This document shows positions 1 through 50,056 of a stretch of 50,056 nucleotides of DNA, piece after piece. Both the position numbers and the translations under genes were made by a program. The stretch comes from Nitriliruptoraceae bacterium. Its GTDB lineage: Bacteria > Actinomycetota > Nitriliruptoria > Nitriliruptorales > Nitriliruptoraceae. The notes beneath the pieces were generated by a model. It did not search any database and had not been told where the DNA came from. It was given only the letters and a program-made list of their open reading frames with translations. Numbering within the stretch: position 1 is the stretch's first letter; every line of letters begins with the position of its first letter. The stretch lies in NCBI GenBank assembly GCA_003563915.1, contig PWTE01000381.1, positions 1-50,056 on the forward strand, written 5' to 3'.

Positions 1-1
1 C

Positions 2-1105
2 GGGTTCGGGGAGACCACCCAGGTCCTGATCGAGGGCGACGACCTGGCGACCCCGACGGTGTTCAACGCCATGGCGGACGCGGTCGACGACCTGGCGGAC
101 ACGCCGGGAGTGCTCACCGTGCCGACCGTTGACGGCGAGGCAGCGCAGGCCAGCTCGCCGGTATCGCTGGTCCAGCAGCTGCTGGCGCCCGGTCCCGACG
201 GCACGCCGGGCGACCCCGACCTGGCCCGAGAGCTGATCGCGGCGGGCTACGACCCGCAGACCGGCCGGGTCGACGCTGACGCCGACGTCGAGGCGATCCT
301 GCGCCTGACGGCGACGGCGGATCCGGAAACCCACGACGCCTTGGTCGCCCACGATGGCGACGCCGTGATCGCGACGCTGATCGACATCAACACCCGGGCG
401 GGGGACCGCGGGGCTCTGGCGCTGCGCGACGCACTCGTCGCTGATCTGGGGCCGGTCGTCACGGCGGGGGCGTCGGTGATCGTCACCTCGCAGGACATCA
501 TCACCGCGGGCATCGTCGAGTCCCTGTCCGACTCGCAGGTCATCTCGCTGGTCATCACGCTGATCGCGGCGACGATCGTGCTGATGATCAGCTTCTGGTT
601 CGAGAACCGCCGGCCGATGCTGGGCTTGTTGACGATGATCCCCGTCGCGCTGGTCGTGCTGTGGACCTTCGGGTTGATGTACGTCAGCGGCATCCCCTTC
701 GGTCCCGTGACCGCCACGCTCACCGGTCTGGCCGTCGGGATCGGGGTGCCCTACACGATCCACATGGCCCGCCGGTTCGACGAGGACCGCCGCATCTACG
801 CGGACGTGCACGTCGCGATCCGTGAGAGCACCCGCAACACCGGGGGCGCGTTGGCGGGTTCGGCGTTCACGACCGCCGCCGGCTTCGGGATCCTGGTCAC
901 CTCGACGTTGGTGCCCTTCCAGCAGATGGGGCAGGTCACGGCCTACGCGATCATCCTGTCGCTGCTCGGCGCGGTGCTGGTCCTGCCATCGCTGCTGGTG
1001 CTGTGGGAACGATCGCACCGCCGCAAGGCTGGGCCCGCCGTCGTCGAGGACCTGGAGGCTCCCCTGGTCTCGGCGACGTTCACCGCGGCCCGCCGGCCGC
1101 GGTAG
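2..1105 (+). CDS. RND superfamily (MMPL-type) transporter, C-terminal part
   Basis: The reading frame is open from the window edge, so the N-terminus is missing; 367 residues remain. It begins with a soluble extracytoplasmic-type region and continues with a run of about six hydrophobic helices starting near base 540. Between helices lie polar turns such as FENRRPM and the conserved GIGVPYTIH..RRFDEDR block, followed by ALAGSAFTTAAGFG, both typical of the MMPL/HAE3 half of RND exporters. The protein probably moves lipids or hydrophobic compounds across the membrane using the proton gradient; the substrate cannot be read from this part. It is followed on the same strand by a small membrane protein. 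An RND-like lipid exporter is likely; an SSD-type variant is less so. Confidence 0.85.
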   Translation, partial: GFGETTQVLIEGDDLATPTVFNAMADAVDDLADTPGVLTVPTVDGEAAQASSPVSLVQQLLAPGPDGTPGDPDLARELIAAGYDPQTGRVDADADVEAILRLTATADPETHDALVAHDGDAVIATLIDINTRAGDRGALALRDALVADLGPVVTAGASVIVTSQDIITAGIVESLSDSQVISLVITLIAATIVLMISFWFENRRPMLGLLTMIPVALVVLWTFGLMYVSGIPFGPVTATLTGLAVGIGVPYTIHMARRFDEDRRIYADVHVAIRESTRNTGGALAGSAFTTAAGFGILVTSTLVPFQQMGQVTAYAIILSLLGAVLVLPSLLVLWERSHRRKAGPAVVEDLEAPLVSATFTAARRPR

Positions 1106-1146
1106 CTCACCGCGACCCCGTGCCATCCGGGGCTTGCGCAGGGCCG

Positions 1147-1152
1147 TACCCT
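1147..1152 (+). promoter_or_regulatory. Candidate -10 hexamer TACCCT
   Basis: A TAnnnT hexamer in an otherwise GC-rich gap, 29 nt before the GTG at 1182. It fits the recurrent spacing class seen before genes with a Shine-Dalgarno. No clear -35 was seen. Confidence 0.35.
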
Positions 1153-1181
1153 GGCCACGAGCTCCCGGTGAGGTGCCCACT

Positions 1182-1574
1182 GTGCCGCTGGTCTGGTTCC
1201 TGTTCTTCCTCCTCTCGCTGTACTGCCTGTTGGACGTGGCGATGTCCGACCCGAAGCAGGTGCGCAACCTCCCGAAGTTCGCCTGGTTGCTGATCGTGCT
1301 ATTCATCTTCGGTCTCGGTGCCGTCGCGTGGCTGCTGGGCGGACGCCCCGAAGGCTCCGGCCTCACGCCGGGTGGCGCCCCGAGCGGTGTCGACCGCGCG
1401 GGTCCGGTCCGCCGGAAGGACGCGGGAAGGAGCAGCTTCGATCAGCCGCCCTCACGCCCGAGTGGCGGGGGACGCACCCGTCCGAAGGGTCCCGACGACG
1501 ATCCGGAGTTCCTGCGCAAGCTCGACGAGCGGCTGCGGCGTGACGGGGGCGACGGCCCGGGCAGCGACGCCTGA
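1182..1574 (+). CDS. Small membrane protein with PLDc_N-type domain
   Basis: A 130-residue protein. GTG at 1182 is chosen because GAGGTG lies 6 nt upstream; a second in-frame GTG at 1173 is possible. Two hydrophobic helices (residues about 2-18 and 32-50) flank the polar loop DVAMSDPKQVRNLPKFAW, a pattern matching the phospholipase D-nuclease N-terminal (PLDc_N) family of small actinobacterial membrane proteins. The C-terminal 75 residues are a charged, disordered-looking tail rich in R, G, P and D. No catalytic HKD motif is present, so no enzymatic role is claimed. It ends 8 nt from the convergent aldo/keto reductase. Confidence 0.65.
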   Translation: MPLVWFLFFLLSLYCLLDVAMSDPKQVRNLPKFAWLLIVLFIFGLGAVAWLLGGRPEGSGLTPGGAPSGVDRAGPVRRKDAGRSSFDQPPSRPSGGGRTRPKGPDDDPEFLRKLDERLRRDGGDGPGSDA

Positions 1575-1586
1575 CCATCGGGTCAG
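1571..1586. terminator. Stem-loop between convergent genes
   Basis: CTGACC, four-base loop ATCG, then GGTCAG forms a perfect 6-bp stem. It contains both facing TGA stop codons (1572-1574 plus, 1583-1585 minus). There is no T-run, so it would be a weak bidirectional terminator or an mRNA 3'-end hairpin. Confidence 0.4.
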
Positions 1587-2527
1587 TAGCGCTCGCCGAC
1601 CGGAGGTGGGAGGGCGTCCAGGCGGCGCTGGTGCTCCGGCGCGAGTCGGAGGTCGGCAGCCGCCACGTTCTCCTCGAGGTAGCGGCGCCGTTTGGTCCCG
1701 GGGATCGCCACCAGCCGCGGAGATCGACCGAGCAGCCACGCCAGCGCGACCTGCGCCGGGGTGGCATCGACCTCGGAGGCGACCGCGCGGATCTCGTCGA
1801 CCAGGGGGCGGTTCGCCGCGATCGCAGCGTCGGTGAAGCGCGGGTTCCCGGCCCGGATATCGCGCTGCTCGAACCGCGCGTGGGTGATCGTCCCGGTCAG
1901 GTAGCCCCGCCCGAGGGGGGCGTACGGCAGGAACGTGGCGTGGTGTCGTTCGCACCAGGGCACGACCTCGTCGAGAGGCCCACGGGTCCACAGGGACAGC
2001 TCCGACTGCACCGAGGTCACCGGATGGATGGCGTGCGCCCGCTCGAGCGTTGCGATCTCGACCTCGCAGAGCCCGAGGTGGCGGACCCAACCCCGGGCGA
2101 CCAGTTCCGCCATCGCCCCCCACGACTCCTCGACGGGGACGGCGGGGTCCACGCGGTGCAACTGGTACAGGTCGATCACCTCGACGCCGAGTCGCCGCAG
2201 CGAGCCCTCGCAGGCCGCGCGCAGGTGGTCCGGTCGCCCGTTCGGGACCTCCCGACCCTGGTCGGGGTCGTGGACCAGACCCGCTTTCGTGGCGATGACC
2301 ACCTCGGCGCGGTGGGGGCCGAGTGCCCGGCCGACGAGTTCCTCGTTGACGAAGGGCCCGTACACGTCGGCCGTGTCGAACAGGGTGACGCCGAGTTCGA
2401 CCGCCCGGCGCAGGACCGTGAGCGACCGGGTGTCGTCCTGTTGGCTGGGGTCGTACTCGGCCGACATGCCCACGCACCCCAGGCCGATGGCGCCGACCTC
2501 CGACGCCCCGAGAGGCACCTGACGCAC
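1583..2527 (-). CDS. Aldo/keto reductase
   Basis: A 314-residue NADPH-dependent oxidoreductase of the aldo/keto reductase superfamily (TIM barrel). It starts at GTG 2527 behind GGAGGT at 5-nt spacing. The catalytic tetrad is visible: Asp51 and Tyr56 in FDTADVYG, Lys81 in ATKAG and His in YQLHRVD. The C-terminal cofactor segment AIPGTKRRRYLEENV is typical of the AKR11/AKR13-type bacterial reductases that act on aldehydes and ketones. Physiological substrate unknown. It is divergent from the next gene, with a shared palindromic promoter between them. A second, different AKR lies at 36905. Confidence 0.9.
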   Translation of the reverse strand: MRQVPLGASEVGAIGLGCVGMSAEYDPSQQDDTRSLTVLRRAVELGVTLFDTADVYGPFVNEELVGRALGPHRAEVVIATKAGLVHDPDQGREVPNGRPDHLRAACEGSLRRLGVEVIDLYQLHRVDPAVPVEESWGAMAELVARGWVRHLGLCEVEIATLERAHAIHPVTSVQSELSLWTRGPLDEVVPWCERHHATFLPYAPLGRGYLTGTITHARFEQRDIRAGNPRFTDAAIAANRPLVDEIRAVASEVDATPAQVALAWLLGRSPRLVAIPGTKRRRYLEENVAAADLRLAPEHQRRLDALPPPVGERY

Positions 2528-2556
2528 CGCCTACCTCCCTGCCCGCCGGTGGGAGG

Positions 2557-2566
2557 ACGGTACCGT
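2557..2566. promoter_or_regulatory. Palindromic bidirectional -10 element
   Basis: The perfect palindrome ACGGTACCGT reads TACCGT on both strands. The plus-strand hexamer (2561-2566) ends 29 nt before ATG 2596, and the minus-strand hexamer (2562-2557) ends 29 nt before GTG 2527. One symmetrical element may therefore serve both divergent genes. Confidence 0.45.
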
Positions 2567-2595
2567 CGTGCGTACCCAGCGCACCGGGGGTGCCC

Positions 2596-3432
2596 ATGTC
2601 GCTCCTGTTCCTCGATCCGGGGCTGCTCGCGCTCCTGCTCGGGGCGCTCGTGGTCTGCCTCCTGGTGTGGGCGGGGAGGCTCGATGCGTGGCTCGGGCGT
2701 GACGCGATCTGGACCGTGCTGGTCTGGCCGGCTCCCGTCGCGACGCTGTTGCTTCCCGTGGTCGGGGCGCCACTGTGGGCGGTGGCACGGGCGATGGGGG
2801 TGATGGACACCGCTGGCGGCCTCGCCGCTGGCCTGATCTACCTGGCGATCTTCGGGATCGCCTGGGTCGCCGTGGTCGTGTGGCCGCCCGCATGGTTGCT
2901 CCCCTCCTGGGCTCGTGCGCGGGTCATGACGACGCCCTCGCCTCGCGCAGCCCCCCGGCCGGACGCGGTACCGGCCCTGCACGTGGTGCGCGGACGTGGA
3001 CATGGCTCCCGCGCACGTTGGGCCTGGCGGGTCGACGCCGTTCCGGGGTTCCTCTGGCAGGAGGGTGAGCTCCTCCGGTTCCGTGCCCTGGGAGAGTTGA
3101 CGGAGGGCGACGTGCGGACCTGGCTGGACGACGCACTCGAGGGTCTCGACGAGCCGCACGGCGCTCCCGGAGGTGGCGAGGAACGCTCGGTGGACGCTTT
3201 CTCGCCGGGCAACGAGATCCGGTTGGACGCCCCGGAGGGCGGATGGTGGACGCGGCGCAGCGTGGACGTCGACCTCACGGCGGTCGCGACCTGGCGCGTC
3301 ACCGCGACCCGCCCCTGGTCCGACGCCGGTCTGCTCGAGCTCGAGATCGCCGGACGAGGGAGGCTGGGGCTCTGGGTCGAGGACGTGCGGGCGATCGCGG
3401 TCGGTGGCGATCGACGCCGGAGCGACCGGTGA
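2596..3432 (+). CDS. Hypothetical membrane protein
   Basis: A 278-residue protein I do not recognise. The ATG at 2596 is preferred, with a G-run just upstream; GTG 2590 is in frame and possible. Three hydrophobic helices occupy residues about 5-30, 37-60 and 70-97. A positively charged, proline-rich stretch follows, then a soluble domain of about 150 residues with Trp-rich segments (RWAWRVDAVPGFLWQEGE, GGWWTRRSVDVDLTAV) and a beta-rich end. The soluble domain looks as if it repeats a WRV/WRVTATRPW theme, possibly two related beta units. No catalytic motif was found. Confidence 0.6.
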   Translation: MSLLFLDPGLLALLLGALVVCLLVWAGRLDAWLGRDAIWTVLVWPAPVATLLLPVVGAPLWAVARAMGVMDTAGGLAAGLIYLAIFGIAWVAVVVWPPAWLLPSWARARVMTTPSPRAAPRPDAVPALHVVRGRGHGSRARWAWRVDAVPGFLWQEGELLRFRALGELTEGDVRTWLDDALEGLDEPHGAPGGGEERSVDAFSPGNEIRLDAPEGGWWTRRSVDVDLTAVATWRVTATRPWSDAGLLELEIAGRGRLGLWVEDVRAIAVGGDRRRSDR

Positions 3433-3474
3433 GTGGCAGAGCGAAGCGGTGGCGCGGGCCGAGCGCGGAGCGCG

Positions 3475-3480
3475 TAGGGT
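3475..3480 (+). promoter_or_regulatory. Candidate -10 hexamer TAGGGT
   Basis: The only TAnnnT hexamer in the gap before the DUF2510 gene, 86 nt upstream of its ATG. That would leave a fairly long leader, so confidence is low. Confidence 0.25.
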
Positions 3481-3566
3481 TCGGGTGACGGGGCCGGACG
3501 ATCGAGGGGCCCGGTGTTCAGGCCAGGAGAGCCCAGTCGCGACGATGCGCACGGGAGGTAACGAGC

Positions 3567-4802
3567 ATGACGAACGGCGAGATCCCCGCGGGCTGGTACC
3601 CCGATCCCAACGGCCAAGGCGAACGGTGGTGGGACGGCAACGCCTGGTCGGAGCACACCCGTAACGCCGCCGCGGAGGCGGCCCCGGCGCAACCGGCGCA
3701 ACCGGCGCAGGTGCCAGCCGGGTGGTATCCCGACCCGTCCGGCGGGGGCCGTCAGCGCTGGTGGGACGGCAACGCCTGGACCGACCACGTCCACCCGCCG
3801 GAGTCGTCGGGCGCCTCGGCGGAGGCCGCCGCTAGCCAACAGCCGACCGCGACGCAGGGGGCGGCGACCGCGCAGGCGACGACGGCGTCGCATGGCGACA
3901 TCCCGGCGGGGTGGTACCCCGATCCGTCGGGGGGTGACGGGCAGCGTTGGTGGGACGGCAGCCAGTGGACCGAGAACGTCCATCCGGAGCAGCCCCTTGC
4001 CGTCGAACCCGAGCCTGAGCCAGCGGCGGTGGAGCCCGAGCCTGAGCCAGCGGCGGTGGAGCCCGAACCCGCCACCGTCGAGCCGGCGGCCGATGACCGT
4101 GCCATGGATGACCAGGGTGAGGCCTCAGCTGACGAGGAACCGGTCGAGAGGCCGGCCTCTCGACCGAGTTACGCCGCAGGGGATCTCGGCGCCGTGATCA
4201 CCCCGATACCGACCCACCGAGAGGACACTCCAACCGCGGACGTACCCGCCGAGGACGTACCGGCCGAGGATGTACCGGCCGAGGACGTACCCGCCGAGGA
4301 CGTACCCGCCGACCCGGCAGCACTGAGCTCCGAACCCTCCGTGGAGGATCACGCTGCGCTACCGGACGATCAGGCGACGTCGACGGAACACGACCTCGGA
4401 GAGGCCGCGGCCGAGCCGTCGATCCCGGCAGGCTGGTACCCGGACCCCTCTGGGGGTGGAGGACAGCGCTGGTGGGACGGGACCCAGTGGACGGATCAGG
4501 CCCAAGCCGACCAGGAGCCCAGCGAAGCGGCCGCTCTGGCGATCCCCGCTGGCTGGTACCCGGACCCCTCCGGGGGTGGAGGACAGCGCTGGTGGGACGG
4601 CACCCAGTGGACCGAGCACGTCCACCCCGCCCAGGGCACGGGAGCCGCCGACCGGTCCGCCGGACCGGCCGCGGCGCAGCAGGGGACATCGCCGCAGGCC
4701 GATGCGATCCCGGCGGGGTGGTACCCGGACCCGAACGGTCAGGGTGAGCGGTGGTGGGACGGCAGCGCCTGGTCGCAGCACACGCGACCGTCTGGCGGCT
4801 GA
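3567..4802 (+). CDS. Protein with six DUF2510 modules
   Basis: A 411-residue protein. It starts at ATG 3567 with GGGAGGT 7 nt upstream. It contains six copies of the DUF2510 module, pattern (I/V)PAGWYPDP...RWWDG..W: near residues 6, 50, 112, 286, 327 and 378. The modules are separated by Ala/Glu/Pro-rich linkers, one with EPEPEPAAV repeats and one with five ADVPA/EDVPA units. There is no signal peptide or hydrophobic helix. Elsewhere DUF2510 usually occurs once, at the N-terminus of actinobacterial membrane proteins, so a soluble protein made only of modules is unusual. The Trp-rich modules suggest a multivalent binding or scaffold role; that is inference. Modules 4 and 5 are nearly identical in DNA. 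Confidence 0.85.
   Translation: MTNGEIPAGWYPDPNGQGERWWDGNAWSEHTRNAAAEAAPAQPAQPAQVPAGWYPDPSGGGRQRWWDGNAWTDHVHPPESSGASAEAAASQQPTATQGAATAQATTASHGDIPAGWYPDPSGGDGQRWWDGSQWTENVHPEQPLAVEPEPEPAAVEPEPEPAAVEPEPATVEPAADDRAMDDQGEASADEEPVERPASRPSYAAGDLGAVITPIPTHREDTPTADVPAEDVPAEDVPAEDVPAEDVPADPAALSSEPSVEDHAALPDDQATSTEHDLGEAAAEPSIPAGWYPDPSGGGGQRWWDGTQWTDQAQADQEPSEAAALAIPAGWYPDPSGGGGQRWWDGTQWTEHVHPAQGTGAADRSAGPAAAQQGTSPQADAIPAGWYPDPNGQGERWWDGSAWSQHTRPSGG
4008..4061 (+). repeat. 27-bp tandem repeat, two copies
   Basis: Two exact 27-bp units (4008-4034 and 4035-4061), followed by a partial third, encode PEPEPAAVE in the linker after DUF2510 module 3. The in-frame length suggests expansion by slippage. Confidence 0.8.
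4236..4310 (+). repeat. 15-bp tandem repeat, five copies
   Basis: Five 15-bp units encode ADVPA once and EDVPA four times. They differ at only a few positions, such as CCC/CCG and GAC/GAT. They lie in the longest linker of the DUF2510 protein. Confidence 0.8.
4431..4611 (+). repeat. Recently duplicated DUF2510 module
   Basis: Bases 4431-4491 and 4551-4611 match with only two differences (4451/4571 and 4481/4601). Modules 4 and 5 therefore arose by a recent in-frame duplication with a 120-bp period. Confidence 0.8.
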
Positions 4803-4859
4803 GCACCTGCGGCTCCCGGCACGTCGGGGGACCACGATCCGCGGTCGCTGACAGGGCCG

Positions 4860-4865
4860 TACCGT
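4860..4865 (+). promoter_or_regulatory. Candidate -10 hexamer TACCGT
   Basis: TACCGT lies 33 nt before ATG 4899. It matches the hexamer seen in many other gaps of this window. Confidence 0.4.
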
Positions 4866-4898
4866 AGGTAGCCCCTGACCCCGCACCGACACGAGCCC

Positions 4899-5933
4899 AT
4901 GAGCAGCGACAAGACGCCCACCTACGTCGAAGACGAGTTCCAACGCGACACCAACTACATCCCCGACCGCATCACGCGGGATGCGCGCGACGGCTGGCCC
5001 GTCGAACCAGGTCGCTACCGGTTGGTCGTAGCCCGCGCCTGTCCGTGGGCGAACCGTGCGATCATCGTCCGACGTCTCCTCGGCCTCGAGCCGGTCCTGT
5101 CGATGGGGATCGCCGGCCCGACCCACGACGCCGACAGCTGGACCTTCGACAAGGATCCCGACGAGGTCGACCCGGTCCTCGGCATCACCAGACTCAAGGA
5201 TGCCTACCTCGAGCGTTACCCCGGGTACGACCGGGGCATCACGGTGCCTGCGATCGTGGAGATCGCCAGCGGCAAGGTCGTCACCAACGACTTCCCGACG
5301 CTCACCCTCGACCTGTCCACGGAGTGGACCGAGTACCACCGCGAAGGGGCACCCGACCTGTTCCCCGAACCGCTCCGCGACGAGATCCTCGAGGTATCGC
5401 AGCTGGTCTACGAGGACGTGAACAACGGTGTCTACCGTGCGGGTTTCGCGGGTACGGCGCGCGGCTACGAGAAGGCCTACCACGACCTGTTCTCGCGCCT
5501 CGACTGGCTGTCCGAACGTCTGGCGACCCAGCGCTACCTCGTCGGGAACGCGATCACCGAAGCGGACGTGCGCCTGTTCACGACCCTGGTCCGCTTCGAC
5601 GCCGTCTACCACAACCACTTCAAGTGCAACCGGAACAAGCTCACCGAGATGCCGGTGCTGTGGGCGTACGCGCGCGACCTGTTCCAGACCCCCGGCTTCG
5701 GGGACACCGTCGACTTCATCGACATCAAGCGGCACTACTACGAGGTCCACCGCGACATCAACCCCACCGGGATCGTCCCGCTGGGCCCGGATCTGCGGAA
5801 CTGGGCGTCGCCACACTTCCGGGAGGAGCTCGACGGGTCCCCGTTCGGGGACGGCACACCACCGGGGCCCGTCGCCGACGGGGAACGGGTGCCACCCGAA
5901 GCCAACCCGGCCCTCTACCCTGTGGAGGGTTGA
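4899..5933 (+). CDS. Xi-class glutathione transferase / glutathionyl-hydroquinone reductase family
   Basis: A 344-residue protein of the ECM4/YqjG family. These enzymes use an active-site cysteine to reduce S-thiolated hydroquinones. The signature is present: RACPWANR with Cys48 in a thioredoxin-like N-terminal domain, then a long insert, VPAIVE, and an all-helical GST_C domain ending with the family-typical GDTVDFIDIKRHYYEVHRD and NPTGIVPLGP. The length is close to the usual 320-330 residues. The Shine-Dalgarno is weak. Actinobacteria mostly use mycothiol, so the thiol partner may not be glutathione; that is inference. It stands alone between a promoter-like gap and the hemolysin-III gene. 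Confidence 0.88.
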   Translation: MSSDKTPTYVEDEFQRDTNYIPDRITRDARDGWPVEPGRYRLVVARACPWANRAIIVRRLLGLEPVLSMGIAGPTHDADSWTFDKDPDEVDPVLGITRLKDAYLERYPGYDRGITVPAIVEIASGKVVTNDFPTLTLDLSTEWTEYHREGAPDLFPEPLRDEILEVSQLVYEDVNNGVYRAGFAGTARGYEKAYHDLFSRLDWLSERLATQRYLVGNAITEADVRLFTTLVRFDAVYHNHFKCNRNKLTEMPVLWAYARDLFQTPGFGDTVDFIDIKRHYYEVHRDINPTGIVPLGPDLRNWASPHFREELDGSPFGDGTPPGPVADGERVPPEANPALYPVEG

Positions 5934-6050
5934 GTCGCCCGATGGTGGCCGCGGGCAGCGTTCGTCCCCGTCGCTGAGCGCGTACGGTCGCTACGCACCG
6001 GTCGGTGGCGATGACGTCGGGTGGAACTCGGCCAGAAGGAGGACATCGAG

Positions 6051-6740
6051 GTGGAGGGTCAGCTAGCCCGGGCGCCGCGTCTGTCCTCGCTCCGTGGGCT
6101 CCGTGAGGACGCGCCACGGTTGCGGGGGTGGGTCCACGCGGCAGCCGCCCCCGCGGCGGTGGTCGTCGCCATCCTGCTGTGGCGAGCTGCCTCCCCCGGA
6201 CTCCCGCGTCTGTCCGTCGCGGTCTTCGGTGTCGGTCTGGTCGCCCTGTTCGCGACATCTGGGGCGTACCACCTGCCGCGCTGGCCCGTACGGATCCGTT
6301 ACTGGCTCTCGCGCGCCGACGTCGCGATGATCCAGTTGTTCATCGCGGCGTCGTACACACCTTTCGCCGTCCACACGCTCAGCGGAGCCTGGCGGTGGTG
6401 GAGCCTGATCGTCGCGTGGAGCGTCGCGATCATCGGCGCGCTGGTAGCAGCTTCGCCGATCCGAGCGTCACGCTGGGTCGCGGTGGTGGCCTACGCGGGC
6501 TTCGCCTCCTTGGCGGTCGTGCCGCTGAGCCGCATCGCTGCGGTCCTGCCGCTGCCGGGACTCGGACTGATCGTGATCGGGGGCGCGCTCTACCTCACCG
6601 GTGGTGTCATCTACGCGCGGCGCTGGCCGGACCCCTGGCCACGGACCTTCGGGTTCCACGAGGTGTTCCACCTCCTGGTCGTCGCGGCCGGGGCGGCTCA
6701 CGTCGCCGCCGTCTGGGGGTTCGCACTGCCGCTCGGCTGA
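6051..6740 (+). CDS. Hemolysin III / PAQR family membrane protein
   Basis: A 229-residue integral membrane protein. GTG 6051 is chosen because AAGGAGGA lies 7 nt upstream; an in-frame GTG at 6021 lacks such a site. Seven hydrophobic helices are visible. The family residues are present: SGAYH near residue 70, an Asp in SRADVAMIQ, and GFHEVFH near the C-terminus, which together form the zinc site of the progestin/adipoQ receptor superfamily. Bacterial members resemble ceramidases and are tied to membrane-lipid homeostasis; the haemolysin label is historical. The gap to rimK is 67 nt and holds a candidate promoter. Confidence 0.85.
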   Translation: MEGQLARAPRLSSLRGLREDAPRLRGWVHAAAAPAAVVVAILLWRAASPGLPRLSVAVFGVGLVALFATSGAYHLPRWPVRIRYWLSRADVAMIQLFIAASYTPFAVHTLSGAWRWWSLIVAWSVAIIGALVAASPIRASRWVAVVAYAGFASLAVVPLSRIAAVLPLPGLGLIVIGGALYLTGGVIYARRWPDPWPRTFGFHEVFHLLVVAAGAAHVAAVWGFALPLG

Positions 6741-6774
6741 CGAACTGCGGCCGACGGTGCCGGTGGGAGGCTGT

Positions 6775-6780
6775 TACCGT
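6775..6780 (+). promoter_or_regulatory. Candidate -10 hexamer TACCGT before rimK operon
   Basis: TACCGT lies 27 nt upstream of GTG 6808, which also has a GAGAGGAGAG ribosome binding site. It is probably the start of the rimK, HEAT-like, HD-GYP transcript. Confidence 0.45.
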
Positions 6781-6807
6781 GCCGAGCGGACGCCCGAGAG
6801 GAGAGCG

Positions 6808-8013
6808 GTGAACCTCGCCATCCTGTCCCGCGCGAGGGACAGCTACAGCACCCGCCGGCTGGTCGCTGCAGCGGAGGAACGTGACCACCAGGTGCGTGTG
6901 CTCGACACGCTCCGCTTCGCGATCGACCTCACCGGCGACGAACCCGACCTGCAGTACCGCGGGAAGGCTCTGGCGGACTACGACGCCATCCTGCCCAGGA
7001 TCGGGGCGTCCATCACGTTCTTCGGGATGGCGGTGGTCCGCCAGTTCGAGCAGATGGACGTCTACACACCGACGACCGCCGCGGGGATCGCCAACTCGCG
7101 CGACAAGCTGCGGTCGATGCAGATCCTCTCCCGTCACGACGTCGGGATCCCCGCGACCGCGTTCGTCCGGGACCGCGCCGACGTGATGCCAGCGATCGAG
7201 CGGGTCGGTGGCGCCCCCGTGGTCATCAAGCTCCTGGAGGGGACCCAGGGCATCGGCGTGATCCTGGCTCCGGACAACAAGGTCGCCGGCGCGGTGATCG
7301 AGACGCTGCAGTCCACCCGGCAGAACGTGCTGATCCAACGCTTCGTCTCGGAGAGCAAGGGCCGCGACATCCGAGCGTTCGTGCTCGGTGACCGTGTCGT
7401 CGCGGCCATGCGGCGGGTCGCTCAGGGTGACGAGTTCCGGTCCAACGTCCACCGTGGCGGGTTCGTGGAGTCGGTCGAACTCGACGAGGAGTACCAGCGG
7501 GTCGCGGTGAAGGCCGCGCAGATCATGGGACTCAAGGTCGCCGGGGTCGACATGCTGGAAGGCAAGGATGGCCCGAGCATCATGGAGGTCAACTCCTCCC
7601 CGGGCCTCGAGGGGATCGAATCAGCGACCCAGTTGGACATCGCCGGCGCGGTGGTCGACTACGTCGCGAACCAGGTCGACTTCCCAGAGCTCGACGTCCG
7701 TCAACGGCTCACCGTGAGCACCGGGTACGGCGTCGCCGAACTGCTCGTGCGAGAGGGCCTCGACCTGGTCGGGCGCACCCTCGCCGAGTCCGGTCTGCGT
7801 GAACGTGACATCTCGGTGCTGACCCTCACGCGTGACGCCAAGGTGATCCCGAACCCGCGCGGACACCGCGAGCTGGAAGCGGGCGATCGGCTCCTGTGCT
7901 TCGGACGTCTCGAGGAGATGCGTGACCTGGTTCCGGCGCGGCGTCGTCGGCGTGCGCGCGCACAGCTCGAGCCGCTCCCCGACGACCCGCTGCACGAGGA
8001 GGACGACAGCTGA
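6808..8013 (+). CDS. rimK: RimK-type ATP-grasp ligase fused to a TrkA-C (RCK_C) domain
   Basis: A 401-residue protein; GTG 6808 follows GAGAGGAGAG. Residues 1-295 match RimK, the alpha-L-glutamate ligase that adds glutamates to ribosomal protein S6. Visible are the N-terminal RimK domain, the ATP-grasp lysine in VVIKLLEGTQGIGV, the SESKGRDIRAFV segment and the metal-binding IMEVNSSPGLEGIE. E. coli RimK ends near residue 300. Here about 80 more residues (297-375) follow, with RLTVSTGYGVAELLV, LVGRTLAESGLRERDI and LEAGDRLLCFGRLEEM: the layout of a TrkA-C/RCK_C domain, which elsewhere gates potassium transporters and in some proteins binds cyclic di-AMP. A basic, then acidic tail ends the protein. 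The fusion suggests allosteric control of the ligase; that is inference. Confidence 0.88.
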   Translation: MNLAILSRARDSYSTRRLVAAAEERDHQVRVLDTLRFAIDLTGDEPDLQYRGKALADYDAILPRIGASITFFGMAVVRQFEQMDVYTPTTAAGIANSRDKLRSMQILSRHDVGIPATAFVRDRADVMPAIERVGGAPVVIKLLEGTQGIGVILAPDNKVAGAVIETLQSTRQNVLIQRFVSESKGRDIRAFVLGDRVVAAMRRVAQGDEFRSNVHRGGFVESVELDEEYQRVAVKAAQIMGLKVAGVDMLEGKDGPSIMEVNSSPGLEGIESATQLDIAGAVVDYVANQVDFPELDVRQRLTVSTGYGVAELLVREGLDLVGRTLAESGLRERDISVLTLTRDAKVIPNPRGHRELEAGDRLLCFGRLEEMRDLVPARRRRRARAQLEPLPDDPLHEEDDS

Positions 8014-8039
8014 TCCGATACCACGGGCTGAACGGGTGA

Positions 8040-9905
8040 CTCGGAGTCGAGATCGACGGGGACACGGGACGTGACGTCGCGGCGCAGCGAGCGCTCCTGC
8101 GCCAGCTGGGGGTCGGCCTCGGGGTCCACCGCCTGTACCCGGATGACCCGAACGCCAGCGCCTTCCTCGCGGCGGTCGAGCGGATCCAGGACGCGACACG
8201 CACGGCGCTGAGCTTCGGACCGTTCACGGTCGAGGTCCGATCGGGGTGTTTCATCCTCGATGATCGAGCGCTCGAGGACGAGCCGACGCGGCGGCTGGCG
8301 AGAGCCTGCTACGAACGTCGGATCGAGCACGTGGCGGTCGCTGCACTCCCGTCCCGTGAGGAGCTCGCCGCTTGGTACGAACTGCTCGGTCGTGACCCGC
8401 ACGAGGTCGACGAGGCCGGAGGCATGGAGCCCCTGTCGAGCGCCGCCGGCATCACGTCGATCCGATCCGCGGCTGGTGCTCCGGAACCGGCGACGGGAGA
8501 GGAGGTGGCCGACCACCTGCTCGGTCTGGCGGACTGGGTCGGCACCGTCGCCGAGGAGCCCAGCGCACCGGAGGTCACAGAGCTCGAGCTCGCCGCAGAG
8601 GAGACCGCGGAGCAGCTCTACGAGCGCCTGCGCGAACTCTCCGATCGCATCGGCGCGGATGGCACCGTCCGGTCGACCTTCTTCCGACGGGCAGCCTGGC
8701 TCGTGGACGAGCTCCCGGTGCAGGAACAGGCGAGGTTCGGACGCCTCATCATCGACCGCCTCCAGCAGGACCCGTTCGCGGAGCGCTTCGCCGGACACCT
8801 GAACGACCTCGCGCTGGCGACCCTGATCGTGACCGTCGCTCGTCACGAGCGTCTCGATGCCAGCGACCTCGCTCGCGACGTCGGCCGAACGGCAGAGCGC
8901 CACGGCACCCTGCTACGTCTGGTCGACGCGGTGAGTCAGAGTCTCGCCGATCTGGAGGATGCGCACAGGCTCCGGCGCCATGGCGGGCACGAGCAGGTCG
9001 GCCCCCTGCAGGCGGCCGTCGATCCCGCGGTCCTCTCGAGCGTCAGCGCGGCGATCTCCGAGGAGGACCGCGAGCTCGCCGAGAGCTTCCCGCTGGAGGT
9101 GGAGCAGGGCCGTGCTCTGGCCTTGGTCACGCTCGTCGACGTGTTCCTCGCCGGACCCCGGGAGGAGCAGCTCCCGAGGCTGCTCGAGAACGTCACCCTT
9201 CGGCTCCGCGAGGCGGTGGTCCGCGGGGACGCGGCGCTGGTCGGTGAGGTCATGGCCGCGCTCGAACGCGGCGTGCAGGTCGCCTCGCCGGAGGTCCGCG
9301 CCGCGATCGAGCGGGCGTGGGCGCAGACCCTGACAGGCCAGGTGGTGGCTGACGCGGCGGTCTCGCTGGCTCGGGAGGGATCCCGACTGCAGGCTCGCGT
9401 GCTCGAGCCGTTCGGTGCCGCGGCGATCGGTCCGGTCGTGCGCTCCCTCGGTGAGGACGTCGGCGACGCGATCAAGGAGGAGCTCTCGCACCTGCTCGGA
9501 GAGGTCGCCGAGGGGCACCGCGCGCTGCTGCACGATCAGGTGAGCCGCCAGCGTCCCGACGTGATCGCGCAGCTGCTTCCCGTCGTGGCGCGCGCCGATG
9601 ACCCCTCGGCTCAGGCGTTGCTGGCGAGGTTGGCGTCACGATCCGAACCAGAGCTCCTCCTGGCGGTCGTCGACGTCCTGGAGCGCCAACCGCCGGTCAC
9701 CGCGGCCTCCACGGTCGCCGGGGTGGCGCGGCGAGCCGCAGCACCCGAGGTGCGCCGACGGAGTCTGGAGGTCCTGGCGGGACTCGGCGAGCCGGGACGT
9801 GAGGAGCTGCAGGCGCTCGGAAGCGGCCGGGCTGAGCCGCGGCTGCCCTTCCGCTGGCGATGGACCGCACGACGGCTGCTCCACCGCGCCAGGAGACCCG
9901 GATGA
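8040..9905 (+). CDS. HEAT-like repeat protein with unresolved start
   Basis: The frame is open from 8040 to 9905 (about 621 residues) just after an in-frame TGA at 8037. It contains no ATG, GTG or TTG before GTG 8331. The stretch before 8331 is clearly coding: it carries LLRQLGVGLGVHRLYP and LARACYERRIEHVAV, which align with the start of the next protein. The extent is therefore given from 8040. The N-terminal 130 residues form a module shared with the HD-GYP neighbour. The rest is almost all helical, with repeated LL..V..R.DDP..QALL-type units resembling HEAT repeats. There are no transmembrane helices. It probably is a scaffold or interaction partner for its two neighbours. It overlaps the next gene by ATGA. 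A CTG at 8010 with GAGGAGG upstream would read only nine codons to the TGA. Confidence 0.7.
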   Translation, partial: LGVEIDGDTGRDVAAQRALLRQLGVGLGVHRLYPDDPNASAFLAAVERIQDATRTALSFGPFTVEVRSGCFILDDRALEDEPTRRLARACYERRIEHVAVAALPSREELAAWYELLGRDPHEVDEAGGMEPLSSAAGITSIRSAAGAPEPATGEEVADHLLGLADWVGTVAEEPSAPEVTELELAAEETAEQLYERLRELSDRIGADGTVRSTFFRRAAWLVDELPVQEQARFGRLIIDRLQQDPFAERFAGHLNDLALATLIVTVARHERLDASDLARDVGRTAERHGTLLRLVDAVSQSLADLEDAHRLRRHGGHEQVGPLQAAVDPAVLSSVSAAISEEDRELAESFPLEVEQGRALALVTLVDVFLAGPREEQLPRLLENVTLRLREAVVRGDAALVGEVMAALERGVQVASPEVRAAIERAWAQTLTGQVVADAAVSLAREGSRLQARVLEPFGAAAIGPVVRSLGEDVGDAIKEELSHLLGEVAEGHRALLHDQVSRQRPDVIAQLLPVVARADDPSAQALLARLASRSEPELLLAVVDVLERQPPVTAASTVAGVARRAAAPEVRRRSLEVLAGLGEPGREELQALGSGRAEPRLPFRWRWTARRLLHRARRPG

Positions 9906-11428
9906 GCCGCGAGGAGGAACGTCAGGAGCTGGCGGGGGACCTGCTCCGCGAACTGTCGAAGGCCCGGCAGTCGGCCCTGCTCTACCCCTTCGGGCATCCC
10001 GAACGACGCGTGCTCGGGCAGGGTCTGTTGGAGCGCGCCCGCGCGCTCCAGGACCGGACGGATACGGGCAACCCGTCGGTGTTCGTCGACCGTGGCGGCT
10101 TCTACCTGGGACCGATCCTGTTGCCCCGCGAGTCGCTGTCCCTGGGACGGCTCGCGGAGGACCTGGAGCGCGCCGGGGTCGAGTCGCTGACGCTGACCCC
10201 AGGGCTCGCAGCCGAGGACTTCGATCACCTGTTGACCCTGCTGGGCGGGGAGCCCGTACCCGAGGAGGACCTCGGCGGGGTACGCGTCAACGTCGTGCGA
10301 CCGCTGCACCGAGACGAGCAGGACTGGGAACACCGGCTCACGGAGCTCCGACGTGCCTACGCGAGCGGCGTGACCACGCTGCGCACGGCATCGGCGCGGG
10401 TCGCGGCGGGCGAGCCCGTGGATCTCGAGAGTGCCTCGGCGGTCGTCGAGCGCCTCCACGACGAGGTCGAACACGACCCTGGGTACGGCTTGCTGCTCAG
10501 CGCGGTCAAGTCCTACGACGAGTACACCTACTTCCACATGGTCAACGTCTGCCTGCTGTCGGTGGCGTTGGGACAGCTGATCGGCCTGCGTCGTGACCAG
10601 GTGATGGTGCTGGGCCTCGGCGGGCTGTTGCACGACATCGGCAAGGTCTTCGTGCCGCAGGACGTGCTGAGCGGCACCGGGCGGTTGGACGAGGAGGGCT
10701 GGCGACTGGTGCAACGCCATCCGGTCGACGGCGCCGGCCTGCTCCTCTCTACCGGGGAGGGCCTCTACCACCCGGCAGCCGCCATCCTGCTCGAGCACCA
10801 TGCGGCCTACGACCTTTCGGGCTACCCGAGGTTGCACGACCACCACCCGTCGCTGCCGAGTCGGTTGGTCTCGGTCGCCGACAGTTTCGATGCGGTGACC
10901 AGCCAGCGCTCCTACCGGGACCCCCTCGATCGGCACGGCGCGCTCGAACTGCTCGCGTCGGCTGCCGGCCACGGGCTCGACCCCCGCGCCGTCGCAGCCT
11001 TCCAGCGCCTCCTCGGCCGGTATCCGGTCGGGTCGCTCGTCCGTCTCACCTCCGACGAGGTGGCCGTCGTGGTGCGGCAGCGGGCGACCGCGCCCGACCG
11101 GCCGACCGTCCTGGTGCTGCTCGATCACACCGGCACCCCGACGGAGGTGGAGGAACGGGACCTGGACGAGGAACCCGAACGTACGCCCAAGGTCGCCGAG
11201 CGGATCGACCCCGAGGTGGTGGGTATCGACCTGGCACGGTTCGTCGTCAGTGGCCAGCTCCACGAGCTACGCCCCGTCCGGCCACGTCCTGGGGGTCTGG
11301 TGCACGAACCCGCGCCAGGCGAGCACGCCCCTCGTGGGTACGTCGACACCCACGCCGAAGGGCAGGGGCACCACGAGCATCTGGATGGTGACCCCGATCC
11401 CGACGTCGCCCCACCGATCGAGGACTGA
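9902..11428 (+). CDS. HD-GYP domain protein with degenerate GYP motif
   Basis: A 508-residue protein. ATG 9902 overlaps the previous stop (ATGA), so translation is coupled. Residues 1-150 form the module shared with the upstream gene (ALLYPFGHP, FVDRGGFYLGP, RAGVESLTL). Residues about 200-385 are an HD-GYP domain: YFHMVNVC, GLLHDIGKVFVP, QRHPVDGAGLL, HHAAYDLSGYP and VADSFDAVTSQRSYR. HD-GYP proteins hydrolyse cyclic di-GMP with a two- or three-metal centre. The usual HHE...DGxGYP is altered here: the Glu is Ala and DG is DL, so activity or metal number may differ. The tail is acidic and disordered. No membrane helix or receiver domain is seen; the shared module may be the input. Confidence 0.87.
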   Translation: MSREEERQELAGDLLRELSKARQSALLYPFGHPERRVLGQGLLERARALQDRTDTGNPSVFVDRGGFYLGPILLPRESLSLGRLAEDLERAGVESLTLTPGLAAEDFDHLLTLLGGEPVPEEDLGGVRVNVVRPLHRDEQDWEHRLTELRRAYASGVTTLRTASARVAAGEPVDLESASAVVERLHDEVEHDPGYGLLLSAVKSYDEYTYFHMVNVCLLSVALGQLIGLRRDQVMVLGLGGLLHDIGKVFVPQDVLSGTGRLDEEGWRLVQRHPVDGAGLLLSTGEGLYHPAAAILLEHHAAYDLSGYPRLHDHHPSLPSRLVSVADSFDAVTSQRSYRDPLDRHGALELLASAAGHGLDPRAVAAFQRLLGRYPVGSLVRLTSDEVAVVVRQRATAPDRPTVLVLLDHTGTPTEVEERDLDEEPERTPKVAERIDPEVVGIDLARFVVSGQLHELRPVRPRPGGLVHEPAPGEHAPRGYVDTHAEGQGHHEHLDGDPDPDVAPPIED

Positions 11429-11451
11429 GCGGCGGCTGCCCGCCGGTCCAG

Positions 11452-11457
11452 TAGCGT
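11452..11457 (+). promoter_or_regulatory. Candidate -10 hexamer TAGCGT
   Basis: TAGCGT in the gap after the HD-GYP gene, 63 nt before ATG 11521. It is the only such hexamer in this gap. Confidence 0.3.
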
Positions 11458-11520
11458 CACGCCTCCGAGGTGCGCATCGTCCGCGGACGCCCATCCCCGC
11501 ACCCGTCACGAGGAGCTGCG

Positions 11521-12069
11521 ATGAGCCTGACGGTCCTGGGCATCACCGGGAGCCTGCGGAAGGGCTCCTACAACACCGCGCTGCTGCGGGCCTGTCAGGA
11601 GCTGGCCCCGGACGACGTCGAGGTGGAGATCCACCGCCTGTCCGAGATCCCGCTGTACGACCGCGATGTCGAGGTTCAGGGGTTCCCCGAACCGGTCGCC
11701 GCCCTCCGGACGGCGATCGCCGAGGCAGACGGCCTGCTCCTCGCGGCCCCGGAGTACAACCACTCGGTGTCGGGTGTCCTCAAGAACGCCATCGACTGGG
11801 CGTCGCGAGGCAAGGACTCGCCCCTGGACCACAAGCCCACGGCGCTGATCAGTGCGGCGGGAGGAAGCGGCGGCAAGCACGCGCAGGACCATCTCAGGCA
11901 GGCCCTGGGTCACAACCGGGTCCGGGTCCTGGAACCGGCGGTGGGGATCGCGCGGGCCTGGGACCACGTCGAGGACGGGGTCCTCGTGACCGACGAGCAC
12001 CGTCGCGCCCTGCAGGCGCTGCTGGTGGCCCTCCGTGCCGAGATCCTCGGGGCGACGGTGGACGACTGA
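11521..12069 (+). CDS. NAD(P)H-dependent FMN reductase
   Basis: A 182-residue flavodoxin-fold protein of the NADPH-dependent FMN reductase family. This family reduces free flavin, quinones, azo dyes or chromate. It starts at ATG 11521 with GAGGAG upstream. The phosphate-binding loop ITGSLRKGSYN (residues 7-17) binds FMN phosphate; APEYNHSVSGVLKNAIDW and the glycine loop AAGGSGGKH complete the flavin site. Length is typical (about 180). It stands alone between the HD-GYP gene and the lipoprotein. The true electron acceptor cannot be told from sequence. Confidence 0.9.
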   Translation: MSLTVLGITGSLRKGSYNTALLRACQELAPDDVEVEIHRLSEIPLYDRDVEVQGFPEPVAALRTAIAEADGLLLAAPEYNHSVSGVLKNAIDWASRGKDSPLDHKPTALISAAGGSGGKHAQDHLRQALGHNRVRVLEPAVGIARAWDHVEDGVLVTDEHRRALQALLVALRAEILGATVDD

Positions 12070-12149
12070 GAAGCGGGGCCGACATCCGGACGGGGGACGT
12101 TCGACGGGGCTCCTTCGTCGGGTCGGGGCCCGATGCGCAGGCGTCAGGT

Positions 12150-12161
12150 CGTGGTACCACG
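12150..12161. repeat. 12-bp perfect palindrome upstream of lipoprotein gene
   Basis: CGTGGTACCACG is a perfect palindrome whose last base lies 35 nt upstream of the TTG start at 12197. It could be an operator or a symmetrical -10 region (TACCAC on both strands). No regulator is identified. Confidence 0.35.
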
Positions 12162-12196
12162 GGACACACGACGAGACCTCTGGAGGCGGTATCTCC

Positions 12197-12892
12197 TTGC
12201 GTGCACGTTCCTACCACCCCGCTGCCGGCCAGCTTGCGCTGGGCGGCGCCGCTCTCGCCCTGATCCTCGGGGCATGTGCTCCCGCGGAGGAAGGTGTGGG
12301 GCTCGAGGAAGCGCCCACCGAACCAGCCGAAGCGCCGGTCGAACCGCCGGAGACCCCAGAGGAGCCGACCGAGGCTCCGGAGGAACCGGCCGAGGAGGGC
12401 CCGAACGACGACGAGGGCGGCGAGCCGACCGGCGATGCCGCGCAGCTCGAAGGAGAGACCACGACCGGTCCCGCCAGCGCGGACGGTGAGTTCGGTGTGC
12501 TCGCGGTGACCGACGTCCGGACCGCGACCCACGACGGGTTCGACCGGGTCGTGTTCCAGCTGGAAGGCGAGGGGATCGTCGGCTGGGATGTGCGCTACGT
12601 CGACGAGGCCACCTCGCAGGGCTCCGGCCAGCCGATCGAGGTCGCCGGTGACGCGATCCTCGCGGTGTCGCTGTCCAACCTGACCCTGCCCCCTGAGCTG
12701 CCCGACGACATCGTGCGCTGGGACGAAGGTCGGCTCGAGGGCACCGGTGTGGTCGTGCAGGAGGTCGTCGAGGACACGATCTTCGAGGGGATCCAGAGCT
12801 TCTTCGTCGGCCTCGACGCTGAGCGGGCGTTCCTGATCGAGCGCTTCGAGGATCCGCAACGCGTCGTCATCGACCTCCCGCACGACGGCTGA
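12197..12892 (+). CDS. AMIN-like domain lipoprotein
   Basis: A 231-residue exported lipoprotein. TTG 12197 is chosen: GGAGG lies about 10 nt upstream, and it gives a proper signal peptide (LALGGAALALILGAC) with lipobox LGAC and the lipidated Cys near residue 27. A 60-residue Pro/Glu/Ala linker with EEP-type repeats follows, then a domain of about 135 residues: VTDVRTATHDGFDRVVFQLEG, VRYVDEAT, IFEGIQSFFVGLD and RVVIDLPH. That order is the actinobacterial AMIN-like domain seen in many lipoproteins. The role is probably envelope-associated; its ligand is not known. Confidence 0.8.
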   Translation: MRARSYHPAAGQLALGGAALALILGACAPAEEGVGLEEAPTEPAEAPVEPPETPEEPTEAPEEPAEEGPNDDEGGEPTGDAAQLEGETTTGPASADGEFGVLAVTDVRTATHDGFDRVVFQLEGEGIVGWDVRYVDEATSQGSGQPIEVAGDAILAVSLSNLTLPPELPDDIVRWDEGRLEGTGVVVQEVVEDTIFEGIQSFFVGLDAERAFLIERFEDPQRVVIDLPHDG

Positions 12893-12981
12893 AGCTCACG
12901 GCTGAAGCTCACGGATGAGCTCGGGGTGTCCCCACCGGTCCGTGGGGGCACCACCTGATGGTCGGTCTCCGTCCGCCAGCC

Positions 12982-12987
12982 TACGGT
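12982..12987 (+). promoter_or_regulatory. Candidate -10 hexamer TACGGT
   Basis: TACGGT lies 43 nt upstream of the acyltransferase ATG at 13031, in a 138-nt gap that otherwise shows nothing distinct beyond a short direct repeat of GGCTGAAGCTCACGG at the end of the preceding gene. Confidence 0.35.
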
Positions 12988-13030
12988 TCACCGCACGACA
13001 CGTGCCGGAACGGTCGGGAGACGGACGAGG

Positions 13031-14449
13031 ATGAGCCAGCTGCGACTGACCGCGGACGAGATCGCGGCGCGTACTCCTGACGGACGTAACCGCTACGCCG
13101 ATGCGCTGCGGTTGCTCTCGATCGTCGTCGTGGTGTACGGACACTGGCTCCTGGCGGTGATCACGGTCCGCGACGGGCAGCTCGATGCGGTGAACCTGCT
13201 CGCGGTCGAGCCCTGGACCCACTGGCTGACCTGGATCTTCCAGGTCATGCCGTTGTTCTTCTTCGTCGGTGGCTACGCGAACGCCGCGGCGTACCGGTCC
13301 GCTCGCCGCAAGGGGGTCTCGTGGGCCGACTGGGTCCGGGGACGCGCTCGTCGCCTGTTGCGTCCGGTCGTCCCTCTGGTGGTCCTGTGGATCCCGGTGG
13401 CGGGTGCGTTGGCGGTGCTCGGGGTGTCCCGTAACCTGCTGCAGTTCGCCACCCAGGTCGCGATCGTGCCGGTGTGGTTCCTCGCCGCGTACCTGGTCAT
13501 CTGTACGGTGGTGCCGGTGACCTACGGGTTGCACGAGCGGTGGGGGCCCGCTGCCCTCGGGGTGTTGGTCGGGCTGGCTCTCGTCGCGGATCTGCTCCAC
13601 CTGGCCGGGGTCCCCGCTATCGGGTGGACCAACTTCCTCTGGGTCTGGGGAGCGGTCCACCAGGCTGGGTACCTGTGGCATGACAGCGACCGTGCCACGT
13701 CGGGGGAGCCGGACGTCCGGTCGCTCCTCCCTCGGACCGCGTCCTCCGCACTGGCCCTGGCGCTCCTCGGTTACGGGGTACTCGTCGTGCTCACACAGGT
13801 GCTCGGGTACCCGGTCTCGATGGTCGGCGTCGATGGCGCGACCCGGAGCAACAACTCCCCGCCGTCGATCGCCCTGCTCGCGCTCGCGACCGGACAGGTC
13901 GGGCTCGCGCTGGCGTTCCGCGGACCGGCGGAACGGCTCCTCGATCGTCCGAAGGTCTGGGGGACCGTGGTCGTGACCGGATCGTTCACGATGACCCTGT
14001 ACCTGTGGCACATGACGGCCATGGTGGCGGTCGCGGCGGCCCTGATCCCGACCGGCGTGTGGCCGACGCGGGAGACGATCGATGCCACGTGGTGGTGGCA
14101 ACGCCCCCTGTGGTGGCTCGCCTGCACCGTGGTGGTGGCGCTCCTGCTGCCGCTGTTCGGGCGGTACGAGCACGCCGGGGCGCCCCGTTCCCGACCGTCC
14201 CGTATCCGCGCGACGATCGGGGTGTCGATGACGACGGCAGGCCTGGGTCTGCTGGTGTTCGGGGGCCTGCATCGACCGGGGACCGCGACCGGTATCCCGT
14301 GGGTGCCGCTCGGCATGGTCGTGGTCGGGTTCGGTGCCCTGGGTGTGCTCCGCAAGCCGCAGCGTCCCGATCGGCTGCCACCTCCCGGCGGCGCAGCTGA
14401 GCCCGCCGAGGTAGCTCCGCTCGAGTCCGACGACGCGGGGGCTCCCTGA
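13031..14449 (+). CDS. Acyltransferase 3 family membrane protein
   Basis: A 472-residue polytopic protein starting at ATG 13031 (GACGAGG upstream). About ten to eleven hydrophobic helices are visible. The N-terminus carries RYADALRLLSIVVVVYGHW, with the conserved Arg/His pair of the acyltransferase-3 (OafB/NolL) family, followed by MPLFFFVGGYANAAAYRS and a basic RGRARRLLRPVVP loop. Members acylate sugars or glycolipids of the cell surface. The C-terminal 50 residues are a polar tail. It stands alone and converges on ackA, with only 3 nt between stop codons. The acceptor is unknown. Confidence 0.85.
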   Translation: MSQLRLTADEIAARTPDGRNRYADALRLLSIVVVVYGHWLLAVITVRDGQLDAVNLLAVEPWTHWLTWIFQVMPLFFFVGGYANAAAYRSARRKGVSWADWVRGRARRLLRPVVPLVVLWIPVAGALAVLGVSRNLLQFATQVAIVPVWFLAAYLVICTVVPVTYGLHERWGPAALGVLVGLALVADLLHLAGVPAIGWTNFLWVWGAVHQAGYLWHDSDRATSGEPDVRSLLPRTASSALALALLGYGVLVVLTQVLGYPVSMVGVDGATRSNNSPPSIALLALATGQVGLALAFRGPAERLLDRPKVWGTVVVTGSFTMTLYLWHMTAMVAVAAALIPTGVWPTRETIDATWWWQRPLWWLACTVVVALLLPLFGRYEHAGAPRSRPSRIRATIGVSMTTAGLGLLVFGGLHRPGTATGIPWVPLGMVVVGFGALGVLRKPQRPDRLPPPGGAAEPAEVAPLESDDAGAP

Positions 14450-14452
14450 CCT

Positions 14453-15670
14453 CTACGCCCCGATCGCGGTGAGGCTCTGTGTGGCGATCTCACGCTCCTC
14501 GTCGGTCGCGATCGCCAGCACGGCGACGGGCGCGTCGTCCGGGTGCAGCGCCACGACGCCGTCGGGGGTGGTCCGCACGTCGGCTGCGAGGTTGCGATCG
14601 GGGGCGAGGGACACGCCGAGCAGCCCGAGTCCCTCGACCACCCGTGCCCGCATCGTGGGAGAGTTCTCCCCGACCCCGGCGGTGAACACCACCGCATCCA
14701 GCCGACCGAGCGCCGCCGCGTAGGCGCCGACGTACTTGCGTATCCGATAGGCGTAGACGTCGAGTGCGCTCGCCGCCGCCTGGTCACCCTGCTCCGCACG
14801 CTCCTCGATGACCCGTAGGTCGTTGTCGCCACAGAGACCGAGGAGTCCGCTGCGGCGGTTGAGCAGCTCGTCGACCTCGTCGAGCCCCATCCCGGCCTGT
14901 CGGACCAGGTGGAAGATCACCGCGGGGTCGATATCGCCGGACCGTGACCCCATCACCAGTCCCTCGAGCGGTGAGAGCCCCATCGAGGTGTCGATGCTGT
15001 GCCCGGCGTCGATCGCGGCGGCCGATGCGCCGTTGCCCAGGTGCAGGGTCACCAGCCCGAGGTCGTCGCGGCCGAGGTGGTCTGCAGCTCGCCGTGCGAC
15101 GTACGCGTGTGAGGTCCCGTGGAAGCCGTAGCGGCGGATCCCGTGCGTCTGCGCCACCTCGTCGTCGATCGCGTAGCGGTAGGCCCGGGTCGGGAGGGTG
15201 GCGTGGAAGGCCGTGTCGAACACCGCGACCTGTGGCACGTCGGGTCGCAGGGCCGTGGCCACCTCGATGCCCGTGAGGTTGGCGGGGTTGTGCAGGGGCG
15301 CGAGCGGGATCTGGGCCCGGATCCGCTCGACGACGCGCTCGTCGATCACCGTGGGCGCGACGAACTCCTCGCCGCCGTGGACGACGCGGTGCCCGATCGC
15401 GACCAGCTCCGTGAGGACCCCGGCGCCCTCGAGCGTCGCGACCAGGGTCGCGAAGCCGTCGGCATGGTCCGTGACCCGTTGCTCGTCGACCAGCTCTTCG
15501 ACGTCACCGTCGCGGTGGATCCGCGACGTGGTGCGGCTGGCGGTCTCACCGATCCGTTCGATCGTTCCGGTCGCGCGTTCGGTCAGGGTCGGGGTGTCGC
15601 CGCCGCGGTCCGCGTCGAACAGCCGGTACTTGATCGAGGAGCTGCCGGAGTTGAGGACCAGGATCTGCAT
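14453..15670 (-). CDS. ackA: Acetate kinase
   Basis: A 405-residue enzyme converting acetyl phosphate and ADP to acetate and ATP, or the reverse. ATG 15670 is preferred: GGAG sits 8 nt upstream and it gives the standard N-terminus MQILVLNSGSSSIKY. ATG 15685, overlapping the pta stop as ATGA, is in frame and would add five residues. Family motifs are all present: VVHGG, FDTAFH, RRYGFHGTSHAYV, LHLGNGASAAAID and SMGLSPLEGLVMGSRSGD. It lies directly downstream of pta, forming the classical Pta-AckA overflow and acetate-assimilation pathway. Confidence 0.97.
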   Translation of the reverse strand: MQILVLNSGSSSIKYRLFDADRGGDTPTLTERATGTIERIGETASRTTSRIHRDGDVEELVDEQRVTDHADGFATLVATLEGAGVLTELVAIGHRVVHGGEEFVAPTVIDERVVERIRAQIPLAPLHNPANLTGIEVATALRPDVPQVAVFDTAFHATLPTRAYRYAIDDEVAQTHGIRRYGFHGTSHAYVARRAADHLGRDDLGLVTLHLGNGASAAAIDAGHSIDTSMGLSPLEGLVMGSRSGDIDPAVIFHLVRQAGMGLDEVDELLNRRSGLLGLCGDNDLRVIEERAEQGDQAAASALDVYAYRIRKYVGAYAAALGRLDAVVFTAGVGENSPTMRARVVEGLGLLGVSLAPDRNLAADVRTTPDGVVALHPDDAPVAVLAIATDEEREIATQSLTAIGA

Positions 15671-15681
15671 CGCCGTCTCCG

Positions 15682-17766
15682 TCATCCCTGCGCCTGGATC
15701 GCCGTGATGATCACCGTGTTGACCACGTCGTCGACGTTGCAGCCGCGGGAGAGGTCGTTGACCGGCTTGTTCAGCCCCTGGAGGACAGGGCCGATCGCGA
15801 CGGCACCGGCCGAGCGTTGCACGGCTTTGTAGGTGTTGTTGCCGGTGTTGAGGTCCGGGAAGATGAACACCGTCGCGCGGCCGGCGACCTGTGAGCCCGG
15901 CAGCTTCGCTTCACCGACGGCGGCGTCGATCGCGGCGTCGTACTGGATCGGTCCCTCGACCTGCAGGTCCGGGCAGCGTTCGTGTACCAGCGCGGTCGCG
16001 GCGCGCACCCGGTCGACGGCGGCGCCCGTGCCGCTCTCACCGGTCGAGTAGGACAGCATGGCGACCCGCGGTTCGATCCCGAAGGCGTCGGCGGTCTCCG
16101 CCGAGCTGATCGCGATCTGGGCGAGCTGCTCGACGTCCGGCTCGGGGTTGACGGCGCAGTCGCCGTAGACGAGGACGCGGTCTGCCAGGGCCATCAGGAA
16201 CACCGACGAGACCACCGCGACCCCGGGGGCGGTGCGGATCACCTCGAAGGCCGGGCGGATCGTGTGCTGGGTGGTGTGCGCCGCTCCCGACACCATCCCG
16301 TCCGCCAGGCCCTCGTGCACCATCATGACGCCGAAGTAGCCGACGTCGACCACCGTCTCGAACGCGAACTCCCGGGTCGCGCCCTTGTGCCGTCGGACCT
16401 CGAGGAAGGCATCGGCGAACCGGTCGCGCAGTTCAGAGGCCGCGGGGTCGATGACGGGGATCTGCCCGAGGTCGATGCCGAGGGACGCGGCTCTGCTGCG
16501 TACCTCCTCCTCGTCGCCGAGCAGCGTGAGGTCCACGACCCCCCGTCGGGTCAGCACCTCCGCAGCACGCAGGATGCGTTCGTCGGTGCCCTCCGGCAGG
16601 ACCACGTGCTTGCGGTCCGACCGAGCCCGTTGTGTCAGCTCGAACTCGAACATCAGGGGCGTGATGCGTTCAGGTCGGACCAGCTCGATACGGGACTCCA
16701 GCGCGTCACCGTCGACGTGTTCCTCGAAGATGCCGAGGGCGGTGGCGATCTTGCGGTGGCTGTCCGGGCCGATCGCGGCCTGGACGTCGGCGATCGCGGT
16801 GGCGGTGGCGTAGGTGTCGATCTGCGTGCGCAGGATCGGCACCGGCTGGTCCGTCAGGCCCTCCAGCAGCCGGACGATGTTGGGGTCCAGGGGCAGACCG
16901 CCGGAGAGCACGATCCCCGACAGGTGGGGGAAGGTCGACGCCTGGTGGCTCAGCAGCGCGCCGACGACCACGTCCGCTCGGTCACCCGGTGTGACGACCA
17001 GCGTGCCCTCGTGGACGTGGTCGAGGACCCGGGGCAGGGTCATCGCCGCGATCTTGACCTCGGTGACCTCGCGGTCGAGGTGGCCCTCGTCCCCGTCGGC
17101 GTCGACCTCGCAGCCGAGGGCTGACGCGATCTCACCGACCGTCGGCATCGCGAGCAGCGGCGTCTCCGGCAGGGCCCAGACGGGGGTGGAACCGGACCGC
17201 TCGGCGAGTCGTGCGCGGACCTCCTCCAGGTCGTCCGGGTCGACGCGGTTGACGATGGCCGCGGCCAACGTGCAGCCAGCCGATCGGAGGGACTCGCCCG
17301 CCATGCCCAGCGCCTCGATGACGGCGTGGGCATCGCGCCCGTGCCCGTTGACGACCGCGAGCACGGGTGCACCGAGGTGGTTGGCCACCTCGGCGTTGAA
17401 ATCGAACTCCTGGGCCCCGACGACGCCGGTGTAGCGGGTGCCGTCGCACACGACGAAGGCGTGCTGTGCCTCGACGGCCTTGTACCGCTCGAGGATGCCC
17501 TTGAAGAGCTCGTCGTCGCGGCCCGCGGCCAGCATCGACGCGACCTCGTCCGCCTCGAAGCCCGCGACCTCACGGGTGGTCTCGGGGAGTCCGTAGCGGG
17601 CGCGGACCAACTGGGTGCGCGGGTCCGCCTCGTCGGCGGAGCGCACGACAGGTCGGAAGTAGCCGACATCGCCCAGGCGGCGGGTCAACAGCTCCATCAC
17701 GCCGAGGGTCACGACCGAGCGACCGGCGCGGGGTTCCAAGGAGGCGAGGTAGAGGTTGCGGGCCAG
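15682..17766 (-). CDS. pta: Phosphate acetyltransferase, likely CTG start
   Basis: A 694-residue enzyme interconverting acetyl-CoA and acetyl phosphate. Three domains are visible: an N-terminal P-loop domain (LYLASLEPRAGRS), a DRTGG-type middle domain (about residues 220-330) and the C-terminal PTA_PTB catalytic domain from about residue 370 (RKHVVLPEGTDERILRAAE, SGAAHTTQHTIRPAF, FPDLNTGNNTYKAVQR). The first in-frame ATG/GTG/TTG is TTG 17739, which would remove the first strand before the P-loop and has no ribosome binding site. CTG 17766, with AAGG about 9 nt upstream, restores LARNLYLASLEPR, the expected N-terminus. An in-frame stop lies at 17812-17814. It is the partner of ackA. Confidence 0.93.
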   Translation of the reverse strand: MARNLYLASLEPRAGRSVVTLGVMELLTRRLGDVGYFRPVVRSADEADPRTQLVRARYGLPETTREVAGFEADEVASMLAAGRDDELFKGILERYKAVEAQHAFVVCDGTRYTGVVGAQEFDFNAEVANHLGAPVLAVVNGHGRDAHAVIEALGMAGESLRSAGCTLAAAIVNRVDPDDLEEVRARLAERSGSTPVWALPETPLLAMPTVGEIASALGCEVDADGDEGHLDREVTEVKIAAMTLPRVLDHVHEGTLVVTPGDRADVVVGALLSHQASTFPHLSGIVLSGGLPLDPNIVRLLEGLTDQPVPILRTQIDTYATATAIADVQAAIGPDSHRKIATALGIFEEHVDGDALESRIELVRPERITPLMFEFELTQRARSDRKHVVLPEGTDERILRAAEVLTRRGVVDLTLLGDEEEVRSRAASLGIDLGQIPVIDPAASELRDRFADAFLEVRRHKGATREFAFETVVDVGYFGVMMVHEGLADGMVSGAAHTTQHTIRPAFEVIRTAPGVAVVSSVFLMALADRVLVYGDCAVNPEPDVEQLAQIAISSAETADAFGIEPRVAMLSYSTGESGTGAAVDRVRAATALVHERCPDLQVEGPIQYDAAIDAAVGEAKLPGSQVAGRATVFIFPDLNTGNNTYKAVQRSAGAVAIGPVLQGLNKPVNDLSRGCNVDDVVNTVIITAIQAQG

Positions 17767-17839
17767 GACGACACCTTCCGTGTGCGCTCGCGGTGGGGCT
17801 GCGGTGAGAAGTCAACCAGCCCTGATCGACCTCTGCCCG

Positions 17840-17866
17840 GGGACCATGGCGGGTCCCGACGGGACC
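17840..17866 (-). other. Overlapping alternative hairpins between SDR stop and pta
   Basis: Three 6-bp segments occur in order: GGGACC (17840-17845), GGTCCC (17852-17857), GGGACC (17861-17866). The middle one can pair with either neighbour (loops of 6 and 3 nt), so the two hairpins exclude each other. They lie just past the SDR stop and about 75 nt before the pta start, so they could be a terminator or a leader switch. Confidence 0.35.
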
Positions 17867-17870
17867 AAGG

Positions 17871-18650
17871 TCAGTCGCGGGATCCAGACGCCCGGTCGAT
17901 CCGTGACGCGCCCACGCGGTACAGGGGGGCGGCGACGTGGCGTGCCACCACGAACGCGCGGTACCAGGCGGGCACCGTGCGTTCGGTCGCGCCGTCCAGC
18001 AGCGTGCGGTGGATCGCGCGGGCGACGTCGTCCGGCTCACCGACGACCCGGGCCGCCGGGGTGCGTTTGACCTGCGTCTGCGGGAAGCCCTCGGTCTCGA
18101 TGAAACCGGGGTTCAGCTGACAGACCGTGATGCCGCGGCTCGCCCAGGCGAAGGCGGTGGCCTCGCTGAACCCGACCATCCCGAACTTCGACGCGGCGTA
18201 CGCCGCCGGACCGACGCCGAGCTTGCCGGCCACCGAGGCGACGTTGACGACCCGGCTGGGCGCACTGGCCGCCAACAGTTCGGCGAACGCGGCCATGCAC
18301 CGCACCGTGCCGCCCAGGTTCACGTCGATGGTCCGGAGGGCGTCATCGAGGTCGTCGCGGCCGTCGAACGCTCCGCCACCGACACCGGCGTTGTTGATGA
18401 GCGCGTGGCAGGCCCCGAACTCCTCCGCCACCCGAGCGGCCAGAGCATCGACATCGGCGGTCGACGTCACGTCCGCCACGTGCGGGACGACGCCCGGGAC
18501 CTCGTCCGCGAGCACCTGGAGGCGCTCCTCACGTCGGGCGGCCGCGATCACGGTCATACCTAACCGTCCGAGTCGACGGGCGGTGGCCTCACCGATCCCG
18601 CTGGACGCCCCGGTGATGACGGCCACCTTCCCGGTCGGATCCCAGCTCAT
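17871..18650 (-). CDS. Short-chain dehydrogenase/reductase
   Basis: A 259-residue classical SDR. ATG 18650 is chosen because GGAGGAG precedes it and it gives the usual N-terminus, with a beta strand and then TGASSGIG (cofactor loop). NNAGVGGG, the catalytic Ser in NVASVAGKLG, and YAASK with catalytic Tyr and Lys are present. The acidic/basic residues after the second strand (AARREERL) suggest NADP. The C-terminus is longer and basic, with a hydrophobic patch, as in SDRs acting on lipids or ketones. Substrate unknown. It is divergent from the VOC gene. Confidence 0.9.
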   Translation of the reverse strand: MSWDPTGKVAVITGASSGIGEATARRLGRLGMTVIAAARREERLQVLADEVPGVVPHVADVTSTADVDALAARVAEEFGACHALINNAGVGGGAFDGRDDLDDALRTIDVNLGGTVRCMAAFAELLAASAPSRVVNVASVAGKLGVGPAAYAASKFGMVGFSEATAFAWASRGITVCQLNPGFIETEGFPQTQVKRTPAARVVGEPDDVARAIHRTLLDGATERTVPAWYRAFVVARHVAAPLYRVGASRIDRASGSRD

Positions 18651-18690
18651 CGACTCCTCCTCGCTCCAGGTCGCGTCGTCGGTCCCGCCC

Positions 18691-18696
18691 ACGGTA
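18691..18696 (-). promoter_or_regulatory. Candidate -10 hexamer TACCGT (minus strand)
   Basis: On the minus strand TACCGT lies 40 nt upstream of the SDR start at 18650. It matches the common hexamer. Confidence 0.4.
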
Positions 18697-18763
18697 GGGC
18701 AGGCTGCGGCTGGGGCTCGGACCTGTGGCACCATGGGCCGGACCTGTTCCGGGAGGCCGTCCG

Positions 18764-19276
18764 ATGGGTATCAGCCGACTGAACCACGCCGTGCTGTACG
18801 TGCGTGATGCCGAGCGCCACGGCCGCTTCTACGGCGACGTGTTGGGTTTCACGGAGGTGGGTCGTCTCCGGTTGGGTCCCGGCAAGGTGGGGGTGTTCCT
18901 GCGGGCGCCGGGATCCACGAACGACCACGACATCGCGTTCTTCGGGTTGGGCGAGGGCCTGAGCGCGTCCACCGCCGGGCGTGAACAGGTGGGTCTGTAC
19001 CACCTCGCGTGGGAGGTGCCGACGCTGGGCGAGCTCGCTCAGCACCGCGACCGTCTGGCGGAGGCCGGTGCGCTCCGGGGTGCCAGTGACCACGGCACGA
19101 CCAAGGCGCTGTACGCGGAGGACCCGGACGGACTCGAGTTCGAGATCAGCTGGATCGTGCCACGGGAACTCGTGGAGGCCGGGGACGAACCGACGATCGC
19201 CCCGCTGGACCTCGAGGCCGACATCGCTCGTTACGGAGCCGACACCCCGGGGCACCCGACGGTGGCCCAGCCCTGA
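18764..19276 (+). CDS. VOC family (glyoxalase/dioxygenase-like) protein
   Basis: A 170-residue protein with ATG 18764 behind GGGAGG. Two beta-alpha-beta modules of the vicinal oxygen chelate fold are visible. Likely metal ligands are His8 in LNHAVLYV, His in LYHLAWEV and Glu in LEFEISW. The pattern YVRDAERHGRFYGDVLGF is typical of catechol-2,3-dioxygenase-like members. It may open aromatic rings or be a glyoxalase-type isomerase; the context (SDR divergent, DUF998 downstream) does not decide. The next gene starts 2 nt after its stop. Confidence 0.85.
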   Translation: MGISRLNHAVLYVRDAERHGRFYGDVLGFTEVGRLRLGPGKVGVFLRAPGSTNDHDIAFFGLGEGLSASTAGREQVGLYHLAWEVPTLGELAQHRDRLAEAGALRGASDHGTTKALYAEDPDGLEFEISWIVPRELVEAGDEPTIAPLDLEADIARYGADTPGHPTVAQP

Positions 19277-19278
19277 GC

Positions 19279-19914
19279 GTGCCACCCCGACCAGATCCGC
19301 GCGTCGCAGCTGCGGCCGTCGTCGGTGCTGTCGGGGTGGCGATCTACGTGGGCGCCTGGCTGACGGCCGGTCTCGTGACCCCGGGGTTCGATCAGCTGCG
19401 TCAGGCGATCAGCGAGACCTTCGCCCTGGGAGCCCCGCTCCTGCCTGCGACCCTGGTCCGGGTCGCGCTGGTGCTGTCCGGCGTCGGACTCGTCCTGTTC
19501 GGGTGGGCGCTCGAGCGGGGGCTGCCCGGAGAGGGGCGTGCGGCGCCGCTGGTCTGTGCGATCTCCGGCGTGTTGACCGTCGCGGTCGTCGCGGTGCCGT
19601 GTACCTCCGGGTGTCCCGGTGCTGGGGCGAGCCTCCTCGACACGCTCCACACCGTCGTGGCTGCCGGGGGGTACCTCGCACTCATCGCCACCCCGCTGCT
19701 GGTGGCGCGCCGGGTCCGCCAGCACGCGCGCTCCCTCGCTCGTTGGTCGCTGATCCTGGGTGGACTGGCACTGGCCGGCTTCCTGGCACGTGCGGCAGGG
19801 TGGGAGCCGCTTCCCGGGCTCCAGCAGCGGGTGTTCAACACCGTCGCCGATGCGTGGTTCGTCGTCGCGGGGGTGTGGTTGTTCCGGCGGCACCGCGGCG
19901 CAGATGCCGGTTGA
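19279..19914 (+). CDS. DUF998 membrane protein
   Basis: A 211-residue membrane protein. GTG 19279 follows the VOC stop by 2 nt, so translation is probably coupled. Six hydrophobic helices are visible, with the DUF998 pattern: PGFDQLRQAISETFALG after helix 1, a PCTSGCPG loop in the middle, and DTLHTVVAAGGY. DUF998 proteins have no settled function; they resemble small channel or transporter-like bundles. The two cysteines in the loop could form a disulfide, which is inference. Confidence 0.78.
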   Translation: MPPRPDPRVAAAAVVGAVGVAIYVGAWLTAGLVTPGFDQLRQAISETFALGAPLLPATLVRVALVLSGVGLVLFGWALERGLPGEGRAAPLVCAISGVLTVAVVAVPCTSGCPGAGASLLDTLHTVVAAGGYLALIATPLLVARRVRQHARSLARWSLILGGLALAGFLARAAGWEPLPGLQQRVFNTVADAWFVVAGVWLFRRHRGADAG

Positions 19915-19961
19915 CGGCCGACCGGTCCGGTGGGACGGGGCGGTACCGGCTGACCCCCCGG

Positions 19962-19967
19962 TAGGGT
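19962..19967 (+). promoter_or_regulatory. Candidate -10 hexamer TAGGGT
   Basis: TAGGGT lies 73 nt before ATG 20041 in the gap after the DUF998 gene. Confidence 0.3.
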
Positions 19968-20040
19968 GTCGCGTCCGGTCGGTGGCCGGAGCCGATCGAA
20001 CCCGTGGCTCCAGCCAGGTGAGGCTCCCCCGAGGACGGGT

Positions 20041-20877
20041 ATGACGATGTCGACGTCCGCACGCCGATGGTTGGCCATCGGGGGTGCCGTGGTGGTCGTG
20101 GCAGCGGTGACGACCGGCCTGGTGCTGTTCTTCAGCGGCGACGAGCCCGACCAGGTCGATGCCGAACGGGCACTCCAGCAGGAACAGGAGGGACTGCCAG
20201 GCCTGGGGGAGATCCAGGGCGAGCTCGAGACGCCGCTCCCGTTCGAGGAGCCGGACGGGGAGGGTCCCGAGACCGGAACCGAAGAGCCGGTCGCGCCGGA
20301 GCAACCGACGACACCGCGTCAACCCGAGGATCTGGACGGTCGATGGGTGGTCGACCGCTCGCGGCCGTTCGACCGCGAGGAAGGGCGTGGCACCTTCGCT
20401 GGCTACCGCATCCAGGAGGAGCTCTCGGGTGTCGGGAACACGACCGCGGTCGGCCGCACGCCGGAGGTCGAGGGCGAGGTCGTCTTCGATGGGGGCACCA
20501 TCGTCGAGGCAGCTGTCACGGCGGATCTCACCGAACTGGTCAGCGACGATCGCCGTCGCGACAACCGCGTCAGGTCCCAGCTCGGGCCCGATGCCCGAGC
20601 GCGGTTCGACCTCGCCGGATCGATCGAGCTCCCCGAGGTGCCACCGGTGGGTGAGGTGATCGAGTTGACCGTCGCCGGGACGCTGACGCTGCTCGACACC
20701 TCCCGCGAGGTCGACGTCACCTTGCAGGCCGTGGTGACCGACACCGGCCTCCTGGTGACCGGTTCGACGGACATCGTCCTGAGCGACTACGACATCGAGG
20801 TCCCGTCGGCCACGATCGTGCTCTCGGTCTCCGACGAGGCCACGCTGGAGTGGCAGCTGTTCCTCGTCCAGGAGTGA
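20041..20877 (+). CDS. Membrane-anchored YceI-domain protein
   Basis: A 278-residue protein. ATG 20041 (GAGGA 5 nt upstream) is preferred over ATG 20047. An N-terminal anchor or signal helix (RWLAIGGAVVVVAAVTTGLV, residues 9-28) is followed by an acidic, proline-rich linker (residues about 32-95). A YceI-like lipocalin barrel follows from DGRWVVDRSRPF to the end, with VEGEVVFDG, SDDRRRDNRVRSQL and GTLTLLDTSREVDV. YceI proteins bind isoprenoids or amphiphiles in a beta barrel outside the cytoplasm. The ligand is unknown. It converges on a tiny minus-strand ORF, 9 nt away. Confidence 0.85.
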   Translation: MTMSTSARRWLAIGGAVVVVAAVTTGLVLFFSGDEPDQVDAERALQQEQEGLPGLGEIQGELETPLPFEEPDGEGPETGTEEPVAPEQPTTPRQPEDLDGRWVVDRSRPFDREEGRGTFAGYRIQEELSGVGNTTAVGRTPEVEGEVVFDGGTIVEAAVTADLTELVSDDRRRDNRVRSQLGPDARARFDLAGSIELPEVPPVGEVIELTVAGTLTLLDTSREVDVTLQAVVTDTGLLVTGSTDIVLSDYDIEVPSATIVLSVSDEATLEWQLFLVQE

Positions 20878-20886
20878 GCTCCGCAC

Positions 20887-21057
20887 TCACCTCTGGGACC
20901 TGAGCTCGCTCAGCCGACGCTGGAGCCGGGTGGCCTCGGCGTCGAGGCGTTCTCGGGTCCCCGCTGCGGCATGTGGGGGGACCTCCCGCAACGCCTCGTG
21001 TACCTCGCGGAGCCGCCGTTCGAGCTCCCCGCGTGATGGTCCTTCACGTCCTGACAC
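20887..21057 (-). CDS. Small helical protein, 56 residues
   Basis: A short ORF from GTG 21057 to TGA 20887 with GGGAG about 10 nt upstream. The product is highly charged and alpha-helical: LERRLREVHEALREV and TRLQRRLSELR have heptad-like Leu spacing, suggesting a small coiled coil. Third-position GC is high, as in real genes here. It fills exactly the gap between the YceI gene and DUF4031. A 5-bp stem (20872-20876 with 20884-20888) lies at the convergent end. No family is recognised; it may be a spurious frame, but its composition is coding-like. Confidence 0.5.
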   Translation of the reverse strand: MSGREGPSRGELERRLREVHEALREVPPHAAAGTRERLDAEATRLQRRLSELRSQR

Positions 21058-21105
21058 GGGCGCACCACTCCCTGGGTGGTCGCGAGGCTACGCCGTCACG
21101 CGGTC

Positions 21106-21111
21106 TACGCT
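21106..21111 (+). promoter_or_regulatory. Candidate -10 hexamer TACGCT, leaderless gene
   Basis: TACGCT ends 8 nt before ATG 21120, the spacing expected when transcription starts at the initiation codon. The gene has no Shine-Dalgarno. Confidence 0.4.
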
Positions 21112-21119
21112 CTGCGCCG

Positions 21120-21398
21120 ATGGCGATCCTGGTCGACCACGCGATCTGGCCGCACCGTGACCGACGGTGGGCGCACCTCGTGAGCGATCGTTCGCTGGAG
21201 GAACTCCACGGCTTCGCGGACCGGCTCGGGTTGCGTCGGGTGTGGTTCCAGGGCGATCACTACGACGTCCCCGCGGAGGTGAGGCTGCGCGCGATCTCGT
21301 TGGGGGCGCAGCCGGTCAGCTCGGCCGAGCTGGTCCGTCGTCTGCGGGCGGCCGGGTTGCGGCAGCGGTCGCGTATCGGCCAGCTCCCCGGCGAATGA
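21120..21398 (+). CDS. DUF4031 domain protein
   Basis: A 92-residue protein matching the DUF4031 family along its full length: MAILVDHAIWPHRDRRWAHL, SLEELHGFADRLG, WFQGDHYDVP and AISLGAQPVSSAELVRRLR. The conserved His, Trp and Asp residues and the GDHYDVP motif suggest an enzyme or metal-binding fold, but no activity is established. The start has no ribosome binding site and a -10-like hexamer just upstream, so it is probably leaderless. Its last 83 nt overlap the 3' end of the patatin gene on the other strand. Confidence 0.82.
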   Translation: MAILVDHAIWPHRDRRWAHLVSDRSLEELHGFADRLGLRRVWFQGDHYDVPAEVRLRAISLGAQPVSSAELVRRLRAAGLRQRSRIGQLPGE

Positions 21399-22368
21399 TC
21401 CGCTCGCCGAAGCACTCCTCCCGGTACGCCTCCTCGTCCCAGGTATCGAGGAACGCGTCCATCTCGCTCCGGCCCCGCGCCACCACCTCGTCGCCGGCGT
21501 CGATGTCCACCTCCAACGCGCCGACCTCACTCACATCGATCCGGACGGTGCGCCGCTCGTCACAGGTCGTCAGCGGTTCCAGGAGGTCGCTGGCATCGAG
21601 CAGCGCTTCGAGGATCATCCGGGTCGTGGCTGCGTCGTTCGGCAGCCCCTCCTGAGGTCGCTCGCGTGCCAGCAGGCGGATACCGAACGTCGGCCACCGC
21701 GGCTCGGCACCATCCGGGCGGTCGAAGATCGAGACCGGGAACCCCGACGTCAGCCCACCGTCGACCAGCAGTCCGGCGGCCTCGGTGCCCGGGTCACCGA
21801 GCGTGACCGGCTGGTAGACGAACGGGATCGACATCGACGCGCGGACCGCCTCGGCGACGGGCTGCTCGTCGGGCTCCAGCCCGTAGCGCGGGTAGTCCCA
21901 CGGCAAGCGAACGACCCGGCGATGGACCACGTCGAGACAGCGGACGACCAGCCGGTAGCTGCGTTCCAGGGGCTCGTCGTCCGCGTCGACCCGGAGGTCA
22001 CCGAAGGTGCGGATACCGCCGGCGTCGAGGACCTCGCGGATCCACTCGAGCGGGTCGACCCGGTCCTTGGAGAGACGGTCGACGATGCCGCCGATGCCGC
22101 GCTTCGACGACAGCCGTGCCAGCACGTCGGCGAGGGCGAAGGACCGGAAGTCCAGCTCGGCGAACCGCTCGGCGACCTGTGGTGCCCGGAGGCCAGCCAC
22201 GATGAACGCGCCGAGCACGGCTCCGGCGCTCGCACCGGCGACCCGTTCGACCTCGTAGCCGTGGTCCTCCAGGGACTCCAGGGCGCCGATGTGGGCCAGG
22301 CCGCGGATGCCACCGCCCCCGAGGACGAGGTCGCAGCGGTGCGTCGCTTCGGTGTCGTCGGCGGTCAC
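21316..22368 (-). CDS. Patatin-like phospholipase
   Basis: A 350-residue protein. GTG 22368 is preferred: GGGGAGG lies 5 nt upstream and it overlaps the previous stop as GTGA. GTG 22374 is an alternative. The family motifs are clear: the oxyanion loop GGGGIRGLAHIGAL (residues 17-30), the nucleophile Ser47 in GASAG, and the catalytic Asp in LVDGGLTSGFPV. It is likely a serine lipid acyl hydrolase. It is translationally coupled to the FAD oxidase upstream. The C-terminal 28 codons overlap DUF4031 on the opposite strand. Confidence 0.88.
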   Translation of the reverse strand: MTADDTEATHRCDLVLGGGGIRGLAHIGALESLEDHGYEVERVAGASAGAVLGAFIVAGLRAPQVAERFAELDFRSFALADVLARLSSKRGIGGIVDRLSKDRVDPLEWIREVLDAGGIRTFGDLRVDADDEPLERSYRLVVRCLDVVHRRVVRLPWDYPRYGLEPDEQPVAEAVRASMSIPFVYQPVTLGDPGTEAAGLLVDGGLTSGFPVSIFDRPDGAEPRWPTFGIRLLARERPQEGLPNDAATTRMILEALLDASDLLEPLTTCDERRTVRIDVSEVGALEVDIDAGDEVVARGRSEMDAFLDTWDEEAYREECFGERIIRRGAGRYATAAATRPPADDGPARPS

Positions 22369-23735
22369 AGCCACCTCCCCGGGTTGAGCAGTCCCAACGG
22401 GTCCAGCTCCCGTTTGATGCGCCGCTGCACCGCGAGGTTGGCCGTGCCGACCTCCTGTTCGAGGAACGGGGCCTTGATGGTGCCGACGCCGTGTTCGCCG
22501 GTGATGGTGCCACCGAGTTCCAGCGCGGCCAGCACCAGGTCGTCGAAGGCGGCCAGAGCCCGGTGCAGGACCGTGCCATCATCGTCCCTCGGCACGACCA
22601 ACGTCGGATGCAGGTTCCCGTCCCCTGCATGCCCGAAGCTGCCGATCGTGACGTCCCGCTGCTCGGCGATGTCCTGGGCGCGTCCGAGCAGTTCTGGTAC
22701 GCGCGAGCGCGGGACGGCGATGTCGTCGAGCAGGGTCGTGCCCTGCTGCTCGAGTGCCGGGATCGCGAGGCGTCGGGCCTGGAGGAGTGCGTCGGCTTGC
22801 TCCGCGTCCTCCGTGGTCACGGTGTAGGTGGCGTCCGATGACTCGCACAGCTCGGCCGCCCGGGCGATCTCGGTCCCACGCAGCGGGTCCGGGCTGTCGG
22901 ACTGCAGGAGCAGCAGGGCGGCAGCGTCACGTTCCAGATCCATCCGATAGGCGTCGTCGACCGCGACCACCGTGGTGCGGTCCATGATCTCCATCAGCGA
23001 CAGGCCGAGTCCTGCGCGGGTGATGGCGGCGACCGCGTCGCCCGCGGCGGTCAAGGTGGGGAAGAACGCGACCAGCGTGGCGGTGCCGTCGGGGCTCGGT
23101 CGCAGCCGTAGCCGCGCTCGTGTCACGATGCCGAGCGTGCCCTCCGACCCGACCATGAGCCCGGTGAGATCGAGCCCGGCGACCCCCTTGATCGTGCGTC
23201 GCCCGGTCTCGATCACGGTGCCGTCGGCCAGGACAACCTCGAGGCCCATCACGTAGTCACGGGTCACGCCGTACTTCACGCAGCACAGCCCCCCGGCGTT
23301 GGTCGCGATGTTCCCGCCGATGGAGCAGAAGGCCTTGCTGGCGGGATCGGGCGGGTACCACAGGCCGTGAGGGGCGGTGGCCTCCGAGATGTGCGCGTTG
23401 AGCACCCCCGGTTCGACGGTGACCGTCTGGTCGACCTCGTCCACGTCGAGGATGCGGTCCATGCGTTCGACACACAGGATCAGACACCCGTCGATCGCCT
23501 GCGAACCGCCGGCGAGGCTGCTGCCAGCTCCCCGCGGAACGATCGGGATGCGGTGCGTGGCGGCGACCTTCACCGCGGCGGCGACCTCCGCGGTGGTCCG
23601 GGGGAAGGCGGCCGCCTGTGGCTGACCGGGGGTGAGCCAGTCGGTCCGGTCCCGCCGGTAGGTCTCCAGGAGATCGACATCGGTCACGACCGCACCGTCG
23701 GGCAACGCCGCGGCGAGCTCGTCGAGGAAGGCCAT
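22365..23735 (-). CDS. FAD-linked oxidase, GlcD/lactate dehydrogenase type
   Basis: A 456-residue flavoprotein. ATG 23735 is chosen for GGAG at 5-nt spacing. The FAD_binding_4 (PCMH) domain has IVPRGAGSSLAGGSQ and CSIGGNIATNAGGLCCVKYG. The C-terminal FAD-oxidase domain has SFGHAGDGNLHPTLVV and TGEHGVGTIKAPFLEQE, as in the glycolate oxidase subunit GlcD and D-lactate dehydrogenases. It oxidises a 2-hydroxy acid; which one is not visible, and no GlcE/GlcF genes are near. It is followed by patatin with a 4-nt overlap. Confidence 0.92.
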   Translation of the reverse strand: MAFLDELAAALPDGAVVTDVDLLETYRRDRTDWLTPGQPQAAAFPRTTAEVAAAVKVAATHRIPIVPRGAGSSLAGGSQAIDGCLILCVERMDRILDVDEVDQTVTVEPGVLNAHISEATAPHGLWYPPDPASKAFCSIGGNIATNAGGLCCVKYGVTRDYVMGLEVVLADGTVIETGRRTIKGVAGLDLTGLMVGSEGTLGIVTRARLRLRPSPDGTATLVAFFPTLTAAGDAVAAITRAGLGLSLMEIMDRTTVVAVDDAYRMDLERDAAALLLLQSDSPDPLRGTEIARAAELCESSDATYTVTTEDAEQADALLQARRLAIPALEQQGTTLLDDIAVPRSRVPELLGRAQDIAEQRDVTIGSFGHAGDGNLHPTLVVPRDDDGTVLHRALAAFDDLVLAALELGGTITGEHGVGTIKAPFLEQEVGTANLAVQRRIKRELDPLGLLNPGRWL

Positions 23736-23785
23736 CACGACTCCAGTCGGATCCCTGGTCGTCCACGGGTCGAACCTGCGGTGCG

Positions 23786-23791
23786 AGCCTA
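23786..23791 (-). promoter_or_regulatory. Candidate -10 hexamer TAGGCT (minus strand)
   Basis: On the minus strand TAGGCT lies 50 nt upstream of the FAD oxidase start at 23735. Confidence 0.35.
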
Positions 23792-23822
23792 CGATGCGTG
23801 CGCCGGGTCGCCACCCCCGCGC

Positions 23823-23828
23823 TACCGT
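23823..23828 (+). promoter_or_regulatory. Candidate -10 hexamer TACCGT
   Basis: TACCGT lies 50 nt upstream of the aminotransferase GTG at 23879. Together with the minus-strand hexamer at 23786 it marks a divergent promoter pair. Confidence 0.4.
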
Positions 23829-23878
23829 TGCCGACCGTGCAGCGTGGGCAACGTCGGCAGCGGATCGAGGAGGAGCCT

Positions 23879-24895
23879 GTGGCATCGTCGCCGGCCGTGG
23901 GGACCGCGGCACCGACCTTCGGCACCGTCACGGCTCCATCGATGGTGCGCGCCGTCGTCACCGACGGCGGGTTCGGGCCGGTCGAGACCGTCCCGACCGC
24001 GGAGTTGTCCCTGCATCCCTTCGCCCACGTCCTGCACTACGGCAGCGCCTGCTTCGAGGGGCTGAAGGCCCACCGCGGCACCGACGGCGTCGTGCGTCTG
24101 TTCCGTCACGAACGTCACGTCGTGCGGATGCGACGGACAGCAGAGCTGCTGTTGCTCCCGGTCCCGCCGGTCGAGCTGCTCACCCACGCGATCGAACAGG
24201 CGGTGACCGACAACCTCGACGTCGCACCTGCCTCTCCCGGTGCCCTCTACCTCCGGCCCCTGCTGTTCGGTACGGACCCCAACATCGGTGCTGCTGCGGC
24301 CCCGTCGCGGGACGCCGTGCTGCTGGTCCTCGCCTCTCCCGTGGGGGACTACTTCTCCGGAGGAGGCCGAGCGTTGCGCCTCTACGTGGAGACGGAGCTG
24401 CCGCGGACGACCCCCCAGTTCGGGGAGGCCAAGGCCGGGGCCAACTACGTGATGGCGCTCGGCGTGACCCGGCGTGCGGCCGCGGAGCACGGCGTCGACC
24501 AGGTGCTGTTCGCACCCGGCGGATCCGTGCAGGAGACGGGTGCGGCGAACTTCCTGCTGCTGGATGACGACCGGGTCATCACCCGAGGACTGGACGCCAC
24601 CTTCCTCCACGGGATCACGCGGGACTCGATCCTGACCCTGGCACGGGACCTCGGCTACGCGGTGGAGGAACGGGACATCTCCGTCGACGAGCTGCGGTCC
24701 TGGCGCGGTGAGGCCGCCCTCGCCGGGACCGCCGCAGTGCTCGCCGGTGTCGGCACGCTGGTGCTCGATGGCCGTGAGCACACCGTGGGCGACGGCGGGG
24801 TCGGGCCCAACACGACCCGCCTGCGCGAGGCTCTGGTCGCGATCCAGCGGGCCGAGGCGCCCGACCGGCACGGGTGGTTGACGCCGGTCGGGTGA
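23879..24895 (+). CDS. ilvE: Branched-chain amino acid aminotransferase (class IV)
   Basis: A 338-residue PLP enzyme moving the amino group between branched-chain amino acids and 2-oxoglutarate. GTG 23879 is chosen for the GAGGAGG site upstream. The fold-type IV motifs are present: LHYGSACFEGLKAHRG, LYLRPLLFGTD, the Schiff-base lysine Lys185 in EAKAGANYVMAL, and QETGAANFLLLDD for phosphate binding. The late segment AALAGTAAVLAGVGTL is the usual threonine-bearing loop. It stands alone, not with other ilv or leu genes. Specificity within class IV (D-amino acid or lyase variants) is less certain than the family. Confidence 0.9.
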   Translation: MASSPAVGTAAPTFGTVTAPSMVRAVVTDGGFGPVETVPTAELSLHPFAHVLHYGSACFEGLKAHRGTDGVVRLFRHERHVVRMRRTAELLLLPVPPVELLTHAIEQAVTDNLDVAPASPGALYLRPLLFGTDPNIGAAAAPSRDAVLLVLASPVGDYFSGGGRALRLYVETELPRTTPQFGEAKAGANYVMALGVTRRAAAEHGVDQVLFAPGGSVQETGAANFLLLDDDRVITRGLDATFLHGITRDSILTLARDLGYAVEERDISVDELRSWRGEAALAGTAAVLAGVGTLVLDGREHTVGDGGVGPNTTRLREALVAIQRAEAPDRHGWLTPVG

Positions 24896-24938
24896 CCTGG
24901 CCGACCGGCCTCCGGCGATGACCAGGCAGACTGGGCGC

Positions 24939-25757
24939 ATGGAACCGATCGACCGCTTCGTCCGGATCACCGCGTCCGACGACCCCCGCCTGGCTGACTA
25001 CGCCGCGCTCACCGACGCCGAGCTGCGCAAGCGTTACGAGCACGAGCACGGCGTGCTGATCGCCGAGGGCCCGAACCCCGTACGTGAGCTCGTCGCCTCG
25101 CCCTACCCGGTGCGCTCGCTGTTGCTGGCGGACGACCGCATCGACCGGGTGGCGGACCTGCTGCCCCGGATCGCGGCACCCGTCTACCTCGTCACGCAGG
25201 AACTGCTGCACGAGGTCGTGCGCTTCAAGCTGCACCAGGGCGTGATCGCCTGCGGCAGCCGCCTGCCGCCGCGGACGGTCGACGAGGTGGTGGCAGGCGC
25301 CCAACGCCTCGCGGTGCTCGAGGGGCTCAACGACCACGAGAACCTGGGCACCCTGTTCCGCTCCGCCCGGGGGCTGGGTGTCGAGGCGGTCGTGCTGGCC
25401 CACGGCTGCGCCGACCCTCTCTACCGCCGCAGCGTCCGCGTGTCGATGGGGCACGTGCTGCACGTCCCGCACGCCGCTGGCGGCCACCTCGACGATCTGC
25501 TCCCCAAGCTCCGCAGCGAGGGGTTCCGCACGCTCGCCCTGACCCCGGACCCGGGTGCGACCGACCTCCGGGACGTCCAGACCGGCGCGTCGGAACGCGT
25601 CGCCCTGCTGCTCGGGGCGGAGGGGCCCGGCCTCAGCGACGCCGCGCTCACCGGCGCGTCGGAGCGGGTGCGTATCACGATGCAGGACGGGGTCGACTCG
25701 TTGAACGTGGCCACGGCCGCGGCCATCGCCTTCCACGCGATCGCTCCCGCACGCTGA
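24939..25757 (+). CDS. SpoU/TrmH family RNA 2'-O-methyltransferase
   Basis: A 272-residue protein. ATG 24939 is preferred (MEPIDRFVRI); ATG 24918 is in frame, and neither has a clear ribosome binding site. The N-terminal substrate-binding part (HGVLIAEGPNPVREL) is followed by the SPOUT trefoil-knot domain with its three motifs: NDHENLGTLFRSARGLG, LLLGAEGPGLS and DSLNVATAAAIAFHAI. These methylate a ribose 2'-OH in tRNA or rRNA using S-adenosylmethionine. The target base is not predictable. Length and order match the TrmH/TsnR-like group. Confidence 0.9.
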   Translation: MEPIDRFVRITASDDPRLADYAALTDAELRKRYEHEHGVLIAEGPNPVRELVASPYPVRSLLLADDRIDRVADLLPRIAAPVYLVTQELLHEVVRFKLHQGVIACGSRLPPRTVDEVVAGAQRLAVLEGLNDHENLGTLFRSARGLGVEAVVLAHGCADPLYRRSVRVSMGHVLHVPHAAGGHLDDLLPKLRSEGFRTLALTPDPGATDLRDVQTGASERVALLLGAEGPGLSDAALTGASERVRITMQDGVDSLNVATAAAIAFHAIAPAR

Positions 25758-25802
25758 CGCGCACCCGCGCGGCCGCCCACGTGCGCGGCGGTGACCACCG
25801 CG

Positions 25803-25808
25803 TACCGT
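25803..25808 (+). promoter_or_regulatory. Candidate -10 hexamer TACCGT, leaderless gene
   Basis: TACCGT ends 7 nt before ATG 25816. The spacing supports ATG 25816 over the GTG at 25807, which overlaps the hexamer, and suggests a leaderless mRNA. Confidence 0.45.
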
Positions 25809-25815
25809 GAGGGCG

Positions 25816-27534
25816 ATGGGACCCGGCCGGGGAAGCGCGACGCGGACCTGCACGGTGTGTGGGTCGGTGTGGGCTGCACGGGCCGCCCGGTTCTGTGGGC
25901 GCTGTGGTGCCCGCCTTGGGGGCCCACGCGGTATCGACAGGGTGCGTCGCCGCGGACTCCGGGTCGCGCCGTTGCTCGGGCTGACGCTCGCCGCGTCGGT
26001 GGTCGGCGGGCTCGTGGTCGCGGTGGTGGCCGGTACCGGTGACCCGGTCGCCGACGACCCGTCCGCCGCGCGGACCTGGGACGCGGTGGAGTTGCCGCGA
26101 CCCGCAGGGACCGACGCCGCTGCTGCCGAGCGGGCGACGGTGGACGTCCCCATCCTCGCCGACCTGGGTTGCGACCCGCAGCCGTGCGTGCGGTGGCGCC
26201 GCGACCTTGCCCCGGGGGAGGTACGCCTGCTCGGCGGCGTTCTCCTGCACGCCGCGATCGAGCCAGCCCACGTGGGCGCCGCCACCGGTGAGCGTCGGCC
26301 ACCGACCCACGAGATCGCCGTGACGGCCCTCGGGACCTCCGACGGCGAGGTGCGCTGGACCCAGCGTCTGGCGTGGCCCTCGCAGCAGGGTCCGGAAGGG
26401 GTCGACCTCGAGGTGGCCGACGGCGAACTGGTGCTGGTCGGCGGGCCGGGGGAGCTGCACGCCCTGGACGCCAGGGACGGCGAGCGGTACTGGTCCGCGG
26501 TCGGTGACGTCCGGATGGTCACGGCACGCTCGCTCGGCGGTGGTGAGGTGGCGCTCTGGGGCGAGCGGCCCTCCGACGACGCCGCGGGAGCGAGCGAGCC
26601 GGTCCTCGTCGTGCGCGACCGTGACACCGGTGATCTCCGCTGGCAGCGGATCGGTTTCGAGCTGGTCGTGTGGATGAACGACCGCATCGTGGGGCTGGAC
26701 CGGACCTCCGGGGGGCGGGAGCTGGTCGCGTTCGGCCGCCACGGCGAGGAGCGCTGGCGCCGCGTGCCTGCCGGGACGGAGGAGCGGTTGGTCGCGGGGA
26801 GCCGGGTCCTGGCACTGGTCGACCCCACCGGCACCGAGGTGGTGGATCTCGTGGACGGTGCCACCCTCGGTCGGCTCGAGGCCTCGGTGGCGCGCGGGGA
26901 CGTCGTGACCTTCGTCGGGGACACGCGCACGCTCGCGCGTCGGCGAGCCGCTGGCGATGGCGTCGTGACGCTGGTCGATCCCGCGGCGGGGATGGCTCCT
27001 ACCCAGGTCACGCCGGTGGCCGGCACCGGTGTGGCGCGGCTACACGCCCTACGGACCGACGTGCCCTGGGAGCCTCCACCGACCGATCTGCTGCTGACGG
27101 TGCGGCAGGACCGGCTCCGACTGGACATCCGCGCCTTCGGCCCCGATGGCGGCGAGCGGTGGCGGCAGCAGCGCCTGGTCGACGATCCGACCTGTTGCTG
27201 GCAGCTCGGGGAACCGGGGGCAGCCGGCACGGTGGGCCTGGTCCCGCCGCGTTCCGTCCCTGCGGATATCGAGCTGCTGTCGGCCTGGGACGGCAGCACC
27301 CGTGGACACATCCCGGCGCCGTCCGTCGGCAGCGACGAGCTGCGGCGGTGGAACGCCGGGATCGTCGAGGTCGTGCTCCCTCGACCGACCGGTCCCCGTG
27401 TCGTCCTGCACGGTGTCGCCGGGTCGATCCGCATCGACGGGCGGGCGGAGCTGGTGACGACGGCGCCCGTCCCCGTGGTCCGGACCTCCGACGGTCTGCT
27501 GGGCTTGGATCCGGCGGTGTTCCTCGCGCCCTGA
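25816..27534 (+). CDS. Zinc-ribbon, single-TM, PQQ-like beta-propeller protein (paralogue 1)
   Basis: A 572-residue protein. Residues about 10-35 form a cytoplasmic zinc ribbon (CTVCG and FCGRCG). A transmembrane helix at about 52-75 (LLGLTLAASVVGGLVVAVVAG) follows, then an extracytoplasmic region of about 490 residues. The latter has repeated blades of the type LHALDARDGERYWSA and GDLRWQRIG, as in PQQ-like (PF13360-type) propellers; no PQQ or metal ligands are identified. Cysteine pairs recur in both paralogues: LGCDPQPCVRW early and CCW late, perhaps disulfides. The next gene is a paralogue 70 nt away, from tandem duplication. Its role may be sensing or holding an outer ligand; this is inference. 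Confidence 0.8.
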   Translation: MGPGRGSATRTCTVCGSVWAARAARFCGRCGARLGGPRGIDRVRRRGLRVAPLLGLTLAASVVGGLVVAVVAGTGDPVADDPSAARTWDAVELPRPAGTDAAAAERATVDVPILADLGCDPQPCVRWRRDLAPGEVRLLGGVLLHAAIEPAHVGAATGERRPPTHEIAVTALGTSDGEVRWTQRLAWPSQQGPEGVDLEVADGELVLVGGPGELHALDARDGERYWSAVGDVRMVTARSLGGGEVALWGERPSDDAAGASEPVLVVRDRDTGDLRWQRIGFELVVWMNDRIVGLDRTSGGRELVAFGRHGEERWRRVPAGTEERLVAGSRVLALVDPTGTEVVDLVDGATLGRLEASVARGDVVTFVGDTRTLARRRAAGDGVVTLVDPAAGMAPTQVTPVAGTGVARLHALRTDVPWEPPPTDLLLTVRQDRLRLDIRAFGPDGGERWRQQRLVDDPTCCWQLGEPGAAGTVGLVPPRSVPADIELLSAWDGSTRGHIPAPSVGSDELRRWNAGIVEVVLPRPTGPRVVLHGVAGSIRIDGRAELVTTAPVPVVRTSDGLLGLDPAVFLAP

Positions 27535-27579
27535 CCAACGGGACGGAGCCGCGGCCGTCCGCCCCGGTCCGTGGAGGCG

Positions 27580-27585
27580 TACCTT
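27580..27585 (+). promoter_or_regulatory. Candidate -10 hexamer TACCTT
   Basis: TACCTT lies 19 nt upstream of GTG 27605, which has GAGGAG at 7-nt spacing. Paralogue 2 may thus have its own promoter. Confidence 0.35.
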
Positions 27586-27604
27586 GCGGGTGAGGAGTCC
27601 ACCC

Positions 27605-29236
27605 GTGCAACGAGGATCGTCGCGCTGTCTGGCCTGCGGCACCGAGTGGGAGGTCGCGTCCGCTCGGTACTGCGGCCGCTGCGGTGCGGCTCTGGACGTC
27701 CGTTCGTCGACGACCCCATCGGGGTCCCGGCGCGGGCGCGGGTCCCTGCTCGTCGTCGCGATCGGTGGCATCGTGCTGGCCGTGGGTCTGGCGGTGCTCA
27801 CGAACCAGCTGTGGGGTGCACCGGACGAGAGGGCCGCCCAGCCGGACTGGGACGTCGAGCTCCCCGACGAGGACGTCCCGGCGGACGACGCCACCTTGGA
27901 CCTGCCGGTCGCGTTCCCCTCTCCCGAGGCGCTGGGGTGCGAGCCTCAGGGTTGTGAAGCCTGGCGCACCCGGCTGACGGACGGCCGTGTCGCGGTCGCG
28001 GACGATCGGATCGTGCACACGAGTGCCTCCGACGTGATCGCGGTCGACATCCTGACGGGGCAGACGCTGTGGTCGCACCGGTACTCGGAGCTCGGTATCC
28101 CCCCGGTCGTGCAGGGAGCCCGGCCACACGTGCTGGATGCCGGGTCGTTCGCCGTGTCCTTCGCCGACGGTGGCGTGCAGTCGCGTGACCTGGACACCGG
28201 CCAGCGGCGGTGGCACGTCGAGCTCGACCTCGATCATGTCGACGACGTGGCCCTGCACGACCAGGCCATCGTCGTCACCGGGTGGGGTCGGCTGACCCGT
28301 GAGGTGCAGGTGATCGGGCTCGCCGCAGATTCCGGTGACGAGCTGTGGCGAGCGCGTGTCGACCGTGCGGTGACGGTCGGTTCCGACCCGCTGCTGCTGC
28401 TCCTCGAGCGCGGCGAGCTCGCCGGGGTCGACCCCGGCACGGGGTCGTTGCGCTGGACGCGTCCCTCCATCGGTCCCGTCACCGCCCACGTGGGCGGTGA
28501 GGCTCACGCGCTGATCTCACCGACCGGCGTCGAAGCACTCGATCCCGCGAGTGGCCAGACCCGCCTGCGTCTACCTCGACCGGTGAGCAACGCCGGGCCG
28601 ACGCGCCTGTTCGGACGGCTGTTGCTCACCAACCTGCCCGCGATGGTCGAGCCAGGCGGCCCCCAGCGCACCGAGGTGCTCGGGGGCGATGTCCGGACCG
28701 GTGTCAGCTGGTCCCTTCCCGACGTGACGGGTGTCGCGTCCAGCGGTGAGGGCGTCGTCCTGGTGCAGCAACAGGGCCGCGATCTGACGCTGCGTGGGTT
28801 CGATCTGGACGCGGACGAGCGCTGGGTCCGCGAGGTGGGTGCGCCGGACGACGTCTGCTGCTGGACCGCGCATGCTGGTCCGTACGACGGCACCGTGCTG
28901 GTCGTGCCTCCCTCGCTCGATCGACAGCCCGTCCGCTTGGTCGAGGTGGTGACCGGCCAGACCGTTGCGTCCCTCCGACGCCCGGGCGATGTGGAGCGTG
29001 AGGAGCTCGACTGGCGATCCGGACTCGGGGTCGACCGCCGTGACGATCGGGCGGTCCTGGTGGGGCCCGGGGGGAGAGTCACCGTCCCCGCGCACGCCGA
29101 GCTCCTGACGCTCGGACCGCGTCCGGTCCTGCGGGTCGGAGGGGGCCTGCTCGGGTTGGACGGGCGGCTGCTCATGGGTCGGTCCGAAGCGGCTCCCGAC
29201 TCGGGGGTAGGCGAGCCGACCACGGACGGTCGCTAG
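27605..29236 (+). CDS. Zinc-ribbon, single-TM, PQQ-like beta-propeller protein (paralogue 2)
   Basis: A 543-residue protein; GTG 27605 is chosen for GAGGAG upstream. The layout repeats the preceding gene: zinc ribbon CLACG/YCGRCG, basic linker, helix LLVVAIGGIVLAVGLAVL (about residues 43-62), acidic linker, then propeller blades such as VIAVDILTGQTLWSHRY and VQSRDLDTGQRRWHVEL. The cysteine pairs are kept (LGCEPQGCEAW, DDVCCW), while most of the blades have diverged. The C-terminal LLGLDGR matches LLGLDPA in paralogue 1. Its TAG stop shares the CTAG tetranucleotide with the convergent GH13 gene. Confidence 0.8.
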   Translation: MQRGSSRCLACGTEWEVASARYCGRCGAALDVRSSTTPSGSRRGRGSLLVVAIGGIVLAVGLAVLTNQLWGAPDERAAQPDWDVELPDEDVPADDATLDLPVAFPSPEALGCEPQGCEAWRTRLTDGRVAVADDRIVHTSASDVIAVDILTGQTLWSHRYSELGIPPVVQGARPHVLDAGSFAVSFADGGVQSRDLDTGQRRWHVELDLDHVDDVALHDQAIVVTGWGRLTREVQVIGLAADSGDELWRARVDRAVTVGSDPLLLLLERGELAGVDPGTGSLRWTRPSIGPVTAHVGGEAHALISPTGVEALDPASGQTRLRLPRPVSNAGPTRLFGRLLLTNLPAMVEPGGPQRTEVLGGDVRTGVSWSLPDVTGVASSGEGVVLVQQQGRDLTLRGFDLDADERWVREVGAPDDVCCWTAHAGPYDGTVLVVPPSLDRQPVRLVEVVTGQTVASLRRPGDVEREELDWRSGLGVDRRDDRAVLVGPGGRVTVPAHAELLTLGPRPVLRVGGGLLGLDGRLLMGRSEAAPDSGVGEPTTDGR

Positions 29237-30720
29237 GCGAGGTCGGTGAGTTGGTCGGCCTGGGTGACGAGCAGCTCCCGCCCATCCGCTTGCAGCCGCA
29301 GTTCGAACGTGCGCGCTGGCAGGTCGGCCTGCAGTTCGGCCAGCGACTCACCCTGCCGCCAACGCATCCCGAGCAGGTGACTCGGTCCCTCGAGCAGCTC
29401 CCACTCGCCGTCGAAGGCCGGGTGCGTGTTGCGTAGCCGCAGCAGCCCGAGCAGCTGCCGGACGGCGGGGCGGGTGAGCGCCTGGTCGATCTCCTCAGGG
29501 CTGTAGTGGTGTCGGTTGATGTCACGACCGACGCCCGTGCGGTGCAGCAGTTCCAGGTCGTTGTGCCCCGCAAGGAGACCCACGTAGTAGATCTGTGGGA
29601 CGCCGGGCAGCCACAGCTGCACCATCCGGGCGATCAGGTAGGCCCGGTCGTCGGCCCCCAACGCGTCGAAGAAGGTGCAGTTGACCTGGTAGAGGTCGAC
29701 GTTCGACGCCGCCTCTCCCGTGGCCAGGCGGCTGCTGCCGTGGCTGTGCTCGTGGATGCCCTCGACCAGTTCGTCGATCTCGTCGGCGTCCAGCAGACCC
29801 AGATGCTGGACGTCCGAGGTGTCCGGTCCGACGTCGATCACGCCGATGCCGTCGTGGGTGTCCAGGACGGTCACGGCGTTGCGGGGCCGGACCTCGCACC
29901 AGTGCCGTAGGCGCTCGCTGGTGCCCGTGTAGAGCGCGTGGAGCACCAGCGGGGGGAGGGCGAAGTCGTACACCCGGTCGACCTTCTCCGCGATCTCCAC
30001 CTGCTTGCGCCAGTACGAGTGGACCTCGACCAGCACCTCGATGTCGCGGGCGTGAGCGCGGGCTGCCAACTCGTCGATGAACGTGAAGGTGTCGGGGGTC
30101 ATGAACGACGAGGTCCCGGGCGTCTTGACGGCGTACCCCACGGCGTCCAGCCGGACCATCCGGATGCCGTGCGCCGCGAACCGGTCCAGGATCGAGTCGA
30201 GGTACCGGGTCGTCTCCGGCGCTCGGACGTCCACGTCGATCTGGTTGGATGTGAAGGTCGTCCACAGGATCCTGCGTGTGCGGTCGGCCAGGGTGATCGG
30301 TGTGAGCGGGAGCCCCGGTCGCGGTCGGTAGATCGTGAGCAGATCGCGTTCGGTGGCCCCGTCCGGGAAGACCTTGTCCAACGTCAGGAACATCGCGGCG
30401 TGGGGGGACGCGTCACCGTGGGCCACGACATCCTGGAACTGCGGTGACCGCGCGGAGACGTGGTTGACGATCAGGTCGGCCATCAGGGGGATCTGCGCGC
30501 CCAGCGCGTCCACATCGGACCAGCTCCCCAGTCGGGGATCGACCTCGCGATGGTCGATGGGGTCGAACCCCGCATCCGCTCCATCGATCGGGTCGAAGAA
30601 GGGCAGGACGTGGACCCCGCCGAACGCACCCTGCAGGGGACCCTCCAGGAGGTCCCGCAGACCAGCGAAGGTGCCGCCGAGCCGGTCGACGTAGGTGATC
30701 AGTTGAGCTTGGTTGCGCAC
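29233..30720 (-). CDS. Sucrose phosphorylase-type glycoside hydrolase family 13 enzyme
   Basis: A 495-residue alpha-amylase-superfamily enzyme of the GH13_18 type, which phosphorolyses sucrose or a related glucoside to glucose 1-phosphate. GTG 30720 has GAGG 6 nt upstream. The N-terminus QAQLITYVDRLGGT and GGVHVLPFFDP are diagnostic. The catalytic nucleophile Asp is in GIRMVRLDAVGYAVK, the acid/base Glu in EVLVEVHSYW and the stabiliser Asp in VLDTHDGIGV. The length fits (about 490-500). The acceptor could be fructose, sucrose 6-phosphate, glycerate or glycerol; the loop residues do not let me decide. Confidence 0.88.
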   Translation of the reverse strand: MRNQAQLITYVDRLGGTFAGLRDLLEGPLQGAFGGVHVLPFFDPIDGADAGFDPIDHREVDPRLGSWSDVDALGAQIPLMADLIVNHVSARSPQFQDVVAHGDASPHAAMFLTLDKVFPDGATERDLLTIYRPRPGLPLTPITLADRTRRILWTTFTSNQIDVDVRAPETTRYLDSILDRFAAHGIRMVRLDAVGYAVKTPGTSSFMTPDTFTFIDELAARAHARDIEVLVEVHSYWRKQVEIAEKVDRVYDFALPPLVLHALYTGTSERLRHWCEVRPRNAVTVLDTHDGIGVIDVGPDTSDVQHLGLLDADEIDELVEGIHEHSHGSSRLATGEAASNVDLYQVNCTFFDALGADDRAYLIARMVQLWLPGVPQIYYVGLLAGHNDLELLHRTGVGRDINRHHYSPEEIDQALTRPAVRQLLGLLRLRNTHPAFDGEWELLEGPSHLLGMRWRQGESLAELQADLPARTFELRLQADGRELLVTQADQLTDLA

Positions 30721-30757
30721 GCGGAGCCTCGGTGGGAGCGGTGGAGAGCGAGGCGCC

Positions 30758-30763
30758 AGGATA
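30758..30763 (-). promoter_or_regulatory. Candidate -10 hexamer TATCCT (minus strand)
   Basis: On the minus strand TATCCT lies 37 nt upstream of the GH13 start at 30720. Confidence 0.35.
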
Positions 30764-30819
30764 GGTCGGCTGCCGGCCCCACCTCCGGCCGGTTCGTGCT
30801 CACGCTGGTCGCCGCAGGG

Positions 30820-32142
30820 TCAGTCGGACCTGGGGAGCCCGAGCGGATCGGTGTCATCCAGACGCTCGTAGACCCGCTTGACCTTGCCGACGGCCGTTCG
30901 GGGCAGCGTGTCCTCGGGGTGCAGGGTCACGCGCGGCGTGACCCGGAGTCGGCTTGTCAGTCGGTGCCGCAGGTGATCGGCGAGCCCCTCGGGCGGGACG
31001 GTGCCCGCGACCTCGGCGTGGATGTCCAAGGAGACCATCGTCTCACGGCGGTCGACCACGATCGCATACGCACCGTTGAGTTCCTCGGCTTCGAGGAGCA
31101 CCGTCTCGATCTCCCGGGGGAAGACGTTCACGCCACGGACGATCAGCATGTCGTCGGTACGTCCCTCGATCCGGGCGATCCTCGGATGGGTACGTCCGCA
31201 GGCGCAGGTACCACGCTGCAGGGCGGTGACGTCCCCGGTCCGGTACCGGACGACCGGTAGCGCCTCCTTGGTCACGGTCGTGAGGACCAGCTCGCCACGC
31301 TGGCCGTCGGGGACGCGCTTGTCGGTCTCGGGGTCGAGGATCTCCGGCAGGAAGTGGTCGTCGAAGACGTGCAGGCTGCCGGGGGACTCGGCGCACTCCA
31401 TCGCGACCCCCGGACCGATCACCTCCGACAGACCGTAGATGTCCCGGGCGATGACGGGATGACCCGCCAGCTCCGTCCAGGCGGCCTCGAGCTTCCCGCG
31501 GAAGCCTTCGGACCAGGGCTCGGCCCCGCAGACCAGGTACCGCACGTTCAGGCCAGTGAGGCCCTGGTGGGCGGCCCGTTCCGCGAGCAGCATCGCGAAG
31601 GAGGGGGTCGCCGCCAGGCCGTCCGCTCGCAGATCGGTGAGCAGCTGGAGCTGCAGTTCGGTGTTGCCTCCGGATGCGGGGATCACCGTCGCTCCGAGCT
31701 TCTCCCCGCCGTAGTGCAACCCCAGCCCTCCGGTGAACAGGCCGTAGCCGTACGCCACGTGCAGGACGTCCTCCGACCGCGCGCCTGCGCAGACCAGCGA
31801 CCGCGCCACCACCTCGGCGAAGAGGGTGACGTCGCGGGAGGTGTACGCGACGATGGTCGGCCTGCCGCTGGTGCCCGACGAGGCGTGGGCGCGGACGGTG
31901 AGGGAGCGCGGCACCGCGAGCATGCCCCAGGGGTAGTTGTCCCGGAGGTCGGCCTTGGTCGTGAACGGCAGCTGCTGCAGGTCGTCGACGGTGCGGATGT
32001 CCGCAGCCTCGATGCCGTCGAGTCGGTCCAACCAGAAGTCGCTCCGGCAGTTCTTCAGCACCTGCACCAGTTCGTGGAGCTGGCGTCCCTGCACGTCGCG
32101 GCGTGCCGATTCGCTGGCGGCTTCGGCTTCGGCTCGGAACAT
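30820..32142 (-). CDS. paaK: Phenylacetate-CoA ligase family protein
   Basis: A 440-residue adenylate-forming enzyme. ATG 32142 has AGGGAG at 6-nt spacing. The AMP-binding motifs are clear: SSGTSGRPTIVAYT (residues 88-101), DIYGLSEVIGPGVA, VRYRTGDVT, and GRTDDMLIVRGVNVFPREIE with the C-terminal domain lysine in GKVKRVYE. CACGRTHPR holds the two cysteines typical of PaaK. It activates phenylacetate or another aryl acid to its CoA thioester. No other paa genes are in the window, so a different aromatic or hydroxyacid substrate is possible. It is divergent from a thioesterase. Confidence 0.9.
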   Translation of the reverse strand: MFRAEAEAASESARRDVQGRQLHELVQVLKNCRSDFWLDRLDGIEAADIRTVDDLQQLPFTTKADLRDNYPWGMLAVPRSLTVRAHASSGTSGRPTIVAYTSRDVTLFAEVVARSLVCAGARSEDVLHVAYGYGLFTGGLGLHYGGEKLGATVIPASGGNTELQLQLLTDLRADGLAATPSFAMLLAERAAHQGLTGLNVRYLVCGAEPWSEGFRGKLEAAWTELAGHPVIARDIYGLSEVIGPGVAMECAESPGSLHVFDDHFLPEILDPETDKRVPDGQRGELVLTTVTKEALPVVRYRTGDVTALQRGTCACGRTHPRIARIEGRTDDMLIVRGVNVFPREIETVLLEAEELNGAYAIVVDRRETMVSLDIHAEVAGTVPPEGLADHLRHRLTSRLRVTPRVTLHPEDTLPRTAVGKVKRVYERLDDTDPLGLPRSD

Positions 32143-32195
32143 GGCTGGCTCCCTGGCCCGGTCCTCGTCTCGTTCGAGCTTGCTCCCCCGAGGCA

Positions 32196-32201
32196 ACGGT
32201 A
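32196..32201 (-). promoter_or_regulatory. Candidate -10 hexamer TACCGT (minus strand)
   Basis: On the minus strand TACCGT lies 53 nt upstream of the paaK start. Confidence 0.35.
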
Positions 32202-32256
32202 GGTCAGCCGGCGTGCTCGTGCGGTGAGCCTGGCCCGGTCGCGTGGCGAGCCGCAC

Positions 32257-32262
32257 TAGGTT
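32257..32262 (+). promoter_or_regulatory. Candidate -10 hexamer TAGGTT
   Basis: TAGGTT lies 23 nt upstream of GTG 32286. With the minus-strand hexamer at 32196 it forms a divergent promoter pair. Confidence 0.4.
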
Positions 32263-32285
32263 GCCGTCCGCCGGGAGGGAGTCAG

Positions 32286-32711
32286 GTGACGACGATCCAG
32301 GTGCGGTTCCACGAGCTCGACCCCTACGGACACGTCAACCACGGGGTCTACCTCAACTACTTCGAGCACGCCCGCGTGGAGCTGCTGGAGCGGATCGGGT
32401 TCGGTCTGCCGCGGCTCGCCGAGCTCGGGCATCACATCGTCGTCGTCGAGGTGCACGTCCGGTTCCGTACGCCCGCCTTCGCCGGGGACGTCCTGACGAT
32501 CGACAGTCGGATCACCGACCTGCGGCGCGTGTCGTCGACCTGGCACCAGCAGATGCGGCGGGGTGACGAACTGATCGCAACCAACGACGTGCGCGCGGCG
32601 ATGACCGACCTGCACGGTCGACCGGCCGCTCCACCGGAGGACATGGTCGAGGCGCTGCAGCGACTGGCGGCGGACCCGGGCGGACAGCCGGTGGGCTCCA
32701 CGGCGCCGTGA
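32286..32711 (+). CDS. Acyl-CoA thioesterase, YbgC/4HBT hot-dog family
   Basis: A 141-residue hot-dog-fold thioesterase hydrolysing acyl- or aryl-CoA. GTG 32286 follows GGGAGGGAG. The signature is complete: ELDPYGHVNHGVYLNYFEHAR with catalytic Asp12, then VVEVHVRFRTPAFAGDVL. Length is typical. It is divergent from the CoA ligase paaK and may recycle CoA esters of the same substrates, an inference from position. The next gene overlaps by GTGA, so the two are co-translated. Confidence 0.92.
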   Translation: MTTIQVRFHELDPYGHVNHGVYLNYFEHARVELLERIGFGLPRLAELGHHIVVVEVHVRFRTPAFAGDVLTIDSRITDLRRVSSTWHQQMRRGDELIATNDVRAAMTDLHGRPAAPPEDMVEALQRLAADPGGQPVGSTAP

Positions 32712-34258
32712 GGCGGTTCTCGGTCGCAGCCATCGCGGCGTTGGTCGTGGCCCTCTCGGCCTGGCGGCTCCTCGCCGCGACCGCCGGGCTGGAGGTCACG
32801 ACCGCGACGCTCGACGGGCTCCCGGTCACGGTGATGGCGCCGGTCGCCGTCGGGGACGACGCACCTGGGATCGTGGTGGCGCACGGGTTCGCGGGGTCTC
32901 GGCAGCTGATGCGCAGCTTCGGTGTGAGCCTCGCACGGCATGGGTACGTCGTCGGACTCCCCGATCTGGCGGGGCATGGGGCGAATGCGATGCCGCTCGA
33001 TCGCGAGGGTGACGTCCTGCGGGACGACGTCCTGCGCGTCCGTGAGTTGCTGGTCGAGCGGCATCGTGTGGCGGACACACGGGTGGTGATGCTCGGCCAC
33101 TCGATGGGATCGGGGGCGGTGATGCGCGCCGGCATCGAACGACCGGACGCCGTAGCAGGTGTCATCGCCGTCTCCCCGATCGATGCCGACGTGTCGGAAC
33201 AGCTGCCTCGGGACCTCCAACTGCTGGCCGGGTCGCTGGAGGGTCGCTTCGTCGCCAACGCGCAGGACCTGCTGGCGCGCGCGGGCGGTCCGGGTGGTAC
33301 GCCGGGGACCGACGGGACGGCTCGCCGCCTCGAGATCATCACCGGGGTCGAACACGTCACGATCCTGTTCAGCCCGCGTGCCCAGGCGACGGCCGCTGGG
33401 TGGGCCGACCGGGTCATCGGGCAGGACCCCGGCGACTTCCGGTCGGTGGGGTTGATCGGGTGGTGGCTGGCCGCGCTGCTGGGCGTGATCGCGTTGTGGC
33501 GGGCCGTGGTCCCGTCCCTCGCGCCCGTGCAGGGGCGGGCCGCGGAGGATGGGAAACCCTCGACGGATATCCGTTCAGATGTTCCAGATCTCCCGGAGAC
33601 GACCGGGGTGGCGGGGCGGCGGTCGGTCATCGGTGCGGTCGTCGGTGCGCTGGTGGCGACGGCCCTGTTGGCGGTCGTCGGTCGTCAGGTGGCGTTGGGC
33701 GGACTCGGCGGGATGCTGGTCGGCCCCGCGCTGATGTTGTGGTTCGCCCTGGCGGGACTCGCGTGGGGCTGGATCGTGACCGGCCAGCCGGGAGGAGCGG
33801 TGTCACGGGAGCTCGCACGGCCCACCGGCCGTGACGCGCTGGGGGTCGCCGTGCTGACCATCGTGCTCACCGCTGCCTTCGGCGCGTTGGCGCCACTCGC
33901 CTGGCTGGCCGCTGTCCCGGGACCGTCCCGGGCCCTGTACGTGCTGCCCTTCGCCGTCCTGATGCTGCCCTGGACGCTGCCGATGGCGGCCGGCCTGCAG
34001 GACCGGACCGGGTGGCGCACCGTCGGGTGGTGGGTCACCACCTCGACGGCCCTGCTGCTCGGCGTCGGAACCGCGGCGTTCGTGGTCCCGGGGATCGGCT
34101 TCGTCCTCCTGCTGCTCCCGCTGCTGCCGCCCTTGGTGGGGTTGCTGGTCGCGGTGCTCGCGCCCTGGGTGCGTCGTACCGGACAGGTGTGGGGAGCCGG
34201 CGTCGCGGCGGCGCTGTTCCTCGGCTGGATCACCGCGGTGCTGTTCCCCCTCAGCTGA
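32708..34258 (+). CDS. Alpha/beta hydrolase with C-terminal membrane domain
   Basis: A 516-residue protein; GTG 32708 overlaps the thioesterase stop. An N-terminal helix (residues 3-25) may anchor it or act as a signal. Residues about 30-245 are an alpha/beta hydrolase with oxyanion strand IVVAHGFAGSRQ, nucleophile Ser132 in GHSMGSG and a late His in ITGVEHVTILF. Residues about 255-515 carry roughly seven or eight hydrophobic helices. The link region (EDGKPSTDIRSDVPDLPE) is polar. Such a fusion is unusual; it suggests an enzyme acting at the membrane on lipids or peptides. The substrate is not known. Confidence 0.8.
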   Translation: MRRFSVAAIAALVVALSAWRLLAATAGLEVTTATLDGLPVTVMAPVAVGDDAPGIVVAHGFAGSRQLMRSFGVSLARHGYVVGLPDLAGHGANAMPLDREGDVLRDDVLRVRELLVERHRVADTRVVMLGHSMGSGAVMRAGIERPDAVAGVIAVSPIDADVSEQLPRDLQLLAGSLEGRFVANAQDLLARAGGPGGTPGTDGTARRLEIITGVEHVTILFSPRAQATAAGWADRVIGQDPGDFRSVGLIGWWLAALLGVIALWRAVVPSLAPVQGRAAEDGKPSTDIRSDVPDLPETTGVAGRRSVIGAVVGALVATALLAVVGRQVALGGLGGMLVGPALMLWFALAGLAWGWIVTGQPGGAVSRELARPTGRDALGVAVLTIVLTAAFGALAPLAWLAAVPGPSRALYVLPFAVLMLPWTLPMAAGLQDRTGWRTVGWWVTTSTALLLGVGTAAFVVPGIGFVLLLLPLLPPLVGLLVAVLAPWVRRTGQVWGAGVAAALFLGWITAVLFPLS

Positions 34259-34286
34259 CCGGTCCGGGACCCAAGGGCGCCGCGAC

Positions 34287-34292
34287 TATCGT
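34287..34292 (+). promoter_or_regulatory. Candidate -10 hexamer TATCGT
   Basis: TATCGT lies 24 nt before ATG 34317, which has GGGAGG upstream. Confidence 0.4.
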
Positions 34293-34316
34293 CACCGCTC
34301 CGAGACGGGAGGCGGT

Positions 34317-35120
34317 ATGGAACTGGCCGGCAAGGTGGCGCTCATCACGGGTGGTGGCAACGGGATCGGGGCCGCGATGGCGCGTCGGTTCGCTGTCGAG
34401 GGCATCGCGGGACTCCTGCTCGCCGACCTCGACGAGGTGGCGGTGACCGCTCTGGCTGCGGAGCTCACCGGAGCGGGAACGCCCACGGTCGGACGGCGCG
34501 TCGACGTGGCCGACCCCGAGCAGGTCGCGACGATGGTGCAGCACGCGCAACGCGAGCTCGGGCCGGTCGACGTGCTGTGTTCCAACGCCGGCATCGGGTC
34601 GGGCGAGGGACTGGAGGCCTCGCCCGAGACCTGGGACCGGGCATGGGACGTCAACGTGATGGCGCACGTGCACGCTGCACGGTGCGTCGTCCCCGGCATG
34701 GTGGAACGCGGCGAGGGCTACGTCCTCGCGACCTGCTCGGCAGCCGGACTCCTGACCATGGTGGGGGATGCGCCGTACAGCGTCTCGAAGCACGCGGCGG
34801 TGGCCTTCGCCGAGGGGTTGGCGGTGACCTACGGACCGAAGGGCGTTCGGGTCAGCGCGCTCTGCCCCCAGGGCGTCGACACCGCGCTGCTGCAGGGCGG
34901 CTTCGAGCAGGGGTCGCTCGCGACCCGGGTCGTGCGGGCCGCCGCCGACGTGTTGACCCCCGAGCAGGTCGCCGACGAGGTCGTCGCCGGGATGGCCGCC
35001 GAGCGGTTCCTGATCCTGCCGCACCCGGACGTCGCCGATCACCATCGCAACAAGGCGGCGGACCCTGACCGGTGGATCGGGGCGATGCAGCGCTTCGCCG
35101 CGATGGTCGCGGACGGCTGA
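34317..35120 (+). CDS. Short-chain dehydrogenase/reductase
   Basis: A 267-residue classical SDR. ATG 34317 has GGGAGG in position. Motifs: ALITGGGNGIG for the cofactor, NAGIGSGEG, the serine in CSAAGLL and YSVSKHA with catalytic Tyr and Lys. The sequence DLDEVAVTALA after the second strand starts with Asp, which favours NAD. It is a different subfamily from the SDR at 17871. Substrate unknown. Its TGA is followed at once by the TCA of the convergent sugar dehydrogenase (TGATCA, no gap). Confidence 0.9.
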   Translation: MELAGKVALITGGGNGIGAAMARRFAVEGIAGLLLADLDEVAVTALAAELTGAGTPTVGRRVDVADPEQVATMVQHAQRELGPVDVLCSNAGIGSGEGLEASPETWDRAWDVNVMAHVHAARCVVPGMVERGEGYVLATCSAAGLLTMVGDAPYSVSKHAAVAFAEGLAVTYGPKGVRVSALCPQGVDTALLQGGFEQGSLATRVVRAAADVLTPEQVADEVVAGMAAERFLILPHPDVADHHRNKAADPDRWIGAMQRFAAMVADG

Positions 35121-36416
35121 TCAGCGGATCGGGACGACCCTGAGCAGCGCCGATGCGCCCCAGTCGACGATCAGGATCTCACCGTCGTGGTCGGTCCCGA
35201 AGCTCGACGGTTGACGCAGCTCGAGCTCCTCGGTGCGGTCCACCACGTCGCTGATCTCCCCGTCGGCGTAGCGGAAGGTCTCCGCCAGGCCGCGGCACCA
35301 GTCCGCGTGGATGTAGTGGCCGTCGAGCTCGGGGATCGCCGTCCCGCGGTAGACGACCCCGCCGGTGATCGAGCAGTGACCGTCGTCATGGGTCAGCTCT
35401 CGGACCGGGTCGGTCAGCGGCCCCTCCGGCTCCCCGCCGTAGAACGCGCGTGTGCCTTCCAGGATCGGCCACCCGAAGTTCGACCCGGCGTCGGTGAGCG
35501 GGACGATGTTGATCTCCTCGATCGTCTCCTGGCCGACGTCGGCGATGTAGAGCAGTCCGTCGACCGGGTCGATCGTGAACCGCCAGGGGTTGCGCAGGCC
35601 GTAGTGGTAGACCTCCGGCGCACCTCCTCCGGCGACGAACGGGTTGTCGGTCGGGATCGCGTAGGGCTCGCCGGCGTCGACGTCCAGCCGCAGGATCGTC
35701 CCGAGCAGCGTCTCGGGATCCTGCCCGTTGACCGACGCCTGGGCGCCGTCACCGACGGAGACCCACAGCATCCCGTCCGGACCGAAGAGCAGCTTGCCCC
35801 CGTTGTGCCTGACCCGCTCCGGGTGCTTGTCGATCTCCAGCAGCACGGTTGCCGTCGTCGGGTCGATCGCGGACCCGTCGGACAGCACCTCGAAGCTCAC
35901 GAGGTGGTTGTCGTTGCCCGGCACGGAGTAGTAGGCGAAGACACGGCGGTCGTCCGGGAAGGCTGGATGGAAGGCGAACCCGAGCAGTCCCTGTTCGATG
36001 CTCCCCGTCTGGACGACCGCACGCACGTCCAGGAACGGTTCGTCCAGGATGGCACCGTCGGGGGAGACCGCGCGGACGAGGCCTCCGCGTTCCGCGACGA
36101 ACAGTCGGTCGTCCTCGGGCGTGACGGCGACCTCGAGCGGTTGGGAGAACCCCTCGGCCACCACCTCGACCTCCAGGCCCTGCAGCGGATCCAAGGGCTC
36201 GGGTTCGGGTTCGGGTTCCGCCGGCTCCTCCTGCGGTACGGGACCCTCGGGAGCGGGCTCCTCGGACGGCGGCTCCGGGTCACTGGCCGCGGGCTCCGCT
36301 GACGTCGGCTCCTCAGGAGTCTCGGCGGGGTCCTCGGAGGCGCAGGCGCTCAGCAGCAGCGAGGCCGCCGTGACCAGACCCGCGACCGTGACCCACCCTG
36401 GAGCCGGCCGCCTCAC
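35121..36416 (-). CDS. PQQ-dependent sugar dehydrogenase-like (GSDH) lipoprotein
   Basis: A 431-residue exported lipoprotein. GTG 36416 overlaps the upstream stop (GTGA). The signal peptide ends in the lipobox LLSAC (Cys near residue 25). A Pro/Glu-rich linker of about 50 residues precedes the glucose/sorbosone dehydrogenase propeller: [54 protein letters not shown] (catalytic His at its start), [10 protein letters not shown] and [10 protein letters not shown]. Soluble relatives oxidise aldoses with PQQ at the cell surface. Whether this one binds PQQ is not shown; no pqq synthesis genes are here. Confidence 0.88.
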
Positions 36417-36736
36417 TGCGTGAGCCGCCGGTAGAGCGGCAAGGCCTCCAGCCAGCCTTCCGGGGCCCGCTCGCCCCCCTCGAGCGCACGGTAGAGCGCA
36501 TGTCGCTGCTGCTTCAGCCAGGCGAGCGCGGCGGAACGCTCGTCCGCGTTGAGGTCGTCGGTCTCGACCAGCGACCCTTCGTCGCCGTCCAGGAGGAAGC
36601 GCAGCCAGCTGGGGCGAAGGACCCAGGTGTCGGGGTCGTCGAGGAGTTCGCGGAGCCGCTCACGCTGAGGCTCGGTGAGGTTGCGGGGCACGGATCGTCG
36701 CGACCCCGGTTCGCGCGGTGGCATGGACTTGATCAT
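36413..36736 (-). CDS. Hypothetical protein, 107 residues
   Basis: A small soluble protein I do not recognise. ATG 36736 is chosen for GGAGG at 6-nt spacing. The N-terminal 15 residues are basic and Pro/Arg rich. Helical segments [37 protein letters not shown] and [22 protein letters not shown] follow, and it ends PLYRRLTQ. There are no cysteines, signal peptide or membrane helix. It overlaps the sugar dehydrogenase lipoprotein gene by GTGA, so the two are co-expressed, but no functional link is evident. Confidence 0.75.
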
Positions 36737-36828
36737 CGCGTTCCTCCGGTGGTCGGCCGATCGGTCCTGCCACCAGTGAACCATCCTCACCGACCACCGA
36801 CCGGGTCGAGCCCGAACGACACGTCCCC

Positions 36829-36834
36829 TAGGCT
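36829..36834 (+). promoter_or_regulatory. Candidate -10 hexamer TAGGCT
   Basis: TAGGCT lies 70 nt upstream of ATG 36905 in the 168-nt divergent gap. Nothing else distinct is seen in this gap. Confidence 0.3.
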
Positions 36835-36904
36835 CGGAGGTGATGGGTCACCGCCGATCGCTGCGCCCACCCGCAGAAGCCACTCGACGGCCCAGGAGGA
36901 CCTC

Positions 36905-37879
36905 ATGAGCCAGGAGATGCCGTACCGGCGGCTCGGCCGTTCCGGTATCAAGGTCAGTGTGCTGAGCTTCGGGTCGTGGGTGACGTTCAAGAGCCAGTTG
37001 GACGTCGACCGCGCGATCGACTGCATGGCCGCCGCCTACGACGCCGGGGTGAACTTCTTCGACAACGCCGAGGCCTACGCCGGCGGTGAGTCCGAACGCA
37101 TCATGGGCGAAGCGATCAAGAAGCTCGGCTGGCCGCGCCACAGCTACCTCGTCTCCAGCAAGTACTTCTGGGGACTGCACGACGGCCCGAACAGCCGCCA
37201 CACCCTGAACCGCAAGTACCTGCTCGAAGCGATCGACGGCTCGCTCGAGCGCATGGGGCTCGAGCACCTCGACCTGATCTACTGCCACCGGGCCGACCCG
37301 GACACGCCGATCGAGGAGACGGTGCGCGCGATGTCCGACGCGATCGACCGCGGCAAGGCCCTGTACTGGGGGACCTCCGAGTGGACCGCCGACGAGATCC
37401 GGGCGGCGTGGGACGTCGCGGACCGCCACGGCTGGCACCAGCCGGTCGTCGAGCAGCCGCAGTACAACCTGTTCCACCGCGACCGCGTCGAGCAGGAGTA
37501 CGCCCGGCTGTACGAGGACATCGGGCTCGGCACCACGATCTGGTCGCCACTGGCGTCCGGCCTGCTGACCGGGAAGTACCTCGACGGCGTGCCGGAGGAC
37601 AGCCGTGCGGCACTGAAGGGGTACGACTGGCTGCGCAAGCACCTCACGGACGAGGAGGCGAACGCGAAGGTCCGCCAGCTCAAGGAGGTCGCCGACGACC
37701 TGGGTGTGACCCTCGCGCAGCTGTCGATCGCGTGGTGCGCCGCCAACCCCGACGTGTCCACGGTGATCACCGGGGCGTCCCGTGTGGAGCAGGTCAACGA
37801 CAACATGGGCGCTCTGGATGCGCTGGCGAAGCTGACCCCCGACGTCAAGGATCGGGTCGAGGGCATCTTCGCGGCCTGA
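36905..37879 (+). CDS. Aldo/keto reductase, KCNAB (AKR6)-like
   Basis: A 324-residue NADPH-dependent reductase. ATG 36905 has AGGAGG upstream. It resembles the voltage-gated potassium channel beta-subunit group: [35 protein letters not shown] (Asp53, Tyr58), the lysine in SSKYFWG and His in [35 protein letters not shown] and [13 protein letters not shown] are further hallmarks. It probably reduces aldehydes; there is no channel gene nearby. It converges on guaB1 with a candidate hairpin between. Confidence 0.93.
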
Positions 37880-37903
37880 CCTCCGGATCGCTCCGGCGTC
37901 GGG

Positions 37904-37906
<3 letters not shown>
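37877..37906. terminator. Stem-loop between convergent genes
   Basis: The inner stem CCGGA/TCCGG (37883-37887 with 37892-37896, loop TCGC) sits inside outer arms TGACC (37877-37881) and GGTCA (37902-37906), which include both stop codons. It is a possible bidirectional terminator without a T-run. Confidence 0.4.
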
Positions 37907-40192
<2,286 letters not shown>

Positions 40193-40196
<4 letters not shown>

Positions 40197-40966
40197 CCGC
40201 ACCCGATCCCGCCCGCACCTCGTCGTCCTACCAGGCCGCGCGGCAGCAGCGCCGCCTGCGCTGGCGTCAGCTCACCGCGGAGTTCGTCGGGACCGCCTTC
40301 CTGCTCGCTGCGGTCGTCGGGTCCGGCATCGTCACCCAGCAGGACGGGCCGGCGTCGGCCCAGCTGTTCCAGCACGCGGTGACGGTCGGGGTCGCACTCA
40401 CGGCGCTGATCCTGACCTTCGGTCCGGTCTCCGGTGCCCACTTCAACCCGGTCGTGACCGTCGCCGATGCGTGGTTCGGCGGGATGCGCTGGTCGCGGGC
40501 GGGGGCGTACGTGGTGGCGCAGGTCACCGGCGGGATCGCGGGCACGATCGTGACCAACGCCACCTTCGGGTTCGCGGCCGTGCAGGTCGCCACCGTCGAG
40601 CGCGTCGGACCCGGGCAGGTCGGCGGCGAGGTCATCGCGACGGCCGGCCTGATACTGGTCATCTTCGGGCTCGTGCGTTCCGAAGGTGGACGGGTGGTTG
40701 CGGGCGCCGTCGGCGCCTACATCGCCGCGGCGATCTACTTCACCGCCTCCGCGTCCTTCGCGAACCCGGCGGTCACCCTCGCTCGGCTGCTCACCGACAC
40801 CTTTACGGGCATCGCGCCGGTGCACGTACCCGGGTTCCTCGCCGGCCAGCTGGCCGGGATGGTGCTCGCGATCGCCCTGGTCGCGTTCCTCTACGACCCC
40901 GATCCGCAGGACGCGGCCGACGTCGTCGTCCCACACACCGTTCCGACCGGCCATGCTGATGGCTGA
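40193..40966 (+). CDS. MIP/aquaglyceroporin family channel of the ars operon
   Basis: A 257-residue channel with six hydrophobic helices and two half-helices. GTG 40193 overlaps the regulator stop (GTGA). The second pore motif is canonical (FANPAVTLAR). The first is GAHFNPVVT, with Val in place of Ala in NPA. MIP channels next to arsC (AqpS type) release the arsenite made by arsenate reduction down its gradient, in place of an ArsB or Acr3 pump; none of the latter is seen here. The N-terminal 25 residues are a basic cytoplasmic tail. Confidence 0.9.
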
Positions 40967-40976
40967 GGAGACCCCG

Positions 40977-41393
40977 ATGTCCGACCGTCCTGCTGTGCTG
41001 TTCCTGTGCGTCCACAACGCCGGCCGTTCCCAGATGGCCAGCGGCTTGCTCCGCCACCTCGCTGGCGATCGCGTCCAGGTGTTCTCCGGTGGCTCCGAAC
41101 CCGCCGACCAGGTGAACCCCGCAGCGGTGGCGGCGATGGCGGAGAAGGGCATCGACATCGCCGACCAGCAGCCCCAGCGCTGGAGCGACAGCGACCTCGA
41201 ACAGGCCGACGTCATCGTGACGATGGGGTGCGGGGACACCTGCCCGGTCCTGCCGGGCAAGCGCTACGTCGACTGGCCGCTCGATGATCCTGCTGGTCAA
41301 GGGGTCGAGGCGGTGCGGCCGATCCGCGACGAGATCGAGAGCAAGGTCCGTGGTCTCATGACCGAGCTCGGGGTCGAGCCTACGGACGGCTGA
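40977..41393 (+). CDS. arsC: Arsenate reductase, LMW-phosphatase type
   Basis: A 138-residue enzyme reducing arsenate to arsenite. ATG 40977 is chosen for GAGGAG at 6-nt spacing; upstream ATGs at 40953 and 40959 lack one. The active-site loop is CVHNAGRS (Cys11, Arg17). A second pair, Cys85 and Cys89 in GCGDTCPV, and WPLDDP (general acid Asp) complete the reductase signature. The length suits the thioredoxin- or mycothiol-coupled LMW-PTPase class. The product arsenite would leave by the neighbouring channel. Its 3' end overlaps the DUF4126 gene by 14 nt on the other strand. Confidence 0.93.
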   Translation: MSDRPAVLFLCVHNAGRSQMASGLLRHLAGDRVQVFSGGSEPADQVNPAAVAAMAEKGIDIADQQPQRWSDSDLEQADVIVTMGCGDTCPVLPGKRYVDWPLDDPAGQGVEAVRPIRDEIESKVRGLMTELGVEPTDG

Positions 41394-42006
41394 CCTTCGG
41401 CGGTGGGGGTGGACCGCCGCCGCGTCGTTCGGCACGTCTGGCCTGGAGCCGTCGCCGCCCCCGTCGGGCCAACGAGACCAGCATGAGTGCCAGGGCGGTA
41501 CCGGCGACGAGCAGGACGGCGACGGCGACGATCGCCAGGATCGGTGCGATCACCGCGAGCACCAGGACCCCGACCACCAAGCTGTCCTCCGCGATGCTCG
41601 CGACGATGTTGCTGACGGGCTCGGGTGACGCGTTGATCGCGGCCCGAGCGGTGGCTTTGGCGAGGTGGCTCGCGAGCGCCAGTCCGGCCGAGGTCAGCGC
41701 CGCGGTGATCTGCTCGGCGCCGGGGGCGTCCCCACCCAGGGCGTAGCCGACCATCGCGGCGCCGAGAGGTCGTATGGCCGTGTGGACCACGTCCCACGCC
41801 GAGTCGAGCAGCGGGATCTTGTCGGCCACGAACTCGAGCGCCGTCAGCACGATCGCGGCGATCAGCACGTCGTTGCGCAGGAACAGCTCCGGGACGTCCA
41901 GCAGTCCCAGCCGGCCCGCCCCGCTCAGGAGGGTCACGACCAGGTAGAGGTTCACGCCGGACGCCCACCCGGAGCCGGCGACCAGCCCCCAGACCGCGAG
42001 ATCCAT
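41380..42006 (-). CDS. DUF4126 family membrane protein
   Basis: A 208-residue protein. ATG 42006 gives the family-typical start MDLAVWGLVAGSGWASGVN. DUF4126 members have about four to five helices; here GVNLYLVVTLLSG, VLIAAIVLTALEFVADKIP, AAMVGYALGGDA and VVGVLVLAVIAPILAIVAVAVLL are visible. The acidic/polar DKIPLLDSAWDVVHTAIRP loop is well kept. The C-terminus is basic and proline rich. Function unknown; it is possibly a small transporter-like bundle. It converges on arsC with a 14-nt overlap, so it is not part of the ars operon. Confidence 0.8.
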   Translation of the reverse strand: MDLAVWGLVAGSGWASGVNLYLVVTLLSGAGRLGLLDVPELFLRNDVLIAAIVLTALEFVADKIPLLDSAWDVVHTAIRPLGAAMVGYALGGDAPGAEQITAALTSAGLALASHLAKATARAAINASPEPVSNIVASIAEDSLVVGVLVLAVIAPILAIVAVAVLLVAGTALALMLVSLARRGRRRLQARRAERRGGGPPPPPKVSRP

Positions 42007-42042
42007 CGGCCCGACGACCCCCTCGTGATGCGTGACCAGAGA

Positions 42043-42048
42043 ACCGTA
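42043..42048 (-). promoter_or_regulatory. Candidate -10 hexamer TACGGT (minus strand)
   Basis: On the minus strand TACGGT lies 36 nt upstream of the DUF4126 start. Confidence 0.38.
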
Positions 42049-42080
42049 GGCCGTCGGCGCAGGGAGCGCAGCCCTCCGGA

Positions 42081-43430
42081 TCAGCTCACGTCGGTCAGTC
42101 CGTCGGCCAGGTCGAGCCACAGCTGGGTGGACAGCCCCAGTGATGCGACGTCGATGCGCTCATCGTGTCCGTGGAACCGTGAGGCGAACTCCGGCAGCGT
42201 GATGGCGCCGCTGTACAGCCCGGCGCCGTAGGCGGGGACACCGCGGTCGCGGAAGAACGCCGCGTCGGTCCCGCCGACGATCGTCCAGGGCATGACCTCG
42301 GCTCCCGGGTGGGCTGCCTCGGCCCGGCGTCGTAGCAGCTCGAACATCGGGGTGTCGGCGGACGAGGCGGACGCGGGTCGTGTGGTGGTCAGCGACTCGA
42401 CGTCGACCTTGTGGAGCAGGTCCGGACCGATCGCCTCGGCCAGCATCGCCTCGACGTCGTGCTCAGCGACCCCGGGCACCGTCCGGATGTCGACCTCGAG
42501 TTCGACGCGGTCGGGGATGATGTTGGTCTTGTTCCCGCCAGCGACGACGTTCGGGGAGAAGGTCGTGTGGGTGACGGCGTGGCAGTAGCGGGCCAGGGTG
42601 GGGTCGAGGTCGCCCAGCGCGGCCCCGATCGTGTCGGGATCGAGCAGGCGCTTCCGTAGATCGTCGTCGATCGGCAGCGTCCGTACCCATGCGCGCCAGC
42701 GATCGTCGAGCCGAGCGGTCGGGAGGTAGGCGGCCAGGCGACGGACCACCTCGGACGCGGTGACCAGCGCGTTGTCCGTTCCGAAGGGCATGGATCCGTG
42801 GCTGGGGGGGCCGTGGACGATCAGCTTGCGCCAGCCGATGCCCTTCTCGGCGGTCGCCATGACGAGCTTGCGGCCGTCCGGGGTGTCGAACGGGATACCC
42901 CCACTCTCGGTCAGCACGTAGTCGCATGCGACCTGGTCCCACGCATGCTGGGTGATCCAGTCCGCGCCCCAGACGCCCCCAGCCTCCTCGTCGGCGACGC
43001 CGAGGAACCTGACGGTGACGGCCGGCGGCTCCGGCCGTCGATGCAACTCCCGGATCGCCACCGCCATCGATGCGGTCAGGTTCAACATGTCGACCGCGCC
43101 GCGCCCCCAGACCTCATCGTCGATCAGTTCGCCACCGAACGGATCGTGTCGCCACTCGTCGGGAGTGACGGGGACGACGTCCGTGTGGCCCATCAGCAGG
43201 ATGCTGGGCGCGTCGGGATCGCGGCCCTCGACGGTCGCGAGGATCGAACGACGACCGGGTAGCGGCTCGAAGTGTTGGCGTGGCAGCCCGTCCAGCGCGT
43301 CGTCCAGCAGGTCGGCGTTACGGACCTCCTGGCCGGAGGCGGTCGTGCCATCGTTGACGCACGCGTTGCGGATCAGCGCTTGGAGCAGCTCGACGGTCTC
43401 GCCGGTGAGACGGGGGTCCTGCGCGGTCAT
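42081..43430 (-). CDS. M20 family metallopeptidase (ArgE/DapE/carboxypeptidase type)
   Basis: A 449-residue zinc hydrolase. ATG 43430 lies 1 nt after the stop of the upstream gene, so it is translationally coupled. Metal ligands and catalytic residues are visible: LLMGHTDVVPV, GRGAVDMLN, the Glu pair in GVADEEAGGVWG, LTESGG, and the C-terminal His in FHGHDERID. The lid/dimerisation domain lies between (GPPSHGSMPFGTDNALV). M20 enzymes cleave N-acyl or dipeptide bonds with a free carboxylate. This one resembles the longer aminoacylase/carboxypeptidase group; the substrate is open. Confidence 0.92.
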   Translation of the reverse strand: MTAQDPRLTGETVELLQALIRNACVNDGTTASGQEVRNADLLDDALDGLPRQHFEPLPGRRSILATVEGRDPDAPSILLMGHTDVVPVTPDEWRHDPFGGELIDDEVWGRGAVDMLNLTASMAVAIRELHRRPEPPAVTVRFLGVADEEAGGVWGADWITQHAWDQVACDYVLTESGGIPFDTPDGRKLVMATAEKGIGWRKLIVHGPPSHGSMPFGTDNALVTASEVVRRLAAYLPTARLDDRWRAWVRTLPIDDDLRKRLLDPDTIGAALGDLDPTLARYCHAVTHTTFSPNVVAGGNKTNIIPDRVELEVDIRTVPGVAEHDVEAMLAEAIGPDLLHKVDVESLTTTRPASASSADTPMFELLRRRAEAAHPGAEVMPWTIVGGTDAAFFRDRGVPAYGAGLYSGAITLPEFASRFHGHDERIDVASLGLSTQLWLDLADGLTDVS

Positions 43431-43431
43431 C

Positions 43432-43788
43432 TCAGCGTTGACCCGTGACGGTCTCCAGGCCCCACGCGACCAGGGACACGATGATGGCGGCGGCCAGGGT
43501 CCAGCCGAAGCCCTGACTCGACAGGCCCAGGTCGAACTGCTCCGCGAGCCAGATCACGATCGAGAGCACGACCGCGTTGATCACCAGCAGGAACAGTCCG
43601 AGCGTCAGCAGGATCGCTGGCAAGGCGAGGACCTTCAGGATCGGACGCACCACGGCGTTGACGACCCCCAGGAACAGGGCGATGACCAGCAGCGCGGGGA
43701 TGGTCCCATCGAACTCGAGACCGTCGAGCAGCACCACCGCGACGTACAGCGCCGCTGCGGTGATCAGGGTCTTGAGCACGATGCCCAG
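43432..43788 (-). CDS. Phage holin family IV-type (DUF family Phage_holin_4_2) membrane protein, likely CTG start
   Basis: A 118-residue membrane protein with four hydrophobic helices (LITAAALYVAVVLL, IPALLVIALFLGVVNAVV, ILLTLGLFLLVINAVVLS and WTLAAAIIVSLVAWGL). GTG 43779 has no ribosome binding site. CTG 43788 has a perfect AGGAGG 6 nt upstream and gives LGIVLKTLI, which matches the MG(I/F)LLRLL start usual in the family. These chromosomal proteins are not phage remnants; their role in the membrane is unknown. It is coupled to the M20 gene downstream and divergent from hrpB. Confidence 0.85.
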   Translation of the reverse strand: MGIVLKTLITAAALYVAVVLLDGLEFDGTIPALLVIALFLGVVNAVVRPILKVLALPAILLTLGLFLLVINAVVLSIVIWLAEQFDLGLSSQGFGWTLAAAIIVSLVAWGLETVTGQR

Positions 43789-43814
43789 GGGAGGCCTCCT
43801 GCCACGGTCGCCGT

Positions 43815-43820
43815 ACGGTA
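43815..43820 (-). promoter_or_regulatory. Candidate -10 hexamer TACCGT (minus strand)
   Basis: On the minus strand TACCGT lies 26 nt upstream of CTG 43788, the normal spacing for leadered genes here. This supports the CTG start. Confidence 0.42.
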
Positions 43821-43841
43821 GCCGGTGTCGGCCCGCTCCTG

Positions 43842-43851
43842 CGCGTACGCG
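43842..43851. repeat. 10-bp palindrome in divergent gap
   Basis: CGCGTACGCG is a perfect palindrome between the divergent -10 hexamers of the holin-family gene and hrpB. It is a possible operator, but no regulator is known. Confidence 0.25.
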
Positions 43852-43873
43852 TAGGTGGCCAGGTGACCGGGAC

Positions 43874-43879
43874 TACCGT
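43874..43879 (+). promoter_or_regulatory. Candidate -10 hexamer TACCGT, leaderless gene
   Basis: TACCGT ends 7 nt before ATG 43887, which has no convincing Shine-Dalgarno. This fits a leaderless hrpB transcript. Confidence 0.45.
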
Positions 43880-43886
43880 GCGGGGT

Positions 43887-46460
43887 ATGTCACGATCGAC
43901 CGACTCCCCGCGGGAGGATCTACGGCGAGGCGCCGACCTGTCACCTCTGCCGGTCGATGGGGTGGTGCCGGAACTGCTCGACGCCCTCGACCGCGCTGGT
44001 CATGCGGTGCTGGAAGCCGAGCCGGGTGCTGGCAAGACGACCAGGGTCCCGCTCGCACTCGTGGCGGAAGGCGCTGCGCAGCGGCTGATCGTCCTCGAAC
44101 CACGGCGGGTGGCGGCGCGGGCTGCGGCACGCCGACTCGCTTCACAGCTCGGCGAACCGGTCGGGCGCACCGTCGGGCTCACGACCCGCGACGATCGACA
44201 GGTCTCCCCGGGGATGCGGATCGAGGTGGTGACCGAGGGGGTCGTGCTCCGACGGATCCAGCAGGACCCGAGCCTGACGGGCGTCGACCTGCTGGTCTTC
44301 GACGAGTTCCACGAGCGCTCCCTGGAGGCGGACCTCGCCCTGGCCTTCGCCCTGGAGGTCCGCGGGGCGCTCCGCGACGACCTTCGGCTGCTCGTGATGT
44401 CCGCGACGATCGAAGGACCGCGCGTCGCACGGCTCCTGGGTGATGCCCCGCTGCTCACCACCGTGGGGCGCAGCTTCCCGGTCGACATCGAACACCGTCC
44501 CGGCCCCGTGGACCGTCGGGACCTGCCTGCCGCGATCCGCGCGGCCGTCAGCGACCTGCTGCCCGATGGCGACGTGTTGGTCTTCCTCCCCGGTGCCGGC
44601 GAGATCCGCGCCACGATCCGGGAGCTGACCGGGTCGCCGCTGCCCGGCGATCCGGTGGTCCTGCCGCTGTACGGTGCCCTGAGCGGTCAGTAACAGGACC
44701 GGGCCCTGCGGTCCGCTCCCGATGGGCGCCGTAAGGTCGTCGTCGCGACCGACCTCGCCGAGACGAGCCTCACCATCGAGGGTGTGCGGGGTGTGGTCGA
44801 CGCCGGCTGGTCCCGGGAACCGCGCTTCGATCCGGCCACGGGGATGTCGGGTCTGGTGACCGTCCCGGCGTCACGATCGTCCGCGGAACAGCGGGCCGGA
44901 CGTGCCGGGCGCACCGCCCCGGGACGCTGCATCCGGTTGTGGCCGGAACGTGAGCACCTGGCACGTGACGCACAACCTCGCCCCGCCATCCTGACCGATG
45001 ATCTCAGTGGTGCCGCCTTGGAGGTGGCCGCCTGGGGTGCGGAGGTCGCCGAGCTCCGCCTCCTCGACCGCCCACCGACCGCGGCGTGGCAGCAGGCCAC
45101 CGACACCCTCCGTCAGCTCGGGGCGTTGGACGCCACCGGCCGCATCACCGAGCACGGTCGTCACCTCGCCGGGTTGCCGCTGTCGCCGCGGCTCGGTCAG
45201 CTCGTGCTGACCGGCAGGGCAACGGGAGATCTCCGACTGGCCTGCGAGCTGGCCGCGGTCCTCGGCGACCGCGACCCGCTCCTGACCGACCGCGACCACC
45301 CGAGTGCCGATCTGGCTGCACGGGTCCGCGTCGTGCGCGGTGACCAGCCACCGACCGGGACCGGCGTGCGCCGCGGTGCCCTGCGGCGGCTCCGCGAGCA
45401 CGCCCGGCGCCTGGCACGCCAGGTCAACGACCTCCCCGCCAGGCCCCCGAGCACGGGCACGGCCGCTGCTCACCCCGAGGCCCAGGAGCCGGACCGGCCC
45501 GACCGTGCCGGGCGACTCGTCGCGGCGGCGTGGCCGGATCGGGTCGCCGGTCTGCGCGCCGACGCACGGGGGCGGTTCCTGCTGGCGTCGGGGCGGGGAG
45601 CCACCCTGCCCGACGGTGACCTGCTGGCGGGGGAGCCCTGGCTCGCGGTCGCCCACCTCGATCGCGGTGCCGAACAGGCCCGCATCCACCTCGCGGCGGC
45701 CGTCGACGCCCAGGACGTCCGTGAGGTCCTGGGCGACCGGATCGGCGAGGTCGAGGTGGTGGAGTGGCGCGACGGGGACGTGCGCGCCGAACGACGCGTG
45801 ACGCTGGGCGCACTGGTGCTCGACCGCGGTCCGCTGTCGGACGACACCCCTGCGCGGCGCTACCCGGCGCTGCTCGACGGGCTGCGGAAGGAAGGGCTCG
45901 CCCTGCTGCGGTGGGACCGCGATGCCCAGGACCTGCAGGCCCGCGCCGCCTTCGTCCGCCACCACCGGGGGGATCCGTGGCCGGACCTGCGCGAGACCGC
46001 GCTGCTCGCCGACCTCGAGACGACCGTCGGCCCGTTCCTGCTGCAGGCCCGCCGCCGTGCCGACCTCGCCCAGGTGTCGGCCGCGGAGGTCCTCGCCGCA
46101 CAGCTCACCCCTCAGCAGCGCCGCGAGCTGGACCGGCTGGCGCCGCGCCACCTCGACGTCCCTTCAGGCTCGCGGTTGCGGGTGACCTACGACGGGGACA
46201 CGGCGATCCTGGCCGTCCGACTGCAGGAGCTGTTCGGGGCACGCGCCACGCCGACGGTGCTGGACGGCCGGGTGCCCGTGCTGCTCCACCTGTTGTCGCC
46301 GGCGCAGCGCCCCGTGCAGGTGACCGACGACCTGGCGGGGTTCTGGTCACGCAGCTACCCCGAGGTGCGCAGCGAGCTCCGTGGTCGCTACCCCAAGCAC
46401 GCCTGGCCGGAGGACCCCACCACCGCGACGCCGCTGCGAGGTGCGAAGCGGCGCCGCTGA
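43887..46460 (+). pseudogene. hrpB: hrpB ATP-dependent helicase interrupted by one in-frame TAA
   Basis: The frame encodes a full-length HrpB-type DEAH helicase of 857 positions, broken only by TAA at 44691-44693 (codon 269). Before it: Walker A PGAGKTTRVPL (residues 46-56), LEPRRVAARAAARRLA, DEFHERS, VMSATI and VLVFLPGAGEI. After it, in the same frame: VVVATDLAETSLTIEGV, AEQRAGRAGRTAPG and the HrpB C-terminal domain to the end. The stop falls in the GALSGQ-x-QDRAL stretch, where relatives have a polar residue such as Glu; GAA to TAA is a single change. No frameshift or other damage is seen. The break separates the two RecA-like domains. It could be a recent mutation, an assembly error or readthrough. 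Confidence 0.88.
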
Positions 46461-46465
46461 GGCCG

Positions 46466-47269
46466 TCACCGCCACCCGAGCCCGTCCAGCCGTGAGGTGA
46501 CCGCACCGAGGTAGCCGGCACCGAACAGGCGCACGTGGACCAGCAGGTGGTACAGCTGCAGCGCGGGTCGCCGCCGTTCCCACCCGTCGTCCAGCGGCCA
46601 GACCTCCTCGTAGCCGGCGAGCAGCGCCGGAGGCACCCCACCGAAGAGCGCGAGCATCGCCAGGTCGAGCTCCCGGTCCCCGTGGTTCACCGCCGGGTCG
46701 ATCAGCCAGCGGTCGCCGACGATGTTGCCGCTCCACAGGTCCCCGTGGACCAGGCTGGGGGCCACGTCGTGGTCGAGCAGGTCCGGGAGCGGTCCCGAGG
46801 TGGCGCGCTCGAGCCGGCGTGCGACCTCGGTCGGGAGGTCGTCGAGGTAGGGCGTCACCCGCTGCTCGACGAAGAACGTCGGCCAGTCGTCGGTCCACGG
46901 GTTGCGTTGGGGGAGCGGGCCGATGACGTTGTCGCGGTGCCAGCCGAAGGCGGGTCCGCGCTGCTGGTGGGCGGTCGCCAGTCCGTGGCCCAGCGCGCGG
47001 AGATCCCCGGGGCCGGTGACGTGCTCGATCACCAGCACGTGGGCGTCGACACCCAGGACCGCCGGGGTCGGAGCACCCGCCTGGCGGAGCGCATCCAGAC
47101 CTTCCGCTTCCAGCCCCGCGTCCGTCGGGGAACGCTTCACCACGACCCGTCGCCCGTCGGGCAGCTCTGCTTGGAACACCTGCGCGACATCTCCGCCGTG
47201 CAGGGGCCGGGCCCAGCGCGGGGTCGGTAGGTCGCCGGGCAGGTCCGGGAGCTCCACGGGTAGCACCAC
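46466..47269 (-). CDS. Fructosamine kinase family protein
   Basis: A 267-residue kinase-fold protein of the FN3K family, which phosphorylates fructosamines or ribulosamines on glycated proteins. GTG 47269 lies 2 nt after the phosphatase stop; GTG 47266 is an alternative. Motifs: VVVKRSPTDAGLEAEGLDALR (Lys of the N-lobe), LVIEHV, HRDNVIGPLPQRNPW, catalytic VHGDLWSGNI and metal-binding LIDPAVNHGDRELDLAM. It sits in an operon with a low-molecular-weight phosphatase, a pairing known elsewhere for protein deglycation. The end is 5 nt from the hrpB stop (convergent). Confidence 0.92.
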   Translation of the reverse strand: MVLPVELPDLPGDLPTPRWARPLHGGDVAQVFQAELPDGRRVVVKRSPTDAGLEAEGLDALRQAGAPTPAVLGVDAHVLVIEHVTGPGDLRALGHGLATAHQQRGPAFGWHRDNVIGPLPQRNPWTDDWPTFFVEQRVTPYLDDLPTEVARRLERATSGPLPDLLDHDVAPSLVHGDLWSGNIVGDRWLIDPAVNHGDRELDLAMLALFGGVPPALLAGYEEVWPLDDGWERRRPALQLYHLLVHVRLFGAGYLGAVTSRLDGLGWR

Positions 47270-47271
47270 GC

Positions 47272-47754
47272 TCAGGCGGACCCCTGCTGACGCTCGGCGA
47301 GGTGACGGACGACCTCACGGGCCGTGCGCCGCACGATCTCCACCACCTCGACGAACCCGTCCTGCCCGCCGTAGTAGGGGTCGGGGACCTCGCCGTCGCC
47401 GGGCTCCGGGTCGAACTCACGGAACAGGCGGATCTCCGTGTCGATGTGCTCGCGGGCCGCCATCTGCTCCAGGTCCCGGAGGTTCGACCGGTCCATCGCC
47501 AGCACCAGGTCGGCGTCCGCCAGCATCGCCGCGTCGACCTGAGCGGCGGTGCCGTCGAGATGGAGCCCGACCTCGGCCGCCGCGGCGCTCATCCGGCGGT
47601 CCGGGCGGTTGCCGACGTGCCAGCTGCCGGTGCCGGCCGAGGCCACGCGCAGGTCGACACCGGCGTGCTCAGCGGCTTCACGCAGCGCAGCCTCCGCGGT
47701 GGGTGAGCGGCAGATGTTGCCGAGGCAGACGGTCAACACGGTCGGGGTCGTCAC
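47272..47754 (-). CDS. Low-molecular-weight protein tyrosine phosphatase family
   Basis: A 160-residue protein; GTG 47754 is chosen, with GAGAAGG just upstream and 4 nt after the LCP stop. The P-loop CLGNICRSPTAE (Cys10 to Arg16) and the general-acid Asp in VPDPYYGGQDGF are intact, as is SAGTGSWHVG. It dephosphorylates phosphotyrosine or, in operons with fructosamine kinase, perhaps phosphorylated ketoses such as ribulose 5-phosphate; the second is inference from context. It sits between the LCP and kinase genes in one transcript. Confidence 0.93.
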   Translation of the reverse strand: MTTPTVLTVCLGNICRSPTAEAALREAAEHAGVDLRVASAGTGSWHVGNRPDRRMSAAAAEVGLHLDGTAAQVDAAMLADADLVLAMDRSNLRDLEQMAAREHIDTEIRLFREFDPEPGDGEVPDPYYGGQDGFVEVVEIVRRTAREVVRHLAERQQGSA

Positions 47755-47758
47755 CTTC

Positions 47759-49027
47759 TCAGCCTCCAGCGTCGCTTCCGAGCAGGACCTGGATACCCGC
47801 GGCGTCGGCGACCTCCTGCAGCGTGCCGGCGCCAGGGGCGGCGTCGGCGACGAGCCGAGCGGCTGCCTGGTCCCCCGGGGGGTACTGCACGACCGTCTCG
47901 TCGCGACGATCGGTGTTGCCGATCGCGACGACGTCGAAGCCACGGTCGGCCAGCTGGTCACGGACCGTCGCCGCGAGTCCCGACACGCCGGCTCCGTTCA
48001 GGACGGTGACCTGGACGTCGGCCGGGTCGATAGCTGCCTCATCGGGGTCCTGGTCCTCGATCTCCCTCAGGATAGAGCCGTTGCGGAAGGCGGCGAACAG
48101 CGCCTCGGCGTCGGTCGTGCGAACGTCGAGGACCGCAGCCCCGCCCGAGGTGGTCCGTGGCTCGACGGGCACCGTGTGGGTCGTGACGGCACCCGAGGCC
48201 AACCCGCGAGCCCCCCAGCCGACCCGTGCCATGGTGATCGGGCCCATCCTCTGGTCCACGCGGACCGCGTCACCGGTGTCACGGGCGAGCGAAGCCATCG
48301 CGAAGGGGTTGAGCAGGACGCCCGGGGAGGCCACCTCGCGCGCCAGTGCCTGCACGAAGCGCTGCTGACGCTGGATGCGCATGAGGTCGTTGTCGATCTT
48401 GCGGACCCTGACGTAGCCCAGGGCATCGGCCCCGTCGAGCACCTGGCAGCCCGCCGGCAGGTCGATGTGCGCATCGCGGTCGCTGATCGCTTCCTCGAGG
48501 CAGAGCTCCACCCCGCCGACGGCGTCGACCACGTCGCGGAAACCGCCGAAGGTCACCTCGACGTAGTGGTGGACGTCGATGCCCGACAGGTCCCGCACCG
48601 TACGGACCAGACAGCCCGGCCCGTCGATCACGGTCGCCGCGTTGATGCGGCCGACCGAACCGTCACAGCGTGGCACCCACAGGTCACGGGGGAAGGACAG
48701 CAGGGCCACCTCACCGCGGTCGATCGTCATGACGAAGATCGTGTCGGTGCGCTCGCCTTCGAAGGAGCCGGTGCCGAGTTCGCGACGCTCCTCGGCGGTG
48801 AGGTCCTCACGGCTGTCCGATCCGGCCACCAGGATGTGCAGGGGCCGGCTGGAGCTGGCCAGCTCGGTGACCTCGACGCGGGCCACCTGGCGTGAGGCCC
48901 ACCACGGGAAGGCGATCGCCGCCAGCAGCGCGACCACGAGCACGATCGCCAGCACGCGCGGCCACCGCCGCCCGCGGGCACGTCGCTCGACGGACGGGCC
49001 CCAGCTCTGGTCGACGTCGGCGGACAT
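47759..49027 (-). CDS. LytR-CpsA-Psr (LCP) family protein with LytR_C domain
   Basis: A 422-residue membrane protein; ATG 49027 has GGGAG upstream. A basic cytoplasmic tail precedes one helix (LAIVLVVALLAAIAFPWW, residues 26-43). The LCP domain follows: VAGSDSREDL, GERTDTIFVMTID, LLSFPRDLWVP, INAATVIDGPGCLVRTV, GGVELCLEEAISD and YVRVRKIDNDLMRIQRQQRFV, with the Asp/Arg residues that hold the pyrophosphate. Residues about 330-400 are a LytR_C domain (VQVTVLNGAGVSGLAATV). LCP enzymes ligate glycopolymers from polyprenyl phosphate onto peptidoglycan, which fits a Gram-positive wall with arabinogalactan- or teichoic-like polymer. Confidence 0.93.
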   Translation of the reverse strand: MSADVDQSWGPSVERRARGRRWPRVLAIVLVVALLAAIAFPWWASRQVARVEVTELASSSRPLHILVAGSDSREDLTAEERRELGTGSFEGERTDTIFVMTIDRGEVALLSFPRDLWVPRCDGSVGRINAATVIDGPGCLVRTVRDLSGIDVHHYVEVTFGGFRDVVDAVGGVELCLEEAISDRDAHIDLPAGCQVLDGADALGYVRVRKIDNDLMRIQRQQRFVQALAREVASPGVLLNPFAMASLARDTGDAVRVDQRMGPITMARVGWGARGLASGAVTTHTVPVEPRTTSGGAAVLDVRTTDAEALFAAFRNGSILREIEDQDPDEAAIDPADVQVTVLNGAGVSGLAATVRDQLADRGFDVVAIGNTDRRDETVVQYPPGDQAAARLVADAAPGAGTLQEVADAAGIQVLLGSDAGG

Positions 49028-49138
49028 GGTGCTCCCGGTGATCGTCCCCGGATGGCAACGGGGTGGTCGGGGAGTCTCGCAGGTTGTGCTCCCGCGATGG
49101 GCGCGTGGTACCGGACGAGTGGCCGGTGCACGCGGCGG

Positions 49139-49819
49139 TCAGTCGGTGATGAGATCCTCGGGCAGGTGGGACACGTCGCTGAAGATCTGCAGGCTGAAGA
49201 TGTGGCCACCGCCGATGCGGGTGGAGCGCAGCCGGGTGAGTGAGGCGTGGTCCGAGGCGAACCGTTCCCACTCCCAGGGTTGCGGTGCCAGCCCGAGGAG
49301 CCGCCCCAGGATCACGGAGTTGGTCCCGGCGTGGGCCACCATCAGCAGCCGCGGCGCCTCACGCGGGACGTCCCAGAGCTCGGTCTCCGGGTCGTAGCGC
49401 ACACCCACCTGCTCGAGTTCGCTCTCCAGACCGATCGTCACGCGCGCGTGGAAGTCGCGGAAACTCTCCCCGCCGGGCATCCCCTCCCACCACTCGTCGC
49501 GTGACCGGTGGCGGGCTTCGGCGAACGCTCGGTCGACCTCCTCGGCGGGCGTGCCCTCCCACGAGCCGGGCATCCGGATCTCGTGGAGCCACACCCGGTC
49601 CTCGGTCGCGACCGCGCCGTGCTGGGCACGCACGGGCGCTGCGGTCTCCTGGGACCGGGTCGCCGTCGAGACGAGCAGCGCGTCGAAGTGCTCGTGGGCG
49701 AGCCGCGTCGCGGTCAGCTCCGCCTGCTTGCGACCGAGGGGGGTCAGGCCCGGGTCCACCTGGGACAGACCGTCCCGGTTCCACTCGGGCTGGGCGTGAC
49801 GCAGCAGCAGTATCTCCAT
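49139..49819 (-). CDS. Histidine phosphatase superfamily protein
   Basis: A 226-residue protein of the phosphoglycerate-mutase-like clan. ATG 49819 is chosen: it gives MEILLLRHAQPEWN with catalytic His8, and a -10-like hexamer 7 nt upstream suggests a leaderless mRNA. GTG 49828 is possible. LTPLGRKQAE, STATRSQETAAPV and LMVAHAGTNSVILGRLLGL (second His) complete the site. It is a broad-range phosphatase or mutase; the substrate is not visible. It lies downstream of a partial gene and upstream of LCP on the same strand, with 111 nt between. Confidence 0.9.
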   Translation of the reverse strand: MEILLLRHAQPEWNRDGLSQVDPGLTPLGRKQAELTATRLAHEHFDALLVSTATRSQETAAPVRAQHGAVATEDRVWLHEIRMPGSWEGTPAEEVDRAFAEARHRSRDEWWEGMPGGESFRDFHARVTIGLESELEQVGVRYDPETELWDVPREAPRLLMVAHAGTNSVILGRLLGLAPQPWEWERFASDHASLTRLRSTRIGGGHIFSLQIFSDVSHLPEDLITD

Positions 49820-49826
49820 GGGCTGC

Positions 49827-49832
49827 ACGCTA
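49827..49832 (-). promoter_or_regulatory. Candidate -10 hexamer TAGCGT (minus strand), leaderless gene
   Basis: On the minus strand TAGCGT ends 7 nt before ATG 49819, the spacing of the other leaderless candidates. Confidence 0.42.
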
Positions 49833-49864
49833 CCCGGTCGCCGCCCCGAGCCGGTCCGGTCGGC

Positions 49865-50056
49865 TCAGCGCTCGTGGTCCTCGTCGAACTCCTCGTCCGG
49901 CAGCTCCCGACCGATCTCGGCAGCCAGCCAGTAGAGCGCCTCCTCCGAGGTCACGACGTCCGCGTCCGCCGCTCTGCGCGCGGCATCGATCCGGTCGTAG
50001 GCCCAGCTGAGGTCGTAATCCCCCGGCTGGTTGCCCGACGCGTCGGCCTCGTCGAG
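49865..50056 (-). CDS. C-terminal part of an unidentified acidic protein
   Basis: An open frame enters from the right window edge and ends at TGA 49865; 63 residues are visible. It is rich in Asp, Glu and Ala, with ALYWLAAEIGRELPDEEFDED near the end and an amphipathic AYDRIDAARRAADADVV segment. The codon usage is coding-like. No family can be named from this fragment. It ends 45 nt before the histidine phosphatase start, whose candidate promoter lies in that gap. Confidence 0.6.
   Translation of the reverse strand, partial: LDEADASGNQPGDYDLSWAYDRIDAARRAADADVVTSEEALYWLAAEIGRELPDEEFDEDHER

Follow-up and report, generated by a model that had tools for sequence, protein, structure and literature searches.

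Two adjacent genes in a 50,056-nucleotide stretch of DNA from a Nitriliruptoraceae bacterium (the window) encode a HEAT-like protein and an HD-GYP protein. The original prediction, made from the letters of this stretch, was that both proteins begin with copies of one duplicated module. This raises the question of whether the resemblance reflects homology and, if so, what a common N-terminal domain could do for a pair of neighboring proteins. The genes and the two module copies are placed as follows.

8052 to 9905, + strand: gene of the HEAT-type protein, 617 codons when counted from the putative ATC start; the frame is open from 8040 to 9902, with the stop at 9903 to 9905
9902 to 11428, + strand: gene of the HD-GYP protein, 508 codons, with a start ATG that overlaps the HEAT gene's stop as ATGA
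8079 to 8465, + strand: common N-terminal module, HEAT-side copy (profiles and AlphaFold model)
9908 to 10303, + strand: common N-terminal module, HD-GYP-side copy (profiles and AlphaFold model)

Profile comparison supports homology of the two N-terminal modules

We found that the features listed in the original prediction do occur in the same order and register in both proteins: LLR.L........LYP, a strand with V..G.F.L, RLA, and a helix with EL or ED. When the two window sequences were compared on their own by BLASTP, they were 25% identical with an E value of 0.24, which is not significant and which would suit a resemblance due to chance or to a common composition (GC-rich DNA and helices rich in Leu and Arg). 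Profile comparisons argue strongly against this explanation. With 10 relatives on each side, hhalign gave a probability of 93 to 94%, E values of 1.5e-7 to 3e-7, and a score of 49; none of 200 column shuffles scored above 20, and a reversed profile scored 14. Wide profiles, built from 38 HEAT-side and 39 HD-GYP-side modules of 16 families, aligned over 135 columns with a probability of 99.7%, an E value of 2.5e-26, and a score of 162, far beyond the maximum of 15.6 seen in 100 shuffles. Taxonomically separate halves of these profiles concurred (E = 6e-16 and 3e-14), and the HD-GYP-side HMM directly matched HEAT-side proteins of far relatives (L092, E = 4e-8; L090, E = 3.9e-7). The predicted structural elements also follow the same order in the two modules. 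The wide-profile result and its shuffles rule out chance similarity, to which we give practically no credence. As judged from these profiles, the N-terminal modules of the HEAT-like and HD-GYP proteins are homologous, with residues ~10 to 138 of the former corresponding to residues ~3 to 134 of the latter; a common stretch of about 130 residues had indeed been proposed.

AlphaFold2 models of the two proteins were made separately (pLDDT, 91 and 79), and their element orders were compared. Both show helix-helix-strand-strand-helix-strand-helix-strand, with the following boundaries.

HEAT-side model: helix 3-28, helix 36-53, strand 58-63, strand 66-69, helix 77-88, strand 93-96, helix 102-112, strand 137-140
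HD-GYP-side model: helix 3-25, helix 33-51, strand 59-63, strand 66-69, helix 79-90, strand 93-98, helix 104-114, strand 127-131

The HEAT-side model has two additional short helices ahead of the last strand. The module is thus predicted to be an alpha/beta domain that opens with a helical hairpin, whose loop carries LYP..HP, and continues as strand-strand-helix-strand-helix-strand. Similar LYP..HP N termini are also known from myxobacteria, on HEAT as well as on HD-GYP proteins.

No consistent Pfam or NCBIfam family was assigned among 46 modules, no PDB sequence matched the module below an E value of 0.05, and a Foldseek search of the PDB with either model returned no fold at E ≤ 0.001. With the HEAT-side model, Foldseek returned no viral match either. 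A known named domain such as GAF, PAS, or a DUF was rejected, since there is no curated family, solved sequence, or solved fold to which the module could be assigned. We found no paper on this HEAT/HD-GYP pair or its module. The description of an unnamed domain that is joined to HEAT repeats in one protein and to HD-GYP in the other is borne out by profile comparison, by predicted structure, and by the tree described below.

HEAT-side and HD-GYP-side modules separate in a tree

In a tree of 77 modules, HEAT-side and HD-GYP-side copies part almost cleanly, with 2 label changes, compared to 26 in shuffles. Because of this near-clean split, the unrooted tree would fit one ancient separation of the module copies followed by co-inheritance. 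The sole stray row is L106, a 1,398-residue protein that combines the module and HEAT repeats with GGDEF and AAA_16. This protein and a second one with GGDEF and AAA_16 are placed as follows.

L106:6024-10217 (genome G284): large protein in which GGDEF and AAA_16 precede the module; HEAT repeats also present
L166:6573-9998 (genome G294): large protein with GGDEF and AAA_16 before the module

The gene pair is kept together across actinobacterial families

Full-length matches of both window proteins were found in the same 10 genomes of the 61 of the class, its own included. The nearest named relative found in a scan of named genomes was a Nitriliruptoraceae metagenome-assembled genome (MAG). We then considered 41 module-HD-GYP loci drawn from across the phylum, and all 41 have a HEAT-type open reading frame directly upstream on the same strand. 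In 37 of them, this upstream protein carries a recognized module. The other four (L094, L096, L097, and L101) have an upstream HEAT-type frame in which no module was recognized; that of L094 is cut off by a contig end, whereas in L096, L097, and L101, which belong to a single family, a short HEAT partner that lacks the module stands next to an HD-GYP protein that retains it. Most HEAT/HD-GYP junctions have a 4-base overlap (ATGA or GTGA). When neighboring genes were compared all against all, only the HEAT and HD-GYP genes were conserved across the 16 families and the flanks varied, so a larger operon was rejected. One 1.8-Mb genome (G181; L090 and L091) carries three strongly diverged HEAT/HD-GYP pairs, each complete. 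Since this pairing recurs in many actinobacterial families, the HEAT and HD-GYP proteins probably function as a single signaling unit.

Distances among the HEAT proteins and among the HD-GYP proteins correlate at 0.89 (≤0.22 when permuted), a correlation that would also come from shared vertical inheritance alone. Together, the gene pairing and the correlated distances show a functional or inheritance link and not contact.

The window HEAT-like protein itself matches HEAT_2 (PF13646) below the cutoff, at an E value of 0.33, whereas 35 of its 38 relatives match this family, the best at 3.8e-33. Thus, the HEAT label stands for the relatives and is weak for the window protein. The HEAT_2 match of these relatives is the likeness to HEAT repeat proteins; what sets the present proteins apart is the below-cutoff match of the window protein, the N-terminal module ahead of the repeats, and the phosphodiesterase gene that follows. 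No obvious membrane segment was seen in either window protein. PADLOC reported nothing for the window proteins, and relatives gave only repeat- or ATPase-type matches; a defense system was accordingly rejected.

Of 397 genomes, 62 had a match to the wide module HMM. Ten further module proteins were scanned, eight of which carry HEAT repeats, one HD-GYP, and one GGDEF-AAA. Within this sample, the module occurs together with HEAT repeats and c-di-GMP enzymes. Solitary module-HEAT proteins of 700 to 1,300 residues (L154 to L169) come from several other families. Searches by tblastn for plasmid-borne relatives found none.

These patterns bear on how the two proteins might be linked. The pair persists in L096, L097, and L101, where the HEAT partner is without the module, so module-module contact cannot be the sole link, and the existence of solitary module-HEAT proteins also counts against it as the sole link. 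Both observations would suit an arrangement in which each protein uses its own module, as a homodimer or for the same ligand or third partner, so that the two serve one pathway and never touch. We consider this rather unlikely, given that strict adjacency and gene overlap over 16 families suggest matched amounts and direct partnership. The loss of the module from the HEAT side in these three loci would also agree with mutual binding at an interface formed by the HEAT repeats or by the catalytic domain, the module being a relic of descent or having a separate role in each protein. Set against this idea, which we judge improbable, are the presence of the module in both proteins at 37 of 41 loci and the retention of its fold signature.

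The HD-GYP protein retains a catalytic core

The window HD-GYP protein matches the HD superfamily (HD_5, 3e-17; HD, 3.6e-10), and all 39 of its relatives have an HD match. The metal-ligand pattern H..HD..H..HH..D and the GYP motif are all present in the window protein and near-invariant in the 39 relatives. Its core is placed as follows.

10535 to 10903, + strand: HD-GYP catalytic core with H (HMVN), HDIGK, RHPVDG, EHHAAYDLSGYP, and VADSFD; 7 of 8 PmGH metal ligands kept

This core is like that of PmGH, the Persephonella marina GAF-HD-GYP phosphodiesterase (PDB codes 4mcw, 4mdz, and 4me4), to which the HD-GYP profile aligned with an E value of 3.4e-45. The metal ligands of PmGH are E185, H189, H221, D222, H250, H276, H277, and D305 (PMC4159591). 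In an alignment, the equivalent of E185 in the window protein is Tyr, which differs from PmGH and corresponds to the two-metal subgroup, while the other seven ligands are present, as are the Lys after HD and the Tyr of GYP. By the grouping used in PMC4159591, a two-metal active site is likely in this protein.

PmGH dimerizes via its N-terminal GAF domain and a long helix (PMC4159591). The window protein has a comparable order of N-terminal control domain, long helix, and catalytic domain; its AlphaFold model places the unnamed module at the position of the PmGH GAF domain, followed by two long helices. It is chiefly because the N-terminal domain and helix of PmGH dimerize, and because the module is likewise placed, that we regard the module as a candidate dimerization or control domain. 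Unlike PmGH, the HD-GYP protein described here always has a HEAT partner gene adjacent.

Cyclic di-GMP context and the upstream RimK-type gene

GGDEF proteins were present in 20 of 20 pair genomes tested; since GGDEF is common, its presence lends little weight to a c-di-GMP unit. The window genome gave 13 matches to GGDEF, 2 to MshEN, and none to PilZ or FlhA-type proteins. Among the 10 pair genomes of the class, 3 have FlhA-type flagellar export, 3 have PilZ, and 9 have MshEN, the last compared to 42 of 51 other genomes of the class. Pair genomes of the class do not stand out in these outputs, and a link to a c-di-GMP output was therefore rejected.

At 6757 to 8013, just upstream of the pair, is an ATP-grasp ligase of the RimK type that carries TrkA_C at its C terminus, and a RimK-type gene has this position in 3 of 3 genomes of the genus (the window genome, G002, and G003). 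In Pseudomonas RimABK, RimA is an EAL c-di-GMP phosphodiesterase that controls RimK (PMC4741518). The likeness is that a RimK-type ligase gene adjoins the phosphodiesterase pair in this genus; the differences are that HD-GYP takes the place of EAL, that RimK carries TrkA_C, and that the RimK neighbor is seen only in this genus. A RimABK-type system was rejected because the phosphodiesterase is HD-GYP rather than an EAL RimA and no RimB was seen adjacent to the window pair.

The HEAT gene probably begins with ATC

Position 8073, at which the region of the original prediction begins, does not carry a start codon. The HEAT frame, open from 8040, holds no ATG, GTG, or TTG from the upstream stop until 8331, which lies inside the module. 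Genome G003 likewise has no standard start ahead of the module. We noted the following candidate signal.

8043 to 8054, + strand: putative ribosome-binding site GGAG (8043 to 8046) and putative ATC start (8052 to 8054) of the HEAT gene

In each of G000, G002, and G003, LLRQ is preceded at a distance of 14 residues by an ATC that follows GGAG or GGAAG by 5 to 6 bases. Three species of the genus thus keep an ATC and a ribosome-binding site at equivalent positions (in the window, L002, and L003). The ATC of G002 comes immediately after a GTG, which could serve as the start instead. Conservation of this arrangement suggests AUC as the probable start codon of the HEAT gene in this genus, at 8052 in the window. 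The infC genes of G000 and G002 (L171 and L172) also have an apparent ATC start, after GGAGG, and that of G000 has no standard start available; an ATC start of infC is the classical kind of nonstandard IF3 start. AUC is a known rare start codon that is disfavored by IF3 (PMC4611024). Such a start would hold translation of the HEAT/HD-GYP pair low.

A working model for the pair

Module homology, strict gene pairing, gene overlap, intact catalytic residues, and the near-clean split of the modules are the computed support for a working model in which both genes are translated together to give a c-di-GMP phosphodiesterase unit of two proteins, with the module serving in dimerization or control. 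We regard this model as evenly poised between right and wrong. In the most likely mechanism, the modules would pair as homodimers, heterodimers, or both, and the two proteins would bind each other with the modules as interface. The HEAT protein would be the regulatory or scaffold side; it would bind a cell component or signal and, via the paired modules and connecting helices, set the activity or location of hydrolysis of c-di-GMP, the presumed HD-GYP substrate. Strict conservation of the pair and its frequent translational coupling make plausible the role in hetero-oligomerization or shared sensing that had been suggested for the module. A broader reading, which we hold tentatively and think somewhat doubtful, is that a new signaling domain defines a heteromeric c-di-GMP phosphodiesterase with regulatory HEAT and catalytic HD-GYP subunits joined by paired module copies, that such enzymes are widespread among actinobacteria, and that diguanylate cyclases, too, are fused to the HEAT-side form.

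HD-GYP enzymes are usually viewed as controlled by a sensor domain on the same chain. A conserved partner gene with a copy of the same N-terminal domain means that control of HD-GYP may come from a second protein. A description of the module would give an annotation to many HEAT and HD-GYP proteins of actinobacteria that are now unclear, and the pair offers a defined two-gene unit for testing partner control of c-di-GMP breakdown.

Follow-up and report, generated by a model that had tools for sequence, protein, structure and literature searches.

A single in-frame TAA codon, read directly from the sequence at positions 44691-44693 of the forward strand, splits a full-length hrpB gene in the window, by which is meant the whole stretch of DNA analysed here (50,056 nucleotides). 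The window corresponds to one entire 50 kb contig, C195, in a draft genome of 4.15 Mb (4,152,475 bases). The TAA is regarded as a nonsense codon of an ordinary kind, for which a consensus error or a strain allele short of fixation is slightly favored over genuine gene loss. A probability of roughly 0.52 is attached to the reading in which the stop is a consensus error, or an allele present in only some members of the population, and hrpB is intact in most cells. Neither an error or unfixed allele nor a recent loss is surprising.

The interrupted hrpB frame

When the frame at 43884-46460 is translated throughout, the TAA is the sole stop besides the terminator and falls at residue 270 of the read-through protein. 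The features of this region are listed below.

43887-44690, forward strand: 5′ part of hrpB, with ATG at 43887 (GTG at 43863 is also in the open frame); RecA1 and the start of RecA2; TIGR01970 positions 1-249, DEAD at residues 37-179
44691-44693, forward strand: in-frame TAA at residue 270, inside Helicase_C; position free of stops in 107 relatives' loci
44694-46460, forward strand: 3′ part of hrpB, with the rest of RecA2, HA2 and HrpB_C and its own terminator, TGA; TIGR01970 positions 253-824 of 825, HrpB_C at residues 716-845
44784-46460, forward strand: longest open reading frame downstream of the stop that has a listed start, from GTG 44784 (558 aa); product would be without the ATP-binding domain

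Matched separately to the TIGR01970 profile, the 5′ piece (E 9.4e-88) and the 3′ piece (E 2.1e-167) abut end to end, and the read-through protein covers profile positions 1-824 of 825 with 874 bits and one TAA inside, above the curated cut-off of 546.15 bits. Membership of the HrpB family is also indicated by the HrpB-specific C-terminal domain, HrpB_C (PF08482; E 5.9e-50), and a two-part match of this kind around the TAA is far from chance. Coding statistics prefer the hrpB frame on either side of the TAA, with 60-codon coding log-odds of 13.5 before the stop and 16.0 after it and third-position G+C of 0.83 and 0.87, respectively. The first-pass annotation of this DNA had claimed that a lone TAA splits an otherwise intact hrpB and that frame and coding quality are the same on both sides; the former claim is upheld by the frame, the two profile halves and the 874-bit score, and the latter by the log-odds and base composition.

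The same annotation had placed the stop between the two RecA domains, which is incorrect, as residue 270 lies within RecA2 (Pfam Helicase_C, residues 223-344). We take this position to be between helicase motifs IV and V. Four motifs that are presumably those of a helicase, GAGKT (which we take to be the ATP-binding motif), DEFH, SAT and QRAGRAGR, are all present in the read-through protein. These motifs and the domain order RecA1, RecA2, HA2 and HrpB_C are fully shared with the DExH-box helicase HrpB (TIGR01970; E. coli structures 6eud and 6heg), and alignment to the E. coli protein (6eud) is continuous across the site, where the E. coli residues are Asp and then Gln. Unlike HrpB, however, the sequence as written has a TAA at residue 270, and both RecA domains are complete in no single product. 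Past the stop, no in-frame ATG, GTG or TTG occurs until the GTG at 44784, 30 codons downstream, and translation begun there would yield a product devoid of the ATP-binding domain and truncated in RecA2. Neither piece, as written, would be expected to be a working helicase; given the TAA at residue 270, there is no uninterrupted HrpB polypeptide, and the sequence as written is thus an interrupted hrpB and not a working member of the family.

hrpB in relatives and the constraint on the frame

A HrpB match was obtained in 43 of the 61 genomes searched, this genome counted, and no stop was seen inside hrpB in the other 42. The hrpB loci of relatives numbered 109, among which at least five pairs are probably duplicate records (contigs of equal length, with the same sequence at the site); these loci show no stop in their aligned pieces, no frame change and no split HrpB. 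The stop site is covered by 107 of them, and all 107 carry a sense codon there. Such a codon had been proposed earlier as grounds for dismissing the stop, and its presence in the relatives is clear, but it leaves a recent change unrefuted, since a recent change or an error predicts exactly that. In 23 genomes of the same family, the aligned codon specifies Glu in 13 (10 GAG, 3 GAA), Asp in six and Ala in four, a variation that marks the site itself as tolerant, and the residue after it is Gln in 23/23. One base change would be enough to make TAA from a Glu codon, the residue in 13 of these 23 family members, and to this extent the suggestion of such a change (for example, GAA to TAA) is supported. 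As a separate observation, in genus g11 of the same family, HrpB is absent from four small genomes of 1.1-1.7 Mb (G013, G024, G028 and G032), three of which are 96-97% complete, in what is an apparent lineage loss.

Constraint on the protein was assessed in an alignment of 20 HrpB proteins, with the sister-species sequences L006 and L007 for comparison. At columns invariant in the others, this HrpB departs at 3/189, as does each sister; at columns at least 90% conserved, the departures are 7/251 against 9/253 in each sister, and for such columns after the stop they are 6/166 against 8/168 and 4/166. Its branch length is 0.255, and those of the sisters are 0.275 and 0.295. Neither the relaxed constraint nor the further lesions of a decayed pseudogene were found, there being no other stop in the frame. 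To judge from these comparisons, hrpB has been under normal constraint until practically now, or is so still, and the lack of decay in the read-through protein means that the change is either very recent or absent from the organism. Very recent loss and sequencing error, both of which were put forward in the first-pass annotation, remain as the two readings, the remainder of the gene being undamaged.

A true and very recent nonsense mutation, in which the population would be without HrpB and the gene too young to have decayed, is a serious contender, held at a little under even odds. HrpB was matched in 27 of 34 same-family relatives. Where completeness is 90% or more, the figure is 10 of 13, and the three exceptions all belong to one genus and are 1.7 Mb in size. 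On this distribution, the family can do without hrpB, and the gene is dispensable there. This genome has no second HrpB to be found with TIGR01970, the next best match scoring 27.5 bits, and the step from a Glu codon is as short as described above. A Xanthomonas citri hrpB deletion mutant is described as viable, with defects in adhesion and biofilm, in PMC4804567. The dispensability of hrpB in the family and the viability of this mutant make a recent loss believable, although with no relaxation of constraint such a loss must be extremely recent. The hrpB of this organism has no mention in the excerpted literature searched (including PMC4804567, PMC6146748 and PMC6389857).

Further lone stops in the draft assembly

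The draft genome consists of 389 contigs and is 91.8% complete and 2.9% contaminated. Those kin of its hrpB that have names come from metagenome-assembled Nitriliruptoraceae, and this genome is probably of the same sort. Sample names of some of these kin recur in PMC6146748, a study of soda-lake sediment metagenomes, made with Illumina reads and MEGAHIT, which is apparently the source of some of them.

Stops with coding sequence on both flanks and no start within the first ten codons were sought in 1,406,376 of 4,152,475 bases, made up of the window and a further 120 stretches of its genome. Eighteen places (15 + 3) were returned, of which 15 were judged by eye to be gene ends with a new gene or a non-coding frame beyond them, and three were taken as interrupted genes; the comparison with relatives covered these three alone. 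The scan detects about 32% of random stops placed in long genes, so that several more interrupted genes may exist. Because a stop must be flanked by intact coding sequence to be detected at all, the scan is unable to reveal whether undecayed genes are in excess.

One of the two further cases is a TatD-family nuclease gene (L147:6650-7450, reverse strand; G000:C360) with one in-frame TAG at 6836-6838, residue 205, on the two sides of which TIGR00010 matches at profile positions 1-198 and 201-252. The gene is present in 31/31 genomes searched, and Glu occupies the site in every one of the 28 relatives' loci that were read across it, one more breaking off short of the site; stop flags on five other TatD loci comprised one that was seen again, at the gene's end, and four outside the alignments. 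The other case is a 130-codon gene (L290:573-962, reverse strand; G000:C375) with one in-frame TAG at 777-779 and no Pfam match. Among nine other loci, its site is Ser in five, including an intact second copy in this genome, and Pro in two that apparently represent one place, while two fragments were not aligned across it. The gene has copies at 95% identity in another genus and at 90% identity elsewhere in this genome (C101), which suggests a mobile element. That two other genes of the assembly show the same pattern as hrpB, one of them a gene present in all genomes searched, counts against a true loss.

With detection at about 32%, three interrupted genes correspond to random substitution at about 3 per 10,000 bases (an arithmetic estimate that assumes roughly 400,000 codons scanned), a rate that fits either consensus errors at that frequency or recent pseudogenes in their customary number. 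On the assumption that the ancestral codons matched those of the kin, each of the three stops would have arisen by a G:C to T:A change, which means little because about half of the stop-making changes in this codon usage are expected in that class (0.317 + 0.196); for hrpB, the mutation class is a guess, given that Glu, Asp and Ala all occur at the site.

Readings of the stop

In the favored reading, that of a consensus error or unfixed allele, the TAA would have arisen by substitution of one base in an hrpB that is otherwise normal, and would have no function of its own. It would have entered the sequence as a wrong base in the metagenome consensus, or as a partial-population allele that the assembler incorporated, while most cells of the population would carry an intact hrpB; the base itself would then be wrong or unfixed. 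The draft state of the assembly and the lack of hrpB decay are consistent with this, as are the two additional lone in-frame stops without counterpart in relatives. The TatD stop tips the balance slightly: an error or an unfixed variant explains it more easily than loss does, as it lies at an invariant Glu and the gene is present in every relative searched. Against this reading, a 50 kb contig, among the longer ones met, mildly contradicts very low coverage, and three such genes in a third of the genome could be ordinary pseudogenes.

Readthrough of the TAA by a suppressor tRNA, TAA recoding or a recoding signal, with full-length HrpB being made, had been allowed for in the first-pass annotation and is here considered highly improbable. 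The frame and protein are under the same constraint after the stop as before it, and TAA is a rare terminator, ending 24 of 1000 apparent genes in the window and the 120 stretches (TGA, 798; TAG, 178), both of which speak for such a mechanism. However, no tRNA with an anticodon for TAA occurs among the 50 typed of 51 tRNA places in this assembly, nor in the window, although a completeness of 91.8% leaves a small chance of a missing tRNA, and release factors 1 and 2 (prfA and prfB) are both present and intact. TAA also ends other complete-looking genes (such as L147:3473, L152:19171 and L160:8684) that are then followed by other genes, the other two in-frame stops are TAG, the RNA fold around the stop resembles that of its shuffles (z -0.96), and the stop is conserved in none of the 107 relatives' loci. 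Readthrough was rejected on the combined evidence of tRNA typing, release factors, TAA use, folding and conservation. A variant in which the TAA, rare in this lineage, lets through a low level of HrpB, the stop acting as a throttle on a dispensable helicase, is scarcely to be credited.

It is also very doubtful that the two halves are separate, cooperating proteins, the second produced from a restart. The GTG at 44784 does begin a 558-codon frame and has a purine-rich GAGGG immediately 5′ of it, but a restart 30 codons downstream would cost either product a portion of RecA2, the break is within a folded domain, no promoter-like site is found at 44600-45000, and no split HrpB occurs among the 109 relatives' loci; this arrangement was rejected on the position of the stop in RecA2 and the intact loci of relatives. 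A templated mutation from an inverted repeat (arms 44614-44631 and 44684-44701) was rejected as well, because the TAA sits where the letters of the two arms mismatch and so does not derive from the partner arm.

Error in the consensus, or an unfixed allele, is slightly preferred to true loss, and the case carries a caution: a lone in-frame stop in a healthy gene of a draft metagenome assembly is, without reads, no basis for calling a loss or readthrough, and this same assembly has at least two more such genes, one a nuclease found in every genome searched. With nonsense pseudogenes and the single-base consensus errors of draft metagenome assemblies, the hrpB interruption shares its one stop, an intact remainder, the lack of a stop in relatives and the presence of more cases in the assembly, and it has no feature that would distinguish it from them.
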